The notes under the pieces were generated by a model, which made no database searches, was not told the DNA's origin, and saw only the letters and a program-made list of their open reading frames with translations. 64,000 nucleotides of DNA from the NCBI RefSeq assembly GCF_014852005.1, contig NZ_JACVAU010000001.1, forward strand, positions 766,001-830,000, read 5' to 3'. Position 1 is the stretch's first letter. Every line of letters starts with the position of its first letter. Position numbers and translations under genes: made by a program. The stretch is from Pseudoxanthomonas sp. PXM03 (GTDB lineage: Bacteria > Pseudomonadota > Gammaproteobacteria > Xanthomonadales > Xanthomonadaceae). Positions 1 to 64,000 of the stretch are shown here, piece after piece.

Positions 1-2217
1 GCGCGTTGCGCGTGCCGATGGCCAATGGGAAGGCAGCTGCGGCGCGATCCGCAGCACATCGCCATCGCCCCGCAGACCGAACAGTTCCTCCACCAGGCAG
101 CGGTACAGCCAGGCGGCCGTGCCGGTATTGAAGAGCTGGCTGGAGCGGCCGGCGGTGCGCGGGTGCAGGCGCCATGCGCCGCGGTAGTAGTTGGGCACGA
201 ACACCGGCAACTGGCCACGCTGCAGGCAATCGGCGGCGTCCGGCGTCGGCAGCATCGCGCGCAGTACCTGCCATGCACGGTCGGCGTCGCCGGCCTGGTA
301 CAGGCTGTACAGATAGAACGCCGCCGCATGGTTGTAGACCGCGCCATTCTCGGCCGTGCCGGGGAATTTCTGCGTCACCCGTCCGACATCCTCGCGCATG
401 CCGGTGTACGGCGGGTCATACATGGTCACGCCGTAGGGCGACACCAGGTGCGTGTCGACGGCGGCCAGCATGCGCGCGCGCTTGTCGGCGTCGGCCGCGC
501 CACTGAGGATGGCCCAGCTCTGCGGGTTGAGGAAGATGCGGCCTTCGCCATCCCCGCTGACGCCGAACGCGACACCATCGTCGGTGATGCCACGCCCGTA
601 CCAGTCGCCGTCCCACAGGTGTGCGTTCATGGCGGCGTTGCACGCCTGCGTGCCCACGCGGAACTCGTCGGCGAGCATGTCGTCGCCGCGGCGCGCGCAG
701 ATCTCCGCCCACTGCTTCAATGCATAGGCGCTGGCCAGCGTCAGCCAGCCGGACACACCGCGTCCGCGCCAGCCGACCATGTTCATCGGATCGCACCAGT
801 CGCCCTGCGCGATGTAGCTCAGGCCGCGCGCATCGCGTGCCTGCAGCAGCCAGCGCATGGCGCGCGTGATGCGCTCGGCCACGCTGGCCGTTTCTCCATG
901 ACGGTCGGTCACCATGGCGTCGAGGATGGCGTCGTCGCCGGTCTCGTCCAGGTACGCGCGCAGGCAGATCGGCAGCCACACGCAGTGGTCGGTGTGCGGG
1001 ATCTGGTTGATGTACTTCAGCTCGGCACCTTCCACCAGCAGGATGCCGTCCGGCATCGCGCCGGAGGGCTCCTGCTGCGACAGCGCGTGCAGGAAGGCCG
1101 CGCGCGCGACCTCGGGGCGGAGGAAGCCCATCCCCATGTGGTCCTGCAGGTAGTTGCGTGTCTGCGGATCGGTGGTGAGGCGGTTGACGTCGCCGTGGTA
1201 GAAGACCTGTCGAGGCAGCCAGTGGTTGGCGAACGCGTCCAGCCACGGATCGGGCGTTTCAATGCGCAGACAGCCCGCGCCGTCGTCGACATGGGCCGCG
1301 CTGGCGGCGCCGGCTTCGGCGAAGCCCTCGGGTGACAGGTGCCGCACCCGAAGGCGCAGGATCTCGTCGTCATCGCGCGCCGGCGCGAACAGGAAGCGGT
1401 ACTCCTGTACCTCATCCTCCGCGAGGTCCACCCGGTACTGCAGCACGGCGGTGGGCATTTCATAGGCCGCATCGCCGCCGCCCAGCAGATCCTGGCCGAC
1501 GATGGCCTGCGGCGCATGCAATCCGCCTTCGCCCTCGAAGTTCGCCTGGTGGGCTTCCCATGCATCCGGCGTCCGCTCGTAGAGCAGGACGGTGCGATCC
1601 TTGAAGTCGCGGTTGCGGAAGTAATCCTCGACCTTCTGGTAAGGCGTGACGCTGGCGCAGACGATGCCGCCGAGATCGGCGCGATGGCTGCCCGACTGGT
1701 TCATCCACGACATGTAGCCGACCGGAAAGTAGGGATACAGGCTGAGGCGTCGTCGACGGCCCGACCGGTTGCGCACGCGCACCGTCCACAACTCCGCTAC
1801 CTCGTCGACCGGCAGCACCACGGCCATCTCCACCTCGATGCCGTCGCAGCGGACCCGCCACGCGACATCGGTCAGGCCGACCGAAAACGCGAACCCATCG
1901 GGGTTCCGTCGCACTGGCTCGTGCGGTACCGAGAAGAGCCCGTTGTCTTCTTCGTCCTTGACGTAGCAGAAGCGCCCAGGGTGATGCGCGTAGTACGGCT
2001 GCTCCGGCTGCATGAAGGTCTTGGCCTCCAGCGTCGGCGCATGCGCGTATTTGGCGGGCTCCGGCTGCATGAACTGCGCCGTGGCGAACCCGCGGCAGTT
2101 GAGCTGCAGCAGCATCCTCCGGTTCCACAGGAACGTGGAGGCGGCGGACATCGCCGTGGGGCTGGTCAGGACGAAGCGGCGGCCCTGCTCCTCGAAGCCG
2201 CAAGGCACGTCCGTCAT
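1..2217 (-). CDS. GH94 glycoside phosphorylase, probable cellobionic acid phosphorylase (C-terminus beyond window)
   Basis: Glycoside hydrolase family 94 enzymes cleave beta-glucosides with phosphate, releasing alpha-glucose 1-phosphate in the cytoplasm. About 739 codons are visible and the C-terminus lies left of base 1. The N-terminal beta-sandwich begins [15 protein letters not shown]. The (alpha/alpha)6 domain carries [11 protein letters not shown] near residue 470; its first Asp fits the family's general acid. It also has the late motif [13 protein letters not shown], typical of the phosphate-binding end. The length and motifs resemble the cellobionic acid phosphorylase described from Xanthomonas campestris (about 790 residues) more than cellobiose or cellodextrin phosphorylases. 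That substrate call is from memory of the family and is not proven here. The ATG overlaps the stop of the upstream transporter (ATGA), so the two genes are translationally coupled. Confidence 0.8.
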
Positions 2218-3614
2218 GCCGATGCCTCCCGACGGGACTGCAGCTCGGCCTGGACCCGCGACAACGTGGCGCCATCCAGCGGGTAGAACCGCATGACCCA
2301 CGCCGCCAGCAGGGCGACGGCGCCGGGAATCACGGTCAGCAGCAGCACGATGCCGAGCCGCGAGGCGTCCGACTGCGCTGCGTTGGCCACGTAGCCCATC
2401 CCGGCCAGGATCCATGCGATCGTCGCCGATGCCAGCGCGCCGCCGAGCTTCTGCGAGAACGTCGCCGCGGCGAAGGTCATCGCGGTGGCGCGCCGACCGG
2501 TCTTCCATTCGGTGTAGTCGGCGCAGTCGGCGTACATCGAAAAGGCCAGGGGTGACTTGGGCCCCAGCATCAGTCCGACCAGAAGGTTCAGCGCGAACAT
2601 GAGCCAGACCGCGTCAGGGGGGATGAAGAACATCGCACAGCTCACCACGCCGACGCCCGCCATCAGCCATGCCATCAATCGCCGCTTGTCCACGTAGCGG
2701 GTCATCAGTGGCGTCAGTCCGGCGCCCACGGCCAGGGCCAGCGCATAGGTGCCAAGGAAAAGACCGGTCAGCTCCGGCCGCTCGAGGTAGTACTTGAGGT
2801 AATACGCCAGCGAGCCGCCACGCATCACGATGGTCACCATGATGATCAGTGCCAGCGCGAACAGCACCATCCACGGCCGGTTGTGCAGCAGGTCCGCGAT
2901 GTCCTGCCGGATCGCGCTGCGCTGCTGCGGTGGAGGCGCGACGCGCTCGCGCGTGGTCAGGAACACGGTGACGAATGCCGCCGTGGCGATCACGCCGTAC
3001 AGCGACAGCGTCAACTGCCAGCCCAGCGCCTCATCGCCGCGTCCGAGCCACCGCACCAGGTCCAGGGTGAGCCAGTTCACCGCCATCGTGCCGGCGAAGG
3101 CGGCGATGAAGCGGAAACTGATCAGTTGCGTGCGCTGCTGGCTGTCGGCGGTGATCACGCCGGAGAGCGCGGAGTACGGAATGCTCAGCACCGTATAGGC
3201 GAGCATCATCAGGGTGAAGGTCGCGTACGCCCACACCAGTCTTCCCCCGTCGCCCAGGTCGGGCACGGTCCAGGTCAGCACGCCCGCGCATGCCATCGGC
3301 AATGCGCCATAGAGCAGGTAGGGCCGGAAGCGGCCGAACCGGCTGCGCGTGCGATCGGCCAGGGCGCCCATCAGCGGATCGGTGATGGCGTCCACTACCT
3401 TGGTGACGAGCATCATCGTGCCGACCGCAGCAGCCGCCAGCCCCATCACGTCGGTATAGAAGATGAGCAGGAACGCCGAGATGTTGGCCCAATACAGATT
3501 GAAGCCGAAATCGCCGACGCCGTAGCCGAGTTTTTCGCCCAGGCGGGGTTCCGTTGCTGGTGTTGCCTTGCTTGCGGGGTGCGCGGTGCCGCCGCTCCCC
3601 TGGTCGCGTTGCAT
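2214..3614 (-). CDS. GPH-family (MFS) sugar:cation symporter
   Basis: Inner-membrane sugar:cation symporter of the glycoside-pentoside-hexuronide family (MelB/XylP type), 466 residues with about 12 hydrophobic helices. The N-terminal half has the family signature: a [20 protein letters not shown] segment followed at once by RFRPYLLYG. The ATG at 3614 is preferred because GGGAG lies about six bases upstream. An in-frame GTG at 3620 overlaps that ribosome site and is less likely. The gene is first in an operon with the GH94 phosphorylase, overlapping it by four bases, so the probable cargo is a beta-glucosyl disaccharide such as cellobionate or cellobiose. Cargo is inferred from context only. 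I saw no convincing operator or promoter in the roughly 200 bp upstream. Confidence 0.85.
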
Positions 3615-3770
3615 GTCCACTCCCGGATTGACGTCGTTGCGCGGCGGATCACGAAGGACAGTGCCCGGCGCAAACCGAAACGGCGGCCAAGCTTGCGATG
3701 ATCGCGCCGGGGAGGCAAGCGCCGGGGTGTGCCGACGGTAACGGTAAAGCGCATTCCGTCACGCAATGCA

Positions 3771-3796
3771 GAACGGGCGCCCTGGGGCGCCCGTTC
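3771..3796 (-). terminator. GC-rich hairpin after ahcY
   Basis: A 12-bp perfect inverted repeat (gaacgggcgccc / gggcgcccgttc) with a 2-base gap lies about 30 bases past the ahcY stop. No clear U-tract follows on the minus strand, so termination efficiency is uncertain. It may simply be a transcript-end stabilising hairpin. Confidence 0.55.
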
Positions 3797-3824
3797 CGGT
3801 AGTGCAGCGAAACCGCCGCCGCGA

Positions 3825-5264
3825 TCAGTAGCGGTAGTGGTCCGGCTTGTACGGGCCTTCGACCGCCACGCCGAGGTAGTCGGCCTGGTCCTTGGTGAGC
3901 GTGGTCAGCTTCACGCCGATCTTCTCCAGGTGCAGGCGCGCGACTTCCTCGTCGAGCTGCTTCGGCAGGCGGTACACGGTCTTCTCGTACACGTCCTTGT
4001 TCGCCCACAGGTCGATCTGCGCCAGCGTCTGGTTGGCGAAGGAGTTCGACATGACGAAGCTCGGGTGGCCGGTGGCGCAGCCCAGGTTCACCAGGCGGCC
4101 TTCGGCCAGCAGGAAGATCGCGTTGCCGTTCGGGAACACGAACTTGTCGACCTGCGGCTTGATGTTGATGCGCTTGGCTTCCGAGGCGTACAGCGCGTCC
4201 ACCTGGATCTCGTTGTCGAAGTGGCCGATGTTGCAGACGATGGCCTGGTCCTTCATCGCCTTCATGTGCTCGAGGGTGATGATGTCCTTGTTGCCGGTCG
4301 TGGTGACATAGATGTCGGCCAGACCCAGGCTGTCTTCGACGGTATTGACCTCGAAGCCTTCCATCGCCGCCTGCAGCGCGCAGATCGGGTCGATCTCGGT
4401 GACGATGACGCGGGCGCCGTACGCGCGCAGCGAGTGCGCCGAGCCCTTGCCCACGTCGCCATAGCCGCAGACCACGGCGAGCTTGCCGGCCAGCATCACG
4501 TCCATCGCGCGCTTCAGGCCGTCTGCCAGCGACTCGCGGCAGCCGTACAGGTTGTCGAACTTGGACTTGGTGACCGAGTCATTGACGTTGATCGCCGGCA
4601 CCAGCAGCTTGCCCTGTTCGGCGATCTGGTAGAGGCGGTGCACGCCGGTGGTGGTCTCTTCGGACACGCCCTTCCAGTCCTTGACCACCCGGGTCCAGTA
4701 GCCCGGACGCTCCTTGGCGACGCGCTTCAGCAGGTCCTTGATCACCTGCTCCTCGTGGTTGCCCGAGGCGGTGTTGACCCAGTCGCTGCCGTTCTCGAGC
4801 TCATAGCCCTTGTGGATCAGCAGGGTGACGTCGCCACCGTCGTCCACCACCAGTTCCGGACCGGTCTGGGTGCCGTCGGGCAGGGTGAAGGTCAGCGCGT
4901 CGAGCGTGCAGTCCCAGTATTCCTCCAGCGTCTCGCCCTTCCAGGCGAACACCGGCGTGCCGGTGGCAGCGATCGCGGCGGCGGCGTGGTCCTGGGTGGA
5001 GAAGATGTTGCAGGACGCCCAGCGCACGTCCGCGCCGATGTCCTTCAGCGTCTCGATCAGCACAGCGGTCTGGATCGTCATGTGCAGCGAGCCCGTCACG
5101 CGAACGCCCTTCAGCGGTTTGGTGGCGGCGTGCTTGCGGCGGATCGACATCAGGCCGGGCATCTCGTGCTCGGCGATGTCGAGTTCCTTGCGGCCCCAGT
5201 CGGCCAGGGAAATGTCGGCGACCTTGTAGTCGCCCTCGGTCGAAAACGTGCGTACTGCGTTCAT
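3825..5264 (-). CDS. ahcY: Adenosylhomocysteinase (S-adenosylhomocysteine hydrolase)
   Basis: Hydrolyses S-adenosylhomocysteine to adenosine and homocysteine, relieving product inhibition of methyltransferases; cytoplasmic and NAD-dependent. The 479-residue length matches the long bacterial form. Visible motifs include [12 protein letters not shown] (residues 58-69), the substrate-site segment [13 protein letters not shown] (about 226-238), the NAD-binding GYGDVGKG (267-274) and the C-terminal end KPDHYRY. The 5' leader carries an SAH riboswitch and a TATAAT -10 box. The gene therefore appears to be monocistronic and switched on when SAH accumulates. The identification is secure. Confidence 0.98.
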
Positions 5265-5306
5265 GGCTCTTGCTCCGGTCTGTGCGATCAGGGTCGCAGG
5301 TTATCC

Positions 5307-5375
5307 GGGCGCCGTTGCAGGTTCATTCCACCGAGCCTGGCCGGACTCCATGGTCACGGTCGCAGCGCCCCTCGG
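5307..5375 (-). promoter_or_regulatory. SAH riboswitch (ahcY leader)
   Basis: On the minus strand the leader reads CCGAGGGGCGCTGCGACC, then about 17 bases, GGCCAGGCTCGG, a short linker and GCAACGGCGCCC. CCGAG pairs with CTCGG to close the long stem. GGGCGCTGC and GCAACGGCGCCC provide the conserved core and the pseudoknot pairing of the known SAH aptamer class. It lies about 40 bases upstream of the ahcY ATG. In this family SAH binding turns expression on. Confidence 0.93.
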
Positions 5376-5387
5376 CGAAGGGCGGCC

Positions 5388-5393
5388 ATTATA
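5388..5393 (-). promoter_or_regulatory. -10 box of ahcY promoter
   Basis: A perfect TATAAT on the minus strand sits 12 bases upstream of the riboswitch 5' end, so transcription would begin at about 5381, just before the aptamer. No good -35 hexamer is found at 16-18 bp spacing. Confidence 0.7.
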
Positions 5394-5531
5394 TCGCTTG
5401 TTCCGGATGAAACGATGGCGCACGGGTTTGCCTGATCGGGTAGGCTTGGATTGTTGCCCTGCAGCAGACCAATTGTCCTTCCGGGCAATACCAATACAAG
5501 CCAAACGAACGACGGGATCCACGCGCCGCGC

Positions 5532-8255
5532 ATGAACAGCCCCCGCAGTCTCGAATTCGCTCCGCCCGACGTCCCTCTGCGTGAAGACGTGCGCCGGCTG
5601 GGCGCCCTGGTCGGCGACATGCTGGCCGAACAGGTGTCGCCGGACTTCCTGGCGGGCGTGGAGCGCGTACGCACCACGGCCATCGCGCGCCGGCAGACCG
5701 GCGATCCGCCGCAATCATTGGCCGGGCTGCTGGATGGCCAACCGCCCGAACAGGCGGAATCGTTGATCCGCGCCTTCAGCACGTACTTCCAGGTGGTGAA
5801 CATCGCCGAGCGCGTCCACCGCATCCGCCGCCGCCGCGACTACCAGCGGGCCGGCAGCGCCCGGCCGCAGCCCGACGGCCTGCACGACACCCTGTCCAAG
5901 CTCAAGGCGCAGGGCGTGACGCTGGACGAGCTGGCGCAGTGGCTGCCGCGCATCGATGTGGAGCCGGTGTTCACCGCCCATCCGACCGAAGCCGTGCGCC
6001 GGGCGCTGCTGGAGAAGGAGCAACTGATGGTGGCCAGCCTGATCAACGGGCTGGATGGCACGCGCACGCCGGGCGAGCTGGCGACCGACACGGCACGCTT
6101 CCGCATGGCGCTGACTTCGGCCTGGCAGACGGCCGACTCGTCACCCGTACGCCCGGGCGTTGAAGACGAGCGCGAGCATGTCGGCTTCTATCTGATCGAA
6201 GTGCTCTACCGGGTCATTCCGGTGCTGTATGAAACGCTGGAGAACGCGATTACCGAGGTCTACGGCGCTGCGCCGCAGGTCACCGCGCACCTGCCGCGCG
6301 TGCTGCGTTTCGGCACCTGGGTCGGCGGCGACATGGACGGTAATCCCAACGTCGACGCCGGCACCGTCACCGCCACGCTGGATGCGCAACGGCGCGCCAT
6401 CCTGACGCGCTACCTGAAGGAACTGCGCCAGCTCACCACGCTGCTCAGCCAGTCCAGTTCCATCATCGGGGTGTCGTCCGACGTGACCGCGCGTGTGGAG
6501 GCCTATCGCGCGCTGATGCCGGAGGCCGTGAAGAAGTCGCGCCCACGCCATGGCGACATGCCGTACCGCCTGCTCAACGACCTGATGCGTGCGCGCCTGC
6601 AGGCCACGCTTGAAGACCGCGCCGAAGGCTATGCCTCGCCGGAGGAACTGGCGCACGACATCGATCTGATCCTGCACAGCCTGGAAGCCAACCGCGGCAT
6701 CCATGCCGGCTGGTTCGCCGTGCGCCGGCTGGCGTGGCGCGTGCGGACCTTCGGCTTCCATCTTGCGCGGCTGGATGTGCGTCAGGAATCCAGCGTGCAC
6801 GCGCGCGCCGTGGCGGCCGCACTCGGCGACGGCGGGTGGGAAAACCGTGACGCCGTGGAACGTGCGGTGCTGCTGGGCCCTTACGCGCACGGCGACAAGG
6901 CGTTGCCCCCGTCGGACCAGGAAGGCAACGAACGCCTCGACGCCGTGTTCCGTGCATTGGCCGATGCGCGCACGCGCCATGGCACCGACGCGCTGGGCAC
7001 CTACATCATCAGCATGGCGCACAGTCGCGCCGACGTGCTGACCGTGCTGGCGCTGGCGCGGCGGGGCGGGCTGGTCGACGATGCAGGGCAGGTGCCGCTC
7101 GACATCGCGCCGCTGTTCGAAACCATCGACGACCTCGGGCATGGCACCGAGGTGCTGCGCGACCTGCTGGCCGACCCCGTCTACCGGGCCCACCTGGCCG
7201 CGCGCGACAATGTGCAGATGGTGATGCTGGGCTACTCCGACAGCGGCAAGGACGGCGGCATCGCCGCTTCGCGCTGGGGCCTGCAGCGGGCACAGGTGGA
7301 TCTCGTCGATGCCGCGCAGGAACTCGGCATCAAGCTGACGTTCTTCCATGGCCGTGGCGGGTCGATCATCCGCGGGGGCGGCAAGACCTCGCGCGCGCTG
7401 GAAGCGGCACCGCGCGGCAGCGTCGACGGCCGCCTGCGCGTGACCGAGCAGGGCGAAGTGATCCATCGCAAGTACGGCATCCGTGCGCTGGCATTGCGCT
7501 CGCTTGAACAGTCCGTCGGCGCCGTGTTGCTGTCCAGCGTGCGCCCGCGTCCACCGGAGCCGCGCGAAGCACGCTGGCGCGAGATCATGGCGCTGGTTGC
7601 GAGCGAGAGCACGCAGGCCTACCGCGCCTTCGTGCAGTCGCCGCGCTTCATGGACTATTTCCGCAGCGCCACGCCGATCGACGTGATCGAGCGGATGACG
7701 CTGGGCTCGCGTCCCTCGCGACGCCTGGGGCAGGACGCGGCACTCGGCAACCTGCGCGCGATTCCGTGGGTGTTCGCCTGGAGCCAGGCACGCGCGGTGA
7801 TCCCCGGCTGGTACGGCGTGGGCGCCGGCCTGCAGGCAGCTGCGGACGCCTACGGCGAAGACGCGCTGCGCGAGATGGCGCGCGACTGGCCGTTCTTCAA
7901 GACCTTCCTCGATGACGTATCGATGGTGCTGGCCAAGGGCGACCTGAGCATTGCCGAGATGTATTCGCGCATGGCGGGTGACCTGCACGACGTGTTCTTC
8001 CCGCAGGTGCAGCGCGAACATGCTTCGGTACTGCGCTGGGTGCTGGCGCTGAACGGCAACGAATGGCTGCTGCAGCACGACCAGCGCCTCGCGCTGTCCA
8101 TCCGCTTGCGCAACCCCTACATCGATCCCATCAGCGTCATGCAGGCCGACCTGCTGAAGCGCTGGCGCGCCACCGGGCGCGAGGACGAGGCATTGCTGCA
8201 CGCACTGGTGGCGAGCATCAACGGCGTGTCACAGGGCGTGCAGAACACCGGGTGA
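5532..8255 (+). CDS. ppc: Phosphoenolpyruvate carboxylase
   Basis: Carboxylates PEP with bicarbonate to oxaloacetate, the anaplerotic feed of the TCA cycle; cytoplasmic homotetramer. The product has 907 residues, the usual bacterial length. Motifs: [12 protein letters not shown] with catalytic His150, [36 protein letters not shown], and a C-terminus with [12 protein letters not shown]. The reading frame is open 27 codons further upstream, but the ATG at 5532 gives the family-typical N-terminus. It is divergent from ahcY and convergent with uup, and the palindromic repeat pair at 8270-8410 lies beyond its stop. The PEP carboxykinase acting in the opposite direction is encoded 44 kb away. Confidence 0.97.
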
Positions 8256-8269
8256 GCGAACCTGCCGTT

Positions 8270-8410
8270 GTAGGAGCGACGTGAGTCGCGACCGCACGCT
8301 ATCCGGTCGCGGTGGATCGAAACAGAGAGAAGACGTGATCGATGGGTCGGCGGATGCAGCGACGGTCGCCGGCAGTCAACGCCTGCGGTCGCGACTCACG
8401 TCGCTCCTAC
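8270..8410. repeat. Inverted pair of REP-like palindromic repeats
   Basis: Two 24-bp units in inverted orientation: gtaggagcgacgtgagtcgc(gacc) at 8270-8293 and its perfect reverse complement at 8387-8410, with about 93 bp between. Each unit is itself partly palindromic (gcgac/gtcgc). A second, slightly diverged copy of the whole arrangement is at 44478-44575. Both sit between convergent genes, as REP/BIME-type elements usually do, and could act as a bidirectional terminator for ppc and uup. No RAYT transposase is present in the window. Confidence 0.8.
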
Positions 8411-8425
8411 AGAAAAGCCCGTTAC

Positions 8426-10285
8426 TCAGCCATCCAGCTCCGACCAGCGCTGGTAGGCGTGGTCCAGTTCGGCCTGCTTCGCTGCGAGGTCATCGTTCGC
8501 GCGCTGCAAGTCGGCGGGCGACTGCTGATAGTAGGCCGGGTCGTTCATGGCCCGGGTGCGCTTGGCTACCTCGGCTTCCAGCGTTTCGATCAGTGCCGGC
8601 AACTGCTCCAGTTCGCGCGCTTCCTTGAAACCCAGCTTGCGTTTGGCGGCCATTGGCTCCGGCTGCTTCGACAGCGCGGGCTTGGACGTTGCAGGTGACG
8701 ACGTGCCAGGAGTGCGCCGCTGCCGCAGCCAGTCCGAATAACCGCCGACATAGTCGCCCAGTCGGCCTTCGCCCTCCAGCACCAGCGTGCTGGTGACCAC
8801 GTTGTCGAGGAAGTCGCGGTCGTGGCTGACCAGCAGCAGCGTGCCCTTGTAGTCGAGCAGCAGTTCTTCCAGCAGCTCCAGCGTCTCGACGTCCAGATCG
8901 TTGGTCGGTTCGTCCATCACCAGCAGGTTGGAGGGCTGCGCGAACAGCTTGGCCAGTAGCAGGCGGTTGCGCTCGCCGCCGGACAGGCGGGTGATCGGCG
9001 CGCGGGCGCGCTCGGGCGAGAACAGGAAGTCCTGCAGGTAGCCGATGATGTGCTTGCGGCTGCCATTGAGTTCAACGAAGTCGCTGCCTTCGGCCACGTT
9101 CTCCAGCGCGGTGCGCGATTCATCCAACTGGCTGCGGTGCTGGTCGAAGTAGGCGATCTGCAGCCCGGTGCCCAGCTTCACTTCGCCGTGCTGCGGGGCG
9201 AGTTCGCCGAGCAGGATCTTCAACAGCGTCGACTTGCCGGCGCCATTGGGACCGACGATGCCGACACGGTCGCCGCGCATGATCGTCGCCGACACGTCGT
9301 CCAGCAGCACGCGTCCGTCGTAGGCCTGGGTGATGCCCTTCGCCTCGATGACCTTCTTGCCCGACGACTGCGCCGCCGCGGCTTCCATCCTGACGTTGCC
9401 GGACAAATCGCGCCGTTGCGCGCGCTCGCGGCGCATCGCCTTCAGTGCGGTGACGCGGCCTTCGTTGCGGGTGCGACGCGCCTTGATGCCCTGGCGGATC
9501 CACACTTCTTCCTGCGCCAGCAGCTTGTCGAAGCGCGCGTTCTCCTGCGCCTCGGCATGCAGCCTTTCTTCACGGCGGCGCAGGTAGTTGTCGTAGTCGC
9601 CGGGCCAGCTGGTCAGCTGGCCGCGATCGATCTCGACGATGCGCGTGGCCAGCGAACGCAGGAAACTGCGGTCGTGGGTGACGAAGACGATGCTGCCGTC
9701 GAACTGCTTGAGGAAGCCCTCCAGCCAGGCGATCGCTTCGATGTCGAGGTGATTGGTGGGTTCGTCCAGCAGCAGGATGTCGGGCTTGCGGACCAGGGCC
9801 TGCGCCAGCAGTACGCGCCGCTTCATGCCGCCGGACAGGGCGGCGAAGTCGGTCTCCTCGGGCAGTTCCAGGCGCGTCAGCACCTGCTGCACGCGCAGAT
9901 CCAGGTCCCAGCCATGCTGCGCCTCGATCTGTGCCTGCGCCTCGCCCATCGCGTCCATGTCGCCGTCGTGCAGTGCATGGTGGTAGCGCGCCAGCAACTG
10001 GCCCAGGTCGCCCAGCCCTTCGGCCACCACATCGAACACCGTGCCCTGCGTGTCCTGCGGGACTTCCTGCGCCATACGCGCGACGACAACACCGTTCTGC
10101 ACGCGGATTTCGCCGTCGTCGGGCTTCAGTTCGCCTGCCATCAGCCGCATCAGCGTGGATTTGCCCATGCCGTTGCGGCCGACGATGCAGACGCGCTCGC
10201 CGGGTTCGATGGAAAGGTCTACGTGTTCGAGGAGAAGCGGCCCGCCGACACTGAAGTCGACCCGCTGGAATTGCATCAAGGACAT
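8426..10285 (-). CDS. uup: ABC-F ATPase, Uup-like
   Basis: Soluble ABC-F protein with two ATPase domains and no membrane segments; the family acts on ribosomes. Uup itself is linked to transposon excision and translation quality control. The 619-residue protein has Walker A motifs GRNGMGKST (about residue 37) and GPNGAGKST (mid-protein), and two signatures, LSGGMKRR and LSGGERNR. The two copies of LLLDEPTNHLD / LVMDEPTNDLD are the Walker B segments. A charged linker lies between the ATPase domains, and the C-terminal domain beginning KRKLGFKEARELEQLP is diagnostic of Uup. A TACAAT box at 10292-10297 would place the transcript start at or beside the ATG, so the mRNA may be leaderless. An in-frame ATG at 10276 is an alternative start. 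Confidence 0.9.
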   Translation of the reverse strand: MSLMQFQRVDFSVGGPLLLEHVDLSIEPGERVCIVGRNGMGKSTLMRLMAGELKPDDGEIRVQNGVVVARMAQEVPQDTQGTVFDVVAEGLGDLGQLLARYHHALHDGDMDAMGEAQAQIEAQHGWDLDLRVQQVLTRLELPEETDFAALSGGMKRRVLLAQALVRKPDILLLDEPTNHLDIEAIAWLEGFLKQFDGSIVFVTHDRSFLRSLATRIVEIDRGQLTSWPGDYDNYLRRREERLHAEAQENARFDKLLAQEEVWIRQGIKARRTRNEGRVTALKAMRRERAQRRDLSGNVRMEAAAAQSSGKKVIEAKGITQAYDGRVLLDDVSATIMRGDRVGIVGPNGAGKSTLLKILLGELAPQHGEVKLGTGLQIAYFDQHRSQLDESRTALENVAEGSDFVELNGSRKHIIGYLQDFLFSPERARAPITRLSGGERNRLLLAKLFAQPSNLLVMDEPTNDLDVETLELLEELLLDYKGTLLLVSHDRDFLDNVVTSTLVLEGEGRLGDYVGGYSDWLRQRRTPGTSSPATSKPALSKQPEPMAAKRKLGFKEARELEQLPALIETLEAEVAKRTRAMNDPAYYQQSPADLQRANDDLAAKQAELDHAYQRWSELDG

Positions 10286-10325
10286 GTGCGTATTGTAGCC
10301 GGCGCGCGCCGGCCGAAACGGCGGT

Positions 10326-10823
10326 TCAGGCGTTTTCCGCCGCCCGGCTGCCCAGCTCGGCGTGCCGCCGTTCCATTTCCTCGCGCAGCTGGCGGCGCAG
10401 GCGCGCGGCAGCGAAGCGTCGGATCTCGTCCGGCGTGGCCGGCTCCAGCGGCGGCACCGGCGTGGTGCGGCCCTCGTCGTCCACCGCCACCATGGTGAAG
10501 AAGCAGCTGTTGGCGTGGCGCACGCTCTGCTTGCGGATGTCTTCGGCGACCACCTTGATGCCGATTTCCATCGACGAGGTGCCGGTGTGGTTGACCGAAG
10601 CGAGGAAGGTCACCAGCTCGCCCACGTTGATGGCCTGGCGGAACATCACCTGGTCGACCGACAGGGTGACCACGTACTTGCCGGCGTAGCGGCTGCCGCA
10701 GGCGTAGGCGACCTGGTCGAGCAGCTTGAGGATCGCGCCGCCGTGCACCTTGCCGGAGAAGTTGGCCATGTCCGGCGTCATGAGCACCGTCATGGTGAGC
10801 TGGTGGCTCTTCAGCGATTCCAT
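10326..10823 (-). CDS. Acyl-CoA thioesterase (YciA-like hotdog fold)
   Basis: Hydrolyses acyl-CoA to free fatty acid and CoA in the cytoplasm. The 165-residue product has one hotdog domain. MTPDMANFSGKVHGGAILKL holds the family's catalytic Asn/Asp region, followed by DQVAYACGSRYAG and the strand TLSVDQVMFRQAI. The charged C-terminal tail (RRFAAARLRRQLREEMERR) is predicted helical. The ATG at 10823 has GGAGG six bases upstream and is chosen over the ATG at 10838. It lies downstream of metK on the same strand but beyond metK's terminator. Substrate chain length cannot be read from the sequence. Confidence 0.88.
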   Translation of the reverse strand: MESLKSHQLTMTVLMTPDMANFSGKVHGGAILKLLDQVAYACGSRYAGKYVVTLSVDQVMFRQAINVGELVTFLASVNHTGTSSMEIGIKVVAEDIRKQSVRHANSCFFTMVAVDDEGRTTPVPPLEPATPDEIRRFAAARLRRQLREEMERRHAELGSRAAENA

Positions 10824-10891
10824 GGCACGCCTCCGCAAGGTGAGGCGCGCAGGCTAACCGATCCCGGCGTGGGGCGTGCGACCCGTCGCCG

Positions 10892-10923
10892 GAAAAGAAA
10901 ACGGGCCGCGTGAGCGGCCCGTT
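10892..10923 (-). terminator. Intrinsic terminator of metK
   Basis: Minus-strand stem aacgggccgc / gcggcccgtt with a 4-base loop, followed directly by TTTTCTTTT. It starts 25 bases past the metK stop and is a textbook rho-independent terminator. Confidence 0.92.
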
Positions 10924-10948
10924 CCCGTCGTCGCGATGCCTGCGGCGG

Positions 10949-12160
10949 TTATTTCAGCTTGGCGTCCTTGCGCAGGGCCTCGGCGCGGTCGGTCTTCTCC
11001 CAGGAGAAGGCGGTCGCGGTCTGCTTCTTGCCGGCGCCGTCCACGTAGCTGATCTCGCGCGGCTTGCGGCCGAAGTGGCCGTAGCTGGCGGTCGGCTGGT
11101 AGATCGGGTGCTCCAGGTCCAGCATCTTGGTGATGCCGTACGGACGCAGGTCGAAGTGCTTGCGGATCAGCTTCTCGATCACGTCGTCACCGACCTTGCC
11201 GGTGCCGAAGGTGGTCACCGAGATCGAGGTCGGCTCGGCCACGCCGATCGCGTAGGAGACTTGCACTTCGCACTTGTCGGCCAGGCCGGCGGCCACGATG
11301 TTCTTGGCCACGTAGCGTGCGGCGTAGGCGGCCGAACGGTCCACCTTCGACGGATCCTTGCCCGAGAACGCGCCGCCGCCATGGCGGGCCATGCCGCCGT
11401 AGCTGTCGACGATGATCTTGCGGCCGGTCAGGCCGCAGTCGCCCACCGGGCCGCCGATGACGAACTTGCCGGTCGGGTTGATGTGCACCTTGTTCTTCGG
11501 CAGCGCGTCCAGCCACTTCTTCGGCAGCACCGGCACCAGGATCTCGGCGCGCACGGCTTCGATCAGGTCCTTCTGCTTGATGTCCGGATCATGCTGGGTC
11601 GACAGCACCACGGCATCCAGGCCCAGCACGGTATTGCCGTCGTAGCGCAGGGTGACCTGCGACTTGGCATCGGGGCGCAGCCACTTCAGCTTGCCCTTCT
11701 TGCGCACCTTGGCCTGCTGTTCCACCAGGCGGTGGCTGTAGTACAGCGGGGCCGGCATGAATTCCGGCGCCTCGTTGCAGGCGTAGCCGAACATCAGGCC
11801 CTGGTCGCCCGCGCCCTGTTCTTCCGGCTTCTTGCGATCCACGCCCTGGTTGATGTCGGGGGACTGCTTGCCCAGCATGTTGATGATGGCGCAGGTGTGG
11901 CCGTCGAAGCCGACGTCCGAATTGTCGTAGCCGATGTCGTTGATGACCTTGCGGGCCAGCGACTCGATGTCCACCCAGGCGGTGGTGGTGACTTCGCCGG
12001 CCACGATGGCGGCGCCCGTCTTCACCAGGGTCTCGCAGGCCACGCGTGCGCGCTTGTCCTGGGCCAGGATGGCGTCCAGCACGGCGTCGGAGATCTGGTC
12101 GGCGATCTTGTCCGGATGGCCTTCGGAGACCGATTCGGAGGTGAACAGGTAGCTGGACAT
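10949..12160 (-). CDS. metK: S-adenosylmethionine synthase
   Basis: Makes S-adenosylmethionine from methionine and ATP; cytoplasmic tetramer. The 403-residue product carries [19 protein letters not shown] near the N-terminus, the ATP-binding [12 protein letters not shown], the loop [20 protein letters not shown], and [19 protein letters not shown], the phosphate-binding signature. An AAAGGA ribosome site lies upstream with a rather long 10-base spacing. I looked for a SAM riboswitch in the roughly 200 bp upstream and saw none; a TATCAT hexamer at 12202-12207 is a possible -10 box. A strong terminator ends the transcript. The next enzyme of the methyl cycle, ahcY, is 6 kb away with its own control. 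Confidence 0.98.
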
Positions 12161-12371
12161 CAGGCTTATATCCTTTGATTCGGATGAAAAGATGGGCGCG
12201 CATGATACACGCCGGAGGCGGTGCGTGCATTCTGCGTCGTTCAGGGTTGCCGCGGGTTAAGCGGGGATCACGGCTTCGCTGTCACCTGACTGCCAGAAAA
12301 CGGAAACCGGGCTGTCGCCGGCCAGGCGCAGGCTGCGCGGCGAAACCCCGCCGCCAGGCTTTGCCACGACC

Positions 12372-14099
12372 ATGCGCCCCCTGGAACAGCAGATCGTCGA
12401 ACGCTATCCGCACTGGTTCCGCGGCCGTCGCGCCGGGCTGACCCGGCCACTGCTGCGCACCCTGGGCCGCTGGTCCCGCTTGGACCAGGCCTATGCCTTC
12501 CTGGCCGATCACGGCCACCTGCACGGACTCGACTTCGTCGATGCCGCCATCGACCACCTCAACCTGCGGCCGACGGTCGACCCCGCCGCGGAGCGGCGCA
12601 TCCCGGCGCAGGGCCGGTTGCTGATCGTGGCCAACCATCCTTCCGGTGCGCTGGACGCCCTGGCGCTGCTGCAACTGGTCGGTCGTGTGCGGCGTGACGT
12701 GAAGATCGTCGCCAATGACTTCCTGACGGGGATCGCGCCGCTGGCCAGCCTGTTGCTGCCCGTCCGCATCCTTGGTGGCAAGCCGGGCGCAGACAGCGTG
12801 CGCGCGGTCGAACAGGCGCTGGAAGCCGAGCAGTGCGTGATCGTGTTCCCCGCCGGCGAGGTGTCCCGGCTTGGCCCGCGGGGCGTGCGCGATACCCGTT
12901 GGCGCCGGGGCTTCCTCCGCTTCGCCCAAACGACAGCCGCACCGGTACTGCCCATCCGGGTGGAAGCGCGCAATTCGGCGCTGTTCTACGGTGCATCGGC
13001 GCTGTTCAAGCCGGCCGGCACGGCGTTGCTTGCGCGCGAAATGTTCCGTCGCCATCAGCGGCGCTTGCGGTTGCATGTGGGGCAGTGCCTGCGCATGGAT
13101 GCGCAGGAGGATGCCGCTGCGCAGATCCTGCGCGTGCGCAAGGCGCTGTATGCGTTGGGGGGCGGGGTGGAACTGCCCGTGCCGGACGCTGGCGAGCCAC
13201 TGGAGCCCCTGGTCGATGCGCTGGCGCCGGAAGCGCTCGAAGCCTGCATCGCTTCGCTCGACGTGCTGGGCGAAACCAGCGATGGAAAGCGCATCTGCGT
13301 GGGGCGCCTGGCCGGAGGCTCGGCGCTGCTGCGCGAGATCGGGCGTCTGCGCGAGTTGACATTCCGAGCCGTGGGCGAGGGCACCGGCAAGCGGATGGAC
13401 GTGGATGCCTTCGATGCGTGGTACGAGCACATCGTGCTGTGGGATGCCGCGCAGCGGAAGATCGCCGGCGCCTATCGGATCGCGCGCGGCGCGCCGGTGC
13501 TGGCGGCGCAGGGCCTGAAGGGCCTCTACACGGCCTCGCTGTTCGACTACGCCGACGACGCGCTGCCTCGCCTGGTCGCCGGCATGGAACTGGGGCGCAG
13601 TTTCGTGGTGCCCGACTACTGGGGCAGCCGCAGCATCGACTACCTGTGGCAGGGCATCGGCGCGTACCTGCGCCGCCATCCGCGGGTGCGCTACCTGTTC
13701 GGCGCAGTGTCGATGAGTGCGGCGCTGCCGCTGGATGCGCGCGAGCAGATCGTCGCGTACTACGCCCACTACTACGGCGACCCGAACGGCGAAGCACGCT
13801 CGCGCCATCCGTTCCGCTACACCGCCACGCCCCCCCGCTTCGATGCGCTGGATGCCGACACCGCGTTCCGCGTGCTGAAGACCAACCTGGACACGGTGGG
13901 GGCGACCGTGCCGATGCTCTACAAGCAGTACACCGACCTGTGCGAACCCGGTGGTGCGCGCTTCCTGGCGTTCGGCGTCGATCCTGATTTCAGCGACTCC
14001 ATCGATGGCCTGATCGAAGTGGACCTGCACCGGATCCGGCCGAGGAAGCGGGAACGCTACCTCGGCGACACGTGGCGTCCGATGGAGACGGCGGCATGA
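12372..14099 (+). CDS. PlsC-type acyltransferase fused to GNAT/OlsB-type N-acyltransferase (OlsF-like)
   Basis: A 575-residue two-domain protein. The N-terminal part is a lysophospholipid-acyltransferase domain with LIVANHPSGALDALALL (about residues 84-100) and FPAGEVSRLGPRG. Its catalytic box is His-X5-Asp, not the textbook His-X4-Asp. The C-terminal half resembles OlsB/hemolysin-type GNAT N-acyltransferases (LTFRAVGEGTGKRMDVDAFD, then GMELGRSFVVPDYWGSRSID). This order matches OlsF, which makes ornithine lipids by N-acylating ornithine (C-domain) and then O-acylating the product (N-domain). Ornithine-lipid synthesis is therefore the leading hypothesis, but substrate identity is inferred. The stop overlaps the ATG of the phosphoesterase gene (ATGA), so the pair is coupled. 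No transmembrane helix is obvious, suggesting peripheral inner-membrane location. Confidence 0.75.
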   Translation: MRPLEQQIVERYPHWFRGRRAGLTRPLLRTLGRWSRLDQAYAFLADHGHLHGLDFVDAAIDHLNLRPTVDPAAERRIPAQGRLLIVANHPSGALDALALLQLVGRVRRDVKIVANDFLTGIAPLASLLLPVRILGGKPGADSVRAVEQALEAEQCVIVFPAGEVSRLGPRGVRDTRWRRGFLRFAQTTAAPVLPIRVEARNSALFYGASALFKPAGTALLAREMFRRHQRRLRLHVGQCLRMDAQEDAAAQILRVRKALYALGGGVELPVPDAGEPLEPLVDALAPEALEACIASLDVLGETSDGKRICVGRLAGGSALLREIGRLRELTFRAVGEGTGKRMDVDAFDAWYEHIVLWDAAQRKIAGAYRIARGAPVLAAQGLKGLYTASLFDYADDALPRLVAGMELGRSFVVPDYWGSRSIDYLWQGIGAYLRRHPRVRYLFGAVSMSAALPLDAREQIVAYYAHYYGDPNGEARSRHPFRYTATPPRFDALDADTAFRVLKTNLDTVGATVPMLYKQYTDLCEPGGARFLAFGVDPDFSDSIDGLIEVDLHRIRPRKRERYLGDTWRPMETAA

Positions 14100-14914
14100 G
14101 CCCGCTGGCCGCGCCACCCCCGATGCGGCGCGCGGTCTTCGTCTCCGACGTCCACCTCGGTTCCAAGCACTGCCATGCAGCAGAGTTCGCCGACTTCCTC
14201 GCCGGCCTGCGCTGCAGGCGCCTGTATCTGGTGGGCGATATCGTCGACCTGTGGTGGATGGCGCAGCGCCGCGCGTCGTGGGATGCGGCCCACAATCGGG
14301 TCGTCGAGGCGCTGCACGCGCTGGCACGCAACGGCACCGAACTCATCTATGTCCCCGGCAATCACGACCGGCCCATCCGGCGGTTCTGCGGCCTGATGCT
14401 GCCCGCCATGCAGGTCAGGCGCCGCGCGATCCACACCACACTGGACGGGCGCAGGCTGCTGGTGACGCATGGCGACGACTACGATGGCATCACCCACTTC
14501 GGCGGGCTGCAGGAGAAGTTCGGCGACTGGCTCTACTACCGCATCCTCACCGGCAACCGGCTGACCAACCAGCTGCGTCGCCGGCTCGGCCTGCGCTACT
14601 GGTCGCTGGCGGAATACCTGAAGCGGCAGAGCGATGCGGCCGAGCGCTACATCGCCCGCTTCGTGCAGGCGGGCCTGGACGATGCGAAGTGCCGCGGGCT
14701 GGACGGCATCGTCTGCGGACACATCCATCGCGCGTCGCTGCTCCAGCGCGATGGTCTGCTGTACGCGAATGACGGCGACTGGGTCGAAAGCCTCACCGCG
14801 CTCAGCGAGGAGGCCGACGGCACGCTGTGCCTGCTCTCGCATAGCGGCAAGGTGCTGGCCGAGGTTGCGCCGCGCCTGCGCCTGGTCCCGCAGGACGTGT
14901 CGCGCGCGGCGTGA
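14096..14914 (+). CDS. LpxH-like UDP-2,3-diacylglucosamine pyrophosphatase family metallophosphoesterase
   Basis: Calcineurin-type metallophosphoesterase of about 272 residues. All metal motifs are visible in order: FVSDVHLG, GDIVDLW, VPGNHDRP, VTHGDDYD and CGHIHRA. Family members hydrolyse UDP-2,3-diacylglucosamine during lipid A synthesis, but the group also contains paralogues acting on other pyrophosphate-linked lipids. Translational coupling to the acyltransferase fusion upstream suggests a shared role in membrane-lipid metabolism, not necessarily lipid A. Start chosen at the overlapping ATG at 14096. Whether this is the genome's only LpxH cannot be told from the window. Confidence 0.75.
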   Translation: MSPLAAPPPMRRAVFVSDVHLGSKHCHAAEFADFLAGLRCRRLYLVGDIVDLWWMAQRRASWDAAHNRVVEALHALARNGTELIYVPGNHDRPIRRFCGLMLPAMQVRRRAIHTTLDGRRLLVTHGDDYDGITHFGGLQEKFGDWLYYRILTGNRLTNQLRRRLGLRYWSLAEYLKRQSDAAERYIARFVQAGLDDAKCRGLDGIVCGHIHRASLLQRDGLLYANDGDWVESLTALSEEADGTLCLLSHSGKVLAEVAPRLRLVPQDVSRAA

Positions 14915-14946
14915 GGAATCCCTTCGGCGGCTGCTAGGATCGCCGC

Positions 14947-15999
14947 ATGGATTCCCTCAGCCAGATCGTCCTCGGCGGTGCCATCACCGCCGCCATCGCC
15001 CCCGCCGCGCATCGCCGTGCCGCGCTGCTCGCCGGCGCGGCCCTCGGCACGCTGCCGGACCTCGACAGCCTGCCCATCGCATTGTTCTCGGACAACCCGG
15101 TCACGCTGATGACCGTGCACCGCAGTTTCAGCCATTCGCTATTCGTGTTGCCCCTGGTCGGCTGGCTGGTCTGGTGCCTGTTCAAGCGGTTCGGCAATGG
15201 GCGGGTCGCCGCATCGCCGACGCGGTGGTTCTGGGCCATCCAGTTGGCCCTGGTCACGCATCCGCTGCTGGACGCCTTTACTGTCTACGGCACGCAGCTG
15301 TGGTGGCCGCTGACGCCACCGCCGGTCATGTGGTCCAGCGTCTTCATCATCGACCCGCTGTACACGGTGTGGTTGCTGGTGGCCTGCATCGTGGCGTGGT
15401 TCCTGCGCGAACGCGCCGCGGCGCAACGCGCTCTCGCGGTCGGCCTGGTGTTGAGCAGCGCATACCTGGGGTGGTCGCTGCTGGCCAAGGCCATGGTCGA
15501 TCGCGAGGCGGAGCGGACGCTTGCCTCGATGGGGCTGGACGGTGCGCCTCGCTTCTCCGTGCCGATGCCGTTCAATACGCTGCTGTGGCGCGTGGTGGCG
15601 ATGACGCCGTCCGGATACGTGGAAGCGGAGCGATCCGTCCTGGCCGATGACGGTCCGCTGCGGTTCCGCGGCTATTCGTCCAACGTGCAGGCACTGGCGG
15701 AGGCACACGCTGTTCCGGCGGTCCAGCGGCTGACCTGGTTCAACCGCGGCTTCATGCGCGCGCGAGTGCAGCAGGATCGCCTGGTGCTGTCGGATCTGCG
15801 GATGGGGTTGGAGCCGGACTACAGCTTCAGCTTCGAAGTGGCCGAACGACGCGACGGAGCGTGGACTCCGGTGACGCCGGTGCAACAGCCCTGGGCCGCA
15901 CCGGTGTCGGGCACGGAAGGGCTGCTGCAATTGGTTGCCGCCATGTGGCATCGCATCCGTCATCCATCAACGGAGCCATTGCGGTCCGCCATCGGCTGA
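14947..15999 (+). CDS. DUF457 membrane-bound metal-dependent hydrolase family protein
   Basis: A 350-residue inner-membrane protein. It begins MDSLSQIVLGGAITAAI and continues with several hydrophobic helices. The conserved polar motifs of the YdjM/YbcI-type family are present: GTLPDLDSL (about residues 36-44), HRSFSHSLFVLP and THPLLDAFTVYG. The His/Asp residues in them are thought to bind a metal in this family, though biochemical function is poorly known. The C-terminal third is soluble and unusually long for the family, about 150 residues past the last helices. It starts 32 bases after the LpxH-like gene, so it may belong to the same transcript. Confidence 0.75.
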   Translation: MDSLSQIVLGGAITAAIAPAAHRRAALLAGAALGTLPDLDSLPIALFSDNPVTLMTVHRSFSHSLFVLPLVGWLVWCLFKRFGNGRVAASPTRWFWAIQLALVTHPLLDAFTVYGTQLWWPLTPPPVMWSSVFIIDPLYTVWLLVACIVAWFLRERAAAQRALAVGLVLSSAYLGWSLLAKAMVDREAERTLASMGLDGAPRFSVPMPFNTLLWRVVAMTPSGYVEAERSVLADDGPLRFRGYSSNVQALAEAHAVPAVQRLTWFNRGFMRARVQQDRLVLSDLRMGLEPDYSFSFEVAERRDGAWTPVTPVQQPWAAPVSGTEGLLQLVAAMWHRIRHPSTEPLRSAIG

Positions 16000-16045
16000 C
16001 GCGTCATGGAAGCCGGCGCGTCAGCCCCGTGGGACAGGCGAGGCG

Positions 16046-16396
16046 TCAGGAGCCAGTGAGCCGTTCCTTGCGGACGGAGTCCGCGGGTTGCGCTGCCGGC
16101 ACCGCGTCCACCGCAACACGTTGCTGCGGGCTGGAATCGGTGCGGCGTTCCAGGACGAACGACTCGCCGTTCAACGCACGCCGGAAATTGTCTTCACCCA
16201 CCGCGGCACGGAACTGGGTGGCAGCGCGTTGGTAGGAAGCGCGATATTCCGGGAAAGCGGTGCGCGGACCGATCACCATCTGTACCTTGCGTTCGCTCAT
16301 GCCAGTGTACTCGGCAAGTTGTTTGATGCTGTCGCCGGCCTGCACGGAGAAGGGCAGGGCGAACAAGGCGACGAAGAGCGGGGTTCTTGCATTCAT
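16046..16396 (-). CDS. Small secreted protein of unknown function
   Basis: Not recognised. 116 residues with a clear Sec signal peptide (MNARTPLFVALFALPFSVQA, cleavage after AQA-like site), so the mature form is periplasmic or exported. The mature part starts GDSIKQLAEYTGMSERKVQM, helical and slightly basic, then MVIGPRTAFPEYRASYQRA and a low-complexity, Pro/Ala/Val-rich tail. GGAGG five bases before the ATG makes translation credible. Codon use and GC look like the neighbours. It is monocistronic, convergent with the DUF457 gene. Confidence 0.6.
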   Translation of the reverse strand: MNARTPLFVALFALPFSVQAGDSIKQLAEYTGMSERKVQMVIGPRTAFPEYRASYQRAATQFRAAVGEDNFRRALNGESFVLERRTDSSPQQRVAVDAVPAAQPADSVRKERLTGS

Positions 16397-16443
16397 GACA
16401 GCCTCCAGGGGAGGTGATTACCGCTTGTTGGCTGCGGTACTCC

Positions 16444-16469
16444 GCAGGCCGGCGGGGGAACCGGCCTGC
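16444..16469 (-). terminator. Stem-loop downstream of methyltransferase gene
   Basis: Perfect 9-bp stem gcaggccgg / ccggcctgc with an 8-base loop, about 80 bases past the methyltransferase stop. It has no U-run on either strand, so the terminator call is tentative. The rest of 16397-16551 holds only the ribosome site of the small secreted protein. Confidence 0.4.
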
Positions 16470-16551
16470 CCATCCTCATGCTGCAGGGCCGTGCGCCCCA
16501 GTGCCGGAAAGCACGGTGACTCAGGTCATGTTTAGCGCGCGTATACCTTCA

Positions 16552-17379
16552 TCAGTAAACCGTTGCGCGCGCCTGCACGAACGCATAGAAGAACACCGCA
16601 TCCGGGTCGTTCTGCACATCGCGCATTTCCCGGCGCATGCCATCCACGACGTCCTGCGTCACGCGGCCGGCTTCGACCAGCGAGTCGGCCGCCGACAGCA
16701 GAAGTTCTTCCCAGAACGCGATCATGTCCTTGCGCCGCGCCGGCTCGCGGTTGTCGAAGTGCACCGTCTTGATCTCGGTCGCGACGTCGCGGTAGCCGCC
16801 GGCGAGCAGCAGGTTGCCCAGCTTCGCGCCGATGAACGGGTCGCCGCCGCTGTCGTACTGGAAGTCGTTGAATGCCATCCAGTAGCGCCATGTATTCGGC
16901 GAATAGGGATGCAGCAGGAACGAAGAGTTCATCACTTCGGTGATGTAGATCGGCGAACCGGGTGCCAGCACGCGGCGCACTTCGCTCAGCACGCGTGCCG
17001 GGTTCGGCACATGCTCCAGGATCCAGCACAGGAAGGCAGCGTCGAACTCGCGCGCGCCGTAAGGCAGCCGGCTGGCATCCGCCTGCTGCAGGGTGTAGCG
17101 GTCGCGGCACCAGGGCATGGTGGCCAGGTTCTGCCGCGCGGCCTGCAGTTGCACGTCGTTGAGGTCGACGCAGGTCACGTGCACGTCGGGGAAGCGACGC
17201 AAGAGGATCTCGGTCTGAGCCCCCACGCCGCTGCCCACCTCCAGCAACCGGCGTGCCCCGGTGTAGTCGACATGGTTGAACAGCGTGCTTTCGAGCAGGC
17301 GCGCCTGCTTCATCAGGCGCGCCTGTTCAACCGACGAGAATCCATGAAGGTAGGCAGGGCGTTCATCGTTCTCGGACAT
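16552..17379 (-). CDS. Class I SAM-dependent methyltransferase
   Basis: 275-residue cytoplasmic methyltransferase of the Methyltransf_25/11 type. SAM-binding motif I is LLEVGSGVGAQTEILLRRFP (about residues 44-63). Motif II is TCVDLNDVQL, and ADASRLPYGAREFDAAFLCW gives motifs III/IV. The C-terminal half has aromatic, acceptor-specific sequence (NTWRYWMAFNDFQYDSGGDP). The acceptor is unknown. The gene starts 11 bases after the dusB stop with GGAGAGAG as ribosome site, so it is almost surely co-transcribed with dusB. A link to tRNA modification is only a guess from position. Confidence 0.85.
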   Translation of the reverse strand: MSENDERPAYLHGFSSVEQARLMKQARLLESTLFNHVDYTGARRLLEVGSGVGAQTEILLRRFPDVHVTCVDLNDVQLQAARQNLATMPWCRDRYTLQQADASRLPYGAREFDAAFLCWILEHVPNPARVLSEVRRVLAPGSPIYITEVMNSSFLLHPYSPNTWRYWMAFNDFQYDSGGDPFIGAKLGNLLLAGGYRDVATEIKTVHFDNREPARRKDMIAFWEELLLSAADSLVEAGRVTQDVVDGMRREMRDVQNDPDAVFFYAFVQARATVY

Positions 17380-17390
17380 GGGCTCTCTCC

Positions 17391-18389
17391 TCAGGCGGCA
17401 GCGGGCAGTACCGGCGCGACGCCGGCGATCAGGGCATCGAAGTAGTCGCGTGTCAGCCGCACCTGCTCGTCAGCGCTCTCGGCGCGATTGACCACCGCGC
17501 GGAATGCGAGGTTCTCGGGGCGGTCCCTGGCGTACCAGCCCAGGTGCTTGCGCGCGATGCGCACGCCCTGCGGTTCGCCATAGAAGTCGTGCAACGCCTG
17601 CAGGTGGCCCATCAGGATGTCGCGGACTTCATGCAGGGATGGCGCCGGTAGAGATTCGCCCGTGGCGAGGAAGTGGGCGACCTCGCGGAAGATCCACGGG
17701 CGCCCCTGCGCGGCGCGGCCGATCATCACGGCGTCGGCACCGGTCTGCGCCAGTACGTGCGCCGCCTTGTCCGGGGAATCGATGTCGCCGTTGGCCACCA
17801 CGGGAATGCGCAGCGCGGCCTTGATCGCGGCGATGGTTTCGTACTCGGCGCTGCCGGTGTAGTGCTGGTCGCGGGTGCGACCATGCACCGCCAGCGATGC
17901 GATGCCGCTTTCCTGCGCGATGCGCGCGATCACCGGGCCGTTGCGGTGGTCGCAATCCCAGCCGGTGCGGATCTTCAGCGTCACCGGCACATCGACGGCC
18001 TTCACCACCGCTTCCAGGATGCGGCCCACCAGCGACTCGTCGCGCATCAGCGCGGAACCCGCCCAGGTGTTGCACACCTTCTTCGCCGGACAGCCCATGT
18101 TGATGTCGATGATCTGTGCGCCGTGGTCGGCGTTGTAGCGCGCGGCATTCGCCAACTGCTCCGGTTCGGTGCCGGCGATCTGCACGCTGACCGGGCTTGG
18201 TTCGCCCTCGTGGTCCATGCGGTGCAGCGACTTGGAGGTGTTCCAGAAACGCGGGTCGCTGATGGTCATTTCCGACACCGCCATGCCCGCGCCAAGCCGC
18301 TTGCACAGCAGGCGGAATGGCTTGTCGGTGACGCCGGCCATGGGGGCCAGCATCACCGCCGGTTCGATGCGGTAGGGGCCGATCTGCAT
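17391..18389 (-). CDS. dusB: tRNA-dihydrouridine synthase B
   Basis: FMN enzyme reducing uridine to dihydrouridine in the tRNA D-loop; cytoplasmic, 332 residues. Motifs: the N-terminal APMAGVTDKPFR, SVQIAGTEPEQL, the active-site DINMGCPAKKVCNTWAGSAL with the catalytic Cys, LKIRTGWD, LAVHGRTRDQHYTG, and VVANGDID followed by ADAVMIGRAAQGRPWIF. The frame is open further upstream but ATG 18389 gives the canonical MQIGPYRIEPAVML start. In many gammaproteobacteria dusB is followed by fis; here a methyltransferase gene follows instead. Confidence 0.95.
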   Translation of the reverse strand: MQIGPYRIEPAVMLAPMAGVTDKPFRLLCKRLGAGMAVSEMTISDPRFWNTSKSLHRMDHEGEPSPVSVQIAGTEPEQLANAARYNADHGAQIIDINMGCPAKKVCNTWAGSALMRDESLVGRILEAVVKAVDVPVTLKIRTGWDCDHRNGPVIARIAQESGIASLAVHGRTRDQHYTGSAEYETIAAIKAALRIPVVANGDIDSPDKAAHVLAQTGADAVMIGRAAQGRPWIFREVAHFLATGESLPAPSLHEVRDILMGHLQALHDFYGEPQGVRIARKHLGWYARDRPENLAFRAVVNRAESADEQVRLTRDYFDALIAGVAPVLPAAA

Positions 18390-18418
18390 GGCGGCATTGT
18401 ACCGCCGGCCCCCCAGGG

Positions 18419-19519
18419 TCAGTGCCGGCGGCGTCGCGCGCGCCAGAACAGGAAGCCGGTCACCAGAAGGAAAGCGGGCAACAGACCTGCGGCGGCGATG
18501 GTCCATTGCCATGCACGCCCACCCACGAAGCCGCCATGCAACGGATACATCGCCTCGCTGATGCGGGCGCCGGCATCCTGCGCTGTCGCATCGTGCACCT
18601 GCACCGCGCTTGCGCGGTATGGATCCATCCAGACAACGCTGCGGCCGTTGGGGTGCCACTCACCGGGAGCGCGGAAACGGATCGACACCATGGCGTCATC
18701 GCCCTTGGGCAGGCTGATGCGGCGGAGTTCGCTGCCACGCGGGGCCGCATCCGCTGCGGTGAGCAGCACGGCCCGCCAATCGATGGAGGTGGTCTCCCGT
18801 TCGATCGGCAAGGGCGGCACGACCTCGGGCCCGTCGCCGAACGTCCAGCGAAGCGCACTTCGCAACGGCTGGCTGTACACCATCGCCACGCCGGTGAAGG
18901 TCACCACCAGCAGCAATGGCAGCAGGAAAACCCCCAGGCTGCGGTGCCAGCTGAGCCAGCGCCGGGGTGGCGGGCGCGCATGCCAGCGCAGGCTTGAGGC
19001 CAACGACGCCAGGCGCGGCCACCACAGGTAAAGTCCGGACAACAGCATGAACAGCGCCACGATTCCGAATGCGCCCAGCACATCCTCGCCGGCCTCACCG
19101 GCCAGCAGGTGCGTGTGCAGGTCGCGCAGCCACATCACCGCGTCGTTGCCGGTGTTGCGCACCAGCAACGGCTCGCCACTGGCGGCATCGAAGTAATGGC
19201 GTTCGCCCTCGCTGGCGAACGCTTGCCAGGCGGGCAGGCGCGGAGAGGGCAGGTCGATGGAACGGATGCCCCTGTCTTCCGCACCTGCCACGACCCGCGC
19301 CAGCGCATGGCCCTGCAGCGCGAGCGGCGGCAGCCGTTCGCGTGCCAGTTCGGGATGAGCAGCCAACAGCAGTTCGGATTGGAATGCCAACACCGTGCCG
19401 GTCAGCGACACTGCCGCGAACACCAGACCGGCGGACAGTCCCAGCCACAGGTGCAACCACTTCAGCATGGCGCGGACACGCCATGCGGAGGGGGTCGATA
19501 TGGCCTGGCGAGGGAACAT
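18419..19519 (-). CDS. PepSY-associated TM-helix protein (putative iron-siderophore reductase)
   Basis: Inner-membrane protein of 366 residues with four main hydrophobic helices: about 20-45, a central one (VLGAFGIVALFMLLSGLYLWW), FLLPLLLVVTFTGVAMVYS, and one at the C-terminus. Helix-associated histidines (WLHLWLG, LRDLHTHLL, LSWHRSLG) are typical of this family and may ligate heme. Such proteins often sit beside TonB receptors and are proposed to reduce ferric siderophores. Here the gene starts 21 bases after the receptor's stop, so they form an operon under the receptor's Fur box. ATG at 19468 is an alternative start. Confidence 0.85.
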   Translation of the reverse strand: MFPRQAISTPSAWRVRAMLKWLHLWLGLSAGLVFAAVSLTGTVLAFQSELLLAAHPELARERLPPLALQGHALARVVAGAEDRGIRSIDLPSPRLPAWQAFASEGERHYFDAASGEPLLVRNTGNDAVMWLRDLHTHLLAGEAGEDVLGAFGIVALFMLLSGLYLWWPRLASLASSLRWHARPPPRRWLSWHRSLGVFLLPLLLVVTFTGVAMVYSQPLRSALRWTFGDGPEVVPPLPIERETTSIDWRAVLLTAADAAPRGSELRRISLPKGDDAMVSIRFRAPGEWHPNGRSVVWMDPYRASAVQVHDATAQDAGARISEAMYPLHGGFVGGRAWQWTIAAAGLLPAFLLVTGFLFWRARRRRH

Positions 19520-19540
19520 GCGGGGCGTTGTCGGCGTGGA

Positions 19541-21694
19541 TCAGAAGCGGTGCGACCAGCCCACCGTCAGCACTCGCCCACGTCCGGCGGTGTAGGTGTC
19601 GTTGCGGGGCGTGCTCTGCGAGTAGTAGGTGACGTACTGCTCGGAGAAGACGTTCTCGACGCCCACGCTCAGCGTACCGACGGGCAGCCTGACGCGTGCC
19701 AGAAGATCCACGGTGGTGTACCCGTCGAAGCCGGCGACCTGGTTGCCGCGCAGGTCGAAGTCGCGGTCCAGTGCCTTGCTCGCCTGCAGGCGCACGTCCA
19801 CCGATGGCGTGAACGACGCTTCCCAGAACCCGGTGACCCGATCGGGGCTGATATTGATGCCCGGCAGATCGCTGTCGACGCGGCCATCGGCATTGCTGTC
19901 GTAGCGCCCTTCGCTGCGCGCGTAGGCCAGGCCCGCGCGCATGCCGTCGCTGAAGCGGAACGACAGGCTGCCATCGAAGCCCTTGATTTCGGTCCGTTCG
20001 CGGACCACCGCGTACGTCTGCGTCGCGGTATCGAAGGCCAGGCGCGAGCCCAGGTCGGAGTCGGAGCGATACAGGGCCAAGTGCAGCAGCCAGCGGCCGT
20101 CGTCGTAGTCCAGGCCGATCTCCTGGTTGTCGGCGATCACGGGCTGCAGGTCGACCAGGCTGTCCACCCGCTGGCCGGCCGCGGTGATGCCGCGCAGCAC
20201 GCGACCGATATCGGCCACGGTGTAGCCTTCGGCATAGGACGCGTACAGCTTCAGTGCATCGGTGGCTTCCCACACCAGGCCCAGGTTCGGCAGCGTCTCG
20301 CTGGTCCTAGTGGTGCCGCCGGTGACCAGGTAGCGCGTTCCCTTCACGCCGGCCGGTACGGTGCGCTGGTCGGGGATGGTGAGGTAGTCGTCCACCTGCA
20401 GTTCGCCGCGCTCGTGGCGAAGGCCGCCCGTCAGCAGCCAGGCGTCGGCGAACCGCCATTCCGCCTGCACGAAAGGCGACACCGATTCGTAGGTCGTTTC
20501 CGGCACCCAGTCGATCCCTGCGTAGACCAGTTCCTGGTAGGTGCTGTCGCGGGCAAGGTCGAGTCCGAACGTGCCGCGCAGGTTCAGTCCGAACAGGTCG
20601 CCGCGCGACCAGCTGAACTTGCCGCCCAGTTTTTCGGATGCGTTCTGCGACTGGTCGTACCAGTCCGGGTCGCGTCCGTCGCCCCAGAAATCGCCCCAGT
20701 AGCTGCCGCCGTAGAGGGCCTTGAAATCCACCCAGTACAGCTGCGTCTGCAGGAAGCCGCCGGCGAAATCGTGATCGGTGTAATCCAGCACCACCGAGGT
20801 CGAGCGATTGCGGGTGCCTTCGCCTTCGCTGCCGCCGGGCGCGGACGTGGCCAGCTGGCCGGTGGCGATGTTGCCCAGCACGGTGTGGTAATCGTTGTTG
20901 CCCTGCAGTTCGTAGCGGTTGGCGCTGACCTGCAGCCGGCGCTGGTCGTCGAGATTCCAGCCGACCTTGGCGAACAGGTTGTGGCTGCGCGCGTCCATCA
21001 GATCGCCCTGGACATCGTTGACGGCGATGGCCCGGCCATCGCCGTCGTAGTAGAGCCCCTCGCTGGCAAGGGACGCGCCCCCGACGAAGTCGACGTCGCC
21101 GCGGCGCGTGCCGAAGACGTAGGACGCCTTGTAGCCCGCGCTGTCGTCTCCCCTGGGGGCCGCGACACTTCCGCTGACGCTGACGTCGTGGAACGTCTCG
21201 CCGTCTTTCCGGGGGGCGCGCTTGGTGATGATGTTGATGATGCCGCCGGAGGCGCCCAGCCCCTGCAGCGCATTGGCACCATGGATCACCTCGATGCGCT
21301 CGATCATCGCCGGGTCGATGGTGTGGCCGTCGCGCCCGCCTTCGCGCAATGGCGTCGACTGCGGTACGCCGTCGACCAGATACAGCGGCTTGCGGCCGCG
21401 CAGGTTCTCACCGGCGTTGGTCAGCTTCTGGCGTGAAGGCGTGAATGCGGGAATCAGGTTGGCGAGGACTTGGGACAGGTCCTGTGTCAGCGCCAGCTGC
21501 TGATCCAACTGCTGGCGATCGATGATGGTGATGGTATTCGGCAGTGCCGCGGCCGAATCCGGAATGCGGCTGGTGCTTGCCGAGACCGTCACGCGGTCGA
21601 GTTTGACAGCGTCATTCGACTGCGCAACGGCGATGGGGCTCAGGACAGACGAGAGGGCGAGCGAAAGCAGGCTCAGACGAAGCGGAAGGGTCAT
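19541..21694 (-). CDS. TonB-dependent siderophore receptor
   Basis: Outer-membrane TonB-gated receptor, 717 residues. A signal peptide (MTLPLRLSLLSLALSSVLSP) is followed by the TonB-box region (VKLDRVTVSAS), a plug domain (GLGASGGIINIITKRAPRK) and a 22-strand barrel ending in the expected aromatic residue (TVGWSHRF). The plug order and PepSY partner suggest a ferric siderophore. The specific ligand is unknown. An ATG at 21727 is in frame, but it abuts the Fur box at 21730-21748; a promoter under that box would start transcription downstream of it. I therefore chose ATG 21694, which also gives a normal signal peptide. Expression should rise under iron limitation. Confidence 0.9.
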   Translation of the reverse strand: MTLPLRLSLLSLALSSVLSPIAVAQSNDAVKLDRVTVSASTSRIPDSAAALPNTITIIDRQQLDQQLALTQDLSQVLANLIPAFTPSRQKLTNAGENLRGRKPLYLVDGVPQSTPLREGGRDGHTIDPAMIERIEVIHGANALQGLGASGGIINIITKRAPRKDGETFHDVSVSGSVAAPRGDDSAGYKASYVFGTRRGDVDFVGGASLASEGLYYDGDGRAIAVNDVQGDLMDARSHNLFAKVGWNLDDQRRLQVSANRYELQGNNDYHTVLGNIATGQLATSAPGGSEGEGTRNRSTSVVLDYTDHDFAGGFLQTQLYWVDFKALYGGSYWGDFWGDGRDPDWYDQSQNASEKLGGKFSWSRGDLFGLNLRGTFGLDLARDSTYQELVYAGIDWVPETTYESVSPFVQAEWRFADAWLLTGGLRHERGELQVDDYLTIPDQRTVPAGVKGTRYLVTGGTTRTSETLPNLGLVWEATDALKLYASYAEGYTVADIGRVLRGITAAGQRVDSLVDLQPVIADNQEIGLDYDDGRWLLHLALYRSDSDLGSRLAFDTATQTYAVVRERTEIKGFDGSLSFRFSDGMRAGLAYARSEGRYDSNADGRVDSDLPGINISPDRVTGFWEASFTPSVDVRLQASKALDRDFDLRGNQVAGFDGYTTVDLLARVRLPVGTLSVGVENVFSEQYVTYYSQSTPRNDTYTAGRGRVLTVGWSHRF

Positions 21695-21729
21695 GGGGGA
21701 CAGGTCTGGGATATCGGACCCGTCCATTT

Positions 21730-21748
21730 TAAATGAGAATGGTTATCA
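21730..21748 (-). promoter_or_regulatory. Fur box upstream of siderophore receptor
   Basis: The minus-strand 19-mer begins GATAA and contains CATTCTCATTT. It matches the consensus (GATAATGATAATCATTATC) at about 12 of 19 positions when aligned by its GATAA end. The position just upstream of a TonB receptor start supports it. Confidence 0.7.
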
Positions 21749-21804
21749 GTAGCCAGGGGTGTCGGCGGCGGCCATCCGGCTCAACTCCCGACCGGAACCC
21801 TTGT

Positions 21805-22800
21805 TCAGCCGGACACCGTGTCGAAGCGTGCCTGCATCTCGCTCAACAACGGCATGGCCAGCGCCGCTCCGTTCCTTTCAGTCGAAAGGGCCGCGTAACG
21901 GTTTGCGAAGCGAACGTGATCAGCGAATACCGGCGAGCCGCCCGCCGCCAGCGAGGCGGCCAGTGCGCCGTTGAAGGCATCACCGGCACCGGTGGTGTCG
22001 ATGGCATTGACGCTCTCCGCGGCCACCCGGTAGTGCGCGCGCGTATCGCCGCGCAACTGCTCGTCGGGGTGCGATACGTAGACGCCGGTGGCGCCCAGCG
22101 TGACAACGACGATGCCGTGCGGCAACAGCAGGCGGCAATGCTGGTGCAGGGTCACGCCGTCCAGCGTGGCGACATCGTCGGCACTGATGCGCTCGCCCAG
22201 ATGGCGCGCCAACAGGGCGGCGAATTCGGTTTCGTTGGGCGTAATGATGTCCGCGTGGGACAGCAGATCGGTCGTGGTGGCGGCATTCGCGGGCGCGGGA
22301 TTCAGTACCGTCATCGCACCATGTTGACGTGCGGCCTGCAGGGCTGACAGCACGGCGTCCGTGGGTGATTCCAGCTGCACGAGCACGACGGCGGAGTTCG
22401 CGAACGCTGCGTCCTGTTGCCATACGAACGCGGTATCGAGCGCCGCGTTGGCGCCGGCACCGATGACGATCATGTTGCGGCCGTGCCCATCCACATAGAT
22501 GCCGGCCGTACCGGTGGGCTCGTCGGTGGCCTGCGCGCGCAGGTCCATACCGTTGTGTGCCGCCAGTTCACGCGCGAGCGTGCCGCCGGCATCGTTGCCC
22601 AGGGCACAGACGAAGGTGGTGGAGGTGCCCGCGCGGGCTGCCGCCATGGCCTGATTGAAGCCTTTTCCGCCCGGACCGCTGGCATAGCGTCCGGCGATGG
22701 TTGCGCCGGCATTCGGCAGGGTATCGCAGCGCCATACGTGGTCGACATTGAAGGAGCCCACGACGACGACGTGGAAGGCGGAGGATGATGGCGTGTTCAT
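21805..22800 (-). CDS. rbsK: Ribokinase (PfkB family)
   Basis: Phosphorylates ribose to ribose 5-phosphate in the cytoplasm. 331 residues with PfkB hallmarks: N-terminal VVVVGSFNVDHVWRCDTLP, the sugar-binding ASGPGGKGFNQAMAAARAG, and the C-terminal NAIDTTGAGDAFNGALAASL with catalytic Asp (GAGD). PNETEFAALL and VVTLGATGVYV are also family segments. The gene lies directly downstream of nupC on the same strand (about 97 bp), suggesting salvage of the ribose of imported nucleosides. A hairpin between the genes may partly uncouple them. Family specificity is good but other pentoses cannot be excluded. Confidence 0.88.
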   Translation of the reverse strand: MNTPSSSAFHVVVVGSFNVDHVWRCDTLPNAGATIAGRYASGPGGKGFNQAMAAARAGTSTTFVCALGNDAGGTLARELAAHNGMDLRAQATDEPTGTAGIYVDGHGRNMIVIGAGANAALDTAFVWQQDAAFANSAVVLVQLESPTDAVLSALQAARQHGAMTVLNPAPANAATTTDLLSHADIITPNETEFAALLARHLGERISADDVATLDGVTLHQHCRLLLPHGIVVVTLGATGVYVSHPDEQLRGDTRAHYRVAAESVNAIDTTGAGDAFNGALAASLAAGGSPVFADHVRFANRYAALSTERNGAALAMPLLSEMQARFDTVSG

Positions 22801-22870
22801 GGTGCGGTACCTGCAGTCCGGACCGCAGCAGCGCCACGGTCACGGGAGGGAAACGTAAACGGAAGGAGCG

Positions 22871-22889
22871 GGGCGGCCGTCGGCCGCCC
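22871..22889 (-). terminator. Hairpin after nupC
   Basis: Perfect 8-bp stem gggcggcc / ggccgccc with a 3-base loop immediately downstream of the nupC stop. The following minus-strand bases are pyrimidine-rich but lack a true U-run, so it is probably a weak terminator or intercistronic stabiliser. Confidence 0.5.
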
Positions 22890-22897
22890 GGCCCGGA

Positions 22898-24196
22898 TCA
22901 GCCGAAGTTCGAGAGCACGCCGGCGATGGTGGCCGTCATCAGCGTGGCGATGGTGCCGCCCAGCACGGCGCGCAGGCCGAAGCGCGCCAGGTCCGAGCGC
23001 CGCTCGGGCGCAAGCCCGCCGATGCCGCCGATCTGGATGGCGATCGAGCTGAAGTTGGCGAAGCCGCACAGCGCATAGGTGGCGATCAGCTTGCCTTCTT
23101 CCGACAGCGTCACGCCCGGGACCTTGCCGTTGACGATGTCGGCAAGCTGCAGATACGCGACGAACTCGTTGATGACGACCTTCTGGCCGATCAGCGAGGC
23201 GACCGTGGTCGCGTCCTGCCACGGCACGCCGATCACCCACGCGATAGGGGCCAGCAGGTAGCCGAAGATCGTGGCCAGGTCGGTCGGCTTGCCGATCGCC
23301 GCCGCCAGGCCGGTGGCTTCACCGAACCATGTCAGCGGCCAGTTGAGCAGGGCGATGAGGGCGATGAAGGCGAGCAGCATCGCGCCGATGTTCAGCGCCA
23401 GCCTCAGGCCATCGCCTGCACCGGCGGCGGCGGCATCGATGATGTTGCTGGAGGTCTTCTCCACTTCCATCTTCACCGTGCCGCGCGTCAGCGGCGTGCC
23501 GGTTTCCGGGATCAGCAACTTGGCGACCACCAACGTGGCCGGGGCCGCCATGATGCTGGCGGCGAGCAGGTGCTTGGCGTAGAAAGCCTGCTGCTCGGCA
23601 TCGCCCCCACCCAGCATGCCCACGTAGGCCGCCAGCACGCCGCCGGCGATGTGCGCCATGCCGCCGATCATCATGGTGATCAGCTCGGACTCGGTCATCT
23701 TCGGGATATACGGGCGCACCGTCAGCGGCGCCTCGGTCTGGCCGATGAAGACGCTGGCGCAGACGCTGGTGGTTTCCGCGCCCGACACCTTCATCACCTT
23801 GGTGATGGCCAGTGCCATGATCCGCACGATGAACTGCATCACGCCGAGGTGGTACAGCACGCCCATCAGTGCCGCGAAGAAGATGATGGTGGGCAGCACC
23901 TGGAAGGCGAAGATGAAACCGTAGGTTTCGGTGTTCATCAGGCTGCCGAAGATGAAGCTGGAACCGGCATTGACGAAACTGAGGATCTTCACGAAGCCGT
24001 GGCCCAGCGCGTCGAACACTTCGCGCCCGCCCGGCACCAGCAGCACCAGGGCGGCGAAGGCGATCTGCAGGGTGATGCCGGTGGCGACCAGCTTCCAGTC
24101 GATGGCCTTCCGATTGTTGGAAAACAGCCAGACGATGCCGATCAGCACCGCCAGGCCGAACAGGCCAAAGCCGATCCGCCCCAAGACTTCCAGCAT
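22898..24196 (-). CDS. nupC: NupC-type concentrative nucleoside transporter
   Basis: Inner-membrane nucleoside symporter (CNT family), about 432 residues with some ten hydrophobic helices. Family segments include NAGSSFIFGSLM, FGEATGLAAAIG, SVCASVFIGQTEAPLTVRPY (pore-lining) and the C-terminal LCGFANFSSIAIQIGGIGGL. Two starts are possible: ATG 24217, which lacks a ribosome site, and ATG 24196, preceded by GGGGGA at five bases. I chose 24196. Its neighbour rbsK suggests that ribonucleosides are the imported substrate. The product begins MLEVLGRIGFGLFGLAVL. Confidence 0.9.
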   Translation of the reverse strand: MLEVLGRIGFGLFGLAVLIGIVWLFSNNRKAIDWKLVATGITLQIAFAALVLLVPGGREVFDALGHGFVKILSFVNAGSSFIFGSLMNTETYGFIFAFQVLPTIIFFAALMGVLYHLGVMQFIVRIMALAITKVMKVSGAETTSVCASVFIGQTEAPLTVRPYIPKMTESELITMMIGGMAHIAGGVLAAYVGMLGGGDAEQQAFYAKHLLAASIMAAPATLVVAKLLIPETGTPLTRGTVKMEVEKTSSNIIDAAAAGAGDGLRLALNIGAMLLAFIALIALLNWPLTWFGEATGLAAAIGKPTDLATIFGYLLAPIAWVIGVPWQDATTVASLIGQKVVINEFVAYLQLADIVNGKVPGVTLSEEGKLIATYALCGFANFSSIAIQIGGIGGLAPERRSDLARFGLRAVLGGTIATLMTATIAGVLSNFG

Positions 24197-24265
24197 GTAT
24201 TCCCCCAGACCTTGCATATTGTTCTGACCGCGGAGTCTAGCAGCGCCCGGCCCGGCCCCGGTTGT

Positions 24266-24838
24266 TCAGCCAACACCTCGCACGGCGACCCACACGGCCA
24301 GGGCGAGGAATACCGCCGCCGCCAGGCTGCGGGCCAGCTTCAGCGGCAGCCTGTCAGCAAAGCGGTGGCCCAGCCAGACCACCGGCAGGTTGGCCAGCAG
24401 CATGCCGATCGTGGTGCCGGCAATGACCTGCCACAGCGGGTCGTACCGGGTGGCCAGCAGGACGGTGGCCACCTGGGTCTTGTCGCCGATCTCGGCCAGG
24501 AAGAAGGCCACCGTCGTTGCCAGGAACGCACCATGCGCGGGCAGGTTGTCGGCCTCGTCCTCCAAAGTGTCCGGCTTCAGCGTCCACACGGCCACGGCCA
24601 GGAAGCTCGCCGCCACGACCCAGCGCAGCACCTCGGGCGACAGCCATTCGGTCAGCTCCGCGCCCAGCCACGCCGAGATCGCATGGTTGACCAGCGTGGC
24701 GACGAGGATACCCAGCGCTATCGGCCATGGCTTGCGGTAACGCGCCGCCAGCAACAGAGCAAGCAACTGCGTCTTGTCGCCGATTTCGGCCAGGGTGACG
24801 GTGCCGGTGGAAACCAGCAGGGCATGCAGGGACAGCAT
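24266..24838 (-). CDS. mneA: GDT1/UPF0016 (TMEM165) family Mn2+ exporter, MneA-like
   Basis: Inner-membrane cation exporter of 190 residues with six predicted helices in two homologous halves. Each half has the family's E-x-G-D-K-T motif: AEIGDKTQLLALL at about residue 17 and AEIGDKTQVATVL at about residue 112. Bacterial members such as Vibrio MneA export manganese. The yybP-ykoY manganese riboswitch in the leader supports that assignment strongly. The ATG at 24838 has GGAG seven bases upstream; an in-frame TTG two codons earlier is unlikely to be used. Expression is expected to rise with excess Mn2+. Confidence 0.9.
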   Translation of the reverse strand: MLSLHALLVSTGTVTLAEIGDKTQLLALLLAARYRKPWPIALGILVATLVNHAISAWLGAELTEWLSPEVLRWVVAASFLAVAVWTLKPDTLEDEADNLPAHGAFLATTVAFFLAEIGDKTQVATVLLATRYDPLWQVIAGTTIGMLLANLPVVWLGHRFADRLPLKLARSLAAAVFLALAVWVAVRGVG

Positions 24839-24914
24839 CAGCAACTCCGGGGCCAGGCATTCGCGTCGAACGCGAAGGCAAACGACGCACTGCCCGGCCC
24901 GGGTAAGCGCGACG

Positions 24915-25031
24915 CCTGCCTTCGGTCTTGCCCGGCGAAGCGGATCGCTTCGTCCCGCGCACCATGGTCGGCGACCAAGTGTGTTGACGCGCGGACCCCG
25001 TCAGGACGGGTGGGCTACTCCCCGGAGGAGG
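24915..25031 (-). promoter_or_regulatory. yybP-ykoY manganese riboswitch
   Basis: The minus-strand leader contains GGGGAGTAGCC, then GTCAACACACTTGG, and near the 3' end GGGCAAGACCGAAGG. These are the conserved L1, junction and L3 elements of the yybP-ykoY aptamer. P1 forms from cctcctccgg (25031-25022) and ccgaaggcagg (24925-24915). Between 24914 and the ATG, a further TTTGCCTTCG can pair with CGAAGGCA of the P1 3' strand, a plausible expression switch. It controls the Mn exporter gene. Confidence 0.92.
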
Positions 25032-25042
25032 AAAGTGCGCGC

Positions 25043-25048
25043 ATTGTA
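25043..25048 (-). promoter_or_regulatory. -10 box for the Mn-riboswitch transcript
   Basis: TACAAT on the minus strand, 11 bases upstream of the aptamer's P1 start. No recognisable -35 box at normal spacing. The next 104 bp, up to the divergent aldo/keto reductase gene, also contain CATTCTCATTT (25076-25086), the same 11-mer found in the receptor Fur box at 21730. Confidence 0.6.
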
Positions 25049-25152
25049 CGGAGGCACCGCCCGCCGCGGCGGAGTCATTCTCATTTGTGCGGGCATCGCG
25101 TGGTCGCCCGGTCGAACGGCGCTAGGATGGGGCGTTGTCACCGGAGCACGCT

Positions 25153-26124
25153 ATGCACTACCGACGCCTGGGCAATTCTGGCCTGCAGATCTCCGCACTG
25201 TCCTTTGGTGCCTGGTTGACCTTCGGGCAACAGGTCGGACGCGCAGAGGCGCGCGAACTGATCGCGCTGGCCTGGGACCAGGGGATCAACTTCTTCGACA
25301 ACGCCGAGGTGTACGGTCATGGCGAAGCCGAGCGCGTAATGGGCGAGGTGTTGCATGACTTGGACCTGCCACGCGACGGTTACTGCGTATCGAGCAAGGT
25401 CTGCTTCGGTGCCGTGGAGAATCCGCGCCCGACCCAGCGCGGACTGTCGCGCAAGCATGTGGTCGAAGGCTGTCATGCGGCGCTGCGGCGGCTGCAGGTT
25501 GATTACCTGGACCTGTACTACTGCCACCGTCCCGACCCGGACACGCCGGTCGAGGAAACGGTATGGGCGATGGATACGCTGGTGCGGCAGGGGAAGGTGT
25601 TGTATTGGGGTACGTCGGAATGGCCAGCCGCGCGCATCCGCGAGGCCGCCACGATCGCGCGCCGGCATCATCTGCACGGGCCGACCATGGAACAGCCCCA
25701 GTACAACCTGCTGCACCGGCAGCGGGTGGAACTGGAATATGCGCCGCTGTACGCGGAACTCGGGCTGGGAACCACCACCTGGTCGCCCCTCGCGTCCGGT
25801 CTGCTGACCGGCAAGTACGACGCTGGCGTGGCCGCGGACACGCGACTCGGCCAGCCCGGACACGAGGAACTTCAGCGCATGGTCTTCGGCGCCGCGGGCG
25901 CACGCAGGCGGGAGCGCGCCCGGCGGTACGCCCAGGTCGCCGGCGAACTGGGCGAAAAGCCCGCGCCGCTGGCCATCGCCTGGTGCCTGCGCAACCCTCA
26001 CGTCTCCAGCGTCATCCTGGGCGCCAGCCGCCCGGAGCAACTGCGCGAAAACCTCACGGCGCTCGAGCTGGCAGCGCGCTACGACGATGCCGTGTGGGCC
26101 CGGCTGACCGCGGCGGCCGATTGA
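25153..26124 (+). CDS. Aldo/keto reductase (Kv-beta / YghZ-like)
   Basis: NADPH-dependent cytoplasmic oxidoreductase of 323 residues with a TIM barrel. The catalytic tetrad segments are visible: FFDNAEVYGHGEAE (Asp, Tyr), SSKVCFG (Lys) and DLYYCHRPD (His). The C-terminal SVILGASRPEQLRENL is the cofactor-binding loop. Overall order resembles the Kv-beta-like group acting on aldehydes such as methylglyoxal or glyceraldehyde 3-phosphate; the physiological substrate is unknown. ATG 25153 has GGAG upstream. It is divergent from the Mn exporter gene and 83 bp upstream of hemP, with a Fur box in between, so it is probably a separate transcript. Confidence 0.88.
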   Translation: MHYRRLGNSGLQISALSFGAWLTFGQQVGRAEARELIALAWDQGINFFDNAEVYGHGEAERVMGEVLHDLDLPRDGYCVSSKVCFGAVENPRPTQRGLSRKHVVEGCHAALRRLQVDYLDLYYCHRPDPDTPVEETVWAMDTLVRQGKVLYWGTSEWPAARIREAATIARRHHLHGPTMEQPQYNLLHRQRVELEYAPLYAELGLGTTTWSPLASGLLTGKYDAGVAADTRLGQPGHEELQRMVFGAAGARRRERARRYAQVAGELGEKPAPLAIAWCLRNPHVSSVILGASRPEQLRENLTALELAARYDDAVWARLTAAAD

Positions 26125-26157
26125 ACCGCATGAAAGCCGGCACGGACCCGTTGACTC

Positions 26158-26176
26158 CGTAATAAGAATCATTATC
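26158..26176 (+). promoter_or_regulatory. Fur box upstream of hemP
   Basis: The 19-base stretch ending AATCATTATC matches the Fur consensus GATAATGATAATCATTATC at about 15 of 19 positions. It lies 32 bp upstream of the hemP ATG and should repress the heme-uptake operon in iron-replete cells. Confidence 0.88.
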
Positions 26177-26207
26177 ATCAAGTTCCGTTCCGCCACGGAG
26201 CTTCCCG

Positions 26208-26414
26208 ATGATCTCGAATGTCACTGCCTTGCCCACCATCGACACGCCGGCGCTGCGCGAGCGCCTGTCCCTGCCGCAGGCTGCACCTCGCGCCGAGGAA
26301 GCGCTGGACAGCGATGCACTGCTCAAGGGGCAGCGCGAAGTGCTGATCCGCCATGGCGATCGCGTCTATCGCCTGCGTCACACCAGCAACGACAAGCTGA
26401 TCCTCACCAAATAG
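26208..26414 (+). CDS. hemP: Hemin uptake protein HemP
   Basis: Small 68-residue protein encoded at the head of heme-uptake operons. The diagnostic C-terminal half has LLKGQREVLIRHGDRVYRLR followed by a conserved lysine-rich end (NDKLILTK). GGAG lies seven bases before the ATG. In related bacteria HemP/HmuP is needed for expression of the heme receptor gene, acting as a regulator. Here it is directly preceded by a strong Fur box and followed about 150 bp later by the heme receptor gene. That gap shows no clear terminator, so the two are probably co-transcribed. Confidence 0.93.
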   Translation: MISNVTALPTIDTPALRERLSLPQAAPRAEEALDSDALLKGQREVLIRHGDRVYRLRHTSNDKLILTK

Positions 26415-26561
26415 CCACGCAGTCCGGCATCGCCCTTCAAGGCGGTGTCCGTCGCAGGCCGTCGTCCTGCGGTCACTCCCTCTCTCCACCGGGCGCCAGC
26501 CAAGGATTTTCCGGCCGCCAGCCTTCCGGGTTCTCCATCACCCACAGGAAAGCTGTACGCC

Positions 26562-28856
26562 ATGATGCGCCCCACGCTGCTTACCGCGGCCGTGTGGCTG
26601 GCCTTTGCCGGGCCCGCCTACGCTGCACCCGAAGCCACGATGGCTTCGCCCGCTTCCGCCGATGCCGGCACGCACGAACTGGAGCGCATCCAGGTCACCG
26701 CTACGCGCAGCGAACGCGCGGTCGTCGACGTGCCGAACATCGTCAGTGTGATCGATCGCGAGGAACTGGACGATCACCTGGTCCGCGACATCAAGGATCT
26801 GGTGCGCTACGAACCCGGCGTGACCGTCACTTCCAGCTTCGGCCGCTTCGGCCTGGGGGGTTTCCGCATCCGCGGGCTGGAAGGCAATCGTGTGCGTATC
26901 CAGACCGATGGCATCGCCGTGTCCGATGCGTTTTCCATCGGCAGCTTCTCGAATGCCAATCGCGATTTCGTGGATCTCGATACGCTGAAGCAGGTCGAGA
27001 TCGTGCGCGGCCCGTCCAGCTCGCTGTACGGCTCGGATGCACTCGGCGGCGTGGTGTCCTTCATCACCAAGGATCCGTCCGACTACCTGGATGAAGGCAA
27101 GGACGCCTACTTCGGCTTCCGCCTCGGTCATGACAGCAGCTGGAATGGCCTGTTCGGCAATGCCACTGCCGCGTTCGGCGGAGAGCGCTGGAGCGGTCTG
27201 GTGAACGTCAGCCATCGCCAGGGCCAGGAGACCGAGAACCAGGCCAATGCCGGTGGCACGGGGGCGGCACGCACGTTGCCGAACCCGCAGGAGCGTGACG
27301 GCCGCAGCCTGCTGGCCAAACTGGTGTTCGCATCTGGTGAAGGCCAGCGTTTCAAGCTGACGGTGGAAGGCAATGAAGACAGCGCCGACACCGACCTGCT
27401 GAACCAGCAGGGATACCAGTCGCTGACGCGCGCCATCAACGATCGCGTCATCGCGCGCGATCACCAGACCCGCGCACGGGTGGCGTTCTCGCACGAATGG
27501 GACGACCTGTCGGCGGCCTTCGCCGACAGCCTGGACTGGCAGGTGTATCGCCAGGACAGTGAGACCACCCAGTACACGCGCGAGGAGCGCACGCTGGCGG
27601 CGCCGCCGCTGCGCGACATCCGCGAGCGCGAGTTCAATTTCGATCAGCGGACGTATGGCCTGCAGGCGAACTTCCGCAAGGCGTTCGGTCAGGCGGTGCG
27701 GCATGACCTTGTCTATGGCGTGGACCTGGCGCGTGGCGAGACACGGCAGAAGCGCGACGGCCTGAGGACGTTCCCGCTGACAGGTGCCAGCACGCCGGTG
27801 ATGTCGCCGGACGTGTTTCCCGTGCGCGATTTTCCGGTCAGCAGGACCACCACGGCAGCGCTGTACGTGCAGGACGAAATCGGCTTCGCCGGGGGCGCGT
27901 TCCGCCTGGTGCCGGGCCTGCGCGTGGACCACTACCGGCTGGATCCGAGGCATGACGCGATCTTCGATGCCGACAATCCCGGCGTGGCGCTGGCCGACAT
28001 CCGCGAGAGCAGCGTTTCGCCCAAGCTGGGCATGGTGTGGAAATTCGCGCCGGCCTGGTCGCTGTTCGGCGGATACGCGCACGGCTTCCGTTCGCCGCCC
28101 TACAACGACGTCAACATCGGCTTCACCAACGTGCAGTTCGGCTACACGGCCATCGCCAACCCGGATCTGAAGCCGGAAACCAGCGATGGGCTCGAGCTTG
28201 GCGTGCGTTACTCGGGTGATGCGATGTATGCCGAACTGAGCGGGTACTACAACGAGTATGAAGATTTCATCGCCTCCATGCGCAATATCGGGTTCGACCC
28301 GACATTGGGGCCGGCAGGATTGTCCGTGTACCAGTCGCAGAACATCGCCGAGGCGCGCATCCATGGCGTCGAGATGAAGGCGGGCGTGGATTTCGGCGCC
28401 CTGTCCGAGCGCTGGCAGGGATGGTCGCTGCGTGGCGCGATGGCGTGGTCGCGGGGCAAGGGCAGGGGGCCGGAGTCTGTGGATCTGGGCAACGGCAACA
28501 CCGTCGAACAGGTCGTCACCCGTGATCTGGACAGCGTGGATCCCCTCACGGCGACGCTCGGCTTGGCGTACGACGCCGATGCCTGGGGCCTGGAGCTGGC
28601 GGGCCGGTTCGTCGAACGCAAGCAGCGCGTGTCCGATGACCGCTACTACCGACAGCCGGGCTACGGCGTGCTGGACCTGTACGCGCACTGGGACTTCGCG
28701 CCCGGTGCCAAGTTCAATGTCGGCGTTTTCAATCTTGCTGATCGCACCTACATCGAGGCGGGCGACATCGCACTGGTCGCAGCCGACAGCACCACGCTGG
28801 ACCGCTACACCGCGTCCGGCCGCTCGCTGTCGGTCAGCGTGGCGGTGAGTTGGTAG
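26562..28856 (+). CDS. TonB-dependent hemoglobin/heme receptor
   Basis: Outer-membrane heme receptor of 764 residues. A signal peptide (MMRPTLLTAAVWLAFAGPAY) and TonB-box region (ELERIQVTATRSER) precede the plug (FRIRGLEGNRVRIQTDGIAV; IVRGPSSSLYGSDALGG). In the barrel, the heme-receptor pair FRxP / NPxL is present as GFRSPPYND and NPDLKPETSDG, with variations from FRAP and NPNL. The barrel ends in an aromatic (SVSVAVSW). The frame is open 39 codons upstream, but ATG 26562 gives the signal peptide. It is in the Fur-boxed hemP operon. Heme, hemoglobin or a similar ligand is likely; which one is not known. Confidence 0.92.
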   Translation: MMRPTLLTAAVWLAFAGPAYAAPEATMASPASADAGTHELERIQVTATRSERAVVDVPNIVSVIDREELDDHLVRDIKDLVRYEPGVTVTSSFGRFGLGGFRIRGLEGNRVRIQTDGIAVSDAFSIGSFSNANRDFVDLDTLKQVEIVRGPSSSLYGSDALGGVVSFITKDPSDYLDEGKDAYFGFRLGHDSSWNGLFGNATAAFGGERWSGLVNVSHRQGQETENQANAGGTGAARTLPNPQERDGRSLLAKLVFASGEGQRFKLTVEGNEDSADTDLLNQQGYQSLTRAINDRVIARDHQTRARVAFSHEWDDLSAAFADSLDWQVYRQDSETTQYTREERTLAAPPLRDIREREFNFDQRTYGLQANFRKAFGQAVRHDLVYGVDLARGETRQKRDGLRTFPLTGASTPVMSPDVFPVRDFPVSRTTTAALYVQDEIGFAGGAFRLVPGLRVDHYRLDPRHDAIFDADNPGVALADIRESSVSPKLGMVWKFAPAWSLFGGYAHGFRSPPYNDVNIGFTNVQFGYTAIANPDLKPETSDGLELGVRYSGDAMYAELSGYYNEYEDFIASMRNIGFDPTLGPAGLSVYQSQNIAEARIHGVEMKAGVDFGALSERWQGWSLRGAMAWSRGKGRGPESVDLGNGNTVEQVVTRDLDSVDPLTATLGLAYDADAWGLELAGRFVERKQRVSDDRYYRQPGYGVLDLYAHWDFAPGAKFNVGVFNLADRTYIEAGDIALVAADSTTLDRYTASGRSLSVSVAVSW

Positions 28857-28861
28857 CCGCC

Positions 28862-29488
28862 ATGGCGACACTGCGCGCGCTGCAGGGCTCTGTCACCGGC
28901 AGGTCACGGGATGCGTTCCCCACCGCCTCCCAGGTGGCGGCGCTGGGTCCGGTGCTGTGTCTGTACCGCACGCAGCAGGGCAGCGAACTCGCGGGTTGGC
29001 AGCAGGCGGTGCATGTGCAGGCGCATGCCGGACTCGACAGCGATGGCCTCGATGAGCGGTTGCTGTTCTTCGATGCGCAGGGACGTTGCTGCTGGCGTCT
29101 TTGCCTGCTGCCGGACAGCGATTTCGTCGCCTGGGACCGCCTGGTGGCCTCGTTGCCGAAGGGGTGCGACGAGGGCGCGGCCGGACTGGCCGATCGCCTG
29201 TGGCAGCGCCTGGCCGGCCGCCTTCTGGGAGGCCAGTGGCGCGCCTGCGCCCTGCAGCTGCACGCGGTGCCGCAGCCTGCCTCGCTGCCGGTGCTGGCGG
29301 CGAGCCTGTCGCTGATGTCCGCCCTCGGCGTGGCCACCGCGCGCCGCATCGCGCATGCCGAAGGCGCCGAGCTTGAAAGCGGACTGCACGATGGCTGCTA
29401 CGCGCCATCCGTGCGCCCCGTGAGCGCATATCCGCGGAATGAAAAGGAGGCGGACGACAACGTCGTTCCGCTGGTCAGGTTTAAATGA
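28862..29488 (+). CDS. Heme-operon protein of unknown function (possible remote HemS/ChuX relative)
   Basis: 208 residues, no signal peptide, so cytoplasmic. The segment with LLFFDAQGRCCWRLCLLP and WDRLVASLPKG vaguely resembles the strand-turn pattern (FFDAxGxxxxxL ... WRxLVAAL) of one half of HemS/HmuS-type heme-handling proteins. I cannot show homology by eye. The C-terminus ends with a charged linker (NEKEADDNVVPLVRFK). It follows the receptor by five bases and its stop overlaps an ATG at 29485, upstream of the next gene, so it is firmly part of the heme operon. A role in intracellular heme handling is an inference from context. Confidence 0.55.
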   Translation: MATLRALQGSVTGRSRDAFPTASQVAALGPVLCLYRTQQGSELAGWQQAVHVQAHAGLDSDGLDERLLFFDAQGRCCWRLCLLPDSDFVAWDRLVASLPKGCDEGAAGLADRLWQRLAGRLLGGQWRACALQLHAVPQPASLPVLAASLSLMSALGVATARRIAHAEGAELESGLHDGCYAPSVRPVSAYPRNEKEADDNVVPLVRFK

Positions 29489-29499
29489 GAGAAGCCACC

Positions 29500-30456
29500 A
29501 TGAAGAAGCCGGTCGCCGTCATCCTGTCGATTGCCGCCCTGTGCCACGCCGCCTCTGCCGCGGCCGATCCCGCCCGTGACCGCCAGTCCATCCTGGCGAT
29601 GCAGGGTGACTACATCGTTGATTTCGCTTTCGACGAAACCGTGCTGCTGCAACCCGGCTACGAACGCCAGGCGGCCATGCGCAGTGGCGGCGACGAGACG
29701 GTGATCGTCGTCGAGGACACGCCGACCAAGATCGTCCTGCAGCACATCCTGGTCGACGCCAAGAGCGGCCATGTCACCAAGCACTGGCGCCAGGACTGGG
29801 TCTACCAGGCGCCGACACGCTTCGAGTTCAGTGCCGACCAGACCTGGAGCGTGCGTCCGGTCCCGGCCGAGGCGACCCGCGGTGCCTGGACCCAGTGCGT
29901 CTACGAAGTCAGCGATGCGCCGCGGTACTGCGGCACCGGCCGCTGGGACTACGCTCACGGCGTGGTCACCTGGACGAGCGATCTCAGCTGGCGCCCGCTG
30001 CCGCGACGCGAGTACACCAAGCGCAGCGATTACAACGCGCTGTCGGTCGTCAACCGCCACACGTTGACACCGAATGGCTGGACGCACGAACAATTCAATA
30101 CCAAGGTGCTGCGCAAGCCGGATGGCACGCAGGTGGAGTTGGCGCGCGAGTTCGGCTTCAACGACTACGTGAAGACCACCGAAGTTGACTTCAGGCCCGC
30201 GCGCGACTACTGGCAGGCCACGGCAGGGTATTGGGCCAAGGTGCGGGCGCACTGGAACGGTTTCCTGTCGAAGGCGCCGGGCCTGCACCTGAAAACCAAG
30301 GTCGATGGCATGGCCATGATCATCCCGCTGTTCACCCAGGCCGGCGATGTGCAAGCCGGCAAGCCGGTGCCGGACGCGGACATCGCCAAGGTGTTCACCG
30401 ATTGGGTGGAGTCCGCGCCGCCCGAACACGCCGGCACCGCGGACACAGTCCGCTGA
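29500..30456 (+). CDS. DUF6607-like secreted protein in heme operon
   Basis: 318 residues with a Sec signal peptide (MKKPVAVILSIAALCHAASA) and a periplasmic or outer-membrane mature part rich in aromatic beta-strands (HWRQDWVYQAPTRFEFSAD; RYCGTGRWDYAHGVVTWTSD). It resembles the DUF6607 family, which has no known function and is often found beside TonB receptors; the family name is from memory. GAGAG eight bases before ATG 29500 favours it over the in-frame ATG at 29485, which overlaps the previous stop. It is the last gene of the hemP operon. A role in heme or iron acquisition at the envelope is likely but unproven. Confidence 0.6.
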   Translation: MKKPVAVILSIAALCHAASAAADPARDRQSILAMQGDYIVDFAFDETVLLQPGYERQAAMRSGGDETVIVVEDTPTKIVLQHILVDAKSGHVTKHWRQDWVYQAPTRFEFSADQTWSVRPVPAEATRGAWTQCVYEVSDAPRYCGTGRWDYAHGVVTWTSDLSWRPLPRREYTKRSDYNALSVVNRHTLTPNGWTHEQFNTKVLRKPDGTQVELAREFGFNDYVKTTEVDFRPARDYWQATAGYWAKVRAHWNGFLSKAPGLHLKTKVDGMAMIIPLFTQAGDVQAGKPVPDADIAKVFTDWVESAPPEHAGTADTVR

Positions 30457-30492
30457 CGTTCTCTCCGGCACAGGGACGTGCCGTTCTTCCTG

Positions 30493-30518
30493 GAAAAAGA
30501 CCCCCGCAGATGCGGGGG
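30493..30518 (-). terminator. Terminator of the ECF / anti-sigma / PDZ operon
   Basis: Minus-strand stem cccccgca / tgcggggg, then TCTTTTTCC. It lies 35 bases past the PDZ gene stop and about 40 bases past the convergent heme-operon stop, so it may serve both directions, but the U-tract is on the minus side. Confidence 0.8.
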
Positions 30519-30553
30519 CAGGGGATTCAACGTGTCTCTTGTTGTAGTGCGGG

Positions 30554-31717
30554 TCAGAGCAGAGTGCCGGTTTTGCCGGCGGGTGGAACAGGGGGTGCGG
30601 GCGGCGGCAACGGGGCGGCTTTCCCGTCTTCGAACGTACGCAGGTTGCCGTCCTGGTCGATGATCATCACGCGCCGGCTTTCGAGGACCTTCGGCGCCGT
30701 GCCGGGCGTCGCGCCAACGCGCGGCCCTGCTTCCATCCGCGACATGGCGGGGAAATGGAACGACGTGGCTTCGGGGATCGTCAGCGTCGTGGTTTGCGTC
30801 CGGCGGTCGCGCAGGTAGTCGATCGACACCTTGGCTTCTTCGGGCCTGCCACGCAGTGCTTGCATCACTTCGCGCGGCGTGGTCACCGGCTTGCCTTCGA
30901 TCCTGCGAATGACATCGCCTGCCTGCAGGCCCTTCAGCTCTTCCCCCACCGAGAGCACCAGCACGCCGATATCGGTTCCGAAGTAGCGCCCCAGCGATGG
31001 ATCGACGCGGGCGAGATTCAGGTTGCTCCAGCGGAACGCTTCGGCCAGGACCGGCAGTCTGCATTCCTGCTCCTTGCAATCCCCGAGTCTGCCGAGTTGC
31101 CGGAGCTCGCGCTGCACCTCCGGTGCAATGCCCACCGGAAGATCGTCGAGCGTGATGGTGATGTCTTCATCCAGACCATTGAGTGTGTCCGCCCCGGCCA
31201 TCCGATAGGTGGAGAAGGCGAACTGGGGACGGATGGGGATGGGAGTGGCTTCGGTCTCGTGGTCCCGACCATCACGCTGATAGGAAACCGAAACGGGCAC
31301 GTCGATCTTCAAGTCCGCGAGGGCCGCGCGTGCGTTGGCCAGACGCTCGTCGGCACTGGTGCCGGCAATCGGCTTGCCGCCGATGCCGACCAGCCGATCG
31401 CCGGCCCTCAGGCCAGCCTTCGCCGCGCCGCTGTCGGGCGTGATGCCGGTGATACGCACGCCGGTGTCGTCATCGCCGGTCAGCAGGACACCCAGGCGTG
31501 GCTTGCGCTGGAGCGGGCTGTGCATGGGGATGGCGTGTGGAGGTACGACGGAACCCTGCGACAGTTCGGCCACGCGGCGGGCCGCCCGTTGCAGGTCGGC
31601 ACGCGCCGCTTCCAGCTCCTTCTGTTGCATGGAGCCCGCGTCCTGGCGGGCGAGGCTGTCGAGGGGTGATGCCGCTGCGATGATCAGCAACGAAGCGGTG
31701 AGCAGGGCGGGTTTCAT
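30554..31717 (-). CDS. Exported two-PDZ-domain protein (no protease domain)
   Basis: 387 residues with signal peptide (MKPALLTASLLIIAAASPLD). PDZ 1 is near residues 60-110 (RLGVLLTGDDDTGVRITGIT, then GLRAGDRLVGIGGKPI). PDZ 2 is near 245-300 (DIGVLVLSVGEELKGLQAGD, IEGKPVTTPREVMQAL). No Ser/His/Asp protease motif is present, so it is probably a periplasmic scaffold or sensor. The tail is Pro-rich (PLPPPAPPVPPAGK). It is third in an operon behind an ECF sigma factor and its likely anti-sigma factor, 29 bases after the latter. An ATG at 31732 is an alternative start. Confidence 0.75.
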   Translation of the reverse strand: MKPALLTASLLIIAAASPLDSLARQDAGSMQQKELEAARADLQRAARRVAELSQGSVVPPHAIPMHSPLQRKPRLGVLLTGDDDTGVRITGITPDSGAAKAGLRAGDRLVGIGGKPIAGTSADERLANARAALADLKIDVPVSVSYQRDGRDHETEATPIPIRPQFAFSTYRMAGADTLNGLDEDITITLDDLPVGIAPEVQRELRQLGRLGDCKEQECRLPVLAEAFRWSNLNLARVDPSLGRYFGTDIGVLVLSVGEELKGLQAGDVIRRIEGKPVTTPREVMQALRGRPEEAKVSIDYLRDRRTQTTTLTIPEATSFHFPAMSRMEAGPRVGATPGTAPKVLESRRVMIIDQDGNLRTFEDGKAAPLPPPAPPVPPAGKTGTLL

Positions 31718-31746
31718 GCGTGCCTCCGGCATGGGTCGGTGTCGGG

Positions 31747-32505
31747 TCAGTAAATCGCAGTGTCGGGGTGCGGATAGGGTTCGCCGCGTGCCACCTGCCA
31801 GCGCTGGGTCGTTTCCACGCCGGTCAACTGCCGGAGCGTGTCCACGCGCGCCTGCCACAGTTGCGCCTGCGTGTCGTGGGACAAGGCGGTCTGCGACAGC
31901 GCCATGTCGATGCTGGCCACCCGCTCCTGCAGTCCGGCGGACAGCGCTTCCGTGGCGGCGTTGGCCATGCGCGATTCGGGCAGCCGTGCCAGCACGGCTT
32001 CCAGTTGTGCCGATTCGGCATACAGCGCATCCAGCGGATCAGTGGCGGGGGGCGCGGCGACTTTTGCAGGCTCGATGTCACCGGTGGGACGTGCCGCGCG
32101 TTGCCGGGCGACCGGAAGGGTGCCGCGCTTGAGCTTGGACGACGTGGTTGCGGCGTCCGTGGCGCGCGTGCCGATCGGGGTGGGCAGGCCTTTCGCGGCC
32201 TCCGCATATAAAGGTGGCGAATCCGTGTCCGCCGGCGGGGCGGGTTGTTGATGTGTCGCGGTGGTCGGGGGTGCGGGTGAAGGCGTGGTTGGGTTCGTCC
32301 ATCGCAGGGGCAGCACCACGGCGAGCACAAGCGCGGCGGCCAAGGCCGCGCGCTGCGGCCAGCGATGAGGCTGTACCACCACGGGCGGAGGCAGGCGGGC
32401 AGCCAGCATCGCCCAGCTGTCAGCGGGTGCTGCTTCCAGCGGCAGGCCTGCAAAGGCGTCTCCCCAGTCACGCGGCACGGCATCGCGGGTGCGGACATCA
32501 GGCAT
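31747..32505 (-). CDS. Putative membrane anti-sigma factor
   Basis: 252 residues with an N-terminal cytoplasmic segment (WGDAFAGLPLEAAPADSW), one transmembrane helix (AALAAALVLAVVLPLRW, about residues 52-68), then a Pro/Ala/Thr-rich periplasmic linker and a helical C-terminal domain (DALYAESAQLEAVLARLPES...). It overlaps the ECF sigma gene by 8 bases, the classic sigma/anti-sigma arrangement. No zinc-binding HxxxCxxC is present, so it is not a ZAS-type anti-sigma factor. Function is inferred from topology and gene order. Confidence 0.65.
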   Translation of the reverse strand: MPDVRTRDAVPRDWGDAFAGLPLEAAPADSWAMLAARLPPPVVVQPHRWPQRAALAAALVLAVVLPLRWTNPTTPSPAPPTTATHQQPAPPADTDSPPLYAEAAKGLPTPIGTRATDAATTSSKLKRGTLPVARQRAARPTGDIEPAKVAAPPATDPLDALYAESAQLEAVLARLPESRMANAATEALSAGLQERVASIDMALSQTALSHDTQAQLWQARVDTLRQLTGVETTQRWQVARGEPYPHPDTAIY

Positions 32506-33088
32506 GGACGGGTTCCTCGATCTGCAGCAACGCGCGCAGGCGTCGGGTGCCGCGCGAAAGTTGCGATTTGGAGAAGCTGGGCGTGCGCTGCATCAGTGCA
32601 GCGATCTCGTCGTGGGTATAGCCCTCGGCGTGGTACAGCCACAGCACGCTGCGGGTGGCGGCCGGCAAGGCATCGAGTGCGCGCTGCAACAGGAAGGCAT
32701 CGGCTGCCGCAGTGGGTGGCAGGCCCTGGTCTTCGGGCAGGTCGTCTTCATCGACCGCGATCTCGGCCACCAGCCGCTTCTGCCGGCGCAGACGGAGCAG
32801 CGCTTCGTTCACCGCGATCTGGCGCAGCCAACCCCAGAATGGGCAGTCGGCGCGATAGTCGGGCAGGTGGTGGAACAGTTTCAGCATGGTGTCCTGCAAC
32901 ACATCGCCCGCCTGCTCCCGGTCGCCGCAGATGCGCAGCGCCAGCGTGAACACCGGGCGCTCGAACCGTCGATAGATCTGTTCGAACGCCTCCCTGCATC
33001 CTGCGCGCGCGCGGGCGACCAGGCTGTCGGGGACGTCGATGGCGAACTGGGATCGGCTCAAGCGGGGGGATTCGTCGGGTCGTCCCAT
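32498..33088 (-). CDS. ECF-family RNA polymerase sigma factor
   Basis: 196 residues. Region 2 covers about residues 27-95 (FEQIYRRFERPVFTLALRIC, DVLQDTMLKLFHHLPDYR, FWGWLRQIAVNEALLRLRRQ). Region 4 covers about 130-185 (ALPAATRSVLWLYHAEGYTH, then DEIAALMQRTPSFSKSQLSR). Region 4 has an unusual insertion (QRTPSFSKSQLSR) where most ECFs have G-x-S-x-x-T-V-K. It leads the operon with the anti-sigma and PDZ genes, and is divergent from the SPFH gene. The target promoter motif could not be picked out by eye in the 132-bp divergent region. Confidence 0.88.
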   Translation of the reverse strand: MGRPDESPRLSRSQFAIDVPDSLVARARAGCREAFEQIYRRFERPVFTLALRICGDREQAGDVLQDTMLKLFHHLPDYRADCPFWGWLRQIAVNEALLRLRRQKRLVAEIAVDEDDLPEDQGLPPTAAADAFLLQRALDALPAATRSVLWLYHAEGYTHDEIAALMQRTPSFSKSQLSRGTRRLRALLQIEEPVHA

Positions 33089-33220
33089 ACAGGGATGCGG
33101 CAGAGGGCAATACCGTCGCAGCGTGCGGAAAGTTCATCGATCGCCGGCATGCCGCAGCTCCGGATGGCCGTGCGCACGGGTCTATACTGGGTCGCATCAG
33201 GGACCAAGAGGGGAACATCG

Positions 33221-34177
33221 ATGTTCGAGACCAGTTTCGTGGCCATCATCCTGCTGGTGGCCGGCGTCATCATCCTGTTCAAGACCGTGCGGATGGTGCC
33301 GCAGGGTTACGAGTGGACGGTGGAACGCTTCGGCAAGTACACCCATACGCTGGATCCGGGCCTGCACTTCCTGGTGCCGATCATCTATGGCGTGGGCCGC
33401 AAGGTGAACGTCATGGAGCAGGTGCTGGACGTGCCCAGCCAGGACGTGATCACCAAGGACAATGCCGTGGTCAAGGTGGACGGCGTGGTGTTCTTCCAGG
33501 TGCTGGACGCAGCCAAGGCGGCGTATGAGGTGTCCAACCTCGAGGTCGCAACCATCGCCCTGGTGCAGACCAACATCCGTACCGTGATCGGTTCGATGGA
33601 CCTGGACGAATCGCTGAGCCAGCGTGAAACCATCAACGCGCAGTTGCTCAGCGTGGTCGACCAGGCCACCAATCCGTGGGGCATCAAGGTCAACCGCATC
33701 GAGATCCGCGACATCCAGCCGCCGCGCGACCTCATCGACTCGATGGCGCGCCAGATGAAGGCCGAACGCGAGAAGCGCGCGCAGATCCTCGAGGCGGAGG
33801 GTTCGCGCCAGTCCGAGATCCTGCGTGCCGAGGGCGAGAAGCAGGCCGCCGTGCTGGAGGCCGAGGGCCGCAAGGAAGCCGCGTTCCGCGACGCCGAGGC
33901 GCGCGAGCGCCTGGCCGAAGCGGAAGCCAAGGCCACCCAGATGGTCAGCGACGCCATCGCGAAGGGTGACGTGCAGGCGATCAACTATTTCATCGCGCAG
34001 AAGTACGTGGAAGCCTTCAAGGAGCTGGCCACGGCGCCCAACCAGAAGTTCGTGCTGATGCCGATGGAGAGCAGCGGCATCATCGGCTCCATCGCCGGCA
34101 TCGCCGAACTGGCCAAGGAGGCCCTGGGCAAGCAGCAGGCCGCGCCGCCGCGCGTGCCGCCGCGGGTGGGGGGCTGA
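33221..34177 (+). CDS. qmcA: SPFH/Band-7 membrane protein, QmcA-like (stomatin family)
   Basis: 318 residues. One N-terminal membrane helix (FVAIILLVAGVIILFKTV, residues 5-22), then the SPFH domain (VPQGYEWTVERFGKYTHTLD, PGLHFLVPIIYGVGRKVNVM, SQDVITKDNAVVKVDGVVFF). A long coiled coil with Glu/Ala/Arg repeats follows (about 195-260, e.g. ILRAEGEKQAAVLEAEGRKE). GAGGGG seven bases upstream fixes the start. Family members assemble into large oligomers at functional membrane microdomains and influence protease FtsH or membrane quality control. Three bases separate it from nfeD, the usual partner. Confidence 0.92.
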   Translation: MFETSFVAIILLVAGVIILFKTVRMVPQGYEWTVERFGKYTHTLDPGLHFLVPIIYGVGRKVNVMEQVLDVPSQDVITKDNAVVKVDGVVFFQVLDAAKAAYEVSNLEVATIALVQTNIRTVIGSMDLDESLSQRETINAQLLSVVDQATNPWGIKVNRIEIRDIQPPRDLIDSMARQMKAEREKRAQILEAEGSRQSEILRAEGEKQAAVLEAEGRKEAAFRDAEARERLAEAEAKATQMVSDAIAKGDVQAINYFIAQKYVEAFKELATAPNQKFVLMPMESSGIIGSIAGIAELAKEALGKQQAAPPRVPPRVGG

Positions 34178-34180
34178 GCC

Positions 34181-34612
34181 ATGCGCTGGGACGTTGCGGG
34201 TTGGGCGGCGGTGGCACTGCTGCTGTTCGCCGCCGAGACCATGGCGCCAGGCGCCTTCATGCTATGGATGGGCTTCGCCGCCGTGGTGGTGTTCATCGGC
34301 GTGTTGGTGGTGCCGGGCATCCCGCTGCTGGCCCAGGTGGCAGCCTTCGTCGTGCTGAGTTTCGTGTCCATCCAGATCTACCGCACGTGGTTCCGTGGCA
34401 AGGGTCGCCAGAGCGACAAGCCACTGCTCAACCGCCGCGCGGAGCAACTGGTCGGCACGGTGACCGTGCTGGACCAAGCCATCGTGGGAGAACGCGGCCG
34501 GATCAGGATCGACGACGCGTTCTGGGCAGTGGAAGGCCCCGACCTGCCGGTCGGCACGCGTGTGAGGGTGATCGCGGTGAATGGCATGACGTTGAAGGTG
34601 CAGGAGGCCTAG
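34181..34612 (+). CDS. NfeD-like membrane protein (short form)
   Basis: 143 residues with three or so N-terminal helices (VAGWAAVALLLFAAETMAPG, FMLWMGFAAVVVFIGVLVVP, LLAQVAAFVVLSFVSIQI) and a C-terminal OB-fold (LVGTVTVLDQAIVGERGRIR, VGTRVRVIAVNGMTLKVQ). This is the short YbbK/NfeD1b form without the N-terminal protease domain. The SPFH-NfeD pairing is one of the commonest bacterial gene pairs, and both proteins are thought to act together in the inner membrane. Confidence 0.9.
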   Translation: MRWDVAGWAAVALLLFAAETMAPGAFMLWMGFAAVVVFIGVLVVPGIPLLAQVAAFVVLSFVSIQIYRTWFRGKGRQSDKPLLNRRAEQLVGTVTVLDQAIVGERGRIRIDDAFWAVEGPDLPVGTRVRVIAVNGMTLKVQEA

Positions 34613-35128
34613 ATGGGCGCGACGGGGCTGGCGCGATCGATGTCCGTGCTGGCGACGCTGTCCGTTACGGCAGCGGACCTCGTCGGCCGGGTGATGCCGC
34701 CGTATCCCGACGGGCTCGACGAACTGGGCGGGAGTTGCGTTTCCCTGTCCCGGGATCCTGACCCTGTGTGCGAGTACTCGGTCGGCGTGCTGGCCTCACC
34801 CGCCGCCGACGAGAGCGGTGAGCCGGTGCCGCGCTTCGTGGTGGCCGGTGAGTTGGCGGGACGCGACGGGCCTCGCGCGCAATGGCGCATCACCGATGCC
34901 GTGCCATACGTGGGCGACCTGCCGGGCTACTATCTGCAGTTCGGTACCTGTCGCGTGAAGGGGCAGGACGATGCCCGCGTCGCGGCCATCGTGCGCCAGC
35001 ACGACACGGCGACGGAATGGTTGAAGGATGTCGCCTGGGCGGGCCGCCTGCGCCTGCCCGATGCCCGTTTCGAGGTGCTGGATGCGCGCACCGTCGACTG
35101 CATCAACGAGGCGTACTACGGGTTGTAG
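34613..35128 (+). CDS. Hypothetical protein at the end of the SPFH-NfeD operon
   Basis: Not recognised. 171 residues; a hydrophobic N-terminus (SVLATLSVTAADLVGRVMPP) could be a poor signal peptide, but the protein may be cytoplasmic. Four cysteines are spread through it (SCVSL, PVCEY, GTCRV, DCINE). The ATG follows the nfeD TAG with no gap, and GGAGG overlaps the end of nfeD at five-base spacing, so translation is likely coupled. It ends in YYGL. Its product presumably works with the SPFH/NfeD pair, but nothing in the sequence says how. Confidence 0.6.
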   Translation: MGATGLARSMSVLATLSVTAADLVGRVMPPYPDGLDELGGSCVSLSRDPDPVCEYSVGVLASPAADESGEPVPRFVVAGELAGRDGPRAQWRITDAVPYVGDLPGYYLQFGTCRVKGQDDARVAAIVRQHDTATEWLKDVAWAGRLRLPDARFEVLDARTVDCINEAYYGL

Positions 35129-35191
35129 CGACGGCGCACCCTGCTGGTGCGTTCTGGGATAATGCGCTTCTTTGCCCGCCCGGACGCTGCC

Positions 35192-36313
35192 ATGACCCAG
35201 AAGACCATCCTCAACGACACCCATCGCGCGCTTGGCGCCAAGATGGTCGACTTCGGCGGCTGGGACATGCCGATCCACTATGGTTCCCAGATCGAAGAGC
35301 ACCACCAGGTGCGCCGCGACGCGGGCATGTTCGACGTCAGCCACATGACCGTGGTCGACCTGCGCGGCACGCGCACACGGGAGTTCCTGCGCCAGCTGGT
35401 CGCCAATTCGGTGGACAAGCTGCAGAAGCCGGGCAAGGCGCTGTACACGGCAATGCTCAACGAACAGGGCGGGGTGATCGACGACCTGATCATCTATTTC
35501 CTGGACGAGGCGTTCTTCCGCCTGGTGGTCAATGCCGCCACCCGCGAGAAGGACCTGGCGTGGATCACCGCGCAGGCGGTCGTGTTCGATGTGCAGGTCA
35601 CCGAGCGCCCCGACTTCGCGATGGTCGCCGTGCAGGGTCCGACGGCGCGCGAGCGCGTGCACGGCCTGCTGCGCGAGGAGGACCGTGCGAAGGTCGGCAA
35701 GCTGACCCGGTTCGCCGCCACCGACACCACCAGCACCGACGGCGTGCCGTTGTTCGTCGCCCGCACCGGCTACACCGGCGAGGACGGCTACGAGATCGTG
35801 CTGCCGCAGGCGCAGGCCGTGGCGTTCTGGAACGCGCTGCTCGATGCCGGCGTCAAGCCGGCCGGCCTGGGAGCGCGCGACACGTTGCGGCTGGAGGCGG
35901 GCATGAATCTGTACGGGCAGGACATGGACGACACCGTCTCGCCGTACGAAGCCGCGCTGGCCTGGACGGTCGCGCTGGACGAAGGTCGCGCCTTCACCGG
36001 CCGCGCCACGCTGGAAGCACAGAAGGCCGGCGGCGCGCCGCGGCAGATGATCGGCCTGGTCATGGATGAGAAGGGTGTGCTGCGCCACGGCCAGAAAGTG
36101 CTCACCGCGCATGGCGACGGCGAGATCCTGTCCGGCACGTTCTCGCCGACGCTGGGCAAGGCCATCGCCTTCGCGCGGGTGCCGGCCGGCGATATCCCGC
36201 TCGGTGCCGAGGGCGGCGTGCGCGTGGACATCCGTGGCAAGGAGGTGCCAGTGCGCGTGGTGAAGTTCCCGTTCGTGCGCGACGGCCAAGCCCAGCCCGG
36301 CGTGCTTGAATGA
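35192..36313 (+). CDS. gcvT: Glycine cleavage system T protein (aminomethyltransferase)
   Basis: Transfers the methylene group from the lipoyl arm of GcvH to tetrahydrofolate and releases ammonia; cytoplasmic. 373 residues, with N-terminal [30 protein letters not shown], the folate-site segment [36 protein letters not shown] and [23 protein letters not shown] 35192 is chosen over an in-frame start 15 codons upstream because it gives the canonical N-terminus. A GATAAT hexamer at 35158-35163 is a possible -10 box. I saw no glycine riboswitch. gcvH follows; gcvP is not in the window. Confidence 0.97.
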
Positions 36314-36397
36314 TCGCACCCCGGCATTCTTCACCCGCGCATTCCTCCGCTAAACTATCTTTCCCTACCCGACCCCAGCAGCAATCCGGAGCCCCCA

Positions 36398-36793
36398 ATG
36401 AGTGAAATTCCTGGCGATCTGAAATTCCTCAAGTCCCATGAATGGGCCCGCCTCGAAGGTGACGGTCGCATCACCGTCGGCATCTCCGACCACGCGCAAG
36501 GCCTGCTCGGCGACCTGGTCTACGTCGAGCTGCCCAACGTCGGCGACCGCATCGAAGCGGGCAACGCCAGCGCGGTGGTCGAATCGGTGAAGGCGGCGTC
36601 CGATGTCTACAGCCCGGTCACCGGCAAGATCGTGGAGGTCAACGCGGCGCTGTCCGACAAGCCCGAGACCATCAACGAGGACGCCTACGGCGAGGGCTGG
36701 ATCTTCGTGATCGAAGCCGAGGAACCCGAGCAGCTCAACGAACTGCTGTCGCCCGACGACTATGCCGAACTGATCGAAGACGACGACAACTGA
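36398..36793 (+). CDS. gcvH: Glycine cleavage system H protein (lipoyl carrier)
   Basis: 131-residue lipoyl carrier shuttling the aminomethyl group between GcvP, GcvT and the dihydrolipoamide dehydrogenase. The lipoylation site is Lys65 in [15 protein letters not shown]-terminal [20 protein letters not shown] and C-terminal [20 protein letters not shown] are typical. GGAG lies upstream of the ATG. It is 84 bp after gcvT; a TAAACTATCT stretch in the gap could be a separate weak promoter. A long hairpin follows the stop. Confidence 0.97.
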
Positions 36794-36819
36794 GGCATCC
36801 GTACAGGCTGTCCCCCGGC

Positions 36820-36867
36820 GGGGAACCGGCAACGATGGAACCTGGTGTTCCCCGTTGCCGGTTCCCC
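36820..36867 (+). terminator. Long hairpin downstream of gcvH
   Basis: 15-bp perfect inverted repeat ggggaaccggcaacg / cgttgccggttcccc with an 18-base loop, then gtttcgtttcct. It lies 26 bases past the gcvH stop. Probable terminator with an interrupted U-tract. Confidence 0.7.
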
Positions 36868-37440
36868 GTTTCGTTTCCTGCAGCTGTACGGCGCCACGGA
36901 TTCCCCGCCACCACCCAGGGCGGATCACCGGCTGCCGTGCGCGCCACGTCCGCCGTGCGTTGCGCGGAGGGCGACACGCGCGAAGGGTCGTAGCCGACGA
37001 ACGGCGAAGCGGAATGCCAGGTACGCCTGCCTGATGCGAGCGCGCGCAATGGCGTGCCGAGTCCGCGATGCGATGCCCGTCGCGTCGACTTTCCGGCGCC
37101 GGCGATGGCGACGAAGTCGCCGGTGGAAGGAAAAATGTTTGCGCAAATCGGCGCAATCCGACTTGTGCGACGCGAAATCGGACACCCTCGGCGAAAGTTT
37201 TTTTTAGCCGCTGTTCAACCCGTCAGGGCGGCAGCGCGCAGCCGTCGAGGACGCACTGCATCGTCGCTTCAACCGGTGGCGCGCAGGACCTCGGAGAAAA
37301 AAAAGCGCGTTTTACCGATGTTTTTTTTCAGGCGCATGTCCGTCAGTCGAATCGGGTTCGCCCGTCGGCGGCATGGCGTCGCCGCCATCCACGCTTGTCG
37401 GCACCGTCCGGCCATGACGACCAGAGAAAAAAAGTTGAGC
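36868..37440. other. Gene-free region with isolated A/T tracts
   Basis: No open frame here looks protein-like and none resembles a known family. Against a very GC-rich background it holds four homopolymer runs: T8 at 37198-37205, A8 at 37297-37304, T8 at 37321-37328 and A7 at 37427-37433. There is also a short hairpin at 37107-37121 (ggcgac / gtcgcc). The last A-tract is positioned as an UP element for the promoter at 37448. The others may bend DNA or bind a nucleoid protein. Confidence 0.5.
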
Positions 37441-37447
37441 GAAGGTG

Positions 37448-37476
37448 TTGACACCTTGAAAAACCGTGATTAGGTT
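37448..37476 (+). promoter_or_regulatory. Strong sigma-70-like promoter with A-tract UP element
   Basis: Perfect -35 TTGACA (37448-37453), 17-bp spacer, -10 TAGGTT (37471-37476), and an A7 tract 15 bp upstream of the -35. The transcript would start near 37484. No gene-like frame starts immediately downstream; a strong terminator lies 140 bp on. Confidence 0.75.
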
Positions 37477-37483
37477 TCGCCCC

Positions 37484-37654
37484 AAGCAGAGCGTCCTGCG
37501 GAAGCGAGTGAGTCGAATCAACACGACAGCGCGAAAGACAACACAGCCCATCGTCCGCACCGGGATCACGGTGGACGCAGGACTCGCTTCCCCCGGAAAA
37601 ACGCAAAACACCTCTTTCATCGCACCCGTGTCGCCTGGCGACACGGGTGTTTTC
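37484..37654 (+). ncRNA. Predicted small RNA (or attenuated leader of the H1-like gene), about 170 nt
   Basis: The interval runs from a near-consensus promoter to a strong intrinsic terminator and holds no convincing reading frame. Inside it, GGAAGCGAGT (37500-37509) pairs perfectly with ACTCGCTTCC (37582-37591). The apical part contains a second hairpin (CGTCC-GC-ACCG / CGGT-GGACG, 37551-37576), leaving about 40 unpaired bases on the 5' side. Four GGA triplets are present, at least one in a stem. It does not match 6S RNA, tmRNA, RNase P RNA or SRP RNA as far as I can see. Alternatively the terminator may act as an attenuator for the H1-like gene, which starts 186 bp later. Confidence 0.55.
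37623..37654 (+). terminator. Strong intrinsic terminator ending the predicted RNA
   Basis: Stem cacccgtgtcgc / gcgacacgggtg with a 3-base loop, directly followed by ttttcgtattt. It is among the strongest terminators in the window. Confidence 0.9.
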
Positions 37655-37839
37655 GTATTTGTAGGGAGCCGGGTTTCGCACGCCTGGCCCCCTGGGGAAT
37701 CCGCATCGCCGCGCGTGTCGCGACGACGGCTGCCGACGGGTCCGACTCCCGCGGCGTTTCTTGCAGCTGGGCCTGCCTCCGGGCAGATGTGCTGTAACCA
37801 GACGTAAAAATCCATAGTTCATTGACGAGGAGCCATCAC

Positions 37840-38286
37840 ATGGCAACGAAGAAAGCTGCGAAAAAGAAACCGGCCGCCAAGAAGGCTGCCAAGAAGGCCA
37901 CCAAGAAGGCGGCTGCTAAGAAGACCGTGAAGAAGGCAGTGAAGAAGGCTGCCAAGAAGGTCGCCAAGAAGGTCGCCAAGGCCAAGAAGGCAGTGAAGAA
38001 GGTCGCCAAGAAGGCTGCGAAGAAGGTAGCCAAGAAGCCGGCGAAGAAGGCTGCCAAGAAGACCGCGAAGAAGGCCACCAAGAAGTCGGCCAAGAAAGTA
38101 GCCAAGAAGCCCGCCAAGAAGACGGCGAAGAAGGCTGCCAAGAAGACCGCGAAGAAGGCTGCCAAGAAAGTAGCCAAGAAGCCGGCCAAGAAGGCCGCGA
38201 AGAAGGCCGCCAAGAAGCCTGCCAAGAAGTCCAAGAAGAAAGCGGCCCCGGTCGCGCTGCCGGCAACCCCGGCTCCGCTGATCTAA
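37840..38286 (+). CDS. Lysine/alanine-repeat histone H1-like DNA-binding protein
   Basis: 148 residues made almost wholly of AAKK, KKVAKK, KPAKK and KTAKK repeats, beginning MATKKAAKKKPAAKKAAKK. A short non-repetitive tail follows (PVALPATPAPLI). This resembles the C-terminal tail of eukaryotic histone H1 and bacterial H1-like proteins (HctB/AlgP type), which bind DNA nonspecifically and condense the nucleoid. GAGGAG eight bases before the ATG is the ribosome site; an in-frame start six codons earlier is disfavoured. The gene follows the predicted RNA at 37484-37654 and ends at a terminator. The repeats make it prone to length changes by slippage or recombination. Confidence 0.85.
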   Translation: MATKKAAKKKPAAKKAAKKATKKAAAKKTVKKAVKKAAKKVAKKVAKAKKAVKKVAKKAAKKVAKKPAKKAAKKTAKKATKKSAKKVAKKPAKKTAKKAAKKTAKKAAKKVAKKPAKKAAKKAAKKPAKKSKKKAAPVALPATPAPLI

Positions 38287-38315
38287 GCCAACCCCGATTA
38301 GCCGTAACACCATGG

Positions 38316-38352
38316 ACTCTCTCCCTGTGCCCAGCGGGGGGAGAGTTTTTTT
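38316..38352 (+). terminator. Terminator of the H1-like gene
   Basis: Stem actctc-t-ccc / ggg-gagagt with an apical loop and a run of seven T (38346-38352). It lies 30 bases past the stop. Confidence 0.88.
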
Positions 38353-38401
38353 ATGGGCGAACGGCTAGGCTGCCTCATCTGGAGATGCGAGGAGGGTAGG
38401 C

Positions 38402-38935
38402 ATGAGGTTCTTCAAGTGGGCGCTGGCGGCCATCGCGGCCATCGGGTTGCTGTTGGGGCTGGGCGGCCTGCTGCTGCCGGCAACGACGCACGTGGAGCGC
38501 AGCGTGGTGATCGAACGCAGCCCGGAGCAGGTCTTCGCGACGCTCAACTCGTTCGAACGCTTCAGCGCCTGGTCGCCATGGGCAGAGTACGACCCGCAGG
38601 CGAAGTACACGTTCGAGGGTCCGGCCAGCGGCGTCGGTGCGCGCATGCGATGGTCCGGCAATCGTTCCGTAGGCAGCGGTAGCCAGGAGATCACCACCAG
38701 CGAGCCGCACCGGCGCGTCGTGGTGGCGCTCGACTTCGACGGCAGCCAGGCGCAGGCAGCCTACCTGCTGGACCCGGAAGGAAATGGCACGCGCCTGACG
38801 TGGGCGTTCGATACCCAGCACGGCATGAATCCGTTCAAGCGCTGGCTGGGCCTGTTGTTCGACCGGATGATCGGTGCCGACTACGAGAAGGGACTGCGCA
38901 AGCTCAAGTCATTGCTGGAAGGCACGCAGGCCTGA
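38402..38935 (+). CDS. SRPBCC (START-like) family protein, membrane-anchored
   Basis: 177 residues. An N-terminal hydrophobic helix (WALAAIAAIGLLLGLGGLLL) anchors a START-like domain. That domain begins HVERSVVIERSPEQVFATLN and has SWSPWAEYDP-type aromatic segments (FSAWSPWAEYDPQAKYTFEG) and a C-terminal helix (FDRMIGADYEKGLRKLKSLL). Such polyketide-cyclase-like proteins bind small hydrophobic ligands; the ligand is unknown. GAGGAGG precedes the ATG. It is convergent with the serine hydrolase gene, with a perfect palindrome between them. Confidence 0.8.
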   Translation: MRFFKWALAAIAAIGLLLGLGGLLLPATTHVERSVVIERSPEQVFATLNSFERFSAWSPWAEYDPQAKYTFEGPASGVGARMRWSGNRSVGSGSQEITTSEPHRRVVVALDFDGSQAQAAYLLDPEGNGTRLTWAFDTQHGMNPFKRWLGLLFDRMIGADYEKGLRKLKSLLEGTQA

Positions 38936-38944
38936 CCCGATGGG

Positions 38945-38968
38945 GGGCACGGCAGCGCTGCCGTGCCC
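38945..38968. terminator. Perfect 24-bp palindrome between convergent genes
   Basis: gggcacggcagc immediately followed by its reverse complement, midway between the SRPBCC stop and the serine hydrolase stop. It fits a bidirectional hairpin terminator but has no U-tract. Confidence 0.6.
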
Positions 38969-38975
38969 AGGCATC

Positions 38976-40403
38976 TCAACGCGGAGACGCGGTGCTGCGG
39001 TGCGAAGACGTACCGCTGTCCTTCTTTCCATCAGTAGGCGTCGCCTCGGGCGACTCGGCGAGCAGCAGGTCGTAGTCCGCCGGTGTCTCGACCCAGGGTT
39101 CACCGGGCAGGCCCATTGCGCGATCGAGGATGGTCGGCAACAGCCCCGAGGGAAGCGAGCTGTCGCTGTTCCACACCATCGCCACGCCCAGATCCTGTCC
39201 GGGAACCAGTGCGACCAGGCCGCGATATCCCTGGACGGCACCCGCGTGGAAGACGACCTGCTGGCCTGCGTAGTCGAATACGCGCCAGCCGAGCGCATAG
39301 CTGGCCGAATGGATGCGTTCGCGTCGCCAGCCACCGCGCATTTCGCCGGGCGTGGTGACCACGGGCGCATGCAGCGTCGCCAGCAGCGGCGCCGGCAGTA
39401 CGTCGGGGCGGTGGCCTGTCTGGGCAATCAGCCATTGCGCCAGATCGCTGGCGCTGGCATTGACGCCGGCGGCCGGCGGCAACCGGTAATAAGTCGGCTT
39501 GGGCGTCAACGAGACCCAGCCGTTGCGGCTGCGCACATGCGGTCGCGCCCAGCGCGTGCTGCCCTGGATGCCGGCCAGGCCCATGCTCGCATCGTTCATG
39601 CCCAGCGGCTTGAAGATGCGACGGTCCACCGCCTGGTCATAGAAGGTGCCGGTGGCGGCGAACACCACGTCGCCGATCAGGCTGAAGGCGACGTTCTGGT
39701 AGGCATAGCATTCGCCGGGTGCGCACTTCAGCGGCGCGTACGCCAGCTTGCGGGCCACGTCGTAGTACTCCGCATTGGCTTCGATGTCGCGGTCGAAGGC
39801 GTTGTGAGCCTGCAGGCCGACGCTGTGGCTCAGCACGTCCGCGACGGTCACGTGGGAGGTCGCGTTCGCATCGCTCAACTGGAAGCCCGGCACGTACTGG
39901 TTGACCTTGCTGTCCCAGCGCAGCGAACCGTCCTGCACCATCAGGCCGGTCAGCGTGCTGGCGAAGGCCTTGGACAAGGACGCCAGCCGGAACACCGTAT
40001 GCGCGTCGACCTGCTGCGGATTGACCACGTCGGTAACGCCGTAGCCGCGCGCACTCATCACGCGGCCGTTGTGGACGATGGCCATGGCGAGGCCGGGGAC
40101 CCGCTGGCCCACCGTCAGGTGTTCGGCCATGGTCTCGAAGGCCCGCACATCGAACCCCGCCGCGAGCGGCTGGATGTTCTGCCCCGTCAGCGCCGTGCGG
40201 TACGGGCGCGGCTGCGTCGGCGAGACGTAGGCAGCCGCGCTCGCAGCCGCGTTGGCGGAGACCGGGGCGGTTTCAGCGCCGTGACTGGCGGACGTCCAGC
40301 GCAATGGTGTCTGTGCCGTGGACGACAGCGTCAGCGGAAGCAGCAGCCCGACCAGGCCGATCCGGAAGACGTGCAGCGAGCGCCGGCTTGTCTTGTGTTT
40401 CAT
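38976..40403 (-). CDS. Exported serine hydrolase of the beta-lactamase/PBP4*-like family (PF00144)
   Basis: 475 residues with signal peptide (MKHKTSRRSLHVFRIGLVGL, then LLPLTLSS). The catalytic motifs of class-C-like serine hydrolases are present: S-L-S-K in FRLASLSKAFAST, Y-Q-N in CYAYQNVAFSLIG, and H-A-G in VVFHAGAVQGYRG in place of KTG. Such proteins may be esterases, D-amino-peptidases or peptidoglycan-related hydrolases. Resistance to beta-lactams cannot be assumed. ATG 40403 gives the signal peptide; the frame is open 33 codons further. It is periplasmic and monocistronic. Confidence 0.85.
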   Translation of the reverse strand: MKHKTSRRSLHVFRIGLVGLLLPLTLSSTAQTPLRWTSASHGAETAPVSANAAASAAAYVSPTQPRPYRTALTGQNIQPLAAGFDVRAFETMAEHLTVGQRVPGLAMAIVHNGRVMSARGYGVTDVVNPQQVDAHTVFRLASLSKAFASTLTGLMVQDGSLRWDSKVNQYVPGFQLSDANATSHVTVADVLSHSVGLQAHNAFDRDIEANAEYYDVARKLAYAPLKCAPGECYAYQNVAFSLIGDVVFAATGTFYDQAVDRRIFKPLGMNDASMGLAGIQGSTRWARPHVRSRNGWVSLTPKPTYYRLPPAAGVNASASDLAQWLIAQTGHRPDVLPAPLLATLHAPVVTTPGEMRGGWRRERIHSASYALGWRVFDYAGQQVVFHAGAVQGYRGLVALVPGQDLGVAMVWNSDSSLPSGLLPTILDRAMGLPGEPWVETPADYDLLLAESPEATPTDGKKDSGTSSHRSTASPR

Positions 40404-40485
40404 CGTGCGTGACGCCTGCGTAAGACCCTTGCCTGTTCGGATCATAACGCCGCTTTTTTCGATTGCACAAACAGGGAGAGATTCC

Positions 40486-40545
40486 ATGTCCATGTTGTTC
40501 ATCCTGCTGCTGATTACAGGTGTGGCGGTCGTCCCAGTTCAGTAA
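40486..40545 (+). CDS. Candidate 19-residue hydrophobic small protein
   Basis: A short frame encoding MSMLFILLLITGVAVVPVQ, almost entirely one membrane-spanning segment. A good ribosome site (GGGAGAG) lies five to six bases upstream of the ATG, and the start is 83 bp from the divergent serine hydrolase gene. No promoter is certain. The good ribosome site and membrane-like composition make it worth listing, but chance cannot be excluded at this length. Confidence 0.35.
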   Translation: MSMLFILLLITGVAVVPVQ

Positions 40546-40710
40546 GGCGCGGACGCTTCCAACAGGCGGCTGAACGCATGCGACACGTTCAGGAATGCCT
40601 GCTATCCATCGCATGCAATTTCCGCGCCGCTTCGGCCTGATTCGCCGCAGCGCTGTAGGTGCGGAGCGTCGTGGGCGATCGAATGCCGATGATTGAGGAA
40701 CATCGCGGCG

Positions 40711-40771
40711 CCGCATTCAGCATGCGCCACGCGCGATGCGCTGCGGCGGGAGTCGGACAAGCTGAATGCGG
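40711..40771. repeat. Perfect 11-bp inverted repeat in gene-free segment
   Basis: ccgcattcagc (40711-40721) and gctgaatgcgg (40761-40771) flank a 39-bp GC-rich loop. It lies about 70 bases past the GMC oxidoreductase stop, within a roughly 290-bp stretch (40546-40839) where I see no convincing gene. It may be a transcript-end structure or a remnant of a palindromic element. Confidence 0.45.
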
Positions 40772-40839
40772 GGCCGGGCCGCAACCGTGGCAAGTCGCAG
40801 CCCGGAGATGCGTGACGCGCGAGTGGCGCGTTGCCCGTC

Positions 40840-42486
40840 CTAGTCGGCGGCGGCAAACGCGGGAGATGCCGTGGCCGCCGCACGCGCAGGGTGGCCCGAC
40901 AGCACCGGCAGTCCGCGGATCAGGTCCGAGGCGCGCTCGGCGATCATGATGGTCGGTGCGTTGGTGTTGCCGCCGATCAGCGTGGGCATCACCGAGGCAT
41001 CGATCACGCGGAGTCCCGCGATGCCATGCACGCGCAACCCGGAATCGACCACGGCGTCTTCGTCTTCGCCCATTCGGCAGGTGCCGACGGGGTGGTAGAC
41101 GGTTTCGGCCTTGGCGCGGATGAAGGCGATCAGCTCGGCATCCGACAGGTCGTTGCGCGCCGGGTGGATGGGGGCGCCACGGTAGGCGTCGAAGGCGGGC
41201 TGCGCGAACAACTCGCGCGAGATCCTGGCGCATTCGACCATCATCCTGAGGTCGAAGCCTTCCGGGTCGCTCAGGTAGTTCGCCTCGATGCGCGCATCCA
41301 CGCGTGGGTCGGCGCTGGCCAGCAGGATCTGGCCGCGGCTGCGCGGGCGCAGGAAGCACGCATGGGCGGTGTAGCCGTCCCCGGGCAGGCGGTTGCGGCC
41401 GTGATCGTCCAGCATGGCCGGGACGAAATGGAACTGGATATCGGGGCGCTCGTCGGGTGCGAGCGCTGAACGCACGAAGGCGCCGGCCTCGGCGATATTG
41501 CTGCTGCCCGGGCCACGATGGCCGCGCAGGAAGTAGTCGAAGGCGGTCCTGAGCTCGCTGGTGCGGTCGTAGGTGACGCGTTGGGTGCAGTGCTGCAGCG
41601 TGCAGATGTCCAGATGGTCCTGCAGGTTGCGGCCGACGCCCGGCAGCGCATGGCGGACGGTGATGCCCTGTTCCTGCAGATGCTCCGCCGGTCCGATGCC
41701 GGACAGCATCAGCAATTGCGGCGAGTTGATCGCGCCGCCACTCAGCAGCACTTCCCGGTCGCAGCGGACAACGATTTCCTGCCCGCCACGTGCGTACGCC
41801 ACACCGATCGCGCGGCCCTTCTCCAGCAGCACGCGACGGACCAGGGCGCCGGTGACGATGTCGAGGTTCTGGCGGTCGCGTGCGGGATCCAGGTACGCCA
41901 CCGCCGACGAGCAGCGCGCGCCCTCCTTCTGGGTCACCTGGTACAGCCCGAAACCGGCCTGGGCCGGCCCGTTGAAGTCCCCGTTGCGCGCGAAGCCGGC
42001 CTGGGTGCCGGCCTCGATGAAGACCGCGGACAGTGGATTGGTGTGGCGCAGGTCCGATACGTACAGCGGACCTTCGTCGCCATGCAGCGCATCCGCACCG
42101 CGCGCATTGCGTTCGGAACGGCGGAAGTAGGGCAGTACACCGGCCCAGTCCCAACCCTCCGCGCCCGCTTCGGCCCACTCGTCGTAGTCCTCCGGCACGC
42201 CGCGGGTGTAGCACATGGCGTTGATCGAACTGGAACCGCCGAGCACCTTGCCGCGCGGCCACCACAGGCGGCGCCCATCGAGCTGCGGCTCCGGCGCGGT
42301 GTCGTAGTTCCAGTTCACGCCCTTCTGTCCGACCAGCTTGGCCAGGCCGGCCGGCATGTGGATGAAGGGATGCCAGTCGCGCGGGCCGGCTTCCAGCAGC
42401 AGCACGCGACAGGCGGGGTCTTCGCTCAGGCGGTGGGCCAGGACACAGCCGGCCGAACCGGCGCCCACGATGATGTAGTCGTACAC
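40840..42486 (-). CDS. GMC family FAD-dependent oxidoreductase (choline dehydrogenase-like)
   Basis: 548 residues. FAD-binding IIVGAGSAGCVLAHRLSED at the N-terminus and GMC signature 1 as WPRGKVLGGSSSINAMCYTR. Signature 2 is GAINSPQLLMLSGIGPAEHL. The catalytic His lies in VYHPVGTCRMGEDEDAV, and the partner Asn in GGNTNAPTIMIAERASDLI. Members oxidise alcohols such as choline, glucose or aliphatic and aromatic alcohols; substrate is unknown here, and no betB/betT neighbours are present. The start is GTG (42486) with AGGG six bases upstream. It is divergent from the transporter gene at 42701. Confidence 0.9.
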   Translation of the reverse strand: MYDYIIVGAGSAGCVLAHRLSEDPACRVLLLEAGPRDWHPFIHMPAGLAKLVGQKGVNWNYDTAPEPQLDGRRLWWPRGKVLGGSSSINAMCYTRGVPEDYDEWAEAGAEGWDWAGVLPYFRRSERNARGADALHGDEGPLYVSDLRHTNPLSAVFIEAGTQAGFARNGDFNGPAQAGFGLYQVTQKEGARCSSAVAYLDPARDRQNLDIVTGALVRRVLLEKGRAIGVAYARGGQEIVVRCDREVLLSGGAINSPQLLMLSGIGPAEHLQEQGITVRHALPGVGRNLQDHLDICTLQHCTQRVTYDRTSELRTAFDYFLRGHRGPGSSNIAEAGAFVRSALAPDERPDIQFHFVPAMLDDHGRNRLPGDGYTAHACFLRPRSRGQILLASADPRVDARIEANYLSDPEGFDLRMMVECARISRELFAQPAFDAYRGAPIHPARNDLSDAELIAFIRAKAETVYHPVGTCRMGEDEDAVVDSGLRVHGIAGLRVIDASVMPTLIGGNTNAPTIMIAERASDLIRGLPVLSGHPARAAATASPAFAAAD

Positions 42487-42700
42487 ATGCTGCCCTGTTG
42501 CGAAGTACGGCCGAACCTAGCGGCGAGGGGTAGAGCAAATGCTCGGGCTGGCGCGGGGGAACGCATCGGCGCCCGCATCGCCGGTGTTCCGGCGCGGTAC
42601 GCGGCGCAAGAGGCTGGCGATGTTGCAGTGCATCGGATACCTTGCGCGCCACAGGCGGGCCTCGTCCGCTCCCGATGATGCGATTGGCAGGCCGCACACC

Positions 42701-44068
42701 ATGGACCCGTCTTCCCCAGCGACCACCCGGTTCGGCCGGTTCCGCGCCGCGATGGCCGAATCGCCTCCGCTGCTGTGGGCCTTCGTCTATTTCTTCTGCC
42801 TGTTGAGCGGCTATTACGTGCTGCGCCCGGTGCGCGAGGCGATGGGAGCGTCCAACGACGTACAGGCCGTGTTCCCGCCTGCCATGATCGAGTTCTTCGC
42901 CGCGCGCGGCATGGCGCTGAAGGACTTCACGTTGCAGGTCCTGTTCACCTGCACCTTCATCATCATGCTGCTGCTGCAGCCGGTGTATGGCTGGCTGGTA
43001 AGCCGGTATCCGCGCCGTGTCTTCCTGCCGGCGGTCTACGGCTTCTTCATCGGCACGCTGTTGCTGTTCTACCTGCTGTTCGACAGCGGCATGCCCGGGC
43101 GCGGAATGGCCTTCTTCCTGTGGATCGCGGTGTTCAACCTGTTCGCGGTCGCCGTGTTCTGGAGTTTCATGGCCGACGTGTTCAGCAATGCCGAAGCACG
43201 TAAGTTCTACGGCTACATCGGGGCAGCCGGCACCGTCGGCGCGATCCTGGGGCCCGTACTGACGCGGACTTTCGTGGAGCGCATCGGCATCGCCAACCTG
43301 ATGCTGGTGTCGGCGGCGTTCCTGTCCGTCTGCGTGGTATGCCAGCTTCGCCTGCGCCTGTGGGCCGTGGCGCGCGAGCAGGAGCGCAAGGCGGTCAGTG
43401 GCGAACAGCCGATGGGCGGCGAGATCCTGGCCGGCCTGAAGCTCATCGCGCGCGAGCCGCTGCTGCGCTGGCTGGCATCGCTGGTGGTGATGGGCGTGGG
43501 CGTCGGCACGCTGCTCTACAACGAACAGGCCGCGATCGTGCGCCAGTACTACACCGATCCCGCCGCCAGCACGGCGTACTACGCCGGCATCGACATGGCG
43601 GTCAACGTGCTGACGCTGCTCATCCAGTTGCTGGTCACGCGCTGGCTGCTGCGCAGCTTCGGCATCGGGCCGGCGCTGCTGATCCCCGGCTGCGCCATCA
43701 TCCTCGGTTACTCCTTCCTGACCGCCTCGCCGCTGCCGATGATGGTGGCCATCGTGCAGGTGGTGACGCGCGCCAGCGAGTTCTCGCTGGCCAAGCCGGC
43801 GCGCGAGACCATCTACACCCGCGTCGGCCGCGAATGGCGCTACAAGGCGGGCGCGGCCATCGATACCGTGATCTACCGCGGCGGCGATCTCAGCTTCGTC
43901 TGGCTGCACAAGTTCCTGTCCGCGTTCGGCTCGAACGTGGTGTTCGGCGCCGGCCTGCTGGTCGCCAGCGCGATGACCTTCAGCGCGTGGCGCCTGTTGC
44001 GCGAGGAGTCGAAGCTGCCATCCGAGCGCGCCCTCCCCGAGAAGACATCGACCACGGCGAGCGCCTGA
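42701..44068 (+). CDS. TLC/NTP-NDP-antiporter-like MFS membrane protein
   Basis: 455 residues with about 11-12 hydrophobic helices. N-terminal PPLLWAFVYFFCLLSGYYVL followed by RPVREAMG, and the mid-protein NLFAVAVFWSFMADVFSNAE, EARKFYGYIGAAGTVGAILG and RETIYTRVGREWRYKAGAAI, resemble bacterial relatives of the ATP/ADP translocase (TLC) superfamily. In obligate intracellular bacteria these import host ATP. In free-living proteobacteria the substrate is unknown. ATG 42701 is chosen because it starts the family-like N-terminus (MDPSSPATTRFGRFRAA); the frame is open 54 codons upstream. The neighbour is GMC oxidoreductase (divergent). Confidence 0.65.
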   Translation: MDPSSPATTRFGRFRAAMAESPPLLWAFVYFFCLLSGYYVLRPVREAMGASNDVQAVFPPAMIEFFAARGMALKDFTLQVLFTCTFIIMLLLQPVYGWLVSRYPRRVFLPAVYGFFIGTLLLFYLLFDSGMPGRGMAFFLWIAVFNLFAVAVFWSFMADVFSNAEARKFYGYIGAAGTVGAILGPVLTRTFVERIGIANLMLVSAAFLSVCVVCQLRLRLWAVAREQERKAVSGEQPMGGEILAGLKLIAREPLLRWLASLVVMGVGVGTLLYNEQAAIVRQYYTDPAASTAYYAGIDMAVNVLTLLIQLLVTRWLLRSFGIGPALLIPGCAIILGYSFLTASPLPMMVAIVQVVTRASEFSLAKPARETIYTRVGREWRYKAGAAIDTVIYRGGDLSFVWLHKFLSAFGSNVVFGAGLLVASAMTFSAWRLLREESKLPSERALPEKTSTTASA

Positions 44069-44118
44069 TGCACGTGTGTGTTGACGCTATGCTGCCTGCC
44101 ACATGACGGGAGGTGCGA

Positions 44119-44469
44119 ATGGACGTGATCGCGACGATACTGGTGGTGCTGGTGGCACTGCTGCATGGGTACTTCCTGGTCCTGGAGATGTTCCTCTGGA
44201 CCAAGCCACTGGGCCTTAAGACCTTCCGCAACACGCCCGAGAAGGCCGAGGCCACGCGCGTGCTGGCCGCCAACCAGGGGCTCTACAACGGGTTCCTGGC
44301 CGCCGGCCTGCTATGGGGCCTGCTGACCTCGCAATGGAACGTGGTCGTCTTCTTCCTGCTGTGCGTCATTGTGGCGGCACTCTACGGCGCCTGGAGCGTC
44401 AACAAGCGCATCTTCTTCGTGCAGGGACTGCCGGCGATCGCGGCGCTGGGCGCGGTCTGGCTGTCGTAG
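44119..44469 (+). CDS. DUF1304 family small membrane protein
   Basis: 116-residue inner-membrane protein with four hydrophobic helices. Family features include LLHGYFLVLEMFLWTKPLGL near the N-terminus, NTPEKAEATRVLAANQGLYN and GFLAAGLLWG. GGGAGGT seven bases upstream of ATG 44119 sets the start. Function of the family is unknown. The gene lies 50 bp after the TLC-like transporter on the same strand and is followed by the palindromic repeat pair. Confidence 0.85.
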   Translation: MDVIATILVVLVALLHGYFLVLEMFLWTKPLGLKTFRNTPEKAEATRVLAANQGLYNGFLAAGLLWGLLTSQWNVVVFFLLCVIVAALYGAWSVNKRIFFVQGLPAIAALGAVWLS

Positions 44470-44477
44470 ACGCGGTT

Positions 44478-44575
44478 GCAGGAGCGACGTGAGCCGCGAC
44501 CGCACGTTTCGAATCGCCATCGCCGCTTGTTCGCGCGAACGGGTGCCGGGCGGTCGCGACTGACGTCGCTCCTGC
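44478..44575. repeat. Second inverted pair of REP-like palindromic repeats
   Basis: Units gcaggagcgacgtgagccgc(gacc) at 44478-44501 and the inverted gcgactgacgtcgctcctgc core at 44556-44575 (full unit from 44552). They correspond to the pair at 8270-8410 with a few substitutions and a shorter spacer. Again the pair sits between convergent genes. Confidence 0.8.
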
Positions 44576-44587
44576 GACGTCAGCACC

Positions 44588-45061
44588 TCACCGCTCAGGC
44601 CTCGGCGAGACCCACATGCTGATGCGGGCGCGGAACACCGGTTCGCCCTGCGGGTTGCTGACCACCACCTCCATCGGCAGCTCGTAACCCTCGGTGGATT
44701 CGCGCGGCTCGAACGCCGGTGTGGCGACAGCGTGCATCGTGCCGACCGCCTTCTTCAGGTATTCCACCGTCATGCCCTTGGGAATCCAGCGCATCGAGCG
44801 CGGGATGCTGACGTCGGTGGTCAGCCCGCCGACGAATTCCGCCAGGTTGCAGAGCGCGATCGCATGCACCGTGCCCAGATGGTTGGTGACCGAGCGCCGG
44901 TGGCGGATCGTCGCCTCGCCGCGACCGGGTTCGAGCCGCACCATGCGCGGGCCGATGCTGCCGAAGTAGGGCGCCTTGAAGCAGATCAGGCGTGAGAACA
45001 GCCAAGCGCCGAACGGCCTGCGGCTCAGGTTGCGGTAGATGCTCAGGACATCGGCGCTCAT
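44588..45061 (-). CDS. Hotdog-fold thioesterase-like protein (DUF4442)
   Basis: 157 residues. The hotdog core includes FGSIGPRMVRLEPGRGEATI and RRSVTNHLGTVHAIALCNLA, whose NHLGTVHA stretch resembles the thioesterase active-site turn. The C-terminal strands are GYELPMEVVVSNPQGEPVFR and ARISMWVSPRPER. It is third in the operon with the hydrolase and fadE, so it probably acts on acyl-CoA or a related fatty acyl thioester; activity is unproven. ATG 45061; no strong ribosome site was noted. Confidence 0.75.
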   Translation of the reverse strand: MSADVLSIYRNLSRRPFGAWLFSRLICFKAPYFGSIGPRMVRLEPGRGEATIRHRRSVTNHLGTVHAIALCNLAEFVGGLTTDVSIPRSMRWIPKGMTVEYLKKAVGTMHAVATPAFEPRESTEGYELPMEVVVSNPQGEPVFRARISMWVSPRPER

Positions 45062-45125
45062 CGGAACTCCTGTCGCGACGACGGCGGGACATGCCCGCCG
45101 TCGTGATCGTTGACGTGGTGGCGCG

Positions 45126-47603
45126 TCAGGCCGCTTCGCGCGGCTGGCGCTTGTTCTGTGGCAGGTCGTAGTAGCTGGCCGCACGCAACTCGTGGGTCTC
45201 GAATTCGTCCACGGTGATCGTGTCCAGCGTGATCGCACGCAGTTCTTCCAGCTGCTTGCGCTCTTCCACGGTGATCCAGCCCTCGCGCACGCCCTCGTCC
45301 AGCTGCGCGCTGTAGTCCAGCGCTTCGATGTCCTTGGTCTTCAGCGCCTTCAGGAACTTGCGCTCCACCGGCTCGGCAGCGACGGCCGCAGCCAGGTAGC
45401 TGTCGATACGGCCGCCGGGGTTGTTCTCGCACGGGGTCAGGAACACGCCCTGGCCCAGGCGGTCGCGTGCTTCGTTCGGCGCCATCAGCAGCATCGCCAC
45501 GCGATGGCTCAGGCGGTCGCCCGGCGACACGGCACGCCGGCCGAACGGGAACACCACCGGCCACAGCAGCCAGCCGAGCGGCTTGATCGGGAAGTTGCGC
45601 AACGCCTGCGACAGCGCCAGTTCGATCTCGTACGCGCTGTTGTGGAAGGCCCAGGCCAGCAGCGGCTTGTCGGCTTCCGGCGTGCCTTCGTCATGATGGC
45701 GTTTCAGCACCGCGCCCATCATGTACAGGTGGCTGAGCACGTCGCCCAGGCGGCCGGACAGCGATTCCTTGAACTTCAGCTTGCCGCCCAGCGCGCCGAG
45801 CGAGATGTCGGTAAGCAGCGCCAGGTTGGCCGCGTAGCGGTCCAGCTTGCGGAAGAACTTCTTCGTGTAGGCATCGCCCGGCACGGCGCCGATCTTCGAG
45901 CCGGTGATGCCGAACCAGAACGAGCGCACCGCGTTGGAGATCGCGCCGCCGATATGCGGGTACAGCACGGCGTCCAGCTGTTGGATGCCGGCGCGGGTGT
46001 CCGGATCCTGCGCCGCGCGCATCTCCTTGATGATGTAGGGATGGCACAGGATCGAGCCCTGGCCGAAGATCAGCAGGCTGCGCGTCATGATGTTCGCGCC
46101 TTCCACCGTGATCGCGATGGGCGAGGCCTGCCACGCGCGGCCGGCGAAGTTGCGCGGGCCCAGGATGATGCCCTTGCCGCCCACGATGTCCATCACGTCC
46201 TTGGCCACGTCGCGGCCCATGTTCGTGCAGTGGTACTTGGCGATGGCGGACGGCACCGACGGCACGTCGCCGCGGTCCACGGCGGCGGCGGTGGCCTGCG
46301 ACAGCGCACTGATCGCATAGGCCTTGCCGCCGATGCGGGCCAGCGCCTCTTCCACGCCCTCGAAGCGGCCGACCGACAGGCCGAACTGCTTGCGGATGCG
46401 CGCATACGCACCGGTCACGCGCGCGCCGGCCTTGGCACCGCCGCTGGCGGTGGAGGGCAGGGTGATCGAGCGGCCCACGGCGAGGCACTCGTTGAGCATG
46501 TTCCAGCCCTTGCCGGCCATCTCCACGCCGCCGATCAGCTGGCTGAGCGGGATGAACACGTCCTTGCCGCGCACCGGGCCGTTCTGGAACGGGGAGTTGA
46601 GCGGGAAGTGGCGCGGACCGACTTCGACACCGTCGGTATCGCGCGGCAGCAGCGCCAGCGTGATGCCGATGTCGCGCGTGTCGCCGATCAGGCCGTCCGG
46701 GTCGTACATGCGGAACGCCAGGCCGATGATCGTCGCCACCGGCGCCAGCGTGATGTAGCGCTTGTCGAACGTCAGGCGGATGCCCAGCACATTGGCGCCG
46801 TTCCACTCGCCCTTACAGACGATGCCGTAGTCGGGGATCGAGGTCGCGTCGGAGCCGGCGAACGGTCCGGTCAGGCCGAAGCAGGGCACTTCCTGGCCGA
46901 TCGCCAGACGGGGCAGGTAGTAGTCCTTCTGGTCCTGCGTGCCGTAGTGGTTGAGCAATTCACCCGGGCCGAGCGAGTTCGGCACGCCGACGGTGGAGCT
47001 GACCACGCTGCTGACCGAGGCGATCTTCTGGATCACCTTGTGGTGCGCCAGCGCCGAGAAGCCCAGGCCGCCGTACTGCTTGGGAATGATCATGCCGAAG
47101 AACTTGTTCTTCTTGATGTAGTCCCACAGCTCCGGCGGCAGGTCGGCGTGGACGTGGGTGATTTCCCAGTCGTTGGTCATCCGGCACAGCTCTTCCACCG
47201 GGCCGTCGAGGAAGGCCTGCTCTTCGGCGGTGAGCTGCGGCTTGGGATAGGCCAGCAGCTTGTTCCAGTCGGGGTCGCCGGTGAACAGGTCGCCCTCGAA
47301 GCCGACCGAGCCGGTTTCCAGCGCGATGCGTTCGGTCTGCGACAGCGGGGGCAGTGCGCGGCGCAGGAAGCCCAGCGCCGGCGCGGTGATCAGCGGCTTG
47401 CGGATGGCCGGGATCAGCAGCGGCACCGCGATTGCCACCACGACAATCGCCGCGACAAGGGTGGCGGTGGGATTGGCGCCCAGAAGCCAGCACGCGACCA
47501 GCAGGCTGGCGGTGATGGCGGCCCAGTACGCGAGCCGGATCCGGTGATAGGCGGCGAACGCACCCGCCAGCAGGAAGGCGAGGAAGGGAATGACGATGCT
47601 CAT
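45126..47603 (-). CDS. fadE: Acyl-CoA dehydrogenase FadE
   Basis: First oxidative step of fatty-acid beta-oxidation. 825 residues, the long FadE form (E. coli FadE is about 814). Two N-terminal membrane helices (IPFLAFLLAGAFAAYH and AAITASLLVACWLLGA) precede the flavoprotein core, with GVPNSLGPGELLNHYGTQDQ, CFGLTGPFAGSDATSIPDYG, GGVEMAGKGWNMLNECLAVG and a long FadE-specific C-terminal region. It overlaps the upstream hydrolase by four bases (ATGA), so translation is coupled. A divergent TetR-type regulator is a likely controller. Confidence 0.95.
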   Translation of the reverse strand: MSIVIPFLAFLLAGAFAAYHRIRLAYWAAITASLLVACWLLGANPTATLVAAIVVVAIAVPLLIPAIRKPLITAPALGFLRRALPPLSQTERIALETGSVGFEGDLFTGDPDWNKLLAYPKPQLTAEEQAFLDGPVEELCRMTNDWEITHVHADLPPELWDYIKKNKFFGMIIPKQYGGLGFSALAHHKVIQKIASVSSVVSSTVGVPNSLGPGELLNHYGTQDQKDYYLPRLAIGQEVPCFGLTGPFAGSDATSIPDYGIVCKGEWNGANVLGIRLTFDKRYITLAPVATIIGLAFRMYDPDGLIGDTRDIGITLALLPRDTDGVEVGPRHFPLNSPFQNGPVRGKDVFIPLSQLIGGVEMAGKGWNMLNECLAVGRSITLPSTASGGAKAGARVTGAYARIRKQFGLSVGRFEGVEEALARIGGKAYAISALSQATAAAVDRGDVPSVPSAIAKYHCTNMGRDVAKDVMDIVGGKGIILGPRNFAGRAWQASPIAITVEGANIMTRSLLIFGQGSILCHPYIIKEMRAAQDPDTRAGIQQLDAVLYPHIGGAISNAVRSFWFGITGSKIGAVPGDAYTKKFFRKLDRYAANLALLTDISLGALGGKLKFKESLSGRLGDVLSHLYMMGAVLKRHHDEGTPEADKPLLAWAFHNSAYEIELALSQALRNFPIKPLGWLLWPVVFPFGRRAVSPGDRLSHRVAMLLMAPNEARDRLGQGVFLTPCENNPGGRIDSYLAAAVAAEPVERKFLKALKTKDIEALDYSAQLDEGVREGWITVEERKQLEELRAITLDTITVDEFETHELRAASYYDLPQNKRQPREAA

Positions 47604-48559
47604 GGGGTTGCTCCGGACACGGATTCGGTTACATCGGATTCGGCATTACCCGGCGCGGCCGACAGGCTCGCCAGGTATTCCAGCACGGTGCTGGTAAATG
47701 CGTCGTTGTCGTCGCCGGCCACCATGTGCGTGGCCTGCGGCAGGTGGGCGTGGCGCGCATGCGGCACCAGGGCCTTGAACTCGTCGACGGTCTTCTCCGA
47801 GACCAGGTCGCTGCGGCCACCGCTGATCAGCAGCACGGGGCACTGTACCTGGCGCGCAGCCTCGGCGATGGCGTCCTGGTGCCGGGCGCTGTCGCGCGCC
47901 AGTTCGTCGACCAGGCGCGGATCCCAGTGCCAGCGCCAGCGGCCGTCGTCGCCTTCGCGCAGCAGCTCGCGCAGGTCGTCTGCCGATTTGCGCGTACGAC
48001 GCTGCGGCTGGTAGGCGGCGATGATGTCGGCCGCGTGCTCGAGCGATGCGAAACCGTCGGGGAACGCCGTCATGAAGGCGAGGATGCGCTGCAGGCCGGC
48101 GTGCTCCCAGCGCGGGGTGATGTCGACCAGCACCATCGCGCGGAACAGGCCGGGCCAGCGCGACTCGGCGATCAGGCCGAACAGCCCGCCCATCGAGGCA
48201 CCCACCAGCACCGGCGGTTCGGATTGTTCCCCGGCCACCACGATCAGATCGTCGGCGAACTGGTCACCGGTGTAGGGCACGTCGGCCGCGTTGCGTGACG
48301 ATTCGCCGTGGCCGCGCGCGTCGTAGGCGAGTCCCGCATAGCCATGGGCCGCCATGGCTTCGCCGGTGCGGTTCCACGCACCGCGCGTCTGCCCGAAACC
48401 GTGTGCATAGATCAATGCAGGATGGCCCTGGAGCGCGCGTGGCGATGCAAAGCGACGGATCGCCAGGACGACATCCCCCTGTCCCGGCAGCATGCGATCC
48501 GATGCGGCAGCGGTGTCACCGTCGAAGCGGAAAGAGGCAGGGGAGGTGGCTGTGACCAT
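47600..48559 (-). CDS. Alpha/beta hydrolase in fadE operon
   Basis: 319 residues with an alpha/beta-hydrolase fold. Oxyanion strand LIYAHGFGQTRGAW, nucleophile elbow VLVGASMGGLFG (Ser), acid region LISGGRSDLVSE and the catalytic His in PQATHMVAGDDND. ATG 48559 (MVTATSPASFRF) is preferred over the ATG at 48583. It leads the operon with fadE and the hotdog protein. Possible roles are lipase/esterase supplying fatty acids or acyl-ester hydrolysis, judged only from context. Confidence 0.85.
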   Translation of the reverse strand: MVTATSPASFRFDGDTAAASDRMLPGQGDVVLAIRRFASPRALQGHPALIYAHGFGQTRGAWNRTGEAMAAHGYAGLAYDARGHGESSRNAADVPYTGDQFADDLIVVAGEQSEPPVLVGASMGGLFGLIAESRWPGLFRAMVLVDITPRWEHAGLQRILAFMTAFPDGFASLEHAADIIAAYQPQRRTRKSADDLRELLREGDDGRWRWHWDPRLVDELARDSARHQDAIAEAARQVQCPVLLISGGRSDLVSEKTVDEFKALVPHARHAHLPQATHMVAGDDNDAFTSTVLEYLASLSAAPGNAESDVTESVSGATP

Positions 48560-48704
48560 ACGGGCTAGTATGGGCTCTCGCATTTAGAGCAGTCAATCGA
48601 TCCCGCGCAAGCGTTTCAAATGCAACCGATTGATTTGCCTTTATTTATGACGCGCCGCAGCAAACGTACCGCTACACACCCCGGCGTATGGTTAAATGCG
48701 GAAC
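48560..48704. promoter_or_regulatory. Divergent promoter region of fatty-acid operon and TetR regulator
   Basis: This 145-bp region separates the two operons. It is AT-richer than its surroundings and holds two interleaved inverted repeats: TCAATCG (48593-48599) with CGATTGA (48627-48633), and GCATTT (48580-48585) with AAATGC (48618-48623). Either could be part of the TetR protein's operator. No clear -35/-10 pair was assigned. Confidence 0.35.
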
Positions 48705-49304
48705 ATGAGCACACCCAGTCCGGAAAGCCCCTCTTCTCCCCCCGCCCGCACCGCGCGCCTCAGCGCAGATGACTGGGCGCAGGCCGCCCTCGACCTGATC
48801 GCGGAGCAGGGTGTCTCGGCGGTCGCGGTGGAGCCTTTGGCGCGGCGTCTTGGCGTGACGAAGGGCAGCTTCTACTGGCACTTTCCTTCACGTGACGCGC
48901 TGCTGCAGGCGGCGCTGGAACGTTGGGAGGCCGGCGAGCAGGAGAACATCTTCGGCAGTCTGGAAAAGGTCGCCGATCCGCGCGAGCGCCTGCGGACGCT
49001 GTTCCAGCTCGTCGGCCACGAAGTGAAGCCGCACATCATCTACAGCGAGTTGCTGAAGGCGCTGGACCACCCGTCCGTGCAGCCCGTGATCGACCGCATC
49101 TCCCAGCGTCGCCTGGATTATCTGGTCGCCATGTTCCGCCAGGCCGGCCTGCAGCGTACCGATGCCACGCATCGCGCGCGCCTGACCTATGCGGCCTACG
49201 TGGGCTTCCTGCAGCTGTCGCTGCAGCTGCAGCAGCCGCGCATGACCTCGGAAGAGTTCGAGACCTACCTCGAACACGTCATCTCGACGTTGATTCCGAA
49301 CTGA
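48705..49304 (+). CDS. TetR-family regulator, probable fatty-acid regulator
   Basis: 199 residues. The N-terminal HTH (about 20-65) includes WAQAALDLIAEQGVSAVAVE, LARRLGVTKGSFYWHFPSRD (recognition helix and the family's YWHF motif) and a helical C-terminal ligand domain (LRTLFQLVGHEVKPHIIYSE ...). ATG 48705 is preferred over 48696. It is divergent from the hydrolase-fadE-hotdog operon, whose content suggests that acyl-CoA or fatty acid is the ligand. That link is inference from gene order. Confidence 0.85.
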   Translation: MSTPSPESPSSPPARTARLSADDWAQAALDLIAEQGVSAVAVEPLARRLGVTKGSFYWHFPSRDALLQAALERWEAGEQENIFGSLEKVADPRERLRTLFQLVGHEVKPHIIYSELLKALDHPSVQPVIDRISQRRLDYLVAMFRQAGLQRTDATHRARLTYAAYVGFLQLSLQLQQPRMTSEEFETYLEHVISTLIPN

Positions 49305-49374
49305 GTCTTGGAGGGTGGGCCTTGGCCCACCGCGTCGGTCGCCATGTGGATGGCGGGTCGCGTATCTCCCAGAG

Positions 49375-49812
49375 TCAGCTGTCCGAGACGGGTTTGCTGA
49401 TGGTCTGCATGTGCGAAGACAACAGGTCCAGATCGACTTCCACGTCCAGATCATCGAACTCGGCACTCGACGTGACACGTACTGTCGCGTGAACTCTCGG
49501 CGAGAAGTCCAAGAAACAATCCGTGCATCGCCGGATCGTCAAGACCTTCATCGTTGATCCCTCCGGGAAGCGTGCGCTGGAGATGACCTCCGGGCCATCG
49601 AATCCGGGGGGCTGGACGATCATGTACACGCTCGGAGACGGGCCGTAGTTCTGATCTATGCTGACACGGTAGATGTGCATGTCTGATGTGGTGACGTAAT
49701 CGATTCCCACATACTTCGAATACTTCGGTTCGCGACTGACATCTTCATAGCTCACCATGTAGCAACCCGCCAGAAAAAGCGTTGCCGCCATGGCGACGCA
49801 TCGACTCACCAC
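49375..49812 (-). CDS. Small lipoprotein of unknown function
   Basis: 145 residues, not recognised. The N-terminus reads (V)VSRCVAMAATLFLAGCYMVS, with lipobox LAGC, so the mature protein is a membrane-anchored lipoprotein. A second cysteine pair occurs later (RRCTDCFLDF). The start is GTG at 49812: GGAGGA lies seven bases upstream. GTG 49809 and ATG 49791 are alternatives. It is 37 bases after the DUF2145 gene, probably in the same operon. The low-GC codon mix in the middle (KYSKYVGIDYVTTSDMHIY) is unlike its neighbours and hints at transfer. Confidence 0.65.
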   Translation of the reverse strand: MVSRCVAMAATLFLAGCYMVSYEDVSREPKYSKYVGIDYVTTSDMHIYRVSIDQNYGPSPSVYMIVQPPGFDGPEVISSARFPEGSTMKVLTIRRCTDCFLDFSPRVHATVRVTSSAEFDDLDVEVDLDLLSSHMQTISKPVSDS

Positions 49813-49849
49813 GAATAGTCCTCCCTGTTCGATTCTTCGAAAGTAGCGG

Positions 49850-50665
49850 TCACGCCGGCCCCATCGCCGTCCGCCGCACACCACCCCGCCATTCCCGCTG
49901 CTCGCGCACATACCCGCTGCGCTCCAGCCACTGGAAGATCGAACGCACGGTGACGACCGGGTAGTCGCCCGACAGACGCGTGCCGACGGGGTGGTCGGTG
50001 AAGTCGGTATTGGCGGAGAACAGCCCGCCCAGCACGCGCTTGGAATAGGCGACGTGCACCGTGTCCGGCACGAAGCCGTCGCCCCGCGCGAACGCGTACG
50101 CGCTGCGGCGGTCGTAAATGCCACGGTCGGCCAGCGCGGCGGCCATCACCTCCACGATCCACGCGGTGGAGTTCTGGTAGTCCTCGCTGCCGGGGCGTGC
50201 GATCAGGTTGTAGCGCGGGTGGTGCAGGCTGTGGCGCGGCATCTGTTGCAGGCGCGCGGCGAGCCGGTCCGCCACGTCCGGGGCGAACCAGACGATGCGC
50301 AGGTCCTGGTTCACCAGGTCGTCGGCGAAGAAGTTCACCAGTCCCTGCGCGTACAGGCCGGAGCGGTCGCTGCCGCATTCGTTGAGCAGGTGCACCACCG
50401 TCCAGCGTCCGTGCGCGTGGTCGCGCACGGCAAAGCCCGCGTGGCTGTAGACCAGGCCCTGCTTCGACAGGTCGGTGCCGACGCGTGCCAGCAGCGCCAC
50501 CGGCGCATCCACTTCGTCGAGTTGCTCCGCGGCCAGCAGGGCCGTGCGTGCGGCGTCGGCCACCTTGTGCGGCGGCATCTCCAAGTGCCTGCAGGCATCG
50601 CCCGCGCGTGCCGTCCCTGGCAGCGCGAGGGCGAAAACGAAACCCAGAGTCGCGAGCGCGCGCAT
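49850..50665 (-). CDS. DUF2145 family exported protein
   Basis: 271 residues with signal peptide (MRALATLGFVFALALPGTARA) and a mature part matching what I recall of DUF2145: GLVYSHAGFAVRDHAHGRWT, VHLLNECGSDRSGLYAQGLV and VTVRSIFQWLERSGYVREQR. A conserved His/Cys pair in these segments recalls a papain-like or NlpC-type site, but that is speculative. ATG 50665 follows the upstream gene's stop by seven bases; ATG 50680 would overlap it. It is probably co-transcribed with the upstream Val/Ala-rich protein and the downstream lipoprotein. Confidence 0.75.
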   Translation of the reverse strand: MRALATLGFVFALALPGTARAGDACRHLEMPPHKVADAARTALLAAEQLDEVDAPVALLARVGTDLSKQGLVYSHAGFAVRDHAHGRWTVVHLLNECGSDRSGLYAQGLVNFFADDLVNQDLRIVWFAPDVADRLAARLQQMPRHSLHHPRYNLIARPGSEDYQNSTAWIVEVMAAALADRGIYDRRSAYAFARGDGFVPDTVHVAYSKRVLGGLFSANTDFTDHPVGTRLSGDYPVVTVRSIFQWLERSGYVREQREWRGGVRRTAMGPA

Positions 50666-50672
50666 CACGTGA

Positions 50673-51119
50673 TCACCCACCGTAGCGATGGCTGTGGATG
50701 TGCGGGCGCGCGGCGTCGTTGGCGATGAAGCACAACCCTTCGCCGGCGGCGCTGAGGATCCATCCCGTCGCCACCACGGTGACGCTGATCGCGGTGCCCA
50801 CCGCGATGCCCAGCCGCCGGATCGCCTCCACGCTCAGGTAGACCACGAACGACGCGCCCGCCACCACGCCCGCCGCGGCGACGGAGACCGTCACCGCCAC
50901 GCTGCCGGCGACCACCGCCACGCCGGTGACCACCGCGGACGCGCCATGTCCCAGTGCGTGGATCACCGCCACCGGCACCTCGATGGACGCCTCCAGGCTG
51001 GCCTGCGACATCCGGCTGGCGCCATCGGATTGCGGCGCGGCCCGGGTGGGCAGCGTGATGCCGCCGGTGAGCGCGGTAACCAGGGCCAGGGTCAGTGAGC
51101 GGGCGATCAGGCGGCGCAT
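50673..51119 (-). CDS. Exported Ala/Val-rich membrane protein paired with DUF2145
   Basis: 148 residues. A signal peptide (MRRLIARSLTLALVTALTGG) is followed by two or three very hydrophobic Ala/Val/Gly segments (ASAVVTGVAVVAGSVAVTVS, VAAAGVVAGASFVVYLSVEA) and a His-rich end (ARPHIHSHRYGG). GGAGG before ATG 51119 supports the start. Not recognised beyond its usual position upstream of DUF2145. It is likely an inner-membrane partner of that exported protein, by position only. Confidence 0.6.
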   Translation of the reverse strand: MRRLIARSLTLALVTALTGGITLPTRAAPQSDGASRMSQASLEASIEVPVAVIHALGHGASAVVTGVAVVAGSVAVTVSVAAAGVVAGASFVVYLSVEAIRRLGIAVGTAISVTVVATGWILSAAGEGLCFIANDAARPHIHSHRYGG

Positions 51120-51227
51120 GCGGGTTCCTCCAGGGACGCCGGAGGGTGGGCGCAGGCTTCGCAGGGATTCAAGGATCATCGACAAGGTAAGCTCTGGCGG
51201 AACGACAGGTATAGGAATCCGCTACCC

Positions 51228-51971
51228 ATGGCCGTCTCGGTGGACCTGATTGATGCACTGAAGCGTTGCCTGCGCGCGCAGGACATGACCTACCGCGACC
51301 TGGCCGCGCGCATCCGCATGAGCGAGGCGGCGGTGAAGCGCATGTTCTCCCGCCGCGCGATGAGCCTGCAGCGGCTGGAGCAGGTCTGCGACGTGCTGGA
51401 CGTGGGCCTGGCCGAGCTCAGCGCCGAAGCCTCGCGCGGGCGCAAGGCGATGGCGCAGTTGAGCGAAGCGCAGGAGCAGGCGCTGGTGGACGATCCGCCG
51501 TTGCTGATGGCGCTGTTCCTCACCCTCAACCGCTGGCGCGAGGACGACGTGATGGGGCACTTCGGCTTCACGCCTGCGCAGTGGACTGGCCTGCTGGTGA
51601 AGCTGGACCGGCTGGGCATCATCGAACTGATGCCCGGCAACCGTGGCCGCGCGCTGACCGCACGCAATTTCCGCTGGCGTGCCGACGGCCCGATGGAACG
51701 CTACTTCCGGCTGACCCTGCTGACCGACTACTTCGCCGATCCGTTCGATGGCGAACAGGACGCGCTGCTGCTGCTCAGCGGCAGCCTGAGCATCGACGGG
51801 GTGAAGCAGGTGAGGCAGCGGCTGGAGGAAGTCGCGCGCGAGTTCGATGCGCTGCTGGCCCGCGATGCCACGCTGCCGGCGGAGGACCGCGTCGGCGTCA
51901 GCCTGGTGCTGGCGCAGAAGCCCTGGCTGCTGCAGCTGTTCAATCCCTACCGGCGCTCGCGCGAGGCGTAA
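51228..51971 (+). CDS. XRE-type helix-turn-helix regulator with C-terminal effector domain
   Basis: 247 residues. The N-terminal lambda-repressor-like HTH is DLIDALKRCLRAQDMTYRDL then AARIRMSEAAVKRMFSRRAM. The remainder is a helical effector domain (LLKALxx-like LKLDRLGIIELMPGNRGRAL; YFRLTLLTDYFADPFDGEQD) with no assignable ligand. Divergent from the DUF2145 operon, so it may control that operon or itself. Its stop is 24 bases before the 21-bp tandem array. Confidence 0.75.
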   Translation: MAVSVDLIDALKRCLRAQDMTYRDLAARIRMSEAAVKRMFSRRAMSLQRLEQVCDVLDVGLAELSAEASRGRKAMAQLSEAQEQALVDDPPLLMALFLTLNRWREDDVMGHFGFTPAQWTGLLVKLDRLGIIELMPGNRGRALTARNFRWRADGPMERYFRLTLLTDYFADPFDGEQDALLLLSGSLSIDGVKQVRQRLEEVAREFDALLARDATLPAEDRVGVSLVLAQKPWLLQLFNPYRRSREA

Positions 51972-51995
51972 GCGCTGTGGCGGAGATCGAGCACG

Positions 51996-52376
51996 GAGTG
52001 CCATCGATGGGGCCCGGAATCCCATCGATGGCCTTCAGAGCTCCATCGATCGCCCCTCGAGCTGCATCGATGACCCGTTGAGCTCCATCGACATGGCTCT
52101 CGGAGCTCCGTCGATGGGTCTACGAGCCCCATCGCTGGTTGTCCGAGCCTGATCGATGAGGCTCGGTGCCCGGTCGATGGCTCTGCGAGTGCCATCGATG
52201 GCCTTCTGAAAGCCATCGATGGGAGTGCATGGCCCCATCGACAACATTGCGGGCGCGACCGATGGCTCCCGGAGCCTCATCGATCGGCTTCCGAGCCCCA
52301 TCAACGGCCTTCCAATCTCCATCCCCGGCCCTCGGAGCCGCATCGACCGGGCTCCAAGCCTCGCACTCCGCGATTT
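51996..52376. repeat. Degenerate 21-bp tandem array, about 17 units, with CCATCGATGG palindromic core
   Basis: Consensus unit is roughly GAGCyCCATCGATGGCyCTCG. Units begin at 51996, 52017, 52038, 52059, 52080, 52103, 52124, 52145, 52166, 52187, 52208, 52229, then 52272, 52293, 52314, 52335 and a partial unit at 52356. Spacing is 21 bp except one 23-bp unit (from 52080) and 43 bp for two units from 52229. Units 1, 2, 10 and 11 have a perfect CCATCGATGG; the last three are most diverged. The indels break every reading frame, so it is not a coding repeat. It fills the gap between the HTH gene and pckG. Confidence 0.9.
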
Positions 52377-52528
52377 CTCGCACGGCCGTGAGACGCAACC
52401 TCGTGCCTGCGACAGGGTGCGCCCCGCATCCACCCTCGGGCTGACCGCCTGCCGACCCTGGACGCGTTCTCCTCGTCACGGGGACAGGACATTGGTATCA
52501 TTTTGGTCTCACTTTTCGAGGGCGTGGC

Positions 52529-54319
52529 ATGAACGCAGCGGTCGATGTTTTCAAACGCAACGATTTTCCGGGCAGTTCGCTTGCCGCGTTGAATGCCTGG
52601 GTTGCCGAGGTTGCCGCGCTCACCCAACCCGACCACATCCACTGGTGCGACGGCAGCGATGCCGAGAATGCGCTGCTGACCAAGCAGATGCTGGCCGACG
52701 GCACCCTGCTGCCGCTGAACCCCGAAACCCATCCGCACAGCTGGCTGCACCGCTCCAGCCCGAGCGACGTGGCACGCGTGGAGCACCTGACCTTCGTCTG
52801 CACGCCGCAGCAGGAAGACGCCGGCCCCAACAATCACTGGATGGCCCCGGCCGAGGCGCACGCGAAGATGGATGCGCTGTTCGCCGGCTGCATGCGTGGG
52901 CGCACGCTGTACGTGATCCCCTACTGCATGGGCCCGATCGATTCGCCGCTGTCGCGCTGCGGCGTGGAGATCACCGATTCGCCGTACGTGGTGGCCAACA
53001 TGCGCATCATGACCCGCATGGGCGCGGCCGCGCTGGCGCGCATCGAGCGCGAAGGCACGTTCGTGAAGGGCCTGCATTCCACCGGCGAGCTGGACCCGGA
53101 CCGCCGCTTCATCATGCATTTCCCCGACGAGCTGACCATCAAGAGCTTCGGCTCCGGTTACGGCGGCAACGCGCTGCTGGGCAAGAAGTGCCACGCGCTG
53201 CGCATCGCCTCTCACCAGGCGCGCAGTGAAGGTTGGCTGGCCGAGCACATGCTGATCGTCGGCATCGAGAATCCGCAGGGTGAGACGCATTACATCGCCG
53301 CCGCATTCCCGTCCGCGTGCGGCAAGACCAACCTGGCCATGCTGATTCCGCCGGAGGGCTATCGCCAGGCTGGCTGGAAGGTGTGGACGGTCGGCGACGA
53401 CATCTGCTGGATGCGCCCCGGCGCCGACGGCCGCCTGTACGCGATCAATCCGGAAGCCGGCTTCTTCGGCGTGGCGCCGGGCACCTCGGACAGTTCCAAC
53501 CCGAATGCGCTGGCCACCATCAGCCACCACACCATCTTCACCAACGTCGCCGTCACCGACGAGCAGGAGCCGTGGTGGGAAGGGCTGGACACGCGCACGC
53601 CGGCATTGGACTGGCAGGGGCGCAAGTACGACCCGGCCAACGGTCCGGCCGCGCACCCCAACTCGCGTTTCACCGTCTCCGCGCGCCAGTGCCCGAGCTA
53701 TTCGGCCAAGGCGGAGGATCCGCAGGGCGTGCCGATCAGCGCCATCGTCTTCGGCGGACGCCGCGCCTCGCTGGTGCCGCTGGTGTTCGAAGCGCGCGAC
53801 TGGACGCACGGCGTGCTGGTCGGCGCAGCGATGGGTTCTGAGACCACCGCCGCCGCGACCGGCGCGGTGGGCGTGATGCGCCGCGACCCGATGGCGATGA
53901 AGCCGTTCTGCGGCTACAACTTCGCCGACTACTTCGCGCACTGGCTGTCGTTCGACCAGGCCGGCGCGAAGCTTCCGAAGATCTTCCACGTCAACTGGTT
54001 CCGCAAGGGCGGCGCCGGCAAATTCCTGTGGCCCGGTTTCGGCGAAAACCTGCGCGTGCTGGAGTGGATGATCCAGCGTGTCGAGGGCAAGGCGGACGCG
54101 GTGGAAACGCCGATCGGCCACCTGCCGCGCGCCGAGGACCTGAATCTGGACGGTGTGGCACTGAGCGATGAAGCGCACGAGCTGCTGTTCGGTTTCGACC
54201 GCGCCGGCTGGCAGGCCGAGTTCACCAGCATCGGCGAGTACCTGCAGGAATTCGGCGACCGCACCCCGCAGGCGCTGAAGGACGAGCAGCAGCGCATCGC
54301 GGCCCGCCTGGCGCACTGA
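52529..54319 (+). CDS. pckG: Phosphoenolpyruvate carboxykinase (GTP)
   Basis: Converts oxaloacetate and GTP to PEP, CO2 and GDP, the entry to gluconeogenesis; cytoplasmic. 596 residues, the GTP-dependent family. Motifs: IPYCMGPIDSPLSRCGVEIT, FAGCMRGRTL, FPSACGKTNLAMLIPPEGYR (GTP P-loop with catalytic Cys), and FFGVAPGTSDSSNPNALATI. The GTP form is usual in xanthomonads, unlike the ATP enzyme of enteric bacteria. A TATCAT at 52496-52501 may be the -10 box. The palindromic array lies 150-530 bp upstream of the ATG and may influence transcription. A terminator follows. Confidence 0.97.
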   Translation: MNAAVDVFKRNDFPGSSLAALNAWVAEVAALTQPDHIHWCDGSDAENALLTKQMLADGTLLPLNPETHPHSWLHRSSPSDVARVEHLTFVCTPQQEDAGPNNHWMAPAEAHAKMDALFAGCMRGRTLYVIPYCMGPIDSPLSRCGVEITDSPYVVANMRIMTRMGAAALARIEREGTFVKGLHSTGELDPDRRFIMHFPDELTIKSFGSGYGGNALLGKKCHALRIASHQARSEGWLAEHMLIVGIENPQGETHYIAAAFPSACGKTNLAMLIPPEGYRQAGWKVWTVGDDICWMRPGADGRLYAINPEAGFFGVAPGTSDSSNPNALATISHHTIFTNVAVTDEQEPWWEGLDTRTPALDWQGRKYDPANGPAAHPNSRFTVSARQCPSYSAKAEDPQGVPISAIVFGGRRASLVPLVFEARDWTHGVLVGAAMGSETTAAATGAVGVMRRDPMAMKPFCGYNFADYFAHWLSFDQAGAKLPKIFHVNWFRKGGAGKFLWPGFGENLRVLEWMIQRVEGKADAVETPIGHLPRAEDLNLDGVALSDEAHELLFGFDRAGWQAEFTSIGEYLQEFGDRTPQALKDEQQRIAARLAH

Positions 54320-54352
54320 TTCCCCGCCTCGCGCATCCTGTTTCCTGCGCAC

Positions 54353-54392
54353 GCCCCGTGTGCGTCCACCCCGGACGCCGCGGGGCTTTTTC
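54353..54392 (+). terminator. Terminator of pckG
   Basis: Outer stem gcccc / ggggc with an inner stem gcgtcc / ggacgc, then ctttttct. It lies about 34 bases past the pckG stop. Confidence 0.85.
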
Positions 54393-54405
54393 TTGCGTCG
54401 AATTG

Positions 54406-54592
54406 CCTTCTCCCCGCTTGCGGGGAGAAGGTGCCCGGAGGGCGGATGAGGGGCTGACGGCGCCGGTAGCGTGGGTATCGTTCACGGCTATCGAGTGTTC
54501 CGGATGCGGACATCCTTCAGCACGCATGCCCCCGGACTCCGCTCGCCCCTCACTCGCCTTCGTCACCCTCGCCCCGTTCCACGGGGAGAGGG
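54406..54592. repeat. Inverted pair of a 47-48-bp palindromic intergenic element
   Basis: Left unit 54406-54453 (ccttctccccgcttgcgggg...gatgagggg) and right unit 54546-54592, inverted and diverged (reverse complement begins ccctctccccgtggaacggg and ends gagtgagggg), about 92 bp apart. A further fragment (cacggggagaggg) is at 54601-54613. Such elements are common intergenic repeats in xanthomonads. The stretch 54393-54697 holds this repeat and no gene. Confidence 0.75.
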
Positions 54593-54697
54593 AATCTGCG
54601 CACGGGGAGAGGGCCATGAGTTCCCGGCTGAACAATCGCCGGTGAAAAATGCCGCCCAGCTCTAAACCCCTGCGTTCCTGGCTGCATCCCAGTCAGT

Positions 54698-55288
54698 ATG
54701 CTGAATGCCGTGATCGAACCTTTCGCTGACAGCCTCGCCCCGGAGGCCACTGCCGCCCAGGACACCGCACTGGCCCGTTCTGCTGCGGGTGGCGACATGC
54801 GGGCGTTCGAGGCGCTTTACCGCCGCCATGCGGGTCGGGTGCATGGCGTCATCCAGCGGCTGGTGGGCGGGCAGGGCGTGCGGGCGGAAGACCTGACGCA
54901 GGAAGCGTTCGTGCGGGCGTGGCAGGCATTGCCGGCGTTCCGCTTCGAGAGTGCTTTCTCCACCTGGCTGCATCGCCTGGCGGTGACCACCGCGCTGATG
55001 GAACTGCGCAGCCGCCGCAGCGGTCCCCGCTTCGATGATGACGAGGACGCGCTGGACGACCTGGGCATGGCGGACAGCGCGGGCCATGGCACGGCGTTGT
55101 CGCTGGACCTGGAGCGCGCCGTCGCCACCTTGCCGCCACGGGCGCGCGCCGTGCTGGTGCTGTACGACGTGGAAGGCTGGAAGCACGAGGAGATCGCCAA
55201 CGAGCTGGGCATGGCGGTCGGAAGTTCAAAAGCACAGTTGCACCGGGCGCGGCACCTGCTGCGCGAGCGTTTAGGAGGACACGCATGA
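54698..55288 (+). CDS. ECF-family RNA polymerase sigma factor (RpoE-like)
   Basis: 196 residues. Region 2 (about 25-95) has FEALYRRHAGRVHGVIQRLV, EDLTQEAFVRAWQALPAFRF and FSTWLHRLAVTTALMELRSR. Region 4 (about 135-190) has ATLPPRARAVLVLYDVEGWK, HEEIANELGMAVGSSKAQLH and RARHLLRERL. Followed with a 4-base overlap by an anti-sigma-like gene and then a DUF4097 gene, so sigma, anti-sigma and envelope target form one operon. It is a separate paralogue of the ECF at 32498-33088. Confidence 0.88.
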   Translation: MLNAVIEPFADSLAPEATAAQDTALARSAAGGDMRAFEALYRRHAGRVHGVIQRLVGGQGVRAEDLTQEAFVRAWQALPAFRFESAFSTWLHRLAVTTALMELRSRRSGPRFDDDEDALDDLGMADSAGHGTALSLDLERAVATLPPRARAVLVLYDVEGWKHEEIANELGMAVGSSKAQLHRARHLLRERLGGHA

Positions 55289-55764
55289 CCCCCCACGATC
55301 CAACCCCGCTTTCAGACGACGCGCTGCGCTGGCAGCTGCGCGCACTGCGGCAGGACACGCCGCCCTCGCGCGATCTGTGGCCGGACCTGGCCGCGCGCCT
55401 GGCCGCCACGCCGCAGCAGGCCGTGGTACCGCCACGCCGCCGCATGGCGCCCTTTGCCCTGGCCGCGTCGGTGCTGCTGGCGGTCACGGTGACCTGGCAA
55501 CTGCAGAAAGCGCCGGAAGGCGACGCGCTGATCCAGCGCGAAGCCGCCGCGCTGACCCGTGATTACACCGGTGCGCTGGCGCAACTGGACACGCAGGTGC
55601 AGACCGTACCCGAGATCGCCCCCGCGCTGCATGCGCTGGACGAGAGCGCCGCGCAGATCCGCCACGCCATCGCCACCGAACCCAATGCGCACTTCCTGTT
55701 GAACCAGTTGCGCCGCACCTACGCACGACGCCTCGCGCTGACCCAGCGCGCGGCCATGACCTGA
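55285..55764 (+). CDS. Putative membrane anti-sigma factor
   Basis: 159 residues. An N-terminal cytoplasmic segment (LSDDALRWQLRALRQDTPPS, RDLWPDLAARLAATPQQ) precedes one transmembrane helix (MAPFALAASVLLAVTVTWQL, about residues 54-73) and a periplasmic helical part (REAAALTRDYTGALAQLDTQ). GGAGG eight bases upstream, and ATGA overlap with the sigma gene. No zinc-binding motif is seen. Function is inferred from topology and gene order. Confidence 0.7.
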   Translation: MTPHDPTPLSDDALRWQLRALRQDTPPSRDLWPDLAARLAATPQQAVVPPRRRMAPFALAASVLLAVTVTWQLQKAPEGDALIQREAAALTRDYTGALAQLDTQVQTVPEIAPALHALDESAAQIRHAIATEPNAHFLLNQLRRTYARRLALTQRAAMT

Positions 55765-55774
55765 GGAGTTACCC

Positions 55775-56674
55775 ATGCGTACCACCATCGCTTTCTCGCT
55801 GCTGCTGGGCAGCGCACTGTTGGCGCCCGCGGCGCTGGCGCAGACCGCCATCAATGAAACCCGGCCGCTGGACGCCCGTGGCCGGGTGGACATCAGCAAC
55901 CTCAAGGGCCGCATCGAAGTGCGCGGCTGGGAGCGCGACGAGGTGAAGATCACCGGCACCCTGGGCAAGGGCGTGGAGCGCCTGGAGGTGGACGGCGGCG
56001 GCCCGCACCTGAGCGTGGAAGTCCGCTACCCGAAGAGCAGCGGCTGGGGTGGCAACCAGACCGGACCGACCGACCTGGTGCTGATGGTGCCGTTGCGCGC
56101 CGACCTGGACATCGAGTCGGTCGCGGCCGACGTGCACGTGACCGGCGTTGCCTCGGGCGAACTTTCCATCAGCAGTGTCAGTGGCAGCGTGGCCGCCGCC
56201 GCCGCACCGCAGAAAGCGGACATCGAAACCGTCAGCGGCAGCGCCCACCTGACCCTCAACAGCGCGGACGTGGACGTGCAGACCGTCAGCGGCAACATCG
56301 TGCTGCGGGGACGGCTGAATGGCGACATCAGCACCGAGACGGTGTCCGGCCGCATCGAAGTCGCCGTTACCGGTGAAGAGATCCGCGATCTCAGCGCGAG
56401 CACCGTCAGCGGCACGGCGCATGTCAGTACGGCGCTGGCGCCCGGTGGCGAGATCAGCATGGAATCGGTCAGCGGCGACCTGCTGCTGCGCCTGCCGAAG
56501 GATGTGTCCGCGCAGGTCAGTGGCGAGAGCTTCAGCGGCAGCCTCAAGGCCACGGGCGTGGACATCGAGAAGCGCCGCGGCCCGGGTGCCAGTTTCTCCA
56601 CCCGCTACGGCAGCGGCAGTGCCCGCGTCACGGTGGAGACGTTCTCGGGCAGCGCGGAAGTGCGCGTGGAGTAA
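55775..56674 (+). CDS. DUF4097 exported beta-repeat protein
   Basis: 299 residues with signal peptide (MRTTIAFSLLLGSALLAPAA) and a mature domain of short beta-repeats carrying SVSGS/TVSGN turns (ISSVSGSVAA, DVQTVSGNIVL, ISTETVSGRIEVAV), typical of DUF4097/DUF4098 right-handed beta-helix proteins. GAGGAG precedes the ATG. It is third in the operon with ECF sigma and anti-sigma, 10 bases after the latter, so it may be an envelope protein under that sigma factor or feed its sensing. Confidence 0.8.
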   Translation: MRTTIAFSLLLGSALLAPAALAQTAINETRPLDARGRVDISNLKGRIEVRGWERDEVKITGTLGKGVERLEVDGGGPHLSVEVRYPKSSGWGGNQTGPTDLVLMVPLRADLDIESVAADVHVTGVASGELSISSVSGSVAAAAAPQKADIETVSGSAHLTLNSADVDVQTVSGNIVLRGRLNGDISTETVSGRIEVAVTGEEIRDLSASTVSGTAHVSTALAPGGEISMESVSGDLLLRLPKDVSAQVSGESFSGSLKATGVDIEKRRGPGASFSTRYGSGSARVTVETFSGSAEVRVE

Positions 56675-56744
56675 GTCGGCCGCACGGGCGGGCGCCGCAT
56701 CTCCCGTATCATCGGGACGGGTTTCCGGTGATACAGAGGCAGGC

Positions 56745-58040
56745 ATGACGAGTGCGGCATTCCACGTCCAGCAGGCGCGACGCCACCTGGCAACCGGCAA
56801 TGCCGCACACGCGCTGTCCGCGGCCGGGCAGGGGCTGGAAGTACATCCGCATGACCCGGACCTGCAATGGGTGGCCGCGCTCAGCCTGGTGGCACTGCAG
56901 CAACCTGCCGCCGCAGCCCGCCAACTTGAAGCGCTGGTGCACGCCCAACCCGACCATGGCGATGCCTGGCTGAAGCTGGGAGCCTGCCTGAAACGGCTGG
57001 ACGATCCGGTGGCCGCCGCTGCAGCGCTGCGGCGGGGCCTGGCGCTCATGCCGGAGGCGGCGCCGGCGCGGCTGCAGCTGGCCGAATGCCTGCAGCCGGG
57101 AGACCCGGATGCGGCGCTGGTGGAGTACTTCCGGGCCGTGACCACGGCGCAGGCGCAGGGGCGATGGCTCAATGATGCGACCACCGCGCCCGAGCTGCGG
57201 GAGCGGGTGAAGACCGCCATGCGGCTGATCGATGAAGGCCGGCACCGCCTGTTCTTCTCGGCCATCGCGCCACTGGAGCAACAGCACGGCGCACAGGCGC
57301 TGTCGCGGGTCACGCGCGCGCTGGAAGCCTATCTGGGCATCGCGCCGGGCGGCAGCCCGGACCCGCGCCAACGCCCCACGTTCCTGTACATCCCCGACCT
57401 GCAGCCCGAGCCCTATTTCGAGCGTGCATTGTTCCCGTGGTACGAAGCGCTGGAGCAGGCAACGGATGCGATCCGTGCCGAACTGCAGCAGGTGCTGCAG
57501 GTGCGCGACGGATTGCAGCCCTTCCTCGACTTCAGTGGCCCTGCGCGCAAGGACGATTTCCTGGCGAGCCGGCAGGACATCGACGCGGCCGCGTGGGATG
57601 CGTACTTCTTCCACCGCCACGGGCAGGCCTATCCCGAACACCTGGCTGCGTGTCCGGCCACCGCCCGGGCGCTGGCGCAGGTGCCGCTGACGCGCATCGA
57701 CGCGCACGCGCCGGAGGTGCTGTTCTCGCTGTTGTCACCGGGCACCCTGATCAAGCCGCACCATGGAGTGACCAACAGCCGCGTGGTCACCCACCTGCCG
57801 CTGATCGTGCCCGCGGACTGCGCGCTGGAAGTGGGCGGGGTGCAGCACGACTGGCAGGAAGGACGCTGCGTGACCTTCGACGACTCCTACCTGCACCAGG
57901 CCTGGAACCACAGCAGCCAGTTGCGCGTGGTGATGATCCTGGATACGTGGCATCCGCGCCTCAGACCCGAGGAAACCCAGGCGCTGAAACAGCTGGTGGA
58001 GGCCATCGGCGGATTCAACAGGCAGGCGGGCCTGGACTGA
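56745..58040 (+). CDS. TPR protein with C-terminal aspartyl/asparaginyl beta-hydroxylase domain
   Basis: 431 residues, no signal peptide. N-terminal TPR-like helices (about 5-135, e.g. HPDHGDAWLKLGACLKRLDD-type turns in QPDHGDAWLKLGACLKRL). The C-terminal domain (about 215-405) fits PF05118: PHHGVTNSRVVTHLPLIVPA (residues 338-357; metal His, Arg346, His350), then DCALEVGGVQHDWQEGRCVT, FDDSYLHQAWNHS (second metal His384) and MILDTWHP. Family members are 2OG/Fe(II) dioxygenases hydroxylating Asp or Asn, including peptide substrates. ATG 56745; longer frame upstream overlaps DUF4097. It converges with the 58049 gene with only 8 bp between stops. Confidence 0.85.
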   Translation: MTSAAFHVQQARRHLATGNAAHALSAAGQGLEVHPHDPDLQWVAALSLVALQQPAAAARQLEALVHAQPDHGDAWLKLGACLKRLDDPVAAAAALRRGLALMPEAAPARLQLAECLQPGDPDAALVEYFRAVTTAQAQGRWLNDATTAPELRERVKTAMRLIDEGRHRLFFSAIAPLEQQHGAQALSRVTRALEAYLGIAPGGSPDPRQRPTFLYIPDLQPEPYFERALFPWYEALEQATDAIRAELQQVLQVRDGLQPFLDFSGPARKDDFLASRQDIDAAAWDAYFFHRHGQAYPEHLAACPATARALAQVPLTRIDAHAPEVLFSLLSPGTLIKPHHGVTNSRVVTHLPLIVPADCALEVGGVQHDWQEGRCVTFDDSYLHQAWNHSSQLRVVMILDTWHPRLRPEETQALKQLVEAIGGFNRQAGLD

Positions 58041-58048
58041 TCGCTGCC

Positions 58049-58642
58049 TTACTCGTGCGTGTGCTCGGGGCTGCCGGGCTTGTCGAACAGCAGGTAAGTC
58101 GAAAGGATGTACTTGTCGTTCGAAACCGGTGCGTTGCCCACGTGCTGGAACATCCAGTACGGCGGGAACATCAGCAGCCGCCCCGCGCGTGGCTGCACGT
58201 CGACCTCCAGGTCCATGAAGCGGGTGCTGCCGCCTTCCTGTACGTCGTTGAGGTACCACAGGAACACCATGTAGCGCCCCGCGACCTCGTCGACGGAATC
58301 GAAATGCGGCTGGAAGCCGTCGCCAGCATTGGCGCGGTACTTCTTCATCGTCAGCCGGTCGATGCGCGGGCGCAACGGTACGGGCAGGGTCAGCGACAGG
58401 TCTGCGTTGTAGCGTGCCAGGGCTTCCTCGATGCGGGTCATGAAGAACCCGACGAAGGCGGGATCGGCCAGGCGGGTGAGATTCAACTCGGTCCAGCGGC
58501 TGTCGTCCAGCGCCGGCCGGTAGCCACGCCCGTTGGGCGCCTGGAATTGCGTGGAAGACTCGAAGCCGTCGATCAGCTGCTGGCAGAACGCTGCCGGCAG
58601 TGCGTCGTCGTAGATGCGGATGTAGTCGGCCAGCGCTTTCAT
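58049..58642 (-). CDS. 2OG-Fe(II) oxygenase (prolyl-4-hydroxylase type)
   Basis: 197 residues. The iron-binding triad is visible: His113 and Asp115 in FQPHFDSV, and His167 in MFQHVGNA, with Lys177 (NDKYILST) as the likely 2-oxoglutarate ligand. The N-terminal MKALADYIRIYDDALPAAFC and core MVFLWYLNDVQEGGSTRF match P4Hc-domain dioxygenases, which hydroxylate proline or other residues. ATG 58642. It lies four bases after the sulfotransferase gene and is therefore co-transcribed. Substrate is unknown. Confidence 0.85.
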   Translation of the reverse strand: MKALADYIRIYDDALPAAFCQQLIDGFESSTQFQAPNGRGYRPALDDSRWTELNLTRLADPAFVGFFMTRIEEALARYNADLSLTLPVPLRPRIDRLTMKKYRANAGDGFQPHFDSVDEVAGRYMVFLWYLNDVQEGGSTRFMDLEVDVQPRAGRLLMFPPYWMFQHVGNAPVSNDKYILSTYLLFDKPGSPEHTHE

Positions 58643-58646
58643 GGGG

Positions 58647-60473
58647 TCATCGTACGGTGAGGTCGTAGCCCCAGTGGTCGGCCACGGGTTGCAGGATGGG
58701 CAGCGCGGGGACCAGCCAGCGCGAATAGGGTTGCCAGCGGCCGACGGCGCGCGCATTGACCGGCTCCACCACCTGCGAATAGCTGGGCGTGCTGATGTAA
58801 CCCTTGCGCGCGGCGTGCTGGCTGAACTGCGCGAGGAAGTCGCGGTCCTGGATGCCCAGGAAGCTGCCGATGCGTTCCACCTGTGCGGGGAAATCGCCGA
58901 CGGTGTCCTCGTAGCGCAGCACCAGCGTGTCGGGCGCCAGCAATGCCTGGTGATGGATCCAGAACTTCATCGCATTGACGTAGCTTTTCGCCAGCCGCTC
59001 CAGGCTGGAGCACAGGACCATGAAGGCGGGTGAGCGGAAATTCTGCATGTAGCAGCTGAGCAGCACGTCGCAGGGGTGGCGCAGTGCCAGGATGATCTTT
59101 GCGTTGGGGAACAGGCGCAGGATCATCGGCAGGCGCAGCATGTTGAGCGGGTTCTTGTCGACCAGCTGCTGCCCGGGCTGCAGGGTGATGACCTTGGCGA
59201 CTTCGGACCAGTACACGGCGCGCAGCTCGTCGGTGGCCGCGCCATCGAGCATGTCCAGGCCATGCGGATACTCGACGCCACGCGCTTCCATCCGCTCGAT
59301 GCAGCGCTGCAGCGTGGCGCGTTCGTCCATCGAGGCGTAATGCGGGTGGGCGTCCAGCATCTGTTCCAGCATGGTGGTGCCGGAGCGCGGAAAGCCGACG
59401 ATGAAGACGGGGGAGTCAGCCGCTGACGGCGCGCGCGGGTCGTGGCGGAACGCGCCTTCGTCCGCAGTCAGCCATTTGCTGGACACCTTCAGCGGCTCAG
59501 CACCGGAATGCGCGATCTCCGGCACGACGTCAGCCGCAAGCCGGAACTGGATGGCGTGGACCTTCTCGAGGCAGGACATCGCATCGGCTGGTCGCCCCTG
59601 TTTGTCCGCGATGCTGGCGAGCGTGAACAAGGCCGTGGTCTCGGCCTGCACGTGCGGCGTGCGGTCCAGGATTGCATTCGATGCAGCCAGTGCCTGCGCG
59701 TAGTTCTTGTCGCGCATGGCGATGGCCGCCTGCAGTTGCAGCAGGTCGATGCGTTCATGCAGGTTCAGCGATTCAACACGATGTTCGAGCTGCGAGACCA
59801 ATTCCCTGGCGCGAGCGATGCGGTTGGTGCGTTCGAGCAACTGGGCGAGCCGCACGATCGTGCCGACGCTGTCGGAGTCGGCGGACAACAGCAGCCGTTC
59901 GGCATCGTCGGTCCGTCCGACCTGCATAAGGACCGTGGCAAGTTCGTGTTTGAGATCCGGCGGTAAGGCTAGCCATTCGCTTTCGCATGGGATCAACGCC
60001 GCTGCACGCTGCGCATCGCCGCATTCGAAGCAGGCAAGTGCGGCGTTGATGCGGGCTTCCGCCGACTCGGGCGCCAAGTCCACCGCGTCGAGGAAACGAT
60101 GCCTTGCCTCCCCCAGTCGCCCCATCTCCAACAGCAACAGGCCGTGATCGATGAGCAAGGACACGCGGCCCGGGTCGATCGCCACTGCACGCCGGTACGC
60201 GTGATCCGCCTTCTGGTAGTCACCCGCCATGCGTGCGGCAGCGCCGAGGTTGGCCCAATGCGCGAGCACCCCCGGATGCCTGGCCGCCATGCGTTCGTAT
60301 GCCGCAACCGCGCCGGAGAACTCCCCCTGTGCCTGCAGGACCATGCCCATGAGCGTCCACAGCGACGGATCCTCCGGCTGCTCCTCCAGGGCGGACCGGC
60401 ACAGCGTCAGCGCGGCCGCGTAGCGTCCGGACTCGTAGGCGTCAACGATGCTGGCGATGGAGCTGCGATTCAT
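58647..60473 (-). CDS. TPR-containing sulfotransferase
   Basis: 608 residues. TPR repeats cover about 1-330 (e.g. WTLMGMVLQAQGEFSGAVAA, WANLGAAARMAGDYQKADHA). The sulfotransferase domain spans 350-600, with the 5'-phosphosulfate-binding loop VFIVGFPRSGTTMLEQML (356-373) and the 3'-phosphate site ALRHPCDVLLSCYMQNF (463-479). Such enzymes transfer sulfate from PAPS; the combination of TPRs and sulfotransferase suggests a protein or peptide substrate. The gene starts 22 bases after the receptor's terminator hairpin and is followed by the P4H-type oxygenase gene. No good ribosome site is evident. Confidence 0.88.
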   Translation of the reverse strand: MNRSSIASIVDAYESGRYAAALTLCRSALEEQPEDPSLWTLMGMVLQAQGEFSGAVAAYERMAARHPGVLAHWANLGAAARMAGDYQKADHAYRRAVAIDPGRVSLLIDHGLLLLEMGRLGEARHRFLDAVDLAPESAEARINAALACFECGDAQRAAALIPCESEWLALPPDLKHELATVLMQVGRTDDAERLLLSADSDSVGTIVRLAQLLERTNRIARARELVSQLEHRVESLNLHERIDLLQLQAAIAMRDKNYAQALAASNAILDRTPHVQAETTALFTLASIADKQGRPADAMSCLEKVHAIQFRLAADVVPEIAHSGAEPLKVSSKWLTADEGAFRHDPRAPSAADSPVFIVGFPRSGTTMLEQMLDAHPHYASMDERATLQRCIERMEARGVEYPHGLDMLDGAATDELRAVYWSEVAKVITLQPGQQLVDKNPLNMLRLPMILRLFPNAKIILALRHPCDVLLSCYMQNFRSPAFMVLCSSLERLAKSYVNAMKFWIHHQALLAPDTLVLRYEDTVGDFPAQVERIGSFLGIQDRDFLAQFSQHAARKGYISTPSYSQVVEPVNARAVGRWQPYSRWLVPALPILQPVADHWGYDLTVR

Positions 60474-60494
60474 CCCGGAAGTATCGCAAACCGG

Positions 60495-60528
60495 TAAAGA
60501 AAAAGCCGCGCGGGGACACCGCGCGGCT
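60495..60528 (-). terminator. Strong hairpin between receptor and sulfotransferase genes
   Basis: Minus-strand stem gccgcgcgg / ccgcgcggc with a 5-base loop, followed by TTTTTCTTT. It lies 27 bases past the receptor stop and 22 bases before the next ATG. There is no room for a separate promoter after it, so read-through or a promoter inside the receptor gene must feed the downstream genes. Confidence 0.9.
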
Positions 60529-60554
60529 CAAGTACACGAAAGTGCAATCTAGAC

Positions 60555-63425
60555 TCAGAAGTTCATCGTATAGCGGGCCCACAGGTAGCGGCCGACCGTA
60601 TCGAACGTGTTGACGTCGGTGTTCGCATTGAGCACGTTGTTCTGGTACATCATCTGCGGCTGCTTGTCGAACACGTTGTCGAGGCCGACCTCGACCTTGG
60701 AGTTCCACCACGGCAGGTTGTAGCTGGCGCTGATGGCGTGGGTCAGGTAGTCGTCGAAGTCCACCGAGTAGCAGTACTCGGGGCTGTCGGCGCTGCAACC
60801 GCCGTCCGCACTGGCGATCTCGAAGCCGCTGACGTAACGCGTGCGCCAGGAAACGCCGAAGTCACCCTTCTGCCAGTTGACGAAGGTACGGGCGCGGACG
60901 CGCGAGTAGTTGCCGTACGACTTGTTGTACGTACCGGCGAGGCTCACGACCGTATCGGTGTCATCCAGCGGGTTCACGTCATTGTCGTACTGCGCGATGT
61001 ACGTCGCGTCCATGCCGAGCACCCAGCTGCCCCACGCGGTGTCGGGCAGGCGGTAGCGCAGCGCCAGGTCCCAGCCCTTCGTGTCCAGGCGGCCAAGGTT
61101 CACGATCGGCTCGCGGATGAAGTCGACCTGGCCATTGGAACGGCGATTGATGAAGTCGCAGAACGGGTGGCTGTCGTTGCTGAAGCAGGTGTTCACCACA
61201 GTCTGCGCGTCAGCGCGGGTGATGGTCTCGTTGAGGTAGAGGCGCCAGTAGTCCAGGCTGACCGAGAAGCCCGGCAGGAACTCCGGATCGTAGACCGCGC
61301 CCCAGGAGAACGACTTGCCTTCTTCCGGCTGCAGGTCGAAGCCGGCGGCCACGGAGCCGGACCACACGCCGTTGGTCTGGGACGTCGGGGCAGCACCGAT
61401 ACCGGTGGTGGGGATGTTGGTCGCACCGGCACCCGCACCACACGCGTTCTCGTGGTTGCGCGGTGCGCCGGTGGCGCCGTAGCCCTGGCAGGGGTCGTCC
61501 AGCTGCGGAGAGTCGCCCTGCGGACCGGCGTACAGATCCTGGATGCGCGGCGCACGGAAGACTTCGGCCACCGTGCCGCGGAACAGCAGGTTCTCGATCG
61601 GACGCCATTCCACCTGCAGCTTGCTGTTGGTGGTGTCGCCGAAGGTGCTGTAGTCGGAGTAGCGGCTGCCGATGCTGACCGACAGCAGGTGCGCGAACGG
61701 CATCTCCGAAAGGATCGGGACGTACAGTTCGCCGTACACCTCGGAAACATCGAACTTGCCGGACAGCGCCGAGCTACAGGCTTCCTGCGAGATGAAGCAG
61801 CGGCCTTCCTCGTTGGCGATGGCGATGTAGTCGACTTCGCTGCGCTGGTACTCCTCGCGCCACGAAGCACCGAAGGCCAGCTGCACGGCGCCGGCCGGCA
61901 GGTTGAACAACTCGCCACTCGCGTTGGCTTCGAAGCTGCGGTTCTGGCGCATGGTCGAGTAGTACGGACGTGCTTCGTACTGGCTCAGCGTCGCGATGGT
62001 CTGCGGGTCATCGATGTTGAAGATGTTCAGCGGCGTGCAGCCGGCGATGATGGCACCCGGGGCGCCGCACTTGACCACGCCGTCGGTGTCCAGGAACGAC
62101 GGACCCAGTGCATCGGCCAGGCCCGCGTAGTACACGTAGCCGTAGCTCGTGTTCTCGCTCAGGTAGTGGCCATAGTTGAACGCAGCGTCCCACTTCCAGG
62201 TTTCGCCGACGAAGCCTTCCAGGCCTGCGACGACCTGCGAGGTGGTGGTGTCGTAATAGGAGCGACGCTGGCCCAGCGAAGTGAAGCGCGTCAGGAACAG
62301 GTTGTCATCGGTGGCGCTGACCGGCCCGAAGTTCACACCGAACGGGTTGTAGTAGTTGTCGGCGGAGATGACGACGCCGTCGGACGAGGTGTCGAACGGC
62401 AGCGCGGCGATCGCGAAGTTCGACGAAGTCTTGTTGTGGTAGACCTCGGCAAATGCGTTCAGGTTGTCCGTGATCTGGTAGTTCGCCAGGAAGAACGCAT
62501 TGGTGCGCTCCTGCGGCGTCATGATCAGGTTGGTGGCCTGGTAGTTGTACGAGTCGGTCGAACCCGTGTAGCAGCGATAATCGTCGGTGGTGTCGCCGGC
62601 AGCACCGGGGATGCGGGTGACGTTGTCGCAGCCGTACTGTGCGATCAGCGGGCTGCCTTCCGGGAAGAAGATGCGACCACGCGGAGCGCGGCTCGAACCA
62701 GCGACAGAGACCGCACCGCTGTACAGGTAGGTCGCGTCCTTCGAGAAATCACGGTCAGCCGAAGAGATGCCATCGAACTTGTTGTAGTTCAGGCCGGCAA
62801 TGATGTTGCCCTTCTCGCCCACCTGGCCGAAGGTCACCGAACCGCCGCTGCGCTGGCCGTCCTGGTGGCTGGGGGTCATGCCGAAGTCGACCGATGCGGT
62901 CAGGCCTTCGAAATCGCGGCGCAGGATGAAGTTGACCACGCCTGCGACGGCATCGGAGCCGTACACGGCCGAGGCACCGCTCATCAGCACTTCGATGCGC
63001 TCGACGGCCGAGGACGGAATGGAGTTGAGGTCGTTGTTGACGATGCGGCGGCCGTTGACCAGCAGCAGGGTGCGCTCGGAACCCAGGCCGCGCAGTTCCA
63101 CGGTGGACGAGCCGTCGCCACCGCCATTGTTGACCTGCGGGTTGGTGGCGGCGCCGGAAACGGCGGGCAGTTCCTGGATCAGATCGCCCAGCGTCAGCTT
63201 GCCGGTCTGTTCGATGGCGGCGCGGTCGATGATCACGACCGGGCTGGCGGTCTCGGTTTCAACGCGGGCAACGCGCGAACCGGTGACCTGGATGGCGTCC
63301 AGGGTCTTGGCGCCTTCGGTGGTGGATTCCTGTGCGAACGCGAGGCCGGTGCCGGCAGCGCTGGTCGCACCCACTGCGAGGACGAAGCCGATGGCTTCGC
63401 GCAGCTTGGTGGTCTTGAAGTTCAT
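60555..63425 (-). CDS. Large TonB-dependent receptor of modification cluster
   Basis: Outer-membrane receptor of 956 residues. Signal peptide (MNFKTTKLREAIGFVLAVGA) followed by TonB-box-like KTLDAIQVTGSRV, plug (LLLVNGRRIVNNDLNSIPSS; IEVLMSGASAVYGSDAVAGV) and a large barrel ending in Phe (LWARYTMNF). Six close cysteine pairs occur in the barrel region (e.g. KCGAPGAIIAGC, RCFISQEAC, TCFSNDSHPFC, GCSADSPEYC), suggesting disulfide-stabilised loops. GGAGAGAG precedes the ATG. Ligand is unknown; the neighbouring modifying enzymes suggest a peptide or modified organic substrate, which is speculative. Confidence 0.9.
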   Translation of the reverse strand: MNFKTTKLREAIGFVLAVGATSAAGTGLAFAQESTTEGAKTLDAIQVTGSRVARVETETASPVVIIDRAAIEQTGKLTLGDLIQELPAVSGAATNPQVNNGGGDGSSTVELRGLGSERTLLLVNGRRIVNNDLNSIPSSAVERIEVLMSGASAVYGSDAVAGVVNFILRRDFEGLTASVDFGMTPSHQDGQRSGGSVTFGQVGEKGNIIAGLNYNKFDGISSADRDFSKDATYLYSGAVSVAGSSRAPRGRIFFPEGSPLIAQYGCDNVTRIPGAAGDTTDDYRCYTGSTDSYNYQATNLIMTPQERTNAFFLANYQITDNLNAFAEVYHNKTSSNFAIAALPFDTSSDGVVISADNYYNPFGVNFGPVSATDDNLFLTRFTSLGQRRSYYDTTTSQVVAGLEGFVGETWKWDAAFNYGHYLSENTSYGYVYYAGLADALGPSFLDTDGVVKCGAPGAIIAGCTPLNIFNIDDPQTIATLSQYEARPYYSTMRQNRSFEANASGELFNLPAGAVQLAFGASWREEYQRSEVDYIAIANEEGRCFISQEACSSALSGKFDVSEVYGELYVPILSEMPFAHLLSVSIGSRYSDYSTFGDTTNSKLQVEWRPIENLLFRGTVAEVFRAPRIQDLYAGPQGDSPQLDDPCQGYGATGAPRNHENACGAGAGATNIPTTGIGAAPTSQTNGVWSGSVAAGFDLQPEEGKSFSWGAVYDPEFLPGFSVSLDYWRLYLNETITRADAQTVVNTCFSNDSHPFCDFINRRSNGQVDFIREPIVNLGRLDTKGWDLALRYRLPDTAWGSWVLGMDATYIAQYDNDVNPLDDTDTVVSLAGTYNKSYGNYSRVRARTFVNWQKGDFGVSWRTRYVSGFEIASADGGCSADSPEYCYSVDFDDYLTHAISASYNLPWWNSKVEVGLDNVFDKQPQMMYQNNVLNANTDVNTFDTVGRYLWARYTMNF

Positions 63426-63509
63426 TCTCTCTCCAGATGAGGTCTGTTACGCCCTAGGGATACCCGGCTGGCAAGCCAAATACGGCTACCAAAATGCTGG
63501 GGTGACCCG

Positions 63510-63515
63510 ATCATA
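63510..63515 (-). promoter_or_regulatory. Candidate -10 box of the receptor promoter
   Basis: TATGAT on the minus strand, about 85 bases upstream of the receptor ATG, with only a poor -35 candidate (TTTAAT, 63533-63538). The surrounding 63426-63638 is gene-free and comparatively AT-rich; no Fur box is seen. Confidence 0.45.
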
Positions 63516-63638
63516 GACGCGCGGCCGGGAGAATTAAAGAGTCGTTAAGGCGCTTTGGCAGGCCCGGGCGGGAGAAATTTCCATTTCCCTCTATTCATGC
63601 GCGTGATGAACGGGTGAAAGCCCCAGATTCGGCGGGGA

Positions 63639-64000
63639 TCAGGTGGGGATGACGTCGAACGCCAGGCTGATGCGCGCGGTGGGGCCGCTGTAGGGGACGG
63701 TGTGGTGGAAGAAGTACGAAGGGAAAAGCAGCACTTCACCTGTGCGGGGAACGTGCTGGAGGCTGCGGGGAGGCGCGCTCCGGGCAAACTCGGGCTGCGG
63801 ATGCCCGAACACGATGGCACCACTGTCCGTCGCCGTGGGCTGGCCCGCATCCAGATAGAAGACGCCACTCATCCAGCCGGCCGGATGGATATGGGGCGTC
63901 TGGTGGCCTCCTTCGTGCAGAACGGTGGCCCACATCTGCAAGCGCCAGCGCCGGGGCATGGCAAGCCGCCAGGGATGCGTTGCCAGCCCGGGATTGGCGG
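63639..64000 (-). CDS. Putative 2OG-Fe(II) oxygenase, C-terminal part (PF13759-like), truncated by window edge
   Basis: Open on the minus strand from the right edge to a TGA at 63639; about 120 residues are visible and the N-terminus lies beyond base 64000. The visible part has THPWRLAMPRRWRLQMWATV, then TVLHEGGHQTPHIHPAGWMS (metal HxH region), GVFYLDAGQP, LLFPSYFFHHTVPYSG (second metal His) and the end RISLAFDVIPT. This matches the family usually called putative 2OG-Fe(II) oxygenase, often fused to TPRs. It is on the same strand as, and upstream of, the receptor, so it may be part of the same locus. Confidence 0.8.
   Translation of the reverse strand, partial: ANPGLATHPWRLAMPRRWRLQMWATVLHEGGHQTPHIHPAGWMSGVFYLDAGQPTATDSGAIVFGHPQPEFARSAPPRSLQHVPRTGEVLLFPSYFFHHTVPYSGPTARISLAFDVIPT

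Follow-up and report, generated by a model that had tools for sequence, protein, structure and literature searches.

A TonB-dependent receptor cluster with putative protein-modifying enzymes at a cassette-exchange hot spot of Lysobacteraceae

Results

Gene content of the cluster

The window analysed here is a 64,000-nucleotide stretch of a contig of Pseudoxanthomonas sp. PXM03 (positions 766001-830000; genome 4.03 Mb). It ends inside a cluster of receptor and enzyme genes that extends 8.6 kb past the window end, as read from a continuation of the same contig (L003, positions 820001-840000; L003 coordinate = window coordinate - 54000). On the minus strand the genes follow the order receptor 2, PF13759 oxygenase, methyltransferase, TPR-GT41 glycosyltransferase, TPR-PF13759 oxygenase, receptor 1, TPR-sulfotransferase and P4H-like oxygenase, with hslO and an XOO1806-family gene preceding receptor 2.

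At one end lies a plus-strand gene (56745..58040; start codon read) for TPR-AspH, which combines TPR with an aspartyl/asparaginyl beta-hydroxylase domain (PF05118, 141 bits) and converges on the minus-strand genes. The P4H-like 2OG-Fe(II) oxygenase gene (58049..58642, minus strand; PF13640, 39.8 bits; start codon read) begins 4 bp past the stop of the TPR-sulfotransferase gene (58647..60473, minus strand; PF13469, 127.8 bits), whose product has a TPST-like catalytic domain. Receptor 1, a TonB-dependent receptor of 956 aa (60555..63425, minus strand), matches PF07715 (79.4 bits) and PF00593 (103 bits). Directly after it, a pattern scan located a terminator-like hairpin of 11 pairs (60503..60529, minus strand; L003 6529-6503), so the sulfotransferase and P4H-like genes may be expressed below the receptor; such sites are not enriched in the region as a whole (8 versus a shuffle mean of 9.2). 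The TPR-PF13759 oxygenase gene is truncated by the window end (63639..64000, minus strand; PF13759, 78 bits) and is whole in the continuation (L003 9639-11027; 462 aa; PF13759, 73.9 bits).

The remaining minus-strand genes encode an OGT-like TPR-GT41 glycosyltransferase (L003 11073-13019; PF13844, 181 bits), a methyltransferase (L003 13016-14026), a second, short PF13759 oxygenase (L003 13996-14730) and TonB receptor 2 (L003 14812-17484; PF07715 and PF00593 above cut-off). Beyond them lie the gene for the small XOO1806-family protein (L003 17777-18646; NF052276, 416.6 bits, cut-off 280) and hslO (L003 18759-19748). The far border is flanked on the plus strand by genes for PEPCK (52529-54319), an ECF-type sigma factor (54698-55288), an unnamed 159-aa product (55285-55764) and a DUF4097 protein (55775-56674), as read with Pfam.

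Pfam thus places a receptor beside PF13759, TPR-sulfotransferase, P4H and TPR-AspH enzymes, as an earlier sequence-only reading of the window had described, with the window end cutting the cluster. The same reading credited three of the four enzymes with TPR domains, either in themselves or as common in relatives, which agrees with strong matches in the sulfotransferase and PF13759 proteins, weak ones near the cut-offs in TPR-AspH and none in the P4H-like protein. By eye, with no predictor, signal peptides are present on both receptors and on none of the enzymes. The PXM03 genome holds only two PF13759 genes, both inside the cluster. Together with the recurrence of the gene combination in relatives and its absence from random regions, this places the combination beyond chance. 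The closest match to one cluster protein among named genomes is in Pseudoxanthomonas sp. 3HH-4 (98% identity), an environmental strain whose genes follow the same order (L084).

The cluster is compact: the methyltransferase gene overlaps both neighbours and the remaining intergenic gaps are 4-292 bp, with no precursor gene recognised in them. Neither a short precursor of RiPP or Rax type (at least 40 aa, non-overlapping) nor an exporter was recognised in the cluster. When predicted genes of at least 40 aa were clustered over 141 loci, one short family emerged (45-70 aa, 7 loci), lying outside the cluster. Because of the small gaps and this clustering, a separate precursor gene in the PXM03 locus, of at least 40 aa and not overlapping another gene, seems unlikely.

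Relationship of the enzymes to known families

Compared with solved structures by sequence, the catalytic domains are closest to protein-modifying enzymes, namely TPST, AspH, prolyl 4-hydroxylase and OGT, in keeping with the side-chain-modifying families proposed from sequence alone; modification of protein substrates in PXM03 is a prediction from this kinship. The best solved matches of the sulfotransferase domain are tyrosylprotein sulfotransferases (8w5z, E 3.9e-16), others being weaker. Its residues 1-249 align to the tick and human enzymes across the whole catalytic domain, and the catalytic glutamate and lysine of TPST line up. TPR-AspH finds human AspH as its best solved match (5apa, E 9.5e-23), with the two iron-binding histidines and the 2OG-binding arginine aligned. 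In NCBIfam it scores highest with OlsC (101.2 bits; curated cut-off 450) and LpxO (62.4 bits; curated cut-off 500).

The P4H-like protein matches prolyl 4-hydroxylases best among solved structures, weakly (E 2e-5); an H-x-D...H...K set is visible by eye, but the weak HMMER alignment to a solved P4H puts the motif elsewhere. TPR-GT41 matches the solved structures of human OGT (E 1.7e-74) and XcOGT (E 4.5e-56). It is not of the N-glycosyltransferase subtype, as the NGT model gives 30 bits against a cut-off of 1000 and OGT-type structures match far better.

PF13759 is labelled a putative 2OG-Fe(II) oxygenase in Pfam and TIGR02466 in NCBIfam. The short PF13759 protein had no match among solved structures in a single-sequence search, while a profile search hit two structures, 3bvc and 2rg4, both uncharacterised. 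Eight aligned short PF13759 proteins share, without variation, an H-x-H pair, a distal H and an R, which may represent the iron and 2OG ligands.

A further family, of about 350 aa, occurs in 15 loci, and the one member scanned has no Pfam match. Because its model (pLDDT 88.5) matches human TPST-1 first (E 6.9e-6; TM 0.41 and 0.51; rmsd 6.5), the family is probably a divergent sulfotransferase. The predicted structure of the XOO1806 protein is of low confidence (pLDDT 62) and at most hints at a beta barrel.

Conserved linkage of receptor and enzymes

Of 150 genomes surveyed in the order, 75 carry PF13759; at phylum level, 15 of 120 do. Neighbourhoods were scored with profiles built up from the proteins of the cluster, a subfamily receptor being defined by more than 500 bits. 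The order set (L003-L063) comprises L003 and 60 neighbourhoods of up to 20 kb, part of about 130 matches listed; 32 of its 61 members have a subfamily receptor and 29 a receptor with another enzyme. The named set (L084-L163), from a scan anchored on the short PF13759 protein, covers the best 80 of 248 relatives, of which 55 have a subfamily receptor, 47 a receptor with another enzyme and 60, by looser criteria, a receptor frame; the 20 in which a receptor was not seen are 12 short stretches and 8 of at least 20 kb. Among these best 80 of 248, the sulfotransferase occurs in 44 loci, the P4H-like protein in 35, XOO1806 in 27, the methyltransferase in 16, OGT in 14 and AspH in 7. Many loci are cut at contig or stretch ends, so these enzyme sets are lower bounds.

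Random 20-kb regions gave a receptor with an enzyme in 0 of 19 (20 were drawn, and L201 was left out for its overlap with the linked locus L060). Fisher tests against these regions yield p 8e-7 for the named and 6e-5 for the order set, which share genomes, with at least six contigs in common. L222 (same organism as L145) and L223 (same contig as L098) were left out of the counts; the L098 stretch ends just before OGT and the methyltransferase, and both were scored from L223. The sequence-only reading had named conserved linkage in advance as its test, and the frequencies (47/80 and 29/61 versus 0/19) do not refute that reading. The association of receptor and enzymes is thus well supported.

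Within PXM03, 20 further regions, 18 chosen for receptors and 2 for paralogous enzymes, showed a receptor with an enzyme in one (L064). There, a PF05118 domain is fused to a sulfotransferase domain directly behind the receptor, an arrangement that suggests hydroxylation and sulfation of one substrate. We examined whether such fusions could serve as proof and discarded the idea: among 15 fetched candidate regions (L164-L178), a full-length receptor adjoins one, L164, where the two domains occupy separate reading frames. Three regions of same-family genomes chosen for TPR-AspH (L181-L183) all also contain a receptor and a sulfotransferase. Outside the order, a receptor was present in one of four regions read, adjoining a TPR-PF13759 gene in another order of the class (L224); the other three, from two other genomes, had none. 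In two loci (L104 and L110), six sulfotransferase frames each lie beside PF13759 and a receptor, both receptors being cut by the contig end.

The receptor subfamily

A tree built from 122 receptors groups 93 of the 94 linked receptors, meaning those from PF13759 neighbourhoods, with both cluster receptors in one superclade (support 0.98), which also takes in 5 of the 19 other PXM03 receptors (20 minus one duplicate, receptor 1 itself). Comparison of receptor composition with enzyme set (Ser, Thr, Asn, Tyr, Pro, Asp, Cys, sequons and acidic tyrosines) gave no clear fingerprint. On average, the 41 enzyme-bearing receptors hold 3.3 acidic tyrosines and the 5 enzyme-free ones 1.6, but these receptors are too few and too nested for the difference to carry weight. 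When receptor 2 was searched for an unusual loop motif by conservation, only structural-looking positions stood out. The signal-peptide motif K-L-R-x-A-I was considered as a recognition element and set aside: many linked receptors carry it, but other PXM03 receptors, for example that of L076, begin in a similar way. The C-terminal motif P-Y-x-R-Y-x-Q of XOO1806 is common to some receptors and is possibly an assembly signal.

A hot spot beyond hslO and XOO1806

The PXM03 cluster is bordered by hslO and PEPCK, and PEPCK borders the site in relatives too. The two genes were located in 19 genomes (PEPCK in 8), and 20 regions from 18 of them were read. Where hslO is visible, XOO1806 is no more than 1.5 kb away in 17 of 17 read regions and in 24 of 25 named loci, and likewise in PXM03. 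Five regions (L208-L211 and L215) have a receptor without enzymes, with a TetR gene directly behind it; in four (L206, L213, L217 and L218) no subfamily receptor was found in the stretch covered, the far border lying outside it; others have receptors with varied enzyme sets. Hot-spot loci, those where hslO or PEPCK was seen, make up 35 of the 80 named loci. All 35 have a receptor, and they display nine enzyme combinations, each of them a lower bound because some stretches end early. Off the hot spot, a receptor occurs in 25 of 45 named loci.

The content of the site differs between congeners. At the hot spot of the same-genus genome G031, which lacks PF13759, stand four Oar-like proteins and two TPR-sulfotransferases; one Oar-like protein scanned matches PF25183, PF13620 and, weakly, PF07715. 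The sulfotransferase is thus found with a second class of TonB-type outer-membrane proteins as well. G022 and G039 share a genus, one having a receptor, OGT, methyltransferase and oxygenase (L220), the other another receptor and no enzyme (L209). These observations support well the view that, in Lysobacteraceae, receptors and enzymes are exchanged as cassettes at one hot spot.

Parsimony changes of enzyme presence were counted for 37 hot-spot loci on trees of hslO, XOO1806 and the hslO-nearest receptor; the far border is also visible in 27 of them. OGT (11/37 loci) requires 7 changes on the hslO, 8 on the XOO1806 and 1 on the receptor tree, the last against a minimum of 6 among 1000 shuffles, and the 11 OGT loci form a single receptor clade (support 0.995). 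The methyltransferase (13/37 loci) requires 6, 7 and 1 changes. In the 27 loci with both borders, each of the two needs 3, 4 and 1. For the other types the changes on the hslO, XOO1806 and receptor trees are 5/5/5 (OX5, a PF13759 type), 4/4/4 (sulfotransferase), 5/5/4 (ST2), 5/5/4 (AspH) and 6/6/8 (P4H). Only OGT and the methyltransferase thus clearly follow the receptor, and P4H fits the receptor tree worse than the hslO tree (8 versus 6). From these counts, receptor, OGT and methyltransferase move together, with the break between XOO1806 and the receptor. Off the hot spot, OGT also occurs with a receptor of another clade (L159).

Discussion

The gene content, the family identities, the conserved linkage, the exchange of cassettes at one site and the pairing of OGT and methyltransferase with receptor clades are observed, and they may be read as signs of a cassette of receptors and their modifiers. 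We give an even chance to a mechanism in which cytosolic enzymes would act on the receptor precursor while it is still unfolded, ahead of Sec export. The TPR domains of several enzymes would bind peptide of the precursor; the 2OG oxygenases, two of PF13759, one P4H-like and one AspH-like, would hydroxylate its side chains; and the TPST-like sulfotransferase, the GT41 enzyme and the methyltransferase would modify hydroxyls or other groups. Receptors would then arrive decorated at the outer membrane, probably on surface loops, and the benefit could be tuning of ligand use or escape from phages and bacteriocins. Modification in the cytosol is favoured by analogy with HMW1C; the receptor as substrate, the timing, the reaction order, the site on the receptor and the benefit are what we infer. 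A further proposal, which we hold only tentatively and would sooner doubt, is that outer-membrane receptors of Lysobacteraceae bear a combinatorial code of hydroxyl, sulfate, sugar and methyl groups set by cytosolic enzymes of the cassette, and that receptor and code are swapped as a unit at hslO-XOO1806, changing ligand choice or evading phages and bacteriocins.

The sequence-only reading had offered a peptide, the receptor or a ligand as substrate. A separate precursor peptide has lost ground, none of at least 40 aa having been found; we favour the receptor chain, with an imported or recovered ligand as its main rival. In favour of the receptor count the linkage frequencies, also off the hot spot, the single superclade, the match of OGT and methyltransferase to the receptor tree, the congeneric pair with unlike cassettes, the protein-modifying kin of the enzymes and their lack of visible signal peptides. 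The five enzyme-free hot-spot receptors, the receptor-less PF13759 loci, the lack of a composition fingerprint, the enzyme types that do not track the receptor tree and the single receptor among four regions outside the order speak against the receptor. Synthesis and uptake genes for one molecule are often neighbours, and the linkage might accordingly reflect a shared molecule, such as a peptide or siderophore, made or imported via the receptor and acted on by the enzymes; enzyme-free receptors and receptor-free PF13759 loci are equally compatible with sharing of a molecule and of a protein. We judge this rather unlikely: a precursor gene, a peptide synthetase or an exporter was not recognised in the PXM03 cluster, and protein-modifying enzymes are the best matches of the sulfotransferase, GT41 and AspH domains, which a peptide would fit too. 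For a shared molecule, RaxST sets a precedent, as a xanthomonad sulfotransferase reported to act on a peptide that is secreted.

A role of the enzymes in modifying lipids or surface polysaccharide, like that of LpxO and OlsC of the PF05118 family, with receptors adjacent for another reason such as shared regulation, appears very improbable. The best NCBIfam models of the PF05118 protein are of this kind, but their scores fall far under the curated cut-offs, its best solved match is human AspH, and known relatives of the TPR-GT41 and TPST-like domains have protein substrates. Hardly more probable is that the hot spot gathers unrelated accessory genes and that the linkage stems from the shared ancestry of one island and recombination, with no functional coupling. 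Neighbours can move jointly without coupling, physical linkage alone could account for the co-movement of OGT and receptor, a single site accounts for 35 of the 80 named loci, and only two of seven enzyme types clearly track the receptor tree; against this, the combination is also seen away from the hot spot (receptor in 25/45 named loci), and the receptors come from one superclade.

If receptors are decorated, their specificity, phage adsorption and nutrient uptake could not be read from the receptor gene alone, and bacteria would possess a protein-modification system of several chemistries whose parts are kin to human AspH, TPST, P4H and OGT. The hot spot supplies close relatives with and without given enzymes, which makes the substrate question directly testable, and PF13759, a putative 2OG-Fe(II) oxygenase family, gains a testable context.

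Text searches of the open literature listed no paper on TonB receptors with this enzyme set or so modified. In xanthomonads and caulobacters, TonB receptors also lie in loci that encode SapC, tryptophan halogenase and Pass1-type proteins. Receptors there likewise adjoin oxygenase-type enzymes, but of other families, and no open-literature match was found for such loci with a sulfotransferase. Human AspH, TPST, prolyl 4-hydroxylase and OGT share their catalytic families with the PXM03 enzymes, and AspH and OGT also the layout of TPR plus catalytic domain; the PXM03 enzymes differ in being bacterial and in lying in one locus with TonB receptors, with substrates that are presumed. RaxST of Xanthomonas is reported to be a tyrosylprotein-type sulfotransferase acting on RaxX, a gene product for export. 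The PXM03 enzyme is of the same type and from the same bacterial family. RaxX, however, is a short peptide served by exporter genes of its own, whereas neither a precursor nor an exporter was recognised in the PXM03 cluster, and the PXM03 sulfotransferase has TPR. HMW1C of Haemophilus is a GT41 enzyme without a signal sequence that stays cytoplasmic and is required there for HMW1 glycosylation (PMC3012730). PXM03 similarly has a GT41 gene, with no signal peptide by eye, beside surface-protein genes. Its enzyme, however, is a TPR-GT41, closer to OGT and accompanied by oxygenases, a sulfotransferase and a methyltransferase, and the neighbouring surface protein is a TonB receptor, a putative substrate. 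Cytosolic modification of an exported surface protein is the known kind of system to which the proposed PXM03 cassette would belong.

The superclade, the receptor-tree group that holds nearly all enzyme-linked TonB receptors, is also represented elsewhere in the PXM03 genome, on contig 3 at about 538-543 kb (L064 9073-14032). Here, a superclade receptor is directly followed by the gene for a 697-aa fusion protein, in which a PF05118 domain (56.9 bits) and a PF13469 sulfotransferase domain (97.7 bits) are joined in one chain.

Between PEPCK and the cluster lie genes for an ECF-type sigma factor, an unnamed product and a DUF4097 protein (window 54698-56674); homologues of the sigma factor and the DUF4097 protein sit between the enzyme genes in certain Lysobacter loci (L122, L124). 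An XOO1806-family gene (L003 17777-18646, on contig 3) adjoins hslO in all 17 hslO-showing regions among those read at hslO/PEPCK sites and in 24 of the 25 named PF13759 loci showing hslO. Strands are predicted in its product, whose C-terminal P-Y-V-R-Y-x-Q-D-L motif recurs in part of the receptors.

The hot spot of a genome of the same genus, G031, which is without PF13759, encodes four Oar-like proteins and two TPR-sulfotransferases (L204 204-16584). L104 and L110 each carry six sulfotransferase frames within about 14 kb, alongside PF13759 and a receptor truncated by the contig end. Four loci from gammaproteobacterial MAGs, some of them marine (L102, L103, L107, L108), have a P4H-like gene beside PF13759 and no receptor; L103 and L108 also contain putative patatin-type, L,D-transpeptidase-like and amidase genes, judged by eye.

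A family of about 350 aa (L043 11921-12976 and 14 other loci) has no Pfam match. It is predicted to adopt a sulfotransferase fold, and the top solved match to its predicted structure is TPST-1.
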